This document shows positions 1 to 35,423 of a stretch of 35,423 nucleotides of DNA, piece by piece. A program made the translations under genes and the position numbers. Each line of letters opens with the position of its first letter. The stretch's first letter is position 1. The notes beneath the pieces were generated by a model that had not been told where the DNA came from, searched no databases, and was given only the letters and a program-made list of their open reading frames with translations. Source of the DNA: a virus; the IMG/VR virus record IMGVR_UViG_3300023301_000041, positions 1-35,423 of that record; one strand, 5' to 3'.

Positions 1-2329
1 CGCTTATAACATTACCAGTTATAGTACCACCAGTTATAATAGGAGCGACTATTTGTGTACCAGAAGCTATCGTCCCTGAAACATAAGCATTTAAAAAAGT
101 GCCTCCTACAGCACTTAAAAACCCAGCGGAATTAACTACAAATTTATTATTAATGTTGATAGAGCCTCCTAAAATCACAGGAGCGCTAATAGAAATACCC
201 GATGATAAAGTTCCTCCAAAAGTACCGTTGCCCAATATGTCTATATTATTTGCTTTTATTCTTCCGTCTACGCTAACATAAAATGAGTCTACAAAAGAAC
301 CAGACAGATTGCCTTGTATTTTTATACCCAATACTGGGTCTAGTATTATTTTACCCTTATTATTAGAAGTTGTTAATGTGAAACTAGCATCTGTTAATAT
401 CGCTCCCCTTTCATCTAAAGTAAATTGATTAGCTATATTAGTAATACGTAAATTAACACCAGACAGAAGCTCCCCGACTATATTAGGCGCTACTATCCCC
501 CATAATTCCCCATACCGTTCGTCCTGTATTTTGCCAATAGCCATTTTTGCTGTTTCAAAACCATCGTCAGAAAAAGCTAGCATATTGTTTACTAACCAAA
601 GTTGTTCATCTAAGTATCCACCACTTCCATTACTTTGTCTAGCTCTTAATCCATTTCCATCCCATATCATATCTTGATTGGAACTAGAAATCAAATTGTT
701 TAAAGAAGCGTTTAAAGATGAATTAATAAAAGTAGTAACTTCGTCTTTGCTATTTTTATTCCAATCACTATATTGGAACTTGGAAAAACTCACGCTAACC
801 CCAGCATCTATACTCTTCTTAAATAACTCCGTGTATAAGTAAGTTGGGTCATTAACTCTGTATTTATTTGTAAAATTAAGTGTTAACTTGTTGCTATCCC
901 AATCATGACTGTAAGATATGAGTCTAACTTCTACTGTAGAACCATCATTTAGATTTATAAACATTGAGTTAGCTAAACCAAATTGTGCTATAAATACTTC
1001 ATAAGGCACTAGTTTTAAAAAGTCCACTAAATCTATACTAAAACTAAATCTAGGTTGAGATAATCTTGACAATATTTTTTTACCATCTTCTAATAAAAGC
1101 TCTTGTTGCTCTTGTATTTGTACGTTAGTCATATTATCCGTTATCATATACGCATCATTTTGATAAGTATATTCTATAGTTAATTTGTCTATATCTTTTA
1201 TTTGTTGCGATGTAAAATTATTTGGCAAGGATAAGTTCCCTACAATTACTATTAAAGAATTATAAATACCTAGTAGTGTAGATATCTTACTACTTATTGA
1301 ATTATTTTTAGAATTTATTTCAACTTGTTTTAACAGTATGTCTGTGTATATACTAACTGTTGGTATTCCAGCTTGTATCCTTTCCATTTGAACCGTTACC
1401 AAAGCATTTTTTTCGCCAATCAATAACCCTAATTCTGTCTGCAATGTTAGTAATTGTAAATTATTAGTCTTATAACTCGTTAATAAATTATTATATGTTG
1501 TTTCGTTATTTGTATATAAAATTTCGTAATCATTTAAAGCATCTATTAGCTCTTGGGAAATCCATTCTGTAGTTTTAAAATAAGTTAAATCTCTTATAGA
1601 ACTAGTTCCAGTAGGATTCACCGTGACTATATCTAATCCATTACCACCAAATACTTTTAAATCTGTTACTATCTCATTGCTTAATTCACTTATTTTTATA
1701 CTGTCTATCAGATTTCTTTTTGATAAATATATATCAGTCGGTGAGCCGACATTCTCTAAAGCGACTACGTTTATAGTCCTAGTTTCATAATCTGGCTCGA
1801 TGATACATTGGTAAGCATCTTCTATATCTGAATATAAAAATTGTAATAATTGTTTGTCTTCTATATCAAAGTATCTATATTGGTTGCCAACACTAGAGTC
1901 TACACTTCCTATAGACCAAGACGGCATTAATCCAATTATTATCCCCAATAAAGAAGTTTGTGGACTAAAAACATCGTATAATTTATAGGTTGTAGATAAC
2001 AAACTTATTCTTTTGTAAGACCATTCAAAATCCACTGATTTGCATTGAACGTTTTTAAAATCTCTATTCCCAATTTCATTTTTTGTAACATCGTCTATCA
2101 TGTATATACCATATCCATCAATAGTTAAATATTTCTTGCCTTTTATCTCTTCGTAATCAGAACCAATACTAGAATAAACTGTGAAACTTATTTGGCTTAC
2201 ATCGTTATACTTACAATCTGTTTTAAACCCTTCATAATTTTTTATTTCAAATAGTTCTTCTCCTGTAGGTTTACATAAAATTATTTGGGGTTGTTCTGGT
2301 CTATTATAAATATCGAATGTTTGATTCAT
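1..2329 (-). CDS. Tail-tip protein, prophage endopeptidase tail (Tal)-like, partial at the left edge
   Basis: This open frame starts with ATG at 2329 after a GGGGTGAT ribosome binding site, follows the Dit-like gene by 12 nt and runs off the window, so the C-terminus is missing (about 776 residues visible). I translated it by hand: it begins MNQTFDIYNRPEQPQIILC and continues with the beta-rich N-terminal portion usual for siphovirus tail-associated proteins that sit at the tail tip after Dit. The visible distal part (below about base 400) is rich in Gly-Gly, Gly-Thr and short Ile/Val strands such as FGGTLSSG, ILGGSINI and ITGGTITG, which looks like a beta-helical shaft. Family knowledge: these proteins form the tail-tip hub and may carry a peptidoglycan-cleaving domain; no catalytic domain is visible here. 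The position after tape measure and Dit supports the call. Confidence 0.8.
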   Translation of the reverse strand, partial: MNQTFDIYNRPEQPQIILCKPTGEELFEIKNYEGFKTDCKYNDVSQISFTVYSSIGSDYEEIKGKKYLTIDGYGIYMIDDVTKNEIGNRDFKNVQCKSVDFEWSYKRISLLSTTYKLYDVFSPQTSLLGIIIGLMPSWSIGSVDSSVGNQYRYFDIEDKQLLQFLYSDIEDAYQCIIEPDYETRTINVVALENVGSPTDIYLSKRNLIDSIKISELSNEIVTDLKVFGGNGLDIVTVNPTGTSSIRDLTYFKTTEWISQELIDALNDYEILYTNNETTYNNLLTSYKTNNLQLLTLQTELGLLIGEKNALVTVQMERIQAGIPTVSIYTDILLKQVEINSKNNSISSKISTLLGIYNSLIVIVGNLSLPNNFTSQQIKDIDKLTIEYTYQNDAYMITDNMTNVQIQEQQELLLEDGKKILSRLSQPRFSFSIDLVDFLKLVPYEVFIAQFGLANSMFINLNDGSTVEVRLISYSHDWDSNKLTLNFTNKYRVNDPTYLYTELFKKSIDAGVSVSFSKFQYSDWNKNSKDEVTTFINSSLNASLNNLISSSNQDMIWDGNGLRARQSNGSGGYLDEQLWLVNNMLAFSDDGFETAKMAIGKIQDERYGELWGIVAPNIVGELLSGVNLRITNIANQFTLDERGAILTDASFTLTTSNNKGKIILDPVLGIKIQGNLSGSFVDSFYVSVDGRIKANNIDILGNGTFGGTLSSGISISAPVILGGSININNKFVVNSAGFLSAVGGTFLNAYVSGTIASGTQIVAPIITGGTITGNVIS

Positions 2330-2341
2330 TGTATCACCCCT

Positions 2342-3109
2342 TTACACCGTAAATTTATATCTTGTTTTTATTGTTATTACAAAGTTGCCTTGTAATGTTA
2401 TGGTGTTGTTATTTGTTATTAATCTAAACCAATTTTTATTAAAATTACTCATTCTTCTAACTCCTAAGCTAGAAGTAATAATTCCTTTTTCATTATTTAC
2501 CGTTAGAACCTCTCCAGCGATTAAATTAGTGAAAGTGGTTGTTTCTCCCAAAGTATTATTTGTTATATTAACAGTTCCGCCAGTAGTAGATGTTATAACC
2601 ATTTCTGGATAGTAGTAGTCATTTATATTGCTAGTATTGTTTATATATCTAACTGTATTGTTAATAGTAGAGATATAATTATGTTGTTGTTCATTACCAT
2701 ATAGATATAAACCGTCACATTCTACCTTTATTCTTTTAGCGTAAGGCAAACTTCCTATTTCCACTTTAGTTCCCTCTGTGAATATACAATTGAAAACAAA
2801 CCCTTTATAGTCATCTTGTTCTATTCGAAAATACTTGTATTCATTCGCAAACAACCATTGGTCTATTGCTTGTCTATCATATAAATCCAATGACACTCTA
2901 CTGAATAACAATAACTCAAAATTTATTTTACCAGAAATATCTACCCCAAAAAATTCTGGGGTAGAGTTTCCTTTAATTCTTACTTCATCTACTTTTCGTA
3001 CGATACCAGAGAAGGTATCCATTATTCCTGATTTATTGAAATAACCTATTTGTAATCCAAATCTCTCTGAATTTATGTTGTCAAATATAAAATTAGAACC
3101 GAAAAACAT
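2342..3109 (-). CDS. Distal tail protein (Dit), siphovirus tail component family
   Basis: A 255-residue protein starting MFFGSNFIFDN, in the size range of short Dit proteins. The N-terminal half (to about residue 130) fits the conserved Dit ring-forming domain: a short strand-rich start, then residues with R/K-rich IVRKVDEVRIKG, LLLFSRVSLDLYDRQAIDQWLF and IPLP-like SLPYAKRIKVECDG. The C-terminal half is Asn/Thr-rich with a beta-sandwich feel (INNTVRYINNT, TTGGTVNITNN). Dit forms the hexameric adaptor between tail tube and baseplate. The gene starts just after the tape measure stop, with AAGGAGG lying between stop and ATG, and directly precedes the tail-tip gene. Both neighbours fit the usual tape measure-Dit-Tal order. 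Assignment rests on sequence pattern plus position. Confidence 0.85.
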   Translation of the reverse strand: MFFGSNFIFDNINSERFGLQIGYFNKSGIMDTFSGIVRKVDEVRIKGNSTPEFFGVDISGKINFELLLFSRVSLDLYDRQAIDQWLFANEYKYFRIEQDDYKGFVFNCIFTEGTKVEIGSLPYAKRIKVECDGLYLYGNEQQHNYISTINNTVRYINNTSNINDYYYPEMVITSTTGGTVNITNNTLGETTTFTNLIAGEVLTVNNEKGIITSSLGVRRMSNFNKNWFRLITNNNTITLQGNFVITIKTRYKFTV

Positions 3110-3123
3110 TTAAATACCTCCTT

Positions 3124-6100
3124 CTACATTGTTGAAATTGAATTGAATCCTTTTACATTGGTTATGTTGGCTACCTCTGATATAATTTTATTTACTAATG
3201 AAGATATATCAAAATCCTTGTCTATACTTCCTTCAACGGTTACCAAATTAGCTATTGATAAAGAGCTAGTTGGACTAGTTGAATTAAATACAGAAGAGCC
3301 ACTAGGAGAATTAATAGCAGGCATAGAAAAACCTTTGTTAATTACAGGTGATGTGCTATTAGATTTTCTCCATTCTCCTGTAGGAGCGTTATAATCCATT
3401 GGGTTAGTTAACAATCTATTCAATCGCACATTGTCATCATGTAATGCGGTTCTCCCTTCTTTAGAAGCATCCCCCCAATTGGCAGAATTTAAAGACATTT
3501 GTGTCCTTATTAGCTTATCAGACATAGTATCCATAGAAGACATTATATCAATGGCTTGTAAAGCATCCCCATATTTCCTCAAAGCTGTTTCGGCACTATT
3601 CCACATGTTAACCACATCAGACTCTATAGAGTTGCCATACACATTATTGAATAAAATCAAATCATCGAAAAGCTTCTTATTACCAGAAGTAAACGCTACG
3701 TTAATTCTATTCATAGCATCTTCTCTGAGAATACCCTCTTTTGACAAATAATCATCAACAGATTCTATTTCGTCATCCAATGCTTGAATTTTTTTATCGT
3801 AAGCCTCTTTGCTTAATTTGTCTTGTATTTCTAAACTTTTTACTGCTAATTGTTCTTCTACCTCTAAAATTCTAGATTGGTTATTTTGCGAAGTATCTAA
3901 TTTTAATTGAACCAATTTAAACTCTAATTTAGATTTATCTTCGTTTGCTTCTTTAAGTTCTTTTTGTAAATCTAGTTCATCTTTGGCTAAAGAAAGAGAC
4001 TCTTTTCTGTCAGAAAGTTGTTCTTTGTACAACTCATTTTCTTTCTTAATTAAATCTACTGTTTTGTCTATTAGTCCATTTAATGACTTCTGTGATTCCT
4101 CTAGCTCAGCCATATAATTTTGTAACGATTCTATGTTATCTTGTTTTAATACATTAGCCAATTCTTTGTTGATTGCTATTAATTTAACTTGCCATTGCAA
4201 CCATTCTTCCGACCTATCATTAACATCTTGCAGTGTCTCATCATATTCTTCTGTATTTTCTTTGAGGGTTAATAACCTATCCCTGTCGGTATTATTTAGC
4301 CTATGAAGCTCAGATTGTATCTCTTTTATTTTCTTTATCTGGTCGCCATATAAATCCTGACCTATAGCTATTTTGCCCTGTATTAGAACATACTCATTAA
4401 GAAGTTTATTCATAATTGTTTGTGAACTTATGTATTCTTCTTTTTCTTTACCGCTCTTTTTATTTGCTTTATCGCTCTTTTTATTTACTTTAATATTTTC
4501 TATTGTTAATCCATTTATTATGTCTATAGCGGCACTAGCATTGTTTATATTAGTTCGCATTTCTAAGTATTGTGAATTAGCCGCAGAATACGCTCTTTTC
4601 TGTTCGTAAGAACCTTGCGTACGCCAAGGTTCACTTCCGTCCATGTCATACATTCCTAAAGCATCTCTTTGAATTTTGTATCCAGCCATTCTAACTCTAT
4701 TTTCTTCTTGTAATAGTGTTAGTATTCCTATGGTTTTTTGTTTCTCAAGTTCAAACATAGCCGCAGTTACGCTCATGCCAGCTTCTTTACTGCTATTCAT
4801 ATTAAGTATTTCATTCGTTAACTGTGGGTATTGCTGTATTAAATCTAACATAGTACTCTTAGATACTTCTTGTTCGTCTGATATTTCCTCGTAAATATCA
4901 GACAAAGAACTCATAGAAGATTGAAAATTATCTATAGATTCAGTTGACTCTCCTATTAATTTATCATAATCTTCTTGTTCCATAGCCACTTTTGCTACAG
5001 CACCAGCCGCATATTCATACACCTCAACATAACGAAGATAGTTCTTATAAGCTTGGTCGGAAGTCAAACCATAAACTTCCATAGCTTCTGTTATGTATTC
5101 TAATTCACTTTTTTGTTCTCCTAACTCAAAATTTACATCCGCCATCGAATCAACAACAACAGGAAGAATACCTAAAAGTTCTTCTGTTGTGGTTATATAA
5201 TCTGACAAAGCATCGCTAGTGTGTCCATATTCATCTCTAGCTATAATAAATTCCTTATACTCGTCTATAAGAGCAATTTTAAGAGCGTATACTTCCGCAG
5301 TAGTTGTGCCAAACATTTTGCCCAGACTCCCTAAAGCATCTTTATATTTCTGTAGGGCTAAGGCATCCTCAGAATAACCACCACCTTTATAAGAGGTTCT
5401 TTTACCAACAGATTCGACAAGTTTCGCATATTTCTCTTCTTCCAAAGCTTTGTTTGCGTCTCTTTGCGCTTTTGACCTTAATTTCAATATTTCCATATAT
5501 TTTAGTTCAGCTTCTGTTAATTCTTCTATTCTAGATTGATAGTCCGCAAGCTCATTTTGTGTTTCTTGTAATTCCATTCCTGATTCTGCTAACAATTCAT
5601 TATAATCTTCTTGTGTCTTGTGCAGTTTGTCAATTGCTTTTATAAGTAGTATTACACCAGCGACTATAGCTACTGGAGCTATAATACTAAGTGCCGCTCC
5701 TAGTCCTATTGCCGCAGTTTGTGCTAAGCCAAGCTTGATAGCTAGAGTGGCGGCGGAGGCGCCTAAAGTAGAAAATGTACCAACCGTGAACATTTTTATC
5801 GATATAACTGTTGCCAATATAGTAAAGGCTATATTTACTAACCCAACTGCATCAGCAAATTTAATTAAAGCTGTACCAGCATCTACCAACCATTTAACAA
5901 AACCACTGCTTATAGTGTTACTCCACATTTTTTGTGCCGCATTCGTAAACAGATTGGTTTTACCTGTTATACTATCTAAAACCTTTGCGTTTTCTCTCAT
6001 TGCTGAACCATCAGACTCAAGAGCGGCTGTTTTAGCTGTTAATAGCGTTTCGGAGTTTTGCAAGAAAGAGTTCCATATCTTTACTTGTCTTTTACCTGCC

Positions 6101-7665
6101 GCCATCTCTCCCAAGTATTGCATTTGTTCTGCTGATAAAGTTTCTTGTGCTTTTGCCATGTCAACTAAAATATCATAAGTAGACCTTAATTTCCCACCGA
6201 CCATTACATCAACGTTAGCTATTGATTTAAACGCATCTTGTAATTTCGCAGTAAAATTAGTAAAGTCTTCTCCTTCTTCTGCCGCTTCTGATAATCCACG
6301 CAACCTCTGTGAGATAGTTACTAAACCGGTAGAAGTTTTACTCATGTTTTGTATAATTTCATTACCTGCCGCTAATATAGCAAGTGTTTCTTCTAAGCTA
6401 GTTCCTGTTTGAGCCATTGTAGCACTAGCATTTTTTAAACCTGATGCTAAGTCTACTGTATTTACTGCGTACTTGTTAGATACCTCATTTAAAGAATCTA
6501 TTACACGAGTAGCTTCTGTAGCTTCCATTCTAAAACCTTTTAATGTAGATATCAAAGTGGTTGTAGCCATCTCAACAGTGTCGATTCCGTCACCAATATT
6601 TTTTAATACTATGGCTTTTTCCGCTAAGCCTAACGCTTGGTTTGCGGCAAAACCCATTCTGGCAAAATCAGCTGTAGCTTTTACAACTTCTATGCCGACA
6701 CTACCAATGGAATCTGCTACTTTAAAAGCCGACCTTGCCATTGTGTCTAGTTCGCTAGAATTCAAGTCTGTTACTTTAGCCAATTCAACTAATGCGTCAT
6801 CTAATTCATGTACAATCTTAACACCAGCTCTTAATGCTCTTTGTACTCCAAAGAACACAGTCGTAGCGGTCATCCATACTGCGAATTTTTCAAAAGCTGT
6901 TTTGAGCATTTTACCCATTGTCATCGAGTTATTTCCTAACAATCTAGCTTGTTTGGAAGTAGCATTTAAATGAGCTTGTAATTCTTCCAATTTATTACTA
7001 GTTTGTTTTAATTCTTTTTGAGACATATTTTGATTAGTTGTTAATTTTTGAATTTCATTATTGTATTTTATAAGTTCTGTACGTTGCTCTGCTGTACCAA
7101 ACGCCATGCCTCGTTTACTTATATCCGCAGATGCTATTTTTGCCATTTTTAATTTTTGAGTAAAAGTTTCAATAGTCGTGTTTAATGTAATTTGTGCTTT
7201 TACTTGCTTTTCTGTCGCATTCGTTGCGAGCATTTTTTGTTTCATTTCTTGACTTAAACCACTGTCATTTAATAACTCTTTAATTCTTTTTCTATTTTTA
7301 ATAGTCTGGTCTAGAGTTATGTTGTAATCTCTTGTAGCATCTTCTTGGTAATGTATTTTTTTAATATTTGTGTCTACGCTAGCTTGATACTCTCTAGTTT
7401 CTTTTACTAATTCTCCTTTTGCATTTGTTACTTTTGTGATTTTATCTGCTAATCCATCGAAACTTGCGCCTAATTCTTTATTGTCATTCGCTTGGCTTTT
7501 AGCACCTTCGTTAGAAGCATCGGAGGCATTTGCAACTCTAGCTTTTAAATTTATTGTCTCTTTAGATAAGTTTTGCTGTATTCTTTCTAAATCTTTTTTT
7601 ATTTGAGTCATATCATCAGAAAGACCTACTTTTAACAATACTCCTAGTTTATTATCTACTGCCAT
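3124..7665 (-). CDS. Tail tape measure protein, TP901 type
   Basis: At 1513 residues this is the longest uninterrupted frame in the window. The N-terminus (residues 1-250) is helical and coiled-coil rich. Residues about 260-480 match the TP901-type core, with HELDDALVELAKVTDLNS, a GIEVVKATADFARMGF segment and SNKYAVNTVDLASGLKN. Around residues 595-690 lies a long hydrophobic Ala/Ile/Leu stretch including ATLAIKLGLAQTAAIGLG, a likely membrane segment used during DNA ejection. Long coiled coils follow (about 1090-1300) and a Ser/Thr/Pro-rich tail. Tape measures set tail length; at roughly 1.5 angstrom per helical residue this length suggests a tail of around 200 nm (inference). The start is supported by an AGGAGGGGTGG site just upstream of ATG. 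Confidence 0.95.
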   Translation of the reverse strand: MAVDNKLGVLLKVGLSDDMTQIKKDLERIQQNLSKETINLKARVANASDASNEGAKSQANDNKELGASFDGLADKITKVTNAKGELVKETREYQASVDTNIKKIHYQEDATRDYNITLDQTIKNRKRIKELLNDSGLSQEMKQKMLATNATEKQVKAQITLNTTIETFTQKLKMAKIASADISKRGMAFGTAEQRTELIKYNNEIQKLTTNQNMSQKELKQTSNKLEELQAHLNATSKQARLLGNNSMTMGKMLKTAFEKFAVWMTATTVFFGVQRALRAGVKIVHELDDALVELAKVTDLNSSELDTMARSAFKVADSIGSVGIEVVKATADFARMGFAANQALGLAEKAIVLKNIGDGIDTVEMATTTLISTLKGFRMEATEATRVIDSLNEVSNKYAVNTVDLASGLKNASATMAQTGTSLEETLAILAAGNEIIQNMSKTSTGLVTISQRLRGLSEAAEEGEDFTNFTAKLQDAFKSIANVDVMVGGKLRSTYDILVDMAKAQETLSAEQMQYLGEMAAGKRQVKIWNSFLQNSETLLTAKTAALESDGSAMRENAKVLDSITGKTNLFTNAAQKMWSNTISSGFVKWLVDAGTALIKFADAVGLVNIAFTILATVISIKMFTVGTFSTLGASAATLAIKLGLAQTAAIGLGAALSIIAPVAIVAGVILLIKAIDKLHKTQEDYNELLAESGMELQETQNELADYQSRIEELTEAELKYMEILKLRSKAQRDANKALEEEKYAKLVESVGKRTSYKGGGYSEDALALQKYKDALGSLGKMFGTTTAEVYALKIALIDEYKEFIIARDEYGHTSDALSDYITTTEELLGILPVVVDSMADVNFELGEQKSELEYITEAMEVYGLTSDQAYKNYLRYVEVYEYAAGAVAKVAMEQEDYDKLIGESTESIDNFQSSMSSLSDIYEEISDEQEVSKSTMLDLIQQYPQLTNEILNMNSSKEAGMSVTAAMFELEKQKTIGILTLLQEENRVRMAGYKIQRDALGMYDMDGSEPWRTQGSYEQKRAYSAANSQYLEMRTNINNASAAIDIINGLTIENIKVNKKSDKANKKSGKEKEEYISSQTIMNKLLNEYVLIQGKIAIGQDLYGDQIKKIKEIQSELHRLNNTDRDRLLTLKENTEEYDETLQDVNDRSEEWLQWQVKLIAINKELANVLKQDNIESLQNYMAELEESQKSLNGLIDKTVDLIKKENELYKEQLSDRKESLSLAKDELDLQKELKEANEDKSKLEFKLVQLKLDTSQNNQSRILEVEEQLAVKSLEIQDKLSKEAYDKKIQALDDEIESVDDYLSKEGILREDAMNRINVAFTSGNKKLFDDLILFNNVYGNSIESDVVNMWNSAETALRKYGDALQAIDIMSSMDTMSDKLIRTQMSLNSANWGDASKEGRTALHDDNVRLNRLLTNPMDYNAPTGEWRKSNSTSPVINKGFSMPAINSPSGSSVFNSTSPTSSLSIANLVTVEGSIDKDFDISSLVNKIISEVANITNVKGFNSISTM

Positions 7666-7679
7666 ACCACCCCTCCTTA

Positions 7680-8210
7680 CTAACGTTTTGTTATCATATA
7701 TCCTTTGCTTTCTAAAACAATTTGTAAACTTTTTACAAATTTACCAGCTTCGTTCCAAATCCTAATTTCTTCTATTGCTTTGTGACCTTCAAAATCTCTA
7801 GATTTGTTTGGTAAATGCCAGCCGTTCTCCATCATGTCCCAAAAATGTATCCTTTGGTATTTTGCATTTTTACCCATGGTCGCTTTATGAGAAATCCAAC
7901 CACCGTTTAAAGGATTCATATTTTCTGTTAATTTATCACCATCAAAATATACTTCTACTTGATAATATTTACCGACTTGTTCAATTTCACCGACTGTTAT
8001 TGATTCTAATACTTGGTAAGTTCTTTGCACATAATCTGTTGGAGTGCGACTATTATACCAAGCATTCACTTTTTCTTTTATTATATCTTTAACCTCTTCT
8101 GCCATAATTTCTAAAGAAGCTCTTAAATTACTCCCCATTTTTCCTCGAACTAATCCTATAAGTTCTTGAGGCGTAATACCTGAACCACCATTAATCCACT
8201 GTGTCGACAT
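7680..8210 (-). CDS. Tail assembly or gp10-like neck protein, uncertain
   Basis: A 176-residue protein starting MSTQWINGGSGITPQ. I chose ATG at 8210 because GGTGGTG lies six bases upstream, although the frame is open further back to 8246. The N-terminal half has an amphipathic helix (ASLEIMAEEVKDIIKEKVNAW) followed by alternating strands (ITVGEIEQVGKYYQVEVYF), which resembles HK97 gp10-like tail-completion proteins, but I see no diagnostic motif. It overlaps the stop of the preceding gene by 20 nt and precedes the tape measure gene by 14 nt, the place where tail assembly chaperones normally lie. The frame offset relative to the preceding gene is +1, and I see no classical slippery heptamer, so independent initiation is more likely than a programmed frameshift. 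Confidence 0.5.
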   Translation of the reverse strand: MSTQWINGGSGITPQELIGLVRGKMGSNLRASLEIMAEEVKDIIKEKVNAWYNSRTPTDYVQRTYQVLESITVGEIEQVGKYYQVEVYFDGDKLTENMNPLNGGWISHKATMGKNAKYQRIHFWDMMENGWHLPNKSRDFEGHKAIEEIRIWNEAGKFVKSLQIVLESKGYMITKR

Positions 8211-8688
8211 TTTTAACACCACCAGCAATAGATAAAAGTTTATCAATTAAATCTCTATCTTCTTGGTTTACGGAATTCATAAAGTCTTTATTTTTACTCA
8301 TAATTCCATCTATTTCTTCTGCATTAGGAATTTTCTCTATGAATTTTTCAATCAGCTTCACGATTCTATCTTCTAAGCTAATTTCCACTCTAAATTGCTC
8401 TTCATATCTTTCTTTTGCTAATTTTAAAGTAAACCTCATATCTTGATTTTTCCCTAATATCGTTTCCCACAAGTTATCTGCCATTATGTTTTCATAGGTT
8501 AATATAATGTCTAACATACCTTCTTCATCTTCTACATCGTATATATCTCCACAATAAGCCCTTGCTATATGATATACACTAGATATTTCGAAACCTATTA
8601 TATTCAACAAATCATTTTCATCTCTTGCCACTTCTAAACTCTGGTTTATTACTGTTATTTTTTCTGTTATAGTCAATCTTTCTTTCAT
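8191..8688 (-). CDS. Putative tail assembly chaperone
   Basis: A 165-residue, acidic, all-helical protein with no recognisable catalytic motif. The ATG at 8688 follows an AAGGAGGAATAGAT site. It is the first gene after a strong terminator (8725-8769) and lies two genes upstream of the tape measure gene. In siphoviruses the tape measure is usually preceded by one or two helical chaperones that coat it during assembly, and this gene has the right size and position. The call is therefore positional rather than homology-based. Its last 20 nt overlap the start of the next gene, which suggests translational coupling. Confidence 0.5.
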   Translation of the reverse strand: MKERLTITEKITVINQSLEVARDENDLLNIIGFEISSVYHIARAYCGDIYDVEDEEGMLDIILTYENIMADNLWETILGKNQDMRFTLKLAKERYEEQFRVEISLEDRIVKLIEKFIEKIPNAEEIDGIMSKNKDFMNSVNQEDRDLIDKLLSIAGGVKNVDTVD

Positions 8689-8724
8689 ATCTATTCCTCC
8701 TTCAAATTAGGTTAATTGTAAAAT

Positions 8725-8769
8725 GCCAAAAAAAAATTGCTAGGTGGGTTTTTAACCACCTAGCAATTT
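8725..8769 (-). terminator. Intrinsic terminator after the 77-aa gene
   Basis: A perfect 14-bp stem (8734-8747 pairing with 8756-8769; core GCTAGGTGG/CCACCTAGC) with an 8-nt loop. Read on the minus strand it is followed at once by a run of about nine T, the classical rho-independent form. It lies between the small gene ending at 8859 and the putative chaperone starting at 8688. Confidence 0.9.
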
Positions 8770-8858
8770 GTATTAATCAATTGTATTGTATGAATTTTTG
8801 ATAGACTCATGGTCAGAAGTCTGAAATAAATTCATAAATAAGTTTCTTCAAAGTACCA

Positions 8859-9083
8859 TTATTTTCCGTTAGCCCACATTACAAAAGCTTTATCGAATTG
8901 TTCATCTTTTATATATTCTATATAAGTATATAGTTTCTCAACTCCATTATACACATCCCTTTTAAACCCTATATCATAAATTCTCAACACATAAGGATGA
9001 CCTCTTTTGTCTTTTATTTTATCACAATTCATGAAGAACCTATTCTGATATATGTTAAAAATTTTTATTCTTTCCTCTTTCAA
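8859..9083 (-). CDS. Small protein of unknown function between major tail protein and chaperone
   Basis: About 74 residues, basic in the N-terminal half (LKEERIKIFNIYQNRFFM), containing CDKIKDKRGHPYVLRIYDIG and ending KAFVMWANGK. The start is uncertain. I prefer TTG at 9083, six bases after GTGGGTG; a GTG at 9092 and an ATG at 9032 are in-frame alternatives with weaker sites. No known domain is recognised. The gene sits alone between two intrinsic terminators (9150-9182 and 8725-8769), so it must be reached by readthrough or by its own promoter; I could not find a convincing promoter. It is possibly a regulator or cargo gene rather than a structural one, but that is only inferred from its isolation. 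Confidence 0.55.
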   Translation of the reverse strand: MKEERIKIFNIYQNRFFMNCDKIKDKRGHPYVLRIYDIGFKRDVYNGVEKLYTYIEYIKDEQFDKAFVMWANGK

Positions 9084-9109
9084 AAAACACACCCACTTTC
9101 AAATTTTAT

Positions 9110-9160
9110 ACTATTTTTTAATAACTACCGTATATTTAATTGTAGTTATTAAAAAATAGT
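9110..9160. repeat. Perfect 19-bp AT-rich inverted repeat
   Basis: Bases 9110-9128 pair perfectly with 9142-9160 around a 13-nt loop. The stem is almost all A/T. Its right arm shares five bases (9156-9160) with the left arm of the adjacent terminator hairpin, so the two structures cannot fully form together. It lies between the major tail protein gene and the small gene at 9083. Confidence 0.85.
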
Positions 9161-9182
9161 GCGTATATTAAACACGCACTAT
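9150..9182 (-). terminator. Intrinsic terminator after the major tail protein gene
   Basis: On the minus strand the hairpin ATAGTGCGT / ACGCACTAT (arms 9174-9182 and 9156-9164, 9-nt loop) is followed directly by TTTTTTA, a standard rho-independent terminator. It begins ten bases after the end of the major tail protein gene and should cut off much of the transcript there, consistent with high expression of the tail tube subunit relative to downstream tail genes. Confidence 0.88.
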
Positions 9183-9191
9183 GATTAATTA

Positions 9192-9950
9192 TTAAGATAC
9201 TTTTATTACTTCGCACATATTCAGATTGGCATCTGGAAATAAGTCAAGTGTTACAGATAAAGTTGTGTGAGAACCTTCTGTAAATGACAATGTCGAATCA
9301 GTCATAGGCGTAGCATTTCTAGCTATGATATTTACATTAGCTAAACTACCTGTTGCTTTAGCTTTCATAGTTGTTACGAAGTCTACTGTATAACCTTCTG
9401 GGAATTCACTAACGTTAATAGAATACTTAGAAGCGGTTATAGCAGATAATTTAGTGTAATAAATTACAATTTTTTTACCTACATCATCAGCGTGCATAAC
9501 TACGTCTACTCCACTAACTGTAAATTCACCAGCTGTTGGAGTTGATGTTGTTTCTACAATTTCAGCTTTATGACCAATAAGGTCACTCTCTAATTCGTAA
9601 ATTGATACAGAATCAGCTATAGCAGGACTTGCCAACGTAATAGCAGTTGAGGCAGTTTTTACTTCTCTGCCAAAAATGCTTGTAGCTCCGTCAACAAAAC
9701 CATCTGTACCACCAAAGATGATAGCTAATAATTTTGGTTCAAAAACGTCAAAGTCTAGAGTTATTGTTCCTTGTTTGTTCGAGTCAAATCTAACCGCTCT
9801 AGAGCCAGAAGCCATAGCGTAGTCAACGTCACTAGTGATACTCATGTCAAATTTGTTTGCAAATGGTGAATATAATTCTACTCCACCAACACTGTTTCTT
9901 CTAAAAGTAATAGAACCAGCCTTACCAACGGCATAATTAAGATTTTCCAT
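9192..9950 (-). CDS. Major tail protein (tail tube subunit)
   Basis: A 252-residue protein starting MENLNYAVGKAGSITFRRN. It is beta-rich and Ser/Thr/Ala-rich, with the pattern of siphovirus tube proteins: an early GSITFRRN strand, SDVDYAMASGSRAVRFDSNKQ, TITLDFDVFEPKLLAIIFGG and a C-terminal strand pair ending in TLDLFPDANLNMCEVIKVS. The gene has a near-perfect AAGGAGG site before ATG and is followed by a strong terminator, both expected for an abundant virion protein. It lies after the connector genes and before the chaperone and tape measure genes, the usual tube position. I see no added Ig-like domain, although residues around 100-165 (TASTAITLASPAIADSV to IVIYYTKL) could form an inserted subdomain. 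Confidence 0.82.
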   Translation of the reverse strand: MENLNYAVGKAGSITFRRNSVGGVELYSPFANKFDMSITSDVDYAMASGSRAVRFDSNKQGTITLDFDVFEPKLLAIIFGGTDGFVDGATSIFGREVKTASTAITLASPAIADSVSIYELESDLIGHKAEIVETTSTPTAGEFTVSGVDVVMHADDVGKKIVIYYTKLSAITASKYSINVSEFPEGYTVDFVTTMKAKATGSLANVNIIARNATPMTDSTLSFTEGSHTTLSVTLDLFPDANLNMCEVIKVS

Positions 9951-9979
9951 TTAATATTCCTCCTTTTTATTGTTATTTA

Positions 9980-10723
9980 TTAGTCTAGTGCCTTTTTAGT
10001 CCAATGCTCCAAATCTAATTCTTTAGTATCAGCACCAGCTAAATATTGTTGGAAATTTATATCATACGATTCTTCTGCCATTTCCATAGAATAGGCATAA
10101 ATCAAATTAAATATAGTCATAGCTCTTAATTGCTCTTTGTGTGCATATAATTTTAATTGCGCCATAACTATATTAACTATCTTTAATAGAGAATTAGATT
10201 TTTTTTCTTCTGCCATTCTAGCATATTTTAAAAACTCTTCAAATCTATTTTTCATTTCTTCTGTCGTATATTCAGTTTCTTCTTCTTTTTCGTATTTTTT
10301 TATCATACAGCTTTGTAGTATTACGCTACAAAAATAATCATAATTATACCTATTTATCACTATTCTCTTTTTGTCCTTTGTAAAAGATACAGTCATATTT
10401 TTATGATTGACTTCTATATCTTGAAGCCCTATTTGATAAATAACGGTTAAAGAAAGTATAAAAATATCTAGTAAACTGTACTCATCGTTCTCGGTGAATA
10501 CTATCCTCCTACCTGTTAACTGCTCAAAGAAGAATAAATCAAAATCTTTAAATTCAGCTTCTACGTCATACGTTTTTATAGACTGGGCATATACAGATAA
10601 TATTTGTTGGTATCCTTCATCATTCAATTCTAATAAATCATTAACTGTAAGAAATCTGATATAACCAAATTCTTTAGTATCAACCCCATCTAACAAAGTC
10701 AATTGTATTGAGTTTAATTTCAT
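9980..10723 (-). CDS. Conserved-position protein between tail terminator and major tail genes, unknown
   Basis: A 247-residue acidic, mainly helical protein. The ATG at 10723 is preceded by AGGTGATAT, and the previous gene ends just upstream. Hydrophobic helical segments (YSLLDIFILSLTVIYQIGL) and a short basic strand region (VSFTKDKKRIVINRYNYDYF) are followed by a Glu/Lys-rich stretch (EKEEETEYTTEEMKNRFEEF). No known fold or motif is recognised. Position between the candidate tail terminator and the tube protein suggests a tail assembly factor or chaperone, an inference from synteny only. Confidence 0.6.
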   Translation of the reverse strand: MKLNSIQLTLLDGVDTKEFGYIRFLTVNDLLELNDEGYQQILSVYAQSIKTYDVEAEFKDFDLFFFEQLTGRRIVFTENDEYSLLDIFILSLTVIYQIGLQDIEVNHKNMTVSFTKDKKRIVINRYNYDYFCSVILQSCMIKKYEKEEETEYTTEEMKNRFEEFLKYARMAEEKKSNSLLKIVNIVMAQLKLYAHKEQLRAMTIFNLIYAYSMEMAEESYDINFQQYLAGADTKELDLEHWTKKALD

Positions 10724-10730
10724 ATATCAC

Positions 10731-11246
10731 CTACACATTTCCCAACCAACCAGAAGTACTTTCCCAAGAAAAAGTAAGCCTATAACCCTTAAAGTTATAT
10801 TGTTGGTCATAATACATCTTGTCATCACTTACAAAATTAGCTTTAGAATTTAAACTAGGTATATCCAACCCTAATATTGAGTTTATAACTATTGTTTTTA
10901 ATCTTAACGGTCTTATTTTACCACCGTTAAGCAACCACATATCTATGTGGCAATAAACATCGACAGTAAAGGTAACTGAATAAATAGCGTCAGACCCTCC
11001 AGTGCTTTTTCTTGTATTAAGGTGTTCTACCGCCACAATACTTTTTTGTTCTGTTTGCGGAGTAGATAAAGTTTCCATAGGGAATATTCTATTTCCTATT
11101 AAATCTTCGTAATTCTTTAATGGCGTGATATCTAAAGCATTTCTTTTATCATTGGTCATAAGTTTTAAAAAATCATCATTCCCTTGCATGGCATACATCA
11201 TTGAAGATATTACTGTTTCTAAACTATCATAAGCTTCGTTTACCAT
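10731..11246 (-). CDS. Putative tail terminator / tail completion protein
   Basis: About 171 residues. I place the start at ATG 11246 because GGTGGTGAT lies just upstream; a TTG at 11264 would add six residues and overlap the previous gene. The protein starts MVNEAYDSLETVISSMMYAMQ and then alternates helix and strand, including YSVTFTVDVYCHIDMWLL and QYNFKGYRLTFSWES. This alpha/beta pattern and size fit tail terminator proteins that cap the tube and join it to the head, and the location after the connector genes and two genes before the tube gene agrees. There is no diagnostic motif, so the function is inferred. Confidence 0.55.
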   Translation of the reverse strand: MVNEAYDSLETVISSMMYAMQGNDDFLKLMTNDKRNALDITPLKNYEDLIGNRIFPMETLSTPQTEQKSIVAVEHLNTRKSTGGSDAIYSVTFTVDVYCHIDMWLLNGGKIRPLRLKTIVINSILGLDIPSLNSKANFVSDDKMYYDQQYNFKGYRLTFSWESTSGWLGNV

Positions 11247-11257
11247 TTTATCACCAC

Positions 11258-11935
11258 CTACCAAGGATTTGAAGGGCTATTGTTATCACCATTGTTTATA
11301 TTTGCTATACCATCTTCAACATTGTCTGAATCTAAATTTCTAGGAACATACTGTAAATACAGTAATAAAACATTAGGAATAAAAACATCTTCTACCAATT
11401 CTATTTTATATGAATTTCTACCGATTAAAAATCTTTGTCCTTCATATATTAATTCTGTCTCCATATTTCTTTGTATATATAATTTTATACCACCTGTAGC
11501 AACAGAGACATATTTACTATCCAAAGCGCTATGTCTTGACTCAGAAAGTACTTTACTACTTATTGGATAACTTATAACATCGTGATTGTAATCTTCCCAT
11601 TTTAAAGACAAATCACAAACTACCATCAAGGTCTCTAAATAGGCATCATTATCTTTTACATCTGATATAACTATAAAAGTGCCATCTTTACAAATCACAT
11701 AACTTCCTGTTCTTAATACGGAATCTTTATCAGCGAAAAGTTTTTTTGTTTCTTTTAATTTCTCTAACTGATTTGTATGTTCTTGTACTACAAACCTTTG
11801 TGAAATTCCATCTATTGTACCGCTTCTTCCCTCATTAGAATAATCTCTTTGTTGTTCATATCTAGCTGTAGCTTGATTAATTAACAAATAAGGATTATCT
11901 AAACTCTCAGTCATCCATGAAGGTTTTGTGTCCAT
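11258..11935 (-). CDS. Putative head-tail connector / head closure protein
   Basis: About 225 residues from ATG 11935, preceded by AAGGTGATTAAT; a GTG at 11944 is the upstream alternative and would overlap the preceding gene. After a polar N-terminus (MDTKPSWMTESLDNPYLLIN) the body is beta-rich with a barrel-like alternation (VLRTGSYVICKDGTFIVISDV, YVSVATGGIKLYIQRN, GQRFLIGRNSYKIELVEDVF). The C-terminus is Asn/Asp-rich and probably disordered. A small beta-barrel in this place is typical of head closure (stopper) proteins between connector and tail terminator. No specific family match can be claimed. Confidence 0.5.
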   Translation of the reverse strand: MDTKPSWMTESLDNPYLLINQATARYEQQRDYSNEGRSGTIDGISQRFVVQEHTNQLEKLKETKKLFADKDSVLRTGSYVICKDGTFIVISDVKDNDAYLETLMVVCDLSLKWEDYNHDVISYPISSKVLSESRHSALDSKYVSVATGGIKLYIQRNMETELIYEGQRFLIGRNSYKIELVEDVFIPNVLLLYLQYVPRNLDSDNVEDGIANINNGDNNSPSNPW

Positions 11936-11936
11936 A

Positions 11937-12146
11937 TTAATCACCTTCCCTTATTGAAGGTAATTTTCTTATGAAATTAGCGACATCTAAAAATTTATGT
12001 CTTAATTCTCTGTAGTCTCTTAAATCTATATCAAACTGTTTTTCTACTTCTGCCATTAATAATAATATCCTTTTGTATTCAACCTCACAAAGATAATTAA
12101 AGTCCATTTCTAAATTCTTTACTCTAAAAGTATCATTGTCACTCAT
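11937..12146 (-). CDS. Small helical connector-region protein, unknown
   Basis: 69 residues starting MSDNDTFRVKNLEMDFNYLC, with ATG at 12146 after GGGGGTGCAAT. It is charged and predicted helical throughout (YKRILLLMAEVEKQFDIDLRD). It ends one base before the start of the following connector gene, so the two are probably translationally coupled. Small helical proteins of this sort occur among head-tail joining genes, but I do not recognise the family. Confidence 0.55.
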   Translation of the reverse strand: MSDNDTFRVKNLEMDFNYLCEVEYKRILLLMAEVEKQFDIDLRDYRELRHKFLDVANFIRKLPSIREGD

Positions 12147-12160
12147 ATTGCACCCCCAAG

Positions 12161-12565
12161 CTACATATAGAAAAAATCTTGCTCATATAATATTACATCT
12201 GAATAAGCTTGTTGTTGCCCAGCAATTTTACTTTCCATAAGACTTTTATTAGTTTCATTTCTATAAAAAACATTGCTACCTACCGAATTAGCCATTTTAA
12301 CTACCTGTTGTGTTGCTCTAGAAGCTTCATACCAACGCATCCACAAAGCAATATATTCTACCTCTTCTTCATCCAGTACTTCTACAAAGTAACCCTCAAA
12401 AGCTTCTTCATTGGTAAATGTCATTTCAAGAGAGTGATTAGTGTTCTTTTTAGCTCTAGTTAAAGCAGATTTTAAAAATATATAGACTAAATCTTGTAAG
12501 AGTGAATAATCAAAAACAGTCTTAGAAAAAAAGCTTGTGTATACTTCTTGTAAATCAGTTCCCAA
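12161..12565 (-). CDS. Putative head-tail connector (adaptor) protein
   Basis: 134 residues, start TTG at 12565 supported by AAGGAG eight bases upstream; the ATGs just before it are out of frame. The sequence is helical: YSLLQDLVYIFLKSALTRAKK, then EEAFEGYFVEVLDEEEVEYIA, then LWMRWYEASRATQQVVKM. All-helical proteins of this size after the capsid gene commonly serve as the adaptor ring under the portal. The call is positional; no motif identifies it. Confidence 0.5.
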   Translation of the reverse strand: MGTDLQEVYTSFFSKTVFDYSLLQDLVYIFLKSALTRAKKNTNHSLEMTFTNEEAFEGYFVEVLDEEEVEYIALWMRWYEASRATQQVVKMANSVGSNVFYRNETNKSLMESKIAGQQQAYSDVILYEQDFFYM

Positions 12566-12579
12566 ATCATCATCTCCTT

Positions 12580-13044
12580 TTATTCAAATACTCTTCCCAA
12601 GTGAGCTTCTACAAATTTTAATTTTTTAGCAGATAATCCAGCAAAATCATCTTTTTTATTAATAAAATTATAGAAAACTTCTTTTTCATGAGTTTCTACA
12701 ACGTTATCTTCAACATTTTTTTCAAATGCCCCATCTGTTTTAAGTGCTATTATTTGTTCAATTTTCTCTTTATTTAAGATTTTTTGTTTATCTAGTTCAA
12801 GAAATTTTTTCAATTCTTCATCTAGAATAATTATTTTAGCATGGTCGCCATTACCTGTGCCCCAAAAAAATACGTTATTGTTAGATATTAATAAATCTAT
12901 ATCTTCGCCTTTCATTGGCATTACAGAATTAGCTTTTATAAGTATATCAAAGCCGAAAGCTCCTATACCTAAATCCCAATCACATATGTTTTTAACTTTA
13001 TATCTTTTTTGTAATTCTATTACTCTACCTGTATTACTTTCCAT
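12580..13044 (-). CDS. Unknown protein directly after the major capsid gene
   Basis: 154 residues starting MESNTGRVIELQKRYKVKNI. The N-terminal 70 residues are strand-rich with Gly-Asp turns (WDLGIGAFGFDILIKAN, FFWGTGNGDHAKIIILDEE), and the rest is Lys/Glu-rich helix (KKFLELDKQKILNKEKIEQI). The end (AGLSAKKLKFVEAHLGRVF) is basic, and looks a little like a short SAP/LEM-type helix pair, but I cannot claim this. ATG follows TGGAGGTTTTATA. It is separated from the capsid gene by a perfect palindrome. A minor head or joining role is inferred from position. Confidence 0.55.
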   Translation of the reverse strand: MESNTGRVIELQKRYKVKNICDWDLGIGAFGFDILIKANSVMPMKGEDIDLLISNNNVFFWGTGNGDHAKIIILDEELKKFLELDKQKILNKEKIEQIIALKTDGAFEKNVEDNVVETHEKEVFYNFINKKDDFAGLSAKKLKFVEAHLGRVFE

Positions 13045-13065
13045 TATAAAACCTCCATTTTTAAT

Positions 13066-13093
13066 TAAGGGAGAGGATTAATCCTCTCCCTTA
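13066..13093. repeat. Perfect 28-nt palindrome between capsid and next gene
   Basis: Bases 13066-13093 are fully self-complementary (half-site TAAGGGAGAGGATT). In RNA it would fold into a GC-rich hairpin just after the capsid stop codon. It lacks a clear T-run on the minus strand (AATTAAAAATGG follows), so it is more likely a partial attenuator, a processing site or an mRNA-stabilising 3' hairpin than a full terminator. Confidence 0.7.
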
Positions 13094-13118
13094 TAGGTTA
13101 ATAAAATAAGCTACCTAA

Positions 13119-14261
13119 CTACGCTTGACCTACGTCATAAGTGTCGTCAGAAATCAATCCCATTGCTGGAATATGTTCTTTAACTAGATGAGTACCAAAT
13201 TCAATATCAAATCTTTGTACTTTAACTCTAGTGTTAATATCTTCGCCTGTCATAGTTTCAATTCCACCTCTTAAACCAATTTTCAAAGGTGAGATGACTC
13301 CACTTGGAAGCAAGAATAACAATCCTTCTGGTAAATAAGTTTCATAGAAATCTCCAGCTGCATTGATTTTTGTAAAATCATAGCTATTACCTATTTCAAC
13401 TACAGGATTTTTGTAATATCTGCTCAAAAGACCAGTATTCATAATTTCATCCATAACTCTTTGTGAATATCTAACCGAAGTCATTGCACTTGTTGTAGCA
13501 TCAGTGCTAAAACCAGCCATTGCGTTTAATTGAGAAACTACAGAATAGTCTCCAGCGATAGTTACTTGTCCGTTAGGATTAAAACGTCTTGCTTTAAGCA
13601 AAGCCGCATCCAAAGCCGCTTTAGAAATGCCAGTCGTTTCTGAAAAATTCTTCAAAGATGTAGCATTTTTAATACCTGTGTATAATGCTTTGTAAATGTG
13701 ATAAAACATTTGATTCATCATATCGGTTTGGACTTGGTCAACCATAACAGCTTCTGCATTCAAGTTACCTGTAGCCATTTGTCTGTAATCTACCAAAGTA
13801 CCACCTGTGATTGTTGTGAAGTCTGTCATTGTTTCAGTTCTGAATTTTGAAGTAGCGAATGGAAAAGAACCACTGTTAGCTTGTTCTTTAGATTTCACTC
13901 CTTGCAATTCGTAGGTTTCGAATCTAACTTCTTCGTTTTTACCAACTTGGATTACTTCTCCCATCAAATTAAAGAGATTTAATTTGTCTACTAATGGAGC
14001 TTGAATCATAATTGTACGAATAGCGTTGATTTCGTTGCCAGCTTTTGTATCTCCTGCCACAGCTCTTTTAGCAAGAGCGGTCATATAGTTAGCAATATCA
14101 TCTACTTTTTTACCGTAAGCACTAACGTCTTGACCTTTTACCATACTCGTAAAAATCTCAATATTCTGTTTAGTAGTTTCATTCGAATTGATACTATTTA
14201 ACTCTGTTTCTACTTGTGTAGAGTTTGTAGAATCAACTTTCATGTCTTTAAAATTTAACAT
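13119..14261 (-). CDS. Major capsid protein
   Basis: 380 residues starting MLNFKDMKVDSTNST, with ATG preceded by AAAAGGAGGAATAAATT. An N-terminal polar helical arm (about residues 1-110) is followed by a mixed alpha/beta body with EVRFETYELQGVKSKEQANS, DFTTITGGTLVDYRQMATGN, ARRFNPNGQVTIAGDYSVV and LPEGLLFLLPSGVISPLKI. The arm, peripheral-domain and axial-domain pattern is compatible with an HK97-type fold, and the size and location (after scaffold and decoration candidate, before connectors) are as expected for the main shell protein. The C-terminus runs RFDIEFGTHLVKEHIPAMG. The strong ribosome site and downstream hairpin also fit an abundant product. Confidence 0.85.
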   Translation of the reverse strand: MLNFKDMKVDSTNSTQVETELNSINSNETTKQNIEIFTSMVKGQDVSAYGKKVDDIANYMTALAKRAVAGDTKAGNEINAIRTIMIQAPLVDKLNLFNLMGEVIQVGKNEEVRFETYELQGVKSKEQANSGSFPFATSKFRTETMTDFTTITGGTLVDYRQMATGNLNAEAVMVDQVQTDMMNQMFYHIYKALYTGIKNATSLKNFSETTGISKAALDAALLKARRFNPNGQVTIAGDYSVVSQLNAMAGFSTDATTSAMTSVRYSQRVMDEIMNTGLLSRYYKNPVVEIGNSYDFTKINAAGDFYETYLPEGLLFLLPSGVISPLKIGLRGGIETMTGEDINTRVKVQRFDIEFGTHLVKEHIPAMGLISDDTYDVGQA

Positions 14262-14288
14262 AATTTATTCCTCCTTTTCTAATTATTC

Positions 14289-14795
14289 TTATGCGAATGT
14301 GATTGAAACAACTTCACAGATATATCCGCCAGTTGCCGCATTGTCTATGACAAAGTTACCCATTGTAGTTTTAGCTTTAACAAGTAAAGCTACACTATAA
14401 GCTCCAGTTTCAGCCGCTTTTAATGTTACTTGATAATTACCAGTTTCTGGAATTAAGTAATCCCCAACAGATACACTAGCGAAAGCTGTATCACAGATGT
14501 TACCTTCGACTTCTATTCTTTTACCCACAACATCATTGAGTTTAAAAATTCTAGCAAAATCTTCTGTAGTAACTTCGAAGTCACCAGTGTTTAAAGTTTC
14601 TGGCGTGTCTATAAGATTACCGACAATCCATACATCCCCTAATGCTTCTGCCGCTGTATCAAATTGTTCGAATTGCATTGTAGCTGGGTTGAATTTTCCA
14701 ACATAGCCATTCTTTACTGTTGCCTCTGGTTTTACATCAGCTCTAACATTTGCTGATGTGTACGCTTGATAGTCCCCAAATTTCCAAATTGACAT
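14289..14795 (-). CDS. Putative head decoration / capsid stabilisation protein
   Basis: 168 residues starting MSIWKFGDYQAYTSANVRAD, mostly beta with many Gly, Thr and Val (VGKFNPATMQFEQFDTAAEA, RIEVEGNICDTAFASVSVGD, NYQVTLKAAETGAYSVALLV). It lies between the scaffold and the major capsid gene with a full AAGGAGG site. Small beta-rich proteins there are usually decoration or cement proteins bound to the outer shell. No family is recognised beyond this architecture, so the role is inferred. Confidence 0.65.
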   Translation of the reverse strand: MSIWKFGDYQAYTSANVRADVKPEATVKNGYVGKFNPATMQFEQFDTAAEALGDVWIVGNLIDTPETLNTGDFEVTTEDFARIFKLNDVVGKRIEVEGNICDTAFASVSVGDYLIPETGNYQVTLKAAETGAYSVALLVKAKTTMGNFVIDNAATGGYICEVVSITFA

Positions 14796-14814
14796 AATGT
14801 ATTCCTCCTTTTTA

Positions 14815-15312
14815 TTATTTAATGTCGCTCAAAGATTCGAATTTAGGTGCATCGATTTCTTCGGTTTTAACGACTACGACTGTATTAGTTTCTGTATCAG
14901 TTTTTGTTGTTTTTGTTTCTTTAGATTTTAAAGCTTTGAATTTAGCTGTGCAAATTTCAGATTCTTTAGCTTTCAATCCAACTAAATCACAATTTTCTGC
15001 GAAAGTTTTTAATGAAGTAAGTTCTTCTTCTTCAAACACATTTTTAATTGATTCGAAATAACTATTTACTTCTGCTTCTGCTTTTTCTTTAATTAATTTT
15101 TCATACTCGGTATTGATTTCTGAATGTTCTTTTGTTAATGCTTCCAAAGCTGTTTCTTTTTCAACAACCACTCTATTAGCGTTAACTATAGTTTCATCTT
15201 TCTCCACTATACTTGCCTCTAATTTAGTAACTGCTTCTTTAGAACTATTGATTTCAATTTCAAGTTCTTTGTTCTTTGCTACTTCTTTTTCGTATAATTC
15301 TTTAAATTCCAT
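14815..15312 (-). CDS. Nested scaffolding protein from an internal start
   Basis: In the same frame as the protease-scaffold gene, ATG at 15312 is preceded by a perfect AAGGAGG (15321-15327) with 8-nt spacing, better than the site of the full-length gene. Translation from it gives 165 residues (MEFKELYEKEVAKNKELEIE...), almost exactly the coiled-coil scaffold portion plus the Thr/Lys-rich tail. This is the same arrangement as the lambda C/Nu3 pair, where the scaffold is made in excess from within the protease gene. The start is seen in the sequence; expression is inferred. Confidence 0.65.
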   Translation of the reverse strand: MEFKELYEKEVAKNKELEIEINSSKEAVTKLEASIVEKDETIVNANRVVVEKETALEALTKEHSEINTEYEKLIKEKAEAEVNSYFESIKNVFEEEELTSLKTFAENCDLVGLKAKESEICTAKFKALKSKETKTTKTDTETNTVVVVKTEEIDAPKFESLSDIK

Positions 15313-16017
15313 TTCATATTCCTCCTTATTATTATCATCTTTTTTAGAATTTAACTCAATGATTTGAGAAGTTTCATCTGCTGGAAGCTGTCCATATAAA
15401 ATAGCCAATCCTGTGTAATCATACACAGAAGGTTTTCTGCCCATTTTTAAACTTCCGTCTTCGTTAGTCCTTCCATTTTCATATACAATTTGTTTAGCGC
15501 CCTCTTTGCCGTTTATTTCTACAGAGCCTTTTATGTCTTCGTTTTTAATAACAGTTTTCAACCATTTTATAAATTTAGGATATCTTTGATTTGACAAATA
15601 CCCTTCTGTCATTAAAAGTTTTTTACCGTTAACTTCCTCTATATAGGCTTTTTGCACACTACCGACTTGTACACTCTCTGGGAAAGATACGTTCCCCTCC
15701 TCATCATAGACTTGTTCTCCATGGTCAAAAGGTATTTCATTATCTCCGTAAGGAAATACTGCCACATAAGGCATACCAATAGCAGATTCAATGTTTTCTC
15801 TAGTTGAATTTTCAGTCCAAGTTAAACCATTTTCGTTATATTGGCTATCTGTACCGTAAATTTCATGAGCCGACATTTTTATTCTAGTTCTACCAGAAAC
15901 ATCAGCTAAATTAATATTGTTAATTTCTATAAAAAACCCTTCTGTTTCGTACGCTACTGTTTTTTGGCTTAATTCGGTATCTTCGTTTTCTATAACACTT
16001 CCGTTTTCATCTAACAC
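14815..16017 (-). CDS. Prohead protease-like protein fused to capsid scaffold
   Basis: 400 residues, start GTG at 16017 eight bases after AAGGGGGTG. Residues about 1-225 form a folded, strand-rich domain (TRIKMSAHEIYGTDSQYNEN, IKGSVEINGKEGAKQIVYEN, YDYTGLAILYGQL). The His of SAHEI and the Ser of KGSVEI could be catalytic in a prohead-protease-like fold, but I cannot confirm this. Residues about 236-350 are a long Glu/Lys coiled coil, and the end is Thr/Lys-rich. Protease followed by scaffold, between portal and capsid genes, is standard for head maturation. An internal ribosome site and ATG at 15312 would make the scaffold domain separately. Confidence 0.72.
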   Translation of the reverse strand: MLDENGSVIENEDTELSQKTVAYETEGFFIEINNINLADVSGRTRIKMSAHEIYGTDSQYNENGLTWTENSTRENIESAIGMPYVAVFPYGDNEIPFDHGEQVYDEEGNVSFPESVQVGSVQKAYIEEVNGKKLLMTEGYLSNQRYPKFIKWLKTVIKNEDIKGSVEINGKEGAKQIVYENGRTNEDGSLKMGRKPSVYDYTGLAILYGQLPADETSQIIELNSKKDDNNKEEYEMEFKELYEKEVAKNKELEIEINSSKEAVTKLEASIVEKDETIVNANRVVVEKETALEALTKEHSEINTEYEKLIKEKAEAEVNSYFESIKNVFEEEELTSLKTFAENCDLVGLKAKESEICTAKFKALKSKETKTTKTDTETNTVVVVKTEEIDAPKFESLSDIK

Positions 16018-16032
16018 CTACTTTACACCCCC

Positions 16033-17625
16033 TTATGTGTTTTTATTTTTTCCTTGCGCAATTATACTAGAAGGACTTGTTTTATCTTTTACATCTCCTA
16101 CAGGTCTACCACCTACATTACCATCTGGATTGGGTATATCCGCACTATCTGACATTGTATAACTTGTAGCATGTGGGAAGAATTCTTCATCAAATTTCTC
16201 AAATTTTTCTTGTCGCATCATAGAAATATATGATTCAGAGTTGAAACTACTAGCCTCTATCATAAACCTTCTACTTCCAGCACCAAGCGTAAACATTTCT
16301 TTTGCTTGTTCGAATACTTCTTTGTTGTTTAGTGATGTAATGTTCAAATATTCAAATCTAATACTAGGCTTTTTTTCCCCAAATAAATAATAGTTAAAAA
16401 CCCTAGTATATTCAGAAGAAATATTTTCTAATACTTCGTATAATTGACTTGCTATTAAATCTATATTTACTTGTAAGCTTGCATAACTTGCTCCAGAATC
16501 ACTCGAAGCGTTCAATGCAGAAGAAGCAAAACCAAGTGAAGTAGATGTTTTCTTGATATTTTCATCTGACAAAGTATCTTTTATTAAAGAGGAATCTTTT
16601 GTTAATCTATCTATTTTAGCGTTAGGAGGTAAGGTTAAAGTAGTTACTTTTTTACCGTTACCATTTACGTTGGATAATACTGAGTCCTCAAAAGCTCTTA
16701 TTACAGCTTCTTGTTGCAATTTTTTCAAAGAACAAGTTCCCTTTTTTTCGCCCTCTGGCAATTCTAAGTAATAAATAGAACTAGCTAATTCTTGTATTAG
16801 GACATATTGGTCATCTTCATACTCTTTAGCAAATTGCATGTCCCTCATTGCTGATATACAATAAGGTCTACCGTAGGCTTCTTTTTTATTAGCTTTAAAT
16901 TTTAACACTACAGTGGTGTTAATATCTAATTGATACCATCTTTTACTAGAATCTTTCTTATATAAATTATAAGCTTTTAGAAAATCTTTAGGGAAGTTTC
17001 TTATCTCGCTTAATAATCCTCCGTACTTATAGTTGTCGAAATAAGACATATCAAAAGCCGCTATTTGTGTAGCACCACTTAAACCTATTACTTTACAATA
17101 GTCTAAATTAAGTGGCTGTATCATTACACCTTCTGCGATATTTAAACCTTCTATTTCCTCTATTGATTCCACGTTACCGCCAGACAATATTGGTTTTACA
17201 GTATCATACGTATCCCTTAATATACCTATATAAGTACCTTCTAAAAGAAGTTGTCTCATTACATCTCTCGTACTTGATTTATGTCCTATTAAACTTGATA
17301 ACTCTATGACTTTATCTTCTTTGACTATTAAAGATTTATCTATTTTTTTATCATCTATAATACTTACAATTCTATTTAAAGATGGTATAGACACACTATA
17401 ATCAATAACATTGGAAAATAAGCCGTTCGTGTTATAAAACATTCTAGATAAAGCCCTCGCTTGCTTATTATAAGTCATAGGAGAGCTTATAAAAGTATTT
17501 ATATCGTTCATGGTATAATCACTATTGTTGATAAGTTTTATCTCAAACATATTAGACTGCATTGAGTTCACTTCAACATCAAAAGAACTATTTTCGCTAT
17601 TGACTGATAAGTTTTCGTCATTCAA
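16033..17625 (-). CDS. Portal protein
   Basis: About 530 residues. The sequence AAGGGCGGTGAT precedes two possible starts, GTG at 17634 (too close) and TTG at 17625 (good spacing, chosen). Portal traits include an early helical stem-forming segment (YNKQARALSRMFYNTNGLFS), a wing region with DVMRQLLLEGTYIGILRDTY and IAEGVMIQPLNLDYCKVIGL, and a long distal region with ASLQVNIDLIASQLYEVLEN and GEKKPSIRFEYLNITSLNNK, the usual portal stretch before the C-terminal crown. The C-terminus is polar. It sits directly after the large terminase gene and before the protease-scaffold gene. Portal forms the dodecameric DNA entry ring. Length and context agree with SPP1 gp6-like portals. Confidence 0.85.
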   Translation of the reverse strand: MNDENLSVNSENSSFDVEVNSMQSNMFEIKLINNSDYTMNDINTFISSPMTYNKQARALSRMFYNTNGLFSNVIDYSVSIPSLNRIVSIIDDKKIDKSLIVKEDKVIELSSLIGHKSSTRDVMRQLLLEGTYIGILRDTYDTVKPILSGGNVESIEEIEGLNIAEGVMIQPLNLDYCKVIGLSGATQIAAFDMSYFDNYKYGGLLSEIRNFPKDFLKAYNLYKKDSSKRWYQLDINTTVVLKFKANKKEAYGRPYCISAMRDMQFAKEYEDDQYVLIQELASSIYYLELPEGEKKGTCSLKKLQQEAVIRAFEDSVLSNVNGNGKKVTTLTLPPNAKIDRLTKDSSLIKDTLSDENIKKTSTSLGFASSALNASSDSGASYASLQVNIDLIASQLYEVLENISSEYTRVFNYYLFGEKKPSIRFEYLNITSLNNKEVFEQAKEMFTLGAGSRRFMIEASSFNSESYISMMRQEKFEKFDEEFFPHATSYTMSDSADIPNPDGNVGGRPVGDVKDKTSPSSIIAQGKNKNT

Positions 17626-17642
17626 ATAAATCACCGCCCTTC

Positions 17643-20600
17643 TTAATTAGTTTTTGTTCTAATTACATATTCATAATCACTTTCACTTACTTCTTCATCT
17701 AAAAACAAAGCGATATAATATACAGCGTAAGCAAAAGCAGCATAAATATCTTTGTCAACTTTTTTTACTACTTGTACTACGGTATTTTTACCACTTCCAC
17801 CACTTAAGGCAACTAACTTTAGATTAGCTACTTGGTCTATAAACCTTTGTGTTTGTTCGCAAGCTATTTCATTATCTGTTTCTTCTTCTGTGAATCTAGG
17901 TGTGTCTGGTTTTAAATCGTTCCAACTTTTGTATATTCTTAATCTTCTAGACTCTACAACATCTATGAACTTAGTTATTACCTCACTGTTTATTCCTGTT
18001 GATTTAAAAGAATAAACCATTTCTATAGCTTCGTTACCCTCAAATTTTTCATCTGTGTTTATTGTAGAAAATGAGGGATAAATGTCTCCTGTATCTATAT
18101 CTGTAGTATGTTCTAGCAATTTTTCTACCAAACCTTGACCAATAGTATTAGCATCTATGACTACTGCTTTAACTCTTGTAGTGGCTAAATCCCATGTTCC
18201 ACCGTACCTAACAAAGAATTTTTTAACTACTAAAGCTTGTTCTTCATAATTTAAGCCATTACTAGGGGTTTCTATATTTACTAAATCCAAAGTTTCTATC
18301 TTGCCTTTTAAATTTCTTCCTAATCTTAATGCTGCTAAAGCAGTCTGATTATTAGATTCAGAAGCACTTCTAGCAACGTCAACACCAATTACATATTCAT
18401 AAAGCATATTATTGCCTCTTTTGTCTTTGGGTATTTCTAGCTCAAATTTTACTATAGTTCTGCAATTTAATAATTTTGTTATATTTATTAAACTATTTCT
18501 TACACTTCCTACCCATTCACATAAGTAGTTTTGTTTGAAAGCAGTTAATCCTCCCTCTCTAGCTAGATTTACAATGCTAATTTTTTGTCTTCCAAAATAA
18601 ACTGGAAGTCGCCAATCAGAACCTACTAAGAACCCACCTTCGAGGTTAATCATTCTTTGATATACAGATTTTATTATTTCAAATTCATCTGAGTTTTTAT
18701 AACCGCTTGTTGTATATCTGTTTATTTGCCCATTTAATTCTTCTGGGTCTATTAGATTGCCGAGAGTACGTCTTGGAATATTAAATATTGGCAATACGCT
18801 TGATTGTAATACTTCTTTATCAATAATATTACTTTCCTCTAAACCGCCTCTTCTACGTCTTTTACCATTAGATTGTTTTGAGTTTGCTAAAGCATCCATC
18901 CAACTATCATTTACCCACTTTACGTAACCTCTGTCTTTTTGGAAAGAAGCTTCTTTCATCTCATCGGCTAGTGCTGGAAAATATTCTAATAGCTCATCGT
19001 GTTTCTCTTTCCATATACCAACAGCGGATTCCTTTGTGGAAGCTGTTATAGAAAGAGCTATTGCTGGAAAAAATCTAGCTATATGATATTGAGCCATTAT
19101 ATGAAGCATCGTATTATGATTTATAAAACCATTACCAATAAAAGAATTTGTTGAAGGAACATGTATATCATACACCCAATTTGAACTATTCTCTTTGCTA
19201 ACAACTTTGCTATAAAAATAATTTAATTCTAATAATTCTCTCAAATATTCATCATCAATATTATTTAACAAAAAATGTAATTTATCATAATTTAATTCGC
19301 ACCCTTGTGATATTACAGTTTGCATTTTTTGTCTTACTTCTTTACTGATGTCTAAATTTGATATTCTGTCTCTTTGGAAAGGAATTATGTCTATATTAGC
19401 ATTTCCTCTATTTGTTCTTTTAATTGTATTTTCCATCTTCTCTAATTTCTTAATAGAGGTAAAACCTATTTCTTTTGCGAATATATCTATATTTTTACTC
19501 ATAATCCGTATAGTATAGTAACCTATTTTGGTTTTTTTATTCACTTTGTAACCTCTTTTAGAAATTATACCGAAGCACAACAATAACTGTTGCACTTGTT
19601 TAGACATTTTTTCACTATCGGTAGAATAAGAAATAGCATTTCCATCTTCTACTACGCCATCTGCGTCAAATAATCCTCTTAAAAGACTAGAAACATTTTC
19701 TTTATTACTTTTCATAACTATATTAGGAATTTTTCTGTCAGAAGTACTAGAATAGTCTAGTCCCAATTGTTTAAAAAATTCTCTGTTATACATGCCGCTA
19801 ACAAGGCAAGATTTACCTTGTTTAATTACTTTTTTACCAAGTACTTCTTCGAAATACTTTATAACTTTGTTTATTATTTCCTCATCAATATTGGTAAAAT
19901 ATATCTGTTTGTCAGAAGTTAATCCACCTTCTCTTAACAAAACTCCAATTATATAAGATAAATCCTTGTCGAGGGTCTTAGGAATTCCATTTTTAAATTT
20001 CCCTCTAATTACTTGAGATTTTATATTATTAGACAATTTGTCTAAATAAGAATCCATATCCACATTAATATTCACGTCAGAACCAAAAATACCATCTTCC
20101 CTTGAGATACATAAATAATCTCCATTTTCAATATCTTCTGATTTTTTCCACTCTAAATTTCCATTTTTTGACATTACTAGTAATGGATGATTTAGACTAG
20201 GCTCTATATCATACCCGTCATCAGTCTTTAATATGACTGTATCTTTATGGCCAGAAGAGATACCAGCTGTGCTTTTTTCTATACTACCGTATCTATCAAC
20301 TACATTAACATCGTGTATTTTTTCTTCCTCTGTAATTGGTTTAGAATAATTGAAATATTCTCCTATTTCAATTAGTCCTTTATCAGTTCTAATTAAAGTA
20401 TCTCCAGCGACACATTTACCGTATCCCCTTATTACACACATATAGTTCTCTGGGAATCTAACCAAACATCTAAGTGCTACTCTTTGGTCATTATCTAATA
20501 TTAATTTTTTCCCTTCTTTAGGAGTAATTAAGTCATAAGCTATGTCTGGATACCAACGAAGCCAACTAATTAACTCAGCCCATTTGTGTTCATTTTGACT

Positions 20601-20717
20601 ATTTATTAAATCACCAATATCACCTATTATTGGTGTATCAAAATCTGGATTATAAAAATCTGTTCTATTGCTTGAAAATTTTACATTATCTGATTGAAAA
20701 TTATCATAACTACTCAT
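17643..20717 (-). CDS. terL: Large terminase subunit (TerL) containing an intein
   Basis: The frame encodes about 1024 residues from ATG 20717, which overlaps the preceding stop in ATGAGTAG; a GTG at 20729 is the alternative. A 434-residue intein interrupts the Walker A motif: extein RGYGK continues after the intein with TMLHIM, giving RGYGKT. Without the intein the protein is about 590 residues, normal for TerL. The ATPase domain also shows a likely Walker B/catalytic acid segment RRRRGGLEESNIID. The C-terminal RNase H-like nuclease shows YVIGVDVARSASES (first Asp), AVVIDANTIGQGLVEKLLE (second Asp) and DKDIYAAFAYAVYYIALF (third acidic site). TerL drives DNA packaging and cuts concatemers at the portal. 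Activity would require protein splicing. Confidence 0.95.
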   Translation of the reverse strand: MSSYDNFQSDNVKFSSNRTDFYNPDFDTPIIGDIGDLINSQNEHKWAELISWLRWYPDIAYDLITPKEGKKLILDNDQRVALRCLVRFPENYMCVIRGYGKCVAGDTLIRTDKGLIEIGEYFNYSKPITEEEKIHDVNVVDRYGSIEKSTAGISSGHKDTVILKTDDGYDIEPSLNHPLLVMSKNGNLEWKKSEDIENGDYLCISREDGIFGSDVNINVDMDSYLDKLSNNIKSQVIRGKFKNGIPKTLDKDLSYIIGVLLREGGLTSDKQIYFTNIDEEIINKVIKYFEEVLGKKVIKQGKSCLVSGMYNREFFKQLGLDYSSTSDRKIPNIVMKSNKENVSSLLRGLFDADGVVEDGNAISYSTDSEKMSKQVQQLLLCFGIISKRGYKVNKKTKIGYYTIRIMSKNIDIFAKEIGFTSIKKLEKMENTIKRTNRGNANIDIIPFQRDRISNLDISKEVRQKMQTVISQGCELNYDKLHFLLNNIDDEYLRELLELNYFYSKVVSKENSSNWVYDIHVPSTNSFIGNGFINHNTMLHIMAQYHIARFFPAIALSITASTKESAVGIWKEKHDELLEYFPALADEMKEASFQKDRGYVKWVNDSWMDALANSKQSNGKRRRRGGLEESNIIDKEVLQSSVLPIFNIPRRTLGNLIDPEELNGQINRYTTSGYKNSDEFEIIKSVYQRMINLEGGFLVGSDWRLPVYFGRQKISIVNLAREGGLTAFKQNYLCEWVGSVRNSLINITKLLNCRTIVKFELEIPKDKRGNNMLYEYVIGVDVARSASESNNQTALAALRLGRNLKGKIETLDLVNIETPSNGLNYEEQALVVKKFFVRYGGTWDLATTRVKAVVIDANTIGQGLVEKLLEHTTDIDTGDIYPSFSTINTDEKFEGNEAIEMVYSFKSTGINSEVITKFIDVVESRRLRIYKSWNDLKPDTPRFTEEETDNEIACEQTQRFIDQVANLKLVALSGGSGKNTVVQVVKKVDKDIYAAFAYAVYYIALFLDEEVSESDYEYVIRTKTN
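19113..20414 (-). other. Intein with LAGLIDADG homing endonuclease, inserted in the TerL P-loop
   Basis: The in-frame insert starts with Cys (codon at 20412-20414, CVAGDTLIRT, splicing block A) and ends FINHN (last Asn codon 19113-19115) before the +1 Thr. Block B is visible as GHKDTVILKTDDGYDIEP followed by LNHPLLV with its His, and block F as VYDIHVPSTNSFIGNGF. Two LAGLIDADG helices lie inside: LSYIIGVLLREGG (degenerate) and SSLLRGLFDADGVV (well kept). At 434 residues it is a full-size class 1 intein. Insertion between Lys and Thr of GKT destroys the ATP site until splicing restores it. All splice-site residues appear intact; the first LAGLIDADG helix has Glu-Gly where Asp-Gly/Glu-Gly is normal, so nuclease activity is possible. 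Confidence 0.93.
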
Positions 20718-21825
20718 AACCCTCACCACTATCTTCTTCTAACGTAACAACTTCGATATCTTCCCTATTTTCATTTTCTTCTTTTTCTGAATCGTATATA
20801 GGCTCGTAATATCTTTCTCCTAAGTCTTTAAAAACATTATTACGTTTTTTCTTTTCTATTTCTACTTGTTCGGGAGCAAGCCCTTTTTCGTCTCTGAAAT
20901 ATTCTTCTAGAAAATTATCATAAAAACCATATACTTCTGCATAACTCACTTCTGGTTTTTCTTCTAGTCTCCTATTATAATTCGTTAACGCCCATATAAT
21001 CATATCAGCATCATCATAAGGAATAGCTCTTAACTTAGGCATCACAGGAATTAAACTCAATCTTTCTTCCATAGCTTCTGCTAGCTGAGGTATTAAATCT
21101 ATACCACCTGTTATATCGCTTTTGCTTAATTGAGACACATTAATTTTAGCAGAGGTCGCATCTGTCTTAGTCATTCTTGACCACTTTTCAGCTTCTGTCA
21201 CATCTCCGTTAGCTGTAGCTGTTTCTTCTTTTACTTTATGTATAATATAAGTTATTAATCCTTCTGTATGCAGAGAAGTTTTCTCTCTGTACCCAATAGT
21301 TAATTTATTATACTTTCTTTCAAAATTATAATAATCTTCTGCTGGATGACCATAACCATATTTTTCTACTAATTCCACTAAATCAAACTTGTCTGTTTTT
21401 AATTTAGCTATTATTTTTTCATCATCAGATATATCGGCAACTTGTTCACCATCTCTAAAAGTCATTCCTTTGTACTGTCTCATCCCAACATTTTTCATAT
21501 ATAGACCGACCACTACATCGCCATGCTCTTTTAATATATTTTCTTTTACTATACCTTCGTCTTTATAAACCTTGTATGTTTCTTCTATAGAAGAATCAAC
21601 CAACATTGGGATATAAGGTTTGTCTACTACTGTCAAAGTATCTACAAACTTTTTACTATTGAATTCAACACCATCTAAAGAATTTGATATAATACAATCT
21701 TTACATAAATGCGTCCTTCTAAGATTTTTATGTGTTTTACTGTAACTAATATAAAAATCAGTTTTTACACTATAGTCCGTAGCTCCTTTACCACATTGGG
21801 TACAAAAATGAATCTTTTCCGCCAT
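20710..21825 (-). CDS. Candidate small terminase subunit / zinc-finger packaging protein
   Basis: 371 residues starting MAEKIHFCTQCGKGATDYSV, with ATG after AAGGGAGGGATTTATA. An N-terminal zinc ribbon is visible: CTQC near residue 8 and CKDC near residue 41. The rest is charged and mainly helical, with DEKIIAKLKTDKFDLVELVE, a central TEAEKWSRMTKTDATSAKIN segment and a very acidic C-terminus. It overlaps the start of TerL, so the two are translationally coupled, and this is the usual place for the small terminase. It is much longer than typical TerS proteins and I see no clear helix-turn-helix, so TerS is an inference from position; a DNA-binding accessory factor is the alternative. Confidence 0.55.
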   Translation of the reverse strand: MAEKIHFCTQCGKGATDYSVKTDFYISYSKTHKNLRRTHLCKDCIISNSLDGVEFNSKKFVDTLTVVDKPYIPMLVDSSIEETYKVYKDEGIVKENILKEHGDVVVGLYMKNVGMRQYKGMTFRDGEQVADISDDEKIIAKLKTDKFDLVELVEKYGYGHPAEDYYNFERKYNKLTIGYREKTSLHTEGLITYIIHKVKEETATANGDVTEAEKWSRMTKTDATSAKINVSQLSKSDITGGIDLIPQLAEAMEERLSLIPVMPKLRAIPYDDADMIIWALTNYNRRLEEKPEVSYAEVYGFYDNFLEEYFRDEKGLAPEQVEIEKKKRNNVFKDLGERYYEPIYDSEKEENENREDIEVVTLEEDSGEGYE

Positions 21826-21852
21826 TATAAATCCCTCCCTTTACACATCTAA

Positions 21853-22056
21853 TTAATTAGACTTGCCATAAGCGCCACTAGTTTTCCATATTACACCTAT
21901 TTTACTGTAACGAAAGTTTTCTAAATCCATGTCTACTTTACATCCACATTCATCACACTTCACAGGCTTTTTTTTATCTAATTCACTAGCATTACACTCT
22001 AAACCAAACTTCTTCTTACAGTCTTTGTTCTTGCAAATATAATTGTACACAGCCAT
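21853..22056 (-). CDS. Small zinc-ribbon protein, FmdB-like pattern
   Basis: 67 residues: MAVYNYICKNKDCKKKFGLE, then CDECGCKVDMDLENF. Two cysteine pairs (residues 8/13 and about 34/37 with another Cys at 39) form a probable single zinc ribbon similar to FmdB-type regulatory ribbons, in which MPxYxYxC...C precedes CP.CG. The ATG follows AAAGGGGCAATGTA. It is the first protein gene after tRNA-Pro and lies 27 nt before the candidate small terminase. Role unknown; perhaps regulation or nucleic-acid binding in packaging. Confidence 0.65.
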   Translation of the reverse strand: MAVYNYICKNKDCKKKFGLECNASELDKKKPVKCDECGCKVDMDLENFRYSKIGVIWKTSGAYGKSN

Positions 22057-22088
22057 TACATTGCCCCTTTATTGTTTATTTGTTAAAT

Positions 22089-22158
22089 ACCAAATGGAGG
22101 ATTCGAACCTCGACTACATGCTCCCAAAGCACGTGTGCTACCGTTACACTACACTTGA
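22089..22158 (-). tRNA. tRNA-Pro(TGG)
   Basis: On the minus strand the sequence folds as a tRNA: acceptor arms TCAAGTG and CATTTGG pair fully with several G-T wobbles, the D arm is GTGT-AACGGTA-GCAC, and the anticodon arm is CGTGC-TTTGGGA-GCATG, giving anticodon TGG (Pro, reads CCA). The T arm is GAGG-TTCGAAT-CCTC, only four base pairs, one short of normal, and the molecule is about 70 nt. No CCA is encoded. It lies between the phosphoesterase terminator and the zinc-ribbon gene. The short T stem makes activity slightly less certain. Confidence 0.78.
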
Positions 22159-22166
22159 TTTATTCC

Positions 22167-22196
22167 AATAAAAAAAAAGAGTCTTTAAACTCTTTT
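22167..22196 (-). terminator. Intrinsic terminator after the phosphoesterase gene
   Basis: An 8-bp stem (22175-22182 with 22189-22196, AAAAGAGT/ACTCTTTT) with a 6-nt loop, followed on the minus strand by an uninterrupted T tract. It lies between the end of the phosphoesterase gene and tRNA-Pro. The stem itself is rich in A/T, so readthrough is possible; otherwise the tRNA and terminase genes need another promoter. Confidence 0.75.
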
Positions 22197-22213
22197 CTTT
22201 TATTGATTAATTA

Positions 22214-23521
22214 TTAAATTATTGGACAATTATAAATATCTAGAAGACCAAAATCTTTATGCCATAAAAAAGCTTGTGCCATTCTCAACGCACTCACATA
22301 CCCATTTTCATAATGCCAATTATCAGTAGCGGTTATAGAATTTATTTTTCTATATTTAATACCGCCTCTTTCTATAACATCTTCGTGGTGTTCATGACCT
22401 AAATGCCACTCTCTATATTTTGTTCTTCCCCAAGCCTCCGAAGCTTCTACTTGCATTAAGTTTTCTTTTTCGATTTTTGCCTTTTCCTTGTTCCCATGTG
22501 TATATCCTATAAGGCATTTACCAAATTCAACATACTTTCTTTTTATTAACAAGTCGAATGTTACTCCTTTTATATTAGCCATATCGTAACCACGTTTTAA
22601 AGCGCTCATTGCATAATAAGCTATTGTCATATCATGATTACCAGCCACATATAAAACTTCCACTGGCGCTACTTTTCTACATAATTCAATAGATTGAAAT
22701 ATTAAAGTAGTTCCTTCCTCAAACATTATATCAGAAGGTTTTTCATTATCCTGTGGAGTTCCTTGGGTTGTGTTTTTATCAAACTCCGAATTAAAGAAGT
22801 CTTGCCCTACTGGAAATATTATTTTCTTAATTTCTCTATCTTTTACTCTGCTCAAAAAATAGTTCACTACAGATAAATAGTCTTGTTTAACTGTCTCCAT
22901 ATTTGATACAGTGCCAGTTATTCTTTCGTCTATAAACTTATTGAAATGCACGTCCATCATGGGTATTTCTAAAATTACATCGCCATCTGAGACATACATA
23001 TAATCTCCGACAACTCCTAAATTTAAATCTAGCTTATTAACTATATCTGTTATTTTATCAACAGTTATTTTTATTTTTCTAGGTTTAAGATTGGCTTTAA
23101 GAGAATACATTAATTGTTTGCCATCTCTTTTAGAGTATACATTCCATCTATTATGTCTAGAAGATGTTAATTCCCATTCTAAAGGGTCATATCCTAAAAT
23201 CTCCATAATTTTATCTGGTGATTTTAAATCTTCTTCGCAAGCTTCAACAAATTTTTGTAATTCATGTGAACCATCTGACTTTAATTCAAAAGTCTCTTTT
23301 TCTAGAAATGATTCTGGTATACTAAATTTTAATTCCATATTTCTGTTTATGTGAGTAGTTATACCGTATAACCTTTTTCTTGATTCCTCATTGCTTATAG
23401 TTTCTTGATACAGTATGTCATATAATTCGTCATACTCTAAGCCAAGTTCTTTTCTAGACTTTATAATTCTATAAGTATAATCATCAAAATTTTCTCCTTT
23501 TTGCTGTTTATAATCCGACAT
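22214..23521 (-). CDS. Calcineurin-like metallophosphoesterase
   Basis: 435 residues from ATG 23521 after AAAGGGGTGGC. The phosphoesterase metal motifs occur in order: DVH at 190-192, a GQD at 239-241 (in place of the usual GD), GNHD at 294-297, a His at 342 (GYTHGN) and GHEHH at 375-379. A TTQGTPQD segment near residue 251 fits the family of phage phosphoesterases with a TT.GTPQD signature. The first 60 residues are helical (YDELYDILYQETISNEESRK) and could form a DNA-binding helix-turn-helix. Such enzymes cut phosphodiesters, often in DNA; the substrate here is unknown. It is the last gene of the nuclease cassette, 14 nt after the beta-CASP gene. Confidence 0.88.
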   Translation of the reverse strand: MSDYKQQKGENFDDYTYRIIKSRKELGLEYDELYDILYQETISNEESRKRLYGITTHINRNMELKFSIPESFLEKETFELKSDGSHELQKFVEACEEDLKSPDKIMEILGYDPLEWELTSSRHNRWNVYSKRDGKQLMYSLKANLKPRKIKITVDKITDIVNKLDLNLGVVGDYMYVSDGDVILEIPMMDVHFNKFIDERITGTVSNMETVKQDYLSVVNYFLSRVKDREIKKIIFPVGQDFFNSEFDKNTTQGTPQDNEKPSDIMFEEGTTLIFQSIELCRKVAPVEVLYVAGNHDMTIAYYAMSALKRGYDMANIKGVTFDLLIKRKYVEFGKCLIGYTHGNKEKAKIEKENLMQVEASEAWGRTKYREWHLGHEHHEDVIERGGIKYRKINSITATDNWHYENGYVSALRMAQAFLWHKDFGLLDIYNCPII

Positions 23522-23535
23522 TGAAAGCCACCCCT

Positions 23536-24939
23536 TTACAATCTTATTTTCGTACTACGACTTGGACAAATGACTTTCGTGCTCTTACACAATTTTTCGT
23601 ACTCGTTTTTTAATTCATTTTTGAAAGCCAATTTATCATTTTCGTTACCATGGTGTAATGCCACTACGGAACAATTTATACTGGAAAGATATTCTAATAA
23701 ATCATCATGTTGAATATGTCCAGATAAACTCTTCAATTTTACTATATTTACTTTATTTTTAAAAGTTTTCCTATTTATATTAACTGTTTTTTGTTTCTTA
23801 GATTTTAACTTAGAACCTAAACTACCTTCAAACTGGTATCCACAAAATACTATACAGTTTCTATCATCCTCTATTAATTTTTTAGCCCATGAAACACTAG
23901 CTCCACCTACTAAACTCCCAGAAGAAGCTATAATTATCATTTTTTCTTTAGAATTTTGTAATACATCTCTTTCTTTTTTTGTTATTTGTTTTATTTTATC
24001 CCAATCCATAACTTTATGGAATTCTGGGAAATTCTTTTTATATATATCTGTAATATCATTGAGAAGCATTGAGTCCATATATATCATTCTGTCTATGCCT
24101 TTTTCATAATACATTTCGTAAAGTATAGTCGCAATTGTTTGCCCTCTATGGAATGAAAATACTGGTATTAATACCTTTCTATGTTGTTCTACTGCGGAGT
24201 ATATTTTCTCTTTGTCTTTTTCCCTATCTATTGGATTACTATTGCTCCTTTTTTTATCTGCGTAAGTACATTCAGAAATAACTAAGTCCGCATTTTTTAT
24301 TTTATCTAAATTATTGCAATAATAAGTTTTGTACCTTATATTACCTAAGTCACTTGTATATAATATTTTTTTATAATTCTGCCCTTTTTTAATTTCTAAA
24401 ACTAAAGAAGTTCCGTTTGTTACGTGCGCACTACTAATTAATTTAAATCTGACTAAATCATCTAGCCCATGAACTTCGTACATATCATATTCCTCTATAT
24501 ATTTCATTATATTATCTACATCTTCTTGTGTATAAATAGGAGAATAAATTTTACTATTTTTAGAACGTTTAGTTAAAATCTCCGCTTCTGAGCCAAGTAT
24601 AAAAGAACAGTTGCTTAACATTTTATACATTATCTCTTTAGAACCAGTTGGTATAATTATTTTTGCTTCGCAACCTCTTTTATATAGCAAAGGTATTAAT
24701 CCTATGTGGTCTATATGATTGTGCATTGCGAATACATAGTCTAATTCTTTTACTTTGAAACTAAAGTTTCTTGAATTTCTAGAATAACACTCTTGCATAT
24801 TGCCACCTTGAAATAAGCCGAACTCTATCATTATGTTGATATTTTTATAAGAAACATGGACATTGCTTCCTGTTACTGTTTCTATAGCACTTGAATCACT
24901 GAAACTTACTATAATATCTTCTTTTTTTGATTTTGACAA
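23536..24939 (-). CDS. Metallo-beta-lactamase nuclease with beta-CASP domain
   Basis: 467 residues, start TTG at 24939 after GAGAGGA. The metallo-beta-lactamase zinc site is complete: HNHIDH at 73-78, a His at 172 (SSAHVTNG) and Asp 197 (YTSDLGN). Beta-CASP signatures follow: LVISECTYADK near 219, LIPVFSFHRGQTIATILYEM from 257, ASSGSLVGGA with CGYQFEGSLGSKL around 340-378, LSGHIQHDDLLEYL near 405 and ALHHGN near 427. This is the architecture of RNA-processing exo/endonucleases such as RNase J and CPSF-73-like proteins, and of some DNA-repair nucleases. Length is typical of the CPSF/archaeal-like short form without RNase J C-terminal domain. In a phage it could trim tRNAs or degrade host or phage mRNA; that is inference. 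Confidence 0.9.
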   Translation of the reverse strand: MSKSKKEDIIVSFSDSSAIETVTGSNVHVSYKNINIMIEFGLFQGGNMQECYSRNSRNFSFKVKELDYVFAMHNHIDHIGLIPLLYKRGCEAKIIIPTGSKEIMYKMLSNCSFILGSEAEILTKRSKNSKIYSPIYTQEDVDNIMKYIEEYDMYEVHGLDDLVRFKLISSAHVTNGTSLVLEIKKGQNYKKILYTSDLGNIRYKTYYCNNLDKIKNADLVISECTYADKKRSNSNPIDREKDKEKIYSAVEQHRKVLIPVFSFHRGQTIATILYEMYYEKGIDRMIYMDSMLLNDITDIYKKNFPEFHKVMDWDKIKQITKKERDVLQNSKEKMIIIASSGSLVGGASVSWAKKLIEDDRNCIVFCGYQFEGSLGSKLKSKKQKTVNINRKTFKNKVNIVKLKSLSGHIQHDDLLEYLSSINCSVVALHHGNENDKLAFKNELKNEYEKLCKSTKVICPSRSTKIRL

Positions 24940-24954
24940 ATAATTCAGTCCTCT

Positions 24955-25143
24955 CTAACTGTATTTTTGGATTATAAAATCCATTACGTTGTAAGTTTTA
25001 GCACAGCTTTTCTTGTTTTTACTACAAACTACCACTAAATTATCTTGAACCATTCTGTACATAGCCTTATCAAAATTTAACTTAGGGTACATTAAACCAG
25101 CAATCCTTCTCATTTCATTATTACTTGTTGTTCTACTATTCAA
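24955..25143 (-). CDS. Small basic protein of unknown function
   Basis: About 62 residues from TTG 25143, which has GGAG eight bases upstream; a TTG at 25161 would lie inside the ribosome site. The sequence includes NNEMRRIAGLMYPKLNFDKA and VVVCSKNKKSCAKTYNVMDF. It is basic with a pair of cysteines (CSKNKKSC) but no recognised domain. It follows the RecU-like gene by one base and precedes the beta-CASP gene by 15 nt, so it is part of the nuclease operon. Confidence 0.6.
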   Translation of the reverse strand: MNSRTTSNNEMRRIAGLMYPKLNFDKAMYRMVQDNLVVVCSKNKKSCAKTYNVMDFIIQKYS

Positions 25144-25144
25144 A

Positions 25145-25687
25145 CTATTTCTCTCCTTCAAGTTTATTTATTATATTTGAATTAAATATTTCTTTGAGAT
25201 TGTATTCGTAATTTTTTATTAAAAGTTTTTTATTTATGATAATACCGCCATACTTAACTACATCTTTTTCATTAATTGATTTTTTATCACTCTCTTTTAA
25301 AAATCTTAAGAAATCCTCTATTGACAAATAGTAAGTATTATTAGTCACTCTAAAATCTAGTAGAAAACTAGGATAAATAAAATCATAATCTATTCCTTTT
25401 TTTAAACCTTTTATTTGGTGATATTTAATCATTTTACCCGCAGATTTATCTTTATTCGTTCTTTGTATTGATATACTGCTCATACTAGTTGATTTTAATT
25501 CACTAGGGAAATAACAACGGTCGTTGAAAAATATAAAATCGTAGGGATTTTTTACAGTATATTTTGTAAAGTCACTGTCTTGACCGAAAGAGCTAGCACT
25601 ATCTTTTATTCTCTCGCAATAAATATCCTGTTTATCAGCAGATTTTTTTATATTCTCTTCAAAAATCTTACCATCTTTACTACTCAT
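25145..25687 (-). CDS. RecU-like Holliday junction resolvase
   Basis: About 180 residues. ATG at 25687 follows GAGGAGG and is preferred over an upstream start at 25729 lying inside the previous gene. The RecU pattern is present: GKIFEENIKKSA at the start, PYDFIFFNDRCYFPSELKST with Asp 50 and the Glu63-x-Lys65 catalytic pair, then KYHQIKGLKKG (His 90-Gln 91) and the conserved strand FIYPSFLLDFR. RecU resolves Holliday junctions in Firmicutes, and phage versions process replication concatemers before packaging. That fits its position upstream of the terminase. It overlaps the end of the preceding acidic gene in ATGAGTAG. Confidence 0.82.
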   Translation of the reverse strand: MSSKDGKIFEENIKKSADKQDIYCERIKDSASSFGQDSDFTKYTVKNPYDFIFFNDRCYFPSELKSTSMSSISIQRTNKDKSAGKMIKYHQIKGLKKGIDYDFIYPSFLLDFRVTNNTYYLSIEDFLRFLKESDKKSINEKDVVKYGGIIINKKLLIKNYEYNLKEIFNSNIINKLEGEK

Positions 25688-25955
25688 ATTCTTCCTCCTC
25701 TTCATCTTCGAGCTCTTCTTCATCTTCAAGCTCTATTTGTTCTTCTTCTGGATAAAGAGTAAAACCTATTTTACCAAACCTTCTGAATTTCCTCTTTTTT
25801 TCTGAGGGTAACATTTCTGAGATATCTGTCTGAACTCTTGCAATATACTTATTTAATAATACATTAAAAAATTGTAAACATATAGAAGCAAATTCATCTA
25901 GATGCCTTATTAATAATACTAATAAACTTATTATCACTATTTCTTTTACTTTCAA
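25680..25955 (-). CDS. Short membrane-anchored protein with acidic tail, unknown
   Basis: 91 residues, start TTG at 25955 after GAGTGATATT. Residues about 5-16 are hydrophobic (IVIISLLVLLI), followed by an amphipathic segment (FASICLQFFNVLLNKYIARV), a basic patch (EKKRKFRRFGK) and a strongly acidic tail of Glu and Asp from residue about 70. The stop overlaps the RecU-like start. A membrane or scaffold role can be guessed from composition but no family is recognised. It is the first protein gene after tRNA-Thr. Confidence 0.55.
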   Translation of the reverse strand: MKVKEIVIISLLVLLIRHLDEFASICLQFFNVLLNKYIARVQTDISEMLPSEKKRKFRRFGKIGFTLYPEEEQIELEDEEELEDEEEEEYE

Positions 25956-25989
25956 AATATCACTCTTTTCAATTTTATTTTGTTAAACC

Positions 25990-26007
25990 CCTCTTATCAA
26001 CAAGAGG
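25990..26007 (-). other. Hairpin just downstream of tRNA-Thr
   Basis: A 6-bp perfect stem CCTCTT/AAGAGG with a 6-nt loop begins about two bases after the tRNA 3' end on the minus strand. It is followed by GGTTTAAC rather than a T run, so a tRNA 3' processing signal is more likely than a terminator. Confidence 0.45.
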
Positions 26008-26009
26008 AA

Positions 26010-26080
26010 AGCTCCATATGCGAATCGAACACATATTGTCTGCTTACAAGGCAGTTGTATTGCCATTATACTAATAGAGC
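26010..26080 (-). tRNA. tRNA-Thr(TGT)
   Basis: Read on the minus strand, the acceptor arms GCTCTAT and ATGGAGC pair along all seven positions (one G-T). The D arm is GTA...TAC, the anticodon arm ACTGC-CTTGTAA-GCAGA gives anticodon TGT (Thr, reads ACA), and the T arm ATGTG-TTCGATT-CGCAT pairs along five positions. The top anticodon-stem pair is an A-A mismatch. No CCA is encoded. It lies at the head of the nuclease cassette, in the same orientation as the genes. Confidence 0.88.
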
Positions 26081-26084
26081 TTAT

Positions 26085-26106
26085 ACGGATATTTTAACAT
26101 ATCCGT
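26085..26106. repeat. Inverted repeat directly upstream of tRNA-Thr
   Basis: Perfect 8-bp stem ACGGATAT/ATATCCGT with a 6-nt loop, ending five bases before the tRNA 5' end on the minus strand. There is no T run, so it is probably a 5' processing or insulating hairpin. The remaining bases up to 26164 hold no gene; a weak, interrupted complementarity (AATGTAA with TTACATT) is visible there. Confidence 0.55.
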
Positions 26107-26164
26107 TAAAATGTAATTAAGAGCCTATAATTTCTATTTTTATACTCTCTTACATTAATTTTGG

Positions 26165-26503
26165 TTATATGGTTATATTTGGATTTAATCTAACATGTCC
26201 TTGGACAAGTCTCTTAATAAAATCCCCTTTTATTAATTCTAAATCGTAAACCATTTGGACATCTTCCATGATAGAAGTTTCTATAGAAGTTATTAATAAA
26301 ACAACTTTATTAACGCTATCTATTGTGATTCCGCTTGATGATGTTGAAATGTCTATAACCACACTACCATTAGACACTCTTCTTATTTGCATTCTTGCGT
26401 CATAATCTATTAAATCAACAATAACTCCATCCATTACCCATTGAAAACCATGCGTAAAAGTTGCTCCTTGGTCTATTTCTAGGTTAATTATATCAGCCAA
26501 CAA
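26165..26503 (-). CDS. Putative virion protein, LtfC-like beta-sandwich pattern
   Basis: 112 residues, start TTG at 26503 after AGGAGG. The sequence starts LADIINLEIDQGATFTHGF with DQGATF..., then LIDYDARMQIRRVSNGSVVI, and ends LIKGDFIKRLVQGHVRLNPN. Phage proteins with the pattern (I)xQGxTF...(I)DLTxxxxRMQIR...(L)xxGxVxxxxxG are small beta-sandwich virion or long-tail-fibre associated proteins (LtfC/gp6-like group). It directly follows the large repeat protein gene, so it may be an attachment partner or cap for it. Role inferred from pattern and neighbour. Confidence 0.6.
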   Translation of the reverse strand: MLADIINLEIDQGATFTHGFQWVMDGVIVDLIDYDARMQIRRVSNGSVVIDISTSSSGITIDSVNKVVLLITSIETSIMEDVQMVYDLELIKGDFIKRLVQGHVRLNPNITI

Positions 26504-26519
26504 TCATCCCTCCTCTGTA

Positions 26520-29393
26520 TTACGGAATTTGTTCATATTTAGTCCTTATTATATCAAAATTTTCTTTCGTGTTTATTGTAGTGGTTTGTTTTACTGTTAT
26601 TGTATCGCTATAGTTCATTATACTCTCGTCAACTACGGTAGTTGATTTAGTTCTTATTATATCATTTATTCCTGTAATGTTGAAAACAAATGAATAATTA
26701 AGAGATTGTCCAATACTTACGATTATTTCAATCGCACTAAACCTACTGGTATAATAGTCAATTAAGTTACTACAATTTTCTACAAAAGCAATGTCTACTA
26801 TGTTGTGTTTCCGTCCTACAACATTTTGATTTGTAATAATATTATTTGTAATTGTTATATTGTTTACATTCTTAAAACCTAATAAATTTTGTTCTATAAA
26901 TAAATCTTCATCAATATACGTATTGATATTTTTCTTATAAGTTAAAGACAGATTAATTGACTCTTCAATAATTATATTCAAAATAGCAGGTAAAATATAG
27001 CTAATATTTATATCTGTTCCGATACTGTTAATAATTGAACTAAATTTATTTATTCTTGTCGTTATATTTTGCGTGATTCTTATTTCTTCTATAACAAAAG
27101 ATTGTTTATTTACAAAATATGTCATTATTTGATTTATTTTTATTGAACTTAAAACATTATCAGAACTAATATGTTTAGTAGTTGATAACGCCATATTTAC
27201 TGTTGCTTCAATATTTACCTCTGCGCCACTGGTGATATTGCAAGTAACATTAATCTCCGTACCAACTGCATTGTTCACAGTGTTAGAACCAACATGTTTA
27301 GTAGCGGTCAATAAAACGTTGTTTGTTTCTGTGATTAAAATATTTGTAGAACCTTCTAAAGAGTATAAAACATTAGTTGTTATTCCAACGCTATTAACTA
27401 CAAAACCTGTTCTGTTAGTTTCTATCTCTACTAAATCGCTAATTGCTGTATCCTCTATTACAGAAGATTGCTTGTTGGCACTGTAACTAACTGATTGGTT
27501 GGTTGTTAATAAATAAACTGCAATATTAGTTTCAATATTTTTCCCTATTGTAATTAATTGTTCTATGCCAATGGGATTAACTATGCTAGTTATAATGTTT
27601 TTTCTTGTTTCTACTAATTGTCCAATACTCACTACATTAATTACATCTGATTTCGCATTCTTTTCTGATTCTAAAAACTGTGTAATTCCCAATGTAATTG
27701 TTACATTAACTTCATCTATACTTGAATTTTCTAATAATTGTTCAATTCCGATAGAATTAGTTATATCAGCAGAAATCCCTTTTTTTGCCACAACATTGTT
27801 ACTTATTCCGAGTGAACTCACTGTACTTGATTTACTATTTTTTTCTACGTCTAATAACTGTTCAATTCCAACTGAATTTATCATAGTTGAACTAGTATTT
27901 CTTTTTGCTTCAAGTAATTGTTCAATGCTTGTTGAATTGATTACATTAAAAACACTATTCTTTTTAATAGTCAATAAAACGTTGTTTGTTTCTGTGATTA
28001 AAACATCCGCAGAACCTTCTACAGAGTGCAAAACATTAGTTGTTATTCCAACGCTATTAGATACAAAACCTGTTCTACCAGTCTTTATCTCTACTATATC
28101 CTCTATCTTTAAACTGTTTATAATATAAGCTTGTTTAATAACGGAATAATTAACTGATTGGCTTATTACTAAAGAACCCATTAAAATATTGCTATTAATT
28201 CCTTTATTAGATTCTATTAATTGTTCAATTCCAATTGAATTTATTACACTTGAATTGATATTCCTTTTTGTCGTAAGTAGTTGTTCAATTCCAATTGAAT
28301 TCACTGTATTTATTTTACTATTTTTTTCTACATCTATTAATTGTTCAATTCCAATTGAATTTATTACACTTGAATTGATATTCTTTTCTACATCTAATAA
28401 TTGCCCAATTCTGAGTGAACTTACTATATTTAATTGCGCATTCTTTTCTACATCTAATAACTGTCTAATCTCGACTGAGTTTATCACGCTTGAGATAGCA
28501 TTTATTTTTGTATCGAGTGATTGCCCAACTCTTACAGATTCTATCAGAATAGTGCTATTAATTCCCTTATTAGATTCTAATAATTGACTAATATTTACTG
28601 AATTGGCTATATTCAAACCAACATTTCTTTTTGCTGTAAATGATTGATTAATATTTACTGAATTGGTTATATTTGTTTTACTATTTCTTTTTGTTGTAAG
28701 CAACTGATTAATTCCAATTGAATTAACTATATTTGAGTTAACATTTCTTTTTGCTGTAAATGATTGATTAATTCCAATTGAATTAACTATGTTTGAATTA
28801 ACATTTCTTTTTGCTGTAAATGATTGTCCGATTCCAATTGAATTGGTTATATTTAAGTTGCTATTAATTCCTTTATTGAGTTCTAATAACTGCCCAATTC
28901 CAATTGAATTGGTTATGTTTGTTTTACTATTTCTTTTTACTGTAAGCAACTGGTTAATCCCAATTGAATTAACTATGTTTGAGTTAACATTTCTTTTTGC
29001 TGTAAGCAACTGATTAATGTTTAGTGAATTGGTTATGTTTGTTTTACTATTTCTTTTTACTGTAAATGATTGATTAATCCCAATTGAATTAACTATGTTT
29101 GAGTTAACATTTCTTTTTACCGTAAGTGACTGATTGATAGGTTCGCTTACTATTATATTTTTAGCAATAGATTTTATACCAGCTTGTTTTAATCCTAATT
29201 GTCCAAGTGTATATGAATCTAAGTATCCTAGTGTTTTGTTATCTAAAACGGATAGAATATTAAAAAATCCAACTTCGACTCCATTAGATATATCAATATG
29301 AACTTCAACTGTTATACCTAAATCTAATTCTGCAAGTGTATTTAAATCTAAAAAATTTGATGTTTTATTGTCATAGGGGGATAAAGTAATCAT
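26520..29393 (-). CDS. Large repeat protein, putative tail fibre or adhesin
   Basis: 957 residues from ATG 29393 after AAAAGGGGGATG. The first 70 residues hold two copies of DNKT..x(F/Y)LD..TL..L.L. From about residue 75 the protein is a run of 20-21-residue units with consensus (V/S)NSNIVNSIGINQLLTxKRN, at least 25 before they become degenerate toward residue 900. Each unit has two beta strands split by a Gly or Asn turn, which suggests a beta-solenoid or stacked hairpin fibre. A block of about 35 residues with TGFVSNSVGITTNVLHS and LITETNNVLLT appears twice. The C-terminal 60 residues (ending TTINTKENFDIIRTKYEQIP) are distinct. No catalytic motif. Gene neighbours are two probable virion proteins. 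Host-recognition fibre is inferred. Confidence 0.7.
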   Translation of the reverse strand: MITLSPYDNKTSNFLDLNTLAELDLGITVEVHIDISNGVEVGFFNILSVLDNKTLGYLDSYTLGQLGLKQAGIKSIAKNIIVSEPINQSLTVKRNVNSNIVNSIGINQSFTVKRNSKTNITNSLNINQLLTAKRNVNSNIVNSIGINQLLTVKRNSKTNITNSIGIGQLLELNKGINSNLNITNSIGIGQSFTAKRNVNSNIVNSIGINQSFTAKRNVNSNIVNSIGINQLLTTKRNSKTNITNSVNINQSFTAKRNVGLNIANSVNISQLLESNKGINSTILIESVRVGQSLDTKINAISSVINSVEIRQLLDVEKNAQLNIVSSLRIGQLLDVEKNINSSVINSIGIEQLIDVEKNSKINTVNSIGIEQLLTTKRNINSSVINSIGIEQLIESNKGINSNILMGSLVISQSVNYSVIKQAYIINSLKIEDIVEIKTGRTGFVSNSVGITTNVLHSVEGSADVLITETNNVLLTIKKNSVFNVINSTSIEQLLEAKRNTSSTMINSVGIEQLLDVEKNSKSSTVSSLGISNNVVAKKGISADITNSIGIEQLLENSSIDEVNVTITLGITQFLESEKNAKSDVINVVSIGQLVETRKNIITSIVNPIGIEQLITIGKNIETNIAVYLLTTNQSVSYSANKQSSVIEDTAISDLVEIETNRTGFVVNSVGITTNVLYSLEGSTNILITETNNVLLTATKHVGSNTVNNAVGTEINVTCNITSGAEVNIEATVNMALSTTKHISSDNVLSSIKINQIMTYFVNKQSFVIEEIRITQNITTRINKFSSIINSIGTDINISYILPAILNIIIEESINLSLTYKKNINTYIDEDLFIEQNLLGFKNVNNITITNNIITNQNVVGRKHNIVDIAFVENCSNLIDYYTSRFSAIEIIVSIGQSLNYSFVFNITGINDIIRTKSTTVVDESIMNYSDTITVKQTTTINTKENFDIIRTKYEQIP
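28130..29130. repeat. 60-bp tandem repeat array inside the repeat-protein gene
   Basis: Within the gene the DNA repeats every 60 bp, with close copies of AATTGAATTAACTATGTTTG and ACATTTCTTTTTGCTGTAA recurring along the array. Two unit types (encoding VNSNIVNS and SKTNITNS) partly alternate, giving a 120-bp higher-order period between about 28660 and 29130, where copies are most alike. Similarity decays toward lower coordinates, as expected for an array that grows and shrinks by recombination at one end. Confidence 0.85.
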
Positions 29394-29431
29394 TTATACT
29401 CATCCCCCTTTTTACAATATTAAAGTTTTGA

Positions 29432-29782
29432 TTAAGCGTTCAAATTAATACTAGCGCTAGTTACTGTGTAAGTACCTTGACCAGCAAAAACTTCATCAGT
29501 TACATCGAAATCTGCTTGTATAACTGCTCCAGTTGCTAGTGGATAAAAACCAACAGCGCCTACTGTAGTTCCAGCTGGAACGTCAAAAACAGGAGCGTTA
29601 GTTGCCGAGATTGAACCCGATGACGAAGTACCCCATGTTACCGCCTTTCTTGCGTATGCTGGTGAACCTCCAGATATTTCATTACCGTCAGTTGGGGGAT
29701 AAGCTGTATGTAAACTTATAAAGTCTACTTGTCCTCCTAACTGTGTTAACATGTAATTCTTTGCTACTGTTAAAACTGCCAT
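29432..29782 (-). CDS. Small tail-type virion protein
   Basis: 116 residues starting MAVLTVAKNYMLTQLGGQVD with ATG after AAAGGAGATGAAGAT. It contains FISLHTAYPPTDGNEISGGS, PAYARKAVTWGTSSSGSISA and APVFDVPAGTTVGAVGFYPL. This pattern (SLHT.DP..TG..E..GG..YAR....W and F.VPAGTTV..VG.) is widespread in tailed phages as a small minor tail or fibre-associated protein. It is directly upstream of the repeat-protein gene. The match is to a recognisable sequence pattern rather than to a characterised function. Confidence 0.72.
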   Translation of the reverse strand: MAVLTVAKNYMLTQLGGQVDFISLHTAYPPTDGNEISGGSPAYARKAVTWGTSSSGSISATNAPVFDVPAGTTVGAVGFYPLATGAVIQADFDVTDEVFAGQGTYTVTSASINLNA

Positions 29783-29807
29783 ATCTTCATCTCCTTTTTT
29801 TTACTAT

Positions 29808-30587
29808 TTAAATATTATTGTCCTGTTGCAACCATATTCCCGCTTCACTTATTTTATAATAACCCATATTATAAAAATAATATTTACCATTTTGAACATA
29901 GGCTAAAATCTTGTCTTGCTCGTAGAATAAATCTCCGTTTCTCATTACTTTTCCTTGATACTCTTCGATAAATCCTTCTATACCGAATATTTTATTATCA
30001 AATTCAAAAAAATTATCAGAACCTACAATACACCATTTGCTTTTATAAGGCTTAGAGTAATCTACTGTAATACTTAAACTTCTTATTCTTTTTTGCCTAT
30101 CTTTATTATCTTTTTTATACTTTCTTACTTTTTTATTATTAAACTCAAATTTTAAATGTTTGTTTAAAATCTTTTCTTTTTTTTCGTCTCTAAATGAAAT
30201 ATCATCTTTATGAATATATTCAGTGGTTGAATCATTCCCTATAGAGTAAATAAAATCATTAACATTGTTACTAGAAGAGGTTAAAACAGACTCTACGGCA
30301 TAAATTTTTCTTTGTTTTTTAGTTCCCATCCACATTCCTTCATGATTTAATTCTCCTTGAAGTAAAAAATCAGAACATCGAGAAAGCAAGTATTTTACAT
30401 TATCTTCATGGTTATATTTATATTGTTCCCATTTGTTCAACCATATCCATTTATCTATAATATAATCATTCCATTGATTTAATATAGTTTCTTCTAATCT
30501 TTGTATTTTTTCCTCTGTAGTTATGTCCGTATCATAGTACAACTCAAATCTTGTATTATTAGGTTGTTTTATGTAAAATATACTCAT
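29808..30587 (-). CDS. Unknown 259-residue protein
   Basis: Starts MSIFYIKQPNNTRFELYYDT, ATG after AGGAGGATAATAAAATT. The N-terminal 80 residues are rich in Trp and aromatic residues (NQWNDYIIDKWIWLNKWEQY), the middle is strongly basic (KKVRKYKKDNKDRQKRIRSL), and the end is strand-rich with regular turns (NGDLFYEQDKILAYVQNGKY). I recognise no family. It lies between a possible late regulator and the tail-type genes; it could be a host-takeover or DNA-binding protein, but nothing fixes this. Confidence 0.6.
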   Translation of the reverse strand: MSIFYIKQPNNTRFELYYDTDITTEEKIQRLEETILNQWNDYIIDKWIWLNKWEQYKYNHEDNVKYLLSRCSDFLLQGELNHEGMWMGTKKQRKIYAVESVLTSSSNNVNDFIYSIGNDSTTEYIHKDDISFRDEKKEKILNKHLKFEFNNKKVRKYKKDNKDRQKRIRSLSITVDYSKPYKSKWCIVGSDNFFEFDNKIFGIEGFIEEYQGKVMRNGDLFYEQDKILAYVQNGKYYFYNMGYYKISEAGIWLQQDNNI

Positions 30588-30608
30588 AATTTTATTATCC
30601 TCCTAATA

Positions 30609-31208
30609 TTACCCTTCATAATAACTTCTTGCCCCATACTCAGCCTTTTGTGTATTTTCTGACGTAATCTTCCTACATTTCTTACAATTTGAGTGTAAAC
30701 CATCTTTACTCCTGTTATCTTTGTCAAATTTGGTTACTAATTTTATTTCCCCACATTTACTACACTTTTTTTCTTGTACATTAAAACCCATTTTTTTATA
30801 CCATTCTGTTCTAACTCTATCAGCTTCCTCCACTATCCTATCACATTCCATATCAAATATGGTTTCTGATAGACCGTAATTTTGCTCCAAGAACATTTCA
30901 TCTATATCTGCTAAATCATATCCCATCATTAACTTATTTATTACCAATAATTGTGTCGGTGTAAAACCGCACCCTCTTATAAGAACCTCTAAATCAATAT
31001 ACATAATGCTTATAAGCTCTCTAAAATTAGGTATGTCACTAGCTTCAAATGGATTATTATTGCTGAACATCTGCGTTTTAAATGATTCATCTATTTCACT
31101 TCTTAATTTTATTAACCATTCAACACACTCTTTATCAGCTAGGTTAAATTTTTCATATTCGTGTACCCCCCTATTTTGATTTGGTATTTCTATTTTTACT
31201 CCAGCCAT
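30609..31208 (-). CDS. Putative late regulator with helix-turn-helix and zinc ribbon
   Basis: 199 residues, ATG 31208 after GGAGGAGTAGCA. Residues about 75-115 (GCGFTPTQLLVINKLMMGYD followed by LADIDEMFLEQNYGLSETIF) look like a sigma-region-4/ArpU-type helix-turn-helix. Residues about 147-180 carry CSKCGEIKLVTKFDKDNRSK then CKKCRK, a four-Cys zinc site of the type common in phage DNA-binding and HNH-associated proteins. No HNH catalytic core follows. Combined HTH and zinc site early in the operon suggest a transcription regulator of late genes; the alternative is a small terminase-like or nuclease accessory protein. Confidence 0.55.
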   Translation of the reverse strand: MAGVKIEIPNQNRGVHEYEKFNLADKECVEWLIKLRSEIDESFKTQMFSNNNPFEASDIPNFRELISIMYIDLEVLIRGCGFTPTQLLVINKLMMGYDLADIDEMFLEQNYGLSETIFDMECDRIVEEADRVRTEWYKKMGFNVQEKKCSKCGEIKLVTKFDKDNRSKDGLHSNCKKCRKITSENTQKAEYGARSYYEG

Positions 31209-31286
31209 TGCTACTCCTCCAGTTTTCCTCTAAACGCTTTAATCCTTCCTCTTGATTAAGTTGTCGGTTTAAATGTTGATTAATTG

Positions 31287-31907
31287 TTACTCTTCTTTGT
31301 TATTTATAAAAGAAACTAACTCTTCCCAATATCCTAGTTTATGAAATACTTCTTTGTGTTTTAATCTCATTTTATGACTCAACTGTGTAATATCTATTCC
31401 TTTTTCTTCTGCGAATTCCCTATAAGCTTGTGTTATTAAATACATTTTATTGTTTTTAATAAATCTTGCCGTGACACTCTTCATTAATTTATCATCTTTT
31501 TTAGGTATTTCGTATTCTTCGGAAGGTAAATATTTTTTAGCGAAAGGACTACTATTTTTCCCTTTAGTACGAGCTTTCATTGCTTTAGCAATAATTTCAA
31601 TGTCATTTACATTGAAATTAAAACAACCTTCTCCGTCACCCTCTAATACATCTGTAATAATATCTTTATATTCTTTCACAATCCTATTAAATACTTGTGT
31701 CCTATTAACTCTTTCTTCTGATTCATCTACTATAAAAGCTGTCATGGTATTATACCCATAATGAGTTATTTTACCCAATCCACAACTTATATAAATATCA
31801 TCTTCTAAGTATTTCCCTTTTTCGTCTTTATTAAAACATAAAAATTCTTCATCTAATGGGACTCTCAATTCATATATCCCTTTAAATTTGTCCGTCATAT
31901 ATCCCAT
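31287..31907 (-). CDS. Unknown protein, first gene after the consensus promoter
   Basis: About 206 residues from ATG 31907 (MGYMTDKFKGIYELRVPLDE), placed there because AGAGGAG lies eight bases upstream; an ATG at 31928 is in frame but overlaps that region. The sequence is mixed alpha/beta with an early DDIYISCGLGKITHYGYNTM, then basic helical segments (AKAMKARTKGKNSSPFAKKY) and a C-terminal helix bundle (LSHKMRLKHKEVFHKLGYWE). No known family recognised. It is the first gene served by the promoter at 31970-31998. Confidence 0.62.
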   Translation of the reverse strand: MGYMTDKFKGIYELRVPLDEEFLCFNKDEKGKYLEDDIYISCGLGKITHYGYNTMTAFIVDESEERVNRTQVFNRIVKEYKDIITDVLEGDGEGCFNFNVNDIEIIAKAMKARTKGKNSSPFAKKYLPSEEYEIPKKDDKLMKSVTARFIKNNKMYLITQAYREFAEEKGIDITQLSHKMRLKHKEVFHKLGYWEELVSFINNKEE

Positions 31908-31969
31908 ACTATCTACTCCTCTCTGCACTGTAATTAATGCTATATAAGTATTATTATCACCACTATTAC

Positions 31970-31998
31970 ATTATATCACAGATAACTCTATTTGTCAA
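31970..31998 (-). promoter_or_regulatory. Consensus vegetative promoter with extended -10
   Basis: On the minus strand the -35 TTGACA (31993-31998) and -10 TATAAT (31970-31975) both match the consensus exactly with 17-bp spacing, and the -10 is preceded by TGA, giving the extended TGnTATAAT form. It lies between the gene ending at 32002 and the gene starting at 31907, directed into the latter. As all genes beyond it lie on the same strand, it may drive regulator, fibre and cassette genes until the terminator at 22167. Confidence 0.9.
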
Positions 31999-32001
31999 GT
32001 G

Positions 32002-32280
32002 TTATTTATGTTTTTTTACTAAATTTATAAGTATTTTAACAGTTATTTTCTTTATCAAAACTATTAATTTATCTTCTTTTTCTCGTAATACTGATATTTT
32101 TTTAACTATTTTATTGATTTGCACGTCATTTTCGCCTATTTTATAGCCAAAATAGACTTCTGTGGCTCTATAGCCTAATTCTCCGTACAAATCATGTAAA
32201 GTATCCATAATTGAAATTTTTTCGTTTTCTAAAGATTCTAATATCATCTTGTAATCCTCTAAAACTATTTTATAATCCAT
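32002..32280 (-). CDS. Small helical protein, unknown
   Basis: 92 residues starting MDYKIVLEDYKMILESLENE, ATG after AAAAGGGGTGATTTT. Nearly all helix and charged; the C-terminus is a Lys-rich hydrophobic helix (EDKLIVLIKKITVKILINLV). A coiled-coil or peripheral membrane character is possible. No family recognised. It ends four bases before the -35 element of the consensus promoter. Confidence 0.6.
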   Translation of the reverse strand: MDYKIVLEDYKMILESLENEKISIMDTLHDLYGELGYRATEVYFGYKIGENDVQINKIVKKISVLREKEDKLIVLIKKITVKILINLVKKHK

Positions 32281-32296
32281 AAAATCACCCCTTTTT

Positions 32297-32335
32297 AATA
32301 AATACCAATAATAATCCCAATAATAAGTATTTATT
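32297..32335. repeat. Hairpin with paired direct repeats upstream of the 92-aa gene
   Basis: Arms AATAAATAC (32297-32305) and GTATTTATT (32327-32335) are complementary. Between them two copies of CCAATAATAA lie 12 bp apart (32305-32314, 32317-32326). It sits just upstream of the ribosome binding site of the next gene, a position and form suited to an operator or translational control element. Confidence 0.4.
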
Positions 32336-32370
32336 TTGTTTTACTACAAAAATAAGGCTTTTCGTACTCT

Positions 32371-32589
32371 TTAATACTTATTGAACGGAAATGCGTTGTG
32401 ATAAACGCTATATTTGTCAATTAATCCTAAAAAATCTGCCTCAGTGTACTTAGGACACCCATAATCTCTCATATTTATCACATTTTGAGCTTTCATCCCC
32501 TCTAAAGCTATTTCAGCTTGAAGTAGACACATTTTAAAATACAATCTCTCTTGTTCATTTGAGCCATAATAATCACCTGTAACAGTCAA
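32371..32589 (-). CDS. Small protein of unknown function
   Basis: 72 residues from TTG 32589 (LTVTGDYYGSNEQERLYFKM). No good ribosome site lies close to this start (AAAGGTAGG is about 14 bases away), so the true N-terminus is uncertain. The body is one amphipathic helix (KMCLLQAEIALEGMKAQNVI) followed by a Tyr/Asp-rich end. It follows the 171-residue gene by 12 nt. No family recognised. Confidence 0.5.
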   Translation of the reverse strand: MTVTGDYYGSNEQERLYFKMCLLQAEIALEGMKAQNVINMRDYGCPKYTEADFLGLIDKYSVYHNAFPFNKY

Positions 32590-32601
32590 AATATTTTTCG
32601 C

Positions 32602-33117
32602 CTACCTTTCTGTTTCTACTTTTTCTTCTATTTTTAATTTGAAATGTTCGCACTTTATCACAGCTGTATCTATCCCTTTTTGAGTTAAATTAATGAATAA
32701 TGTTTTGCCAAAAGGACAATTATCAAGATAATTCTCATATAATTCACAATTACTACATAGAGATTCGGTTTTTTCAAGATTAGCCATTTTTATTTTGTTA
32801 TAGAACTCATAAGGAGTATCTTTGAACTTTTCTTTTGTTGCATCCTCTTCTATTGCTCTTTTTTCTTGTAAAATCTTCTCATAAAAAGTTAAAGCCCACA
32901 TTGTATCTACTCCATCTTTTATATTAGTACCGTAAATCATTTTAGAGTCTTTATAAGGACAAACAAGGTAGAGATAGTGCATACACATTGTAGAATGTTT
33001 GTATCCATAATCACTTAATTCATTCAGCACCTTTTGAATGGATTCTAAACTACCAACATTGCCACCAACAAGTAAATCTCCATTTATAAATCTTTCTAAA
33101 TAACTTATTTTTTCCAT
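32602..33117 (-). CDS. Unknown protein with a C-terminal cysteine cluster
   Basis: 171 residues starting MEKISYLERFINGDLLVGGN, ATG after AAGGAGATAGTT. The N-terminal part has helix-strand alternation (LNELSDYGYKHSTMCMHYLY) and the last 50 residues contain LCSNCELYENYLDNCPFGKT and a final Cys in VIKCEHF, a plausible metal site of four cysteines. I recognise no family. It belongs to the block of small accessory genes upstream of the late promoter. Confidence 0.6.
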   Translation of the reverse strand: MEKISYLERFINGDLLVGGNVGSLESIQKVLNELSDYGYKHSTMCMHYLYLVCPYKDSKMIYGTNIKDGVDTMWALTFYEKILQEKRAIEEDATKEKFKDTPYEFYNKIKMANLEKTESLCSNCELYENYLDNCPFGKTLFINLTQKGIDTAVIKCEHFKLKIEEKVETER

Positions 33118-33141
33118 AACTATCTCCTTTTTCTATTACTA

Positions 33142-33690
33142 TTAAAATTCGTTTGTATCTTTCTTTTTTATTTCCATTGCTTCGTGTTTTTTTATTTGTT
33201 TGCAAATAAACTTCTGAGTAAAATTATAAGTTGTATTAATACGTTCGATAAAACTATCCACCTCACTTGGTTCAATTATTTCGGTTCTAATAACTATATT
33301 CATATCAAAAAAATCAATCGCATCTAGTGTGCAGTCTCTTGCTATTATCGCTCTATTCCAAACAGTATCGGCATAAATATTCTTACCACCGTACTCTACT
33401 GTATAAACACTTATTCCTACGGGTTCTTCTTCTAGTGGTTCTACTTCTAGTAACGTTAATACTTCATAATCATAGTAATAAGACCATGGTTTTCCCTCGT
33501 TATTCACAGTGTAATGACCTACTGTTCCATTTACAGGGTCAATAACTAGAGAAAATTCTTCAATCTCTTCTTTTGTTAATATTCTTTTTGTGATTTTATT
33601 TCTTATTTGATATTTCATATTATTCTCCTTTTTAGGTTTAACAGTAACTACTGATTCTTCGGTTATTTCTAACATTCTTTTTAAATCCAT
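33142..33690 (-). CDS. Unknown 182-residue protein
   Basis: ATG at 33690 (MDLKRMLEITEESVVTVKPK) is favoured because AGAGAAGTG lies just upstream; a GTG at 33699 is the in-frame alternative. The sequence is strand-rich with YQIRNKITKRILTKEEIEEF, NGTVGHYTVNNEGKPWSYYY and an acidic Pro/Glu stretch (VEPLEEEPVG), then a helical C-terminus. No motif recognised. It precedes the Cys-rich 171-residue gene by 24 nt. Confidence 0.58.
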   Translation of the reverse strand: MDLKRMLEITEESVVTVKPKKENNMKYQIRNKITKRILTKEEIEEFSLVIDPVNGTVGHYTVNNEGKPWSYYYDYEVLTLLEVEPLEEEPVGISVYTVEYGGKNIYADTVWNRAIIARDCTLDAIDFFDMNIVIRTEIIEPSEVDSFIERINTTYNFTQKFICKQIKKHEAMEIKKKDTNEF

Positions 33691-33717
33691 CTTATTCACT
33701 TCTCTTGGACAATTTTT

Positions 33718-33954
33718 TTACTCATAGTCATTGCCCATTTCTAAACTATTCCAAAGGCATTCAAAACATACTGCTTCGCTCTCATCAGAATAGTCACATT
33801 CAAAATAATCATCAAAACAATCATCACCAAAGCAATCATCTCCTCCAAAGCCATCATCTCCCGCAGAAAAGTCATCCGAAAAATTAGTAGTATCTTCACA
33901 AAATCCAATCTCAAATTCTTCTCCACAATAAATACAGGTTACTATTTTAGCCAT
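33718..33954 (-). CDS. Small zinc-ribbon-like protein with an acidic DD-C-F insert
   Basis: 78 residues, ATG after AAGGAGGAATAATA. CIYC near residue 7 and CFEC near residue 63 look like the two halves of one zinc ribbon. Between them lies a low-complexity acidic insert with repeats of GGDDCF, GDDCF and DDYFECDY carrying further cysteines. A metal- or nucleic-acid-binding role is likely but unspecified. It is separated by two nucleotides from the zinc-ribbon gene upstream. Confidence 0.6.
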   Translation of the reverse strand: MAKIVTCIYCGEEFEIGFCEDTTNFSDDFSAGDDGFGGDDCFGDDCFDDYFECDYSDESEAVCFECLWNSLEMGNDYE

Positions 33955-33956
33955 TA

Positions 33957-34142
33957 TTATTCCTCCTTTTTCAGAACGATGTGTCCTGCACTTTGTTTTT
34001 TAATCACTTCCGTGTAACAATTTTTGCATATTATCGTATGGTATTCCGTAACATCTTTCGCAACTCTACCTATTTGCTCTAACTGTTCATTTTCTAATTT
34101 AAATTCTGCACCACATCTTCTACAAACTATCATGAAATCCAT
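33957..34142 (-). CDS. Small zinc-ribbon protein
   Basis: 61 residues: MDFMIVCRRCGAEFKLENEQ, then CKNCYTEVIKKQ. Two CxxC pairs spaced about 30 residues apart form a single zinc ribbon. ATG follows AAAGGAGGAATAATA. The start of the gene resembles that of its neighbour at 33954, and both share the leader AGGAGGAATAATAATGG, which hints at duplication of the leader. Role unknown; likely nucleic-acid binding or adaptor. Confidence 0.65.
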   Translation of the reverse strand: MDFMIVCRRCGAEFKLENEQLEQIGRVAKDVTEYHTIICKNCYTEVIKKQSAGHIVLKKEE

Positions 34143-34144
34143 TA

Positions 34145-34204
34145 TTATTCCTCCTTTGATTCATAATCTTCACATTCATCCCAAAAACTATCATACTTAT
34201 TCAT
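34145..34204 (-). CDS. Possible 19-residue micro-ORF
   Basis: ATG at 34204 overlaps the end of the 49-residue gene and encodes MNKYDSFWDECEDYESKEE, stopping inside AAGGAGGAATAATAATG of the next gene. The residues are acidic and the stop/start arrangement is compact, but there is no strong ribosome site, so it may be a chance frame. Confidence 0.25.
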   Translation of the reverse strand: MNKYDSFWDECEDYESKEE

Positions 34205-34346
34205 CCATCTCAGCTATCATAATGTCAATTTCCACTAGTATTTCCTGTATTTTCTGGTGCATCTCTCTGTACTCTGGTACTGTAGGATATGGGATATCTC
34301 TAAGCCATACAAATTTTCTTAGCTCCTCAAGTTTTTCTTTACTCAT
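34197..34346 (-). CDS. Small helical protein (49 residues), unknown
   Basis: ATG at 34346 overlaps the stop of the second Cys-repeat gene (TAATG) and is preceded by GCGAGGGTGAAT. The product starts MSKEKLEELRKFVWLRDIPY, continues PTVPEYREMHQKIQEILVEI and ends IMIAEMDE. It is charged and helical. The coupled start and shared leader with the Cys-repeat genes support real expression. No family recognised. Confidence 0.55.
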   Translation of the reverse strand: MSKEKLEELRKFVWLRDIPYPTVPEYREMHQKIQEILVEIDIMIAEMDE

Positions 34347-34660
34347 TATTCACCCTCGCTTTTCTTTTCAACAATATCATATAAACCTGTACAATCTGTC
34401 CAACTTCTAAATTCTAGGCAACTTTCACAACCTACACAGCCTATACAATCTATACAATTTTTGCAATGTCCACAATCTGTACAGTCTGTACAATTTGTAC
34501 AATCTCTGCAAAATATACAATTAAAGCAATCTATGCAATTCATGCACTTTGTGCAATTCACCAATGATTTAGAATTCAGTACTGCTTGCTTTTTTGTACA
34601 ATATTTTGAATCCCAAAAATTCTTATCTTTATCCATCCAACAATCATTTACCTTTTTCAT
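34346..34660 (-). CDS. Cys-every-third-residue repeat protein, copy B
   Basis: About 104 residues. Of two adjacent ATGs I prefer 34660, seven bases after GAGG, overlapping the stop of copy A. A 36-residue head (CWMDKDKNFWDSKYCTKKQA) is followed by 16 cysteines at exact three-residue spacing, with units such as CIDCFNCIFCRDCTNCTDC, mostly (N/D)-Cys. The end is TDCTGLYDIVEKKSEGE. No known domain is recognised. Strict period-three cysteines fit a metal-binding or disulfide-laddered rod, or one face of a left-handed beta-helix. It is a tandem paralog of the gene upstream. Confidence 0.75.
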   Translation of the reverse strand: MKKVNDCWMDKDKNFWDSKYCTKKQAVLNSKSLVNCTKCMNCIDCFNCIFCRDCTNCTDCTDCGHCKNCIDCIGCVGCESCLEFRSWTDCTGLYDIVEKKSEGE

Positions 34661-34884
34661 CATTCACCCTCGCTTTCTTGTCTATGCTGATGTATACAGG
34701 CTGTGCAATATGTGCAATTTTTGCAATTTATGCAATTTGTGCAATCTTCGCAATCTATGCAATCTATGCAATATTTACAATCTACAAGCGTCTCGGAATA
34801 CTTTATTGACTGTTCTTTTGTATATTTCTTTGCATTCCATGAATTGTCGCTTTCATCTATCCAGTGACCATATTCTTTAAACAT
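34660..34884 (-). CDS. Cys-every-third-residue repeat protein, copy A
   Basis: About 74 residues. ATG at 34884 follows GAGGAAGAATAAA; an upstream TTG at 34926 would add 14 residues homologous to the C-terminus of copy B and is less likely. The head (HWIDESDNSWNAKKYTKEQS) matches copy B (W.D....W..K.YTK.Q), then ten cysteines occur at exact three-residue spacing (DCKYCIDCIDCEDCTNC and so on). It ends HQHRQESEGE, sharing SEGE with copy B. Function unknown. It lies just downstream of the deoxyribosyltransferase-like gene. Confidence 0.72.
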   Translation of the reverse strand: MFKEYGHWIDESDNSWNAKKYTKEQSIKYSETLVDCKYCIDCIDCEDCTNCINCKNCTYCTACIHQHRQESEGE

Positions 34885-34922
34885 TTTATTCTTCCTCGCT
34901 TTCTTTTCAACAATATCTAGGG
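34885..34922 (-). pseudogene. Remnant of a third Cys-repeat gene
   Basis: Upstream of copy A, bases 34885-34915 encode DIVEKKARKNK and match at the DNA level the C-terminal end of copy B (shared CTTTTCAACAATATC on the plus strand, followed by the shared TCGCTTTC and ribosome-site region). This looks like the tail of an earlier or donor copy left after tandem duplication or deletion. It is too short to be a gene. Confidence 0.5.
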
Positions 34923-35231
34923 TCAAACTCTAGGAACTAAATATTCTATCTTTTTGCCCTTAGATTGTGCATACTGTATCTCTGATAAAGTACTCACTCC
35001 CACATAGCCACCCACGTTAATAACAAAGATACTGTCTGATAAGTCAATCTTATACTTGTGCATTTCATCTAACATTTCTTTAACTCCAAGTTCCCATACT
35101 TCATCATCCCCCGAATGTCCAAACAAACCAACCGTGTAGACCACGTTCCCTTCAAGCGTTAATCTCTTTTGTTCCTCTAAAAACTGTTTTTTAAACTTAC
35201 TGCTTCCACACAATGTTACTGATTTAAACAT
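34923..35231 (-). CDS. Nucleoside deoxyribosyltransferase-like protein (DUF4406 type)
   Basis: 102 residues, ATG 35231 after GAAGGGGGAGTAAA. It starts FKSVTLCGSSKFKKQFLEEQ, a nucleotide-binding strand-loop-helix with CGS, and ends DSIFVINVGGYVGVSTLSEI followed by QYAQSKGKKIEYL. The pattern IxGSxxF...D.I.VIN.GGY.G.ST..EI.YA...GK.I.YL is typical of small nucleoside 2-deoxyribosyltransferase-like proteins, which are frequent in phages and may act on modified nucleotides or salvage. The catalytic Glu is plausibly in SEIQYA. Its partners are unknown. Confidence 0.78.
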   Translation of the reverse strand: MFKSVTLCGSSKFKKQFLEEQKRLTLEGNVVYTVGLFGHSGDDEVWELGVKEMLDEMHKYKIDLSDSIFVINVGGYVGVSTLSEIQYAQSKGKKIEYLVPRV

Positions 35232-35253
35232 TTTACTCCCCCTTCACTTACTG

Positions 35254-35319
35254 CTATTTTAAAGTTTGTGTTATTCTTTCTTCTGCTATTTTAAAATATG
35301 TTTCATTCTCTATCTTCAT
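35254..35319 (-). CDS. Possible 21-residue micro-ORF
   Basis: ATG at 35319 overlaps the end of the preceding gene and encodes MKIENETYFKIAEERITQTL plus a final Lys. The ribosome site is weak. Part of it (around CTGCTATTTTAAA) is one of two direct repeats at 35251-35296, so it may be a chance frame in duplicated leader DNA. Confidence 0.22.
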   Translation of the reverse strand: MKIENETYFKIAEERITQTLK

Positions 35320-35423
35320 AATCAGCTAACTTTTGAAATATAGCATACAAAGATTCTAATACAACTTTTGACCCTACTATCTCCTGATCGTTTTTTGTTA
35401 ATAAGTCCGCATGAGCTATATAA
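35303..35423 (-). CDS. C-terminal end of an unknown protein, cut by the right edge
   Basis: Reading in from the right edge, the minus strand is open for about 39 codons, including IAHADLLTKNDQEIVGSKVV, LESLYAIFQKLADYEDRE, then TGA at 35303-35305. The end resembles small phage proteins with a KLADYED signature, which occur widely but have no known role. The N-terminus lies outside the window. Confidence 0.5.
   Translation of the reverse strand, partial: YIAHADLLTKNDQEIVGSKVVLESLYAIFQKLADYEDRE

Follow-up and report, generated by a model that had tools for sequence, protein, structure and literature searches.

Tandem phage genes with a cysteine at every third residue: members of a widespread family and possible thiol-core solenoids

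Introduction

Two adjacent genes in a virus record of 35,423 bases, the whole of which was analysed and is here called the window, encode proteins in which a cysteine recurs at every third residue. This locus raises the question of whether such proteins are made, to which family they belong and what use a phage could have for an array of this kind. The class is strikingly regular and very common in phages, with arrays in which a single triplet recurs as many as 85 times, many paralogues per phage, and several unrelated heads and tails. The explanation favoured here, to which a probability of roughly 0.4 is given as a whole, combines family membership, a fold with inward-facing cysteines and a chemical use of the thiols.

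The tandem gene pair and its translation

Two overlapping open frames are present on the minus strand, both starting with a head and continuing into unbroken triplets of the form xxC. The first of the pair, ORF B (34660 to 34884, minus strand), has an ATG start and encodes 74 amino acids: the head MFKEYGHWIDESDNSWNAKKYTKEQSIKYSETL (34786 to 34884), delimited by alignment and containing W-x-D-x3-N-x-W and then a predicted helix, followed by an array of ten consecutive triplets, VDC to TAC, encoded by a 9 bp repeat (34696 to 34785). The second, ORF A (34346 to 34663, minus strand), encodes 105 amino acids, with a head also delimited by alignment (34562 to 34663) and 16 unbroken triplets, VNC to ESC (34418 to 34561). 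On sequence and pattern analysis, the array of ORF A continues in phase into LEF-RSW-TDC (34391 to 34417), where Phe and Trp occupy two of the cysteine positions. The 33-residue head is common to both proteins and is paralogous (45 % identity, E=1.4e-12). With the frames open and the heads related, the initial annotation of adjacent paralogues carrying 10 and 16 cysteines in unbroken three-residue steps is borne out; its extension of the pair to 34922 is not, since the first gene starts with the ATG at 34884. The window has two matches to a pattern of five successive [D/N]C triplets, against none in 100 dinucleotide shuffles. By inspection, neither ORF A nor ORF B has a hydrophobic N-terminal stretch of the signal peptide type.

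Translation of both genes, on which the earlier reading had been made to depend, is well supported by sequence features of several kinds. An SD-like GAGG(G/A) precedes ORF B, ORF A and the next gene, the ATG of ORF B being preceded by GAGGAAG. Stop and start codons overlap along three successive genes (TGATG, TAATG), including the ORF A start, which overlaps the ORF B stop in TGATG, and the SEGE tail of the protein is the coding reading of the ribosome-binding-site-like sequence of the next gene. The T and G of the cysteine codon are invariant in 26 out of 26 repeat units across both arrays, the third base is T or C, and the remaining variation is mostly in the two codons preceding the cysteine codon. 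Among ten Campylobacter-phage homologues, the head has a pN/pS of 0.33 in frame versus 1.10 and 0.96 in the shifted frames, and these heads are under purifying selection in this frame only. It could be argued that the pair is untranslated repeat DNA, as tandem 9 bp repeats do open several frames. This is extremely improbable, because TG is invariant while the wobble base varies and the heads are under in-frame selection; the ribosome-binding sites, the overlapping starts and the conservation of heads between unrelated phages likewise stand against it.

Repeats at the gene junctions

Direct repeats of 18 to 30 nt mark the gene junctions, all given here on the minus strand. They are located upstream of ORF B (34873 to 34917, repeats D2 and D6), between ORF B and ORF A (34647 to 34676, repeat D2, which codes for the SEGE tail and contains the next gene's ribosome-binding site) and at the 3′ end of ORF A (34333 to 34378, repeats D2 and D6). 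Because 18 nt from the 3′ end of ORF A (34361 to 34378) are repeated exactly upstream of ORF B, a third copy may formerly have been present there, of which this repeat is the probable remnant; the stretch from 34888 to 34926, which overlaps the repeat, accordingly looks like what is left of the 3′ part of another copy. The arrangement suggests that whole genes can be gained or lost through recombination between junctions. A 30 nt stretch at 34178 to 34207 has 80 % identity to the ORF A head-coding DNA (WMDKDKNFWD) and is possibly a decayed third head, or due to chance.

Family membership and distribution

Both proteins match PHROG 15341 across head and array (ORF A, E=8.6e-18; ORF B, E=3.6e-17), a family annotated as 'unknown function'. 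The earlier statement that no characterised family has this pattern is correct as to function, which is uncharacterised, but the genes themselves are catalogued in this widespread PHROG. Annotated phage relatives are found in Campylobacter Firehammerviruses and one Helicobacter prophage. The Firehammervirus proteins of PHROG 15341 have the same head (GYYVDSNNNKW..YTEEQA..S.SLVNC) and an xxC array (profile E=1e-17 to 1e-18). They differ from the window genes in array length, with up to 76 cysteines versus 10 and 16, and in host, which is Campylobacter for these phages and probably a member of the Bacillota for the window. UniProt gives one member the name 'Caib/baif family protein', and another carries the note 'cysteine rich' in phage F379. 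There is no match to either ORF in Pfam or NCBIfam at E<=1, and thus none to a zinc-ribbon or metallothionein family, homology to which had been named as evidence against the initial annotation. An account of xxC phage proteins as a class was not found in the literature, and the Campylobacter phage literature examined does not mention cysteine. Judged by sequence, the pair adds new and short members to a class that is catalogued but has not been described.

The wider search for (xxC)n proteins that had been proposed was productive. A scan of IMG/VR for DNA encoding five successive [D/N]C triplets matched at least 119 stretches, with convincing ORFs on at least about 75 IMG/VR contigs. Among the matches listed, xxC genes are present on more than 70 phage contigs, with arrays of up to 85 cysteines, and up to 15 profile matches are found per phage record. 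The xxC ORFs fall into several types by head, and no fewer than two C-terminal domains recur among them (phrog_31265; phrog_20532/7964).

Individual loci differ in the number of genes and in what is joined to the array. Three phage contigs, one of them of 127 kb, have 14 to 15 xxC-profile matches each and carry many paralogues with related C-terminal tails (RPELDINNRRLEIEL). At five loci a C-terminal WHTCxTTHCRAGWVxxLAG domain (phrog_31265) is fused to xxC arrays, and at one other a domain resembling it is N-terminal. The second C-terminal domain, GSRxxQTxxYWxxxxQVVCGCFxGxLxEFE (phrog_20532/7964), is found at six loci; AF2 gives it a confident fold (pLDDT 78 to 93), with no match in the PDB. 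Four tandem xxC genes with another head (MRYxSxxSxKGNxSxSxxSQxEAD) are present at a single locus. The Campylobacter fetus plasmid pCfviMP1 has at least two xxC genes with heads of related type. At a bacterial-genome locus, an xxC array with a fused N-terminal domain adjoins a BrxL-like ATPase piece and a GNAT gene.

In the bacterial genome collection, the pattern scan was swamped with low-complexity spurious frames and the head profile was used instead. This profile was found in 8 out of 397 Campylobacteria genomes (the class of a Helicobacteraceae contig) and in 0 out of 391 Clostridia genomes (the class of a Lachnospiraceae contig), a distribution consistent with a mobile-element gene. Some of the bacterial loci matching the head profile adjoin ordinary chromosomal genes. 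Among 137 phage proteins flanking xxC genes, the neighbours are of the early DNA-metabolism and accessory kinds, with Erf annealing protein, Gp157, DnaB, ligase, Gam, and helicases; two match phosphoadenosine phosphosulfate reductase families.

Variation in array length

Comparison of repeat number in relatives shows that the array expands and contracts, as had been suggested, with 12 to 76 cysteines at one syntenic Campylobacter-phage locus. Between the genes for portal and DNA ligase, the number of cysteines is 12 in CP20, 27 in CP220, 46 in F379, 49 in IBB_35, 63 in WX1, and 67 in CC_R7, while CP21 has two genes here, of 47 and 76. In CP20, CJLB-12, and CJLB-14 the arrays are cut by stops or frameshifts. 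Array length is not quantised in multiples of four triplets, and the DNA duplications have no preferred unit, including 36 bp (four triplets).

Composition of the array

Spacing between cysteines is exactly three residues in 2470 of about 2600 cases (approximately 95 %; 103 ORFs). Substitutions were analysed in 135 non-redundant arrays, containing 3666 triplets and 10,998 residues. Cys occupies 97 % of their third positions. The 115 non-Cys third positions out of 3666 are S (45), L (19), G (13), F (10), R (5), Y (4), and a few others; charged or amide residues account for 11 of these 115, versus 35 % at the first position and 69 % at the second. Because the phase survives loss of the cysteine, with small or hydrophobic substitutes, the pattern suggests that the third position behaves as a buried core, unlike a free metal ligand. 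The initial annotation had the cysteines on one face of a rod; in-phase substitutes that are mostly Ser, Leu, Gly, and Phe fit core placement better than an exposed face. The second position is D in 36 %, N in 25 %, and G in 11 %, residues that tolerate tight turns. Proline is nearly absent (5 out of 10,998 array residues), which makes a polyproline or collagen-like rod unlikely; of the polyproline-like or beta-helical rod previously suggested, the beta-helical form fits better.

These substitutions also bear on a flexible metallothionein-like binder, in which the array would be disordered until metal-bound and the CxxC spacing would be a dense series of ligands. The very high cysteine content is what such a protein would have, and CXXC zinc finger profiles do match weakly. 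It is nevertheless unlikely, as missing cysteines are replaced in phase by Ser, Leu, Gly, or Phe and almost never by His or Asp, and no metal-binding family is matched in Pfam or NCBIfam. Metallothioneins and CXXC zinc fingers share dense CxxC motifs with the xxC arrays, which are set apart by the perfect period of three, the core-like substitutions and the lack of a family match. Likewise, the CxxCxxC spacing is that of the ferredoxin motif, and PsaC matches one relative weakly, so that an iron-sulfur protein holding ferredoxin-like clusters could be envisaged; the remote fourth ligand, the CP motif and Pro are absent and the matches are compositional, making this highly improbable.

Predicted fold and similarity to known repeat proteins

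ORF A and one homologue were modelled with AF2. In these models the head is made up of hairpin strands and a helix (pLDDT about 67 to 87; 82 to 87 for ORF A), and both arrays are modelled as a solenoid with a bridge residue at each third position, with low block pLDDT (about 45 to 69; about 57 to 69 for ORF A); AF2 is known to over-predict beta-solenoids on repeat sequences (PMC11795689). The homologue carries a tail domain and has an array like that of ORF A. Foldseek searches of the PDB gave no significant match for either AF2 model, the first entry being 1EZG (E=5.7; TM 0.18 to 0.22, no superposition). When PDB sequences are compared with the family profile, the same entry again ranks first, in triplet register, but composition inflates its score (E=0.0023; bias 29 bits). 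In BFVD, the AF2 model matches a Campylobacter 'Caib/baif family protein' and the Mimiviridae 'TNFR-Cys' protein A0A5B8IEK9 (E=1.5e-3); this last match hints at such arrays in eukaryotic giant viruses.

The 1EZG structure is the beetle antifreeze protein TmAFP, a right-handed beta-helix which has four triplets per 12-residue turn, TCTxSxNCxxAx, with side chains placed out-in-out-out-in (PMC8038014). TmAFP and the xxC arrays have in common richness in Cys and Asn before Cys; an inward side chain at the third residue and a variable number of turns, as in TmAFP, are predicted for the arrays. TmAFP differs in its disulfide-bonded Cys-Ser-Cys-Ala core, its secretion and its use of TCT to bind ice, and is taken here as a structural precedent, not as a homologue. 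Its consensus is absent from ORF A and ORF B. Across the family, 12-residue periodicity is weak: triplet autocorrelation peaks at lag 4, equal to 12 residues (z=5.4 for all arrays, 4.1 for diverse arrays), a small signal that is weak or absent in chemical-class correlations.

Pentapeptide-repeat proteins are also solenoids, as predicted for the arrays, with Asp or Asn just before the core residue and variable length. They differ in their five-residue period and Leu/Phe core, and the five-residue A(D/N)LXX repeat was not found in the arrays, where period 3 holds in about 95 % of Cys spacings and Pfam gives no match. Taking the substitutions and models together, the array is probably a solenoid with its cysteines facing inward.

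Possible roles of the cysteines

Both genes are translated and belong to PHROG 15341, a large family of phages and now and then of plasmids, whose proteins consist of a small head capping (x-[D/N/G]-C) triplets in an array. In the thiol-core solenoid proposed here, the array would form a very tight beta-solenoid, each triplet making one short side and placing its third residue into a core of stacked cysteine thiols. Arrays lengthen and shorten in 9 bp steps, which would alter the length of the rod and leave the frame intact. The thiols may then be used chemically, most likely as ligands for soft metal ions in the interior of the rod or as a thiol or redox sink in the infected cell, since Cys is kept at 97 % even though Ser, Leu, Gly, and Phe fit the core. 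A metal or thiol role, which we infer tentatively, is our first choice of function.

The same fold could instead serve as a binding rod, with Cys as a small core filler and variable outer residues that bind a host protein or mimic DNA, for takeover or anti-defence. Pentapeptide-repeat proteins bind host proteins and mimic DNA. The outer residues of the arrays are free to vary, 83 % of arrays are net acidic, the genes have an early accessory-gene setting that includes a single ArdA and a single Thoeris inhibitor Tad4, and the large paralogue sets per phage resemble diversifying binders. However, retention of Cys at 97 % would not be expected where other small or hydrophobic residues fit, the acidic charge is not uniform, and ArdA and Tad4 were each found once among 137 neighbours. 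This role is therefore a less likely one, to be kept in mind.

A further comparison is with the heterocycloanthracin precursors (TIGR03601; Haft 2009), of which BA_2677 has Cys-Xaa-Xaa repeats with tripeptide indels (PMC2674419). The window genes resemble these precursors in having a small head, such repeats and such indels, and could by this analogy be precursors of a RiPP, the head acting as leader and the cysteines being converted to thiazoles, possibly by a host enzyme in trans. The heterocycloanthracin precursors differ in being Gly-rich (CGG) and chromosomal in Bacillus, with another leader and the need for a cyclodehydratase. This bacteriocin-precursor reading is weak because no YcaO enzyme accompanies the genes: YcaO was found in 0 out of 30 phage or plasmid records with xxC genes, complete phage genomes included, while the same search was positive in 5 out of 14 control genomes. 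Radical SAM proteins were found only in six Campylobacter phage records and one other contig, and their abundance in Campylobacter phages was already known (PMC2853527). There is no match to a precursor family in NCBIfam at E<=1, and neither arrays of up to 85 cysteines nor C-terminal fusions are typical of precursors. A RiPP origin is thus very unlikely.

If the thiol-core solenoid is correct, it would be a new minimal repeat fold, with a length tunable in 9 bp steps, and would raise the question of why phages make so many intracellular thiols, whether for metal, redox, defence, or host-protein binding. A bolder form of it, unlikely at present, is an all-thiol-core beta-solenoid of an unsolved fold class, in which the stacked cysteines of a cytoplasmic phage protein bind an unbroken row of soft metal ions or clusters, its capacity set by the number of 9 bp units.

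Other features of the record

The phage is SPbeta-like. Tape measure, Dit, portal, and exonuclease are recognisable in the record, and the portal protein has 35 % identity to that of the SPbeta-like Bacillus phages SPR and SPbetaL2/L3. The pair is upstream of small zinc-ribbon-like genes. Directly downstream of it on the minus strand, 33718 to 33954 and 33957 to 34142 hold an acidic Cys-containing ORF (DDGFGGDDCFGDDCFDDYFECDYSDESE) and a zinc-ribbon-like ORF. A terminase-like large protein (17643 to 20729, minus strand) has an apparent intein inside it (CVAGDTLIRTDKG...FINHN), with profile matches that are helicase/endonuclease-like. Adjoining the structural genes, 26520 to 29393 (minus strand) encodes a 957-amino-acid protein of approximately 20-residue repeats (NSIGINQLLTVKRN), the DNA of which has periodicities of 60 and 120 bp.
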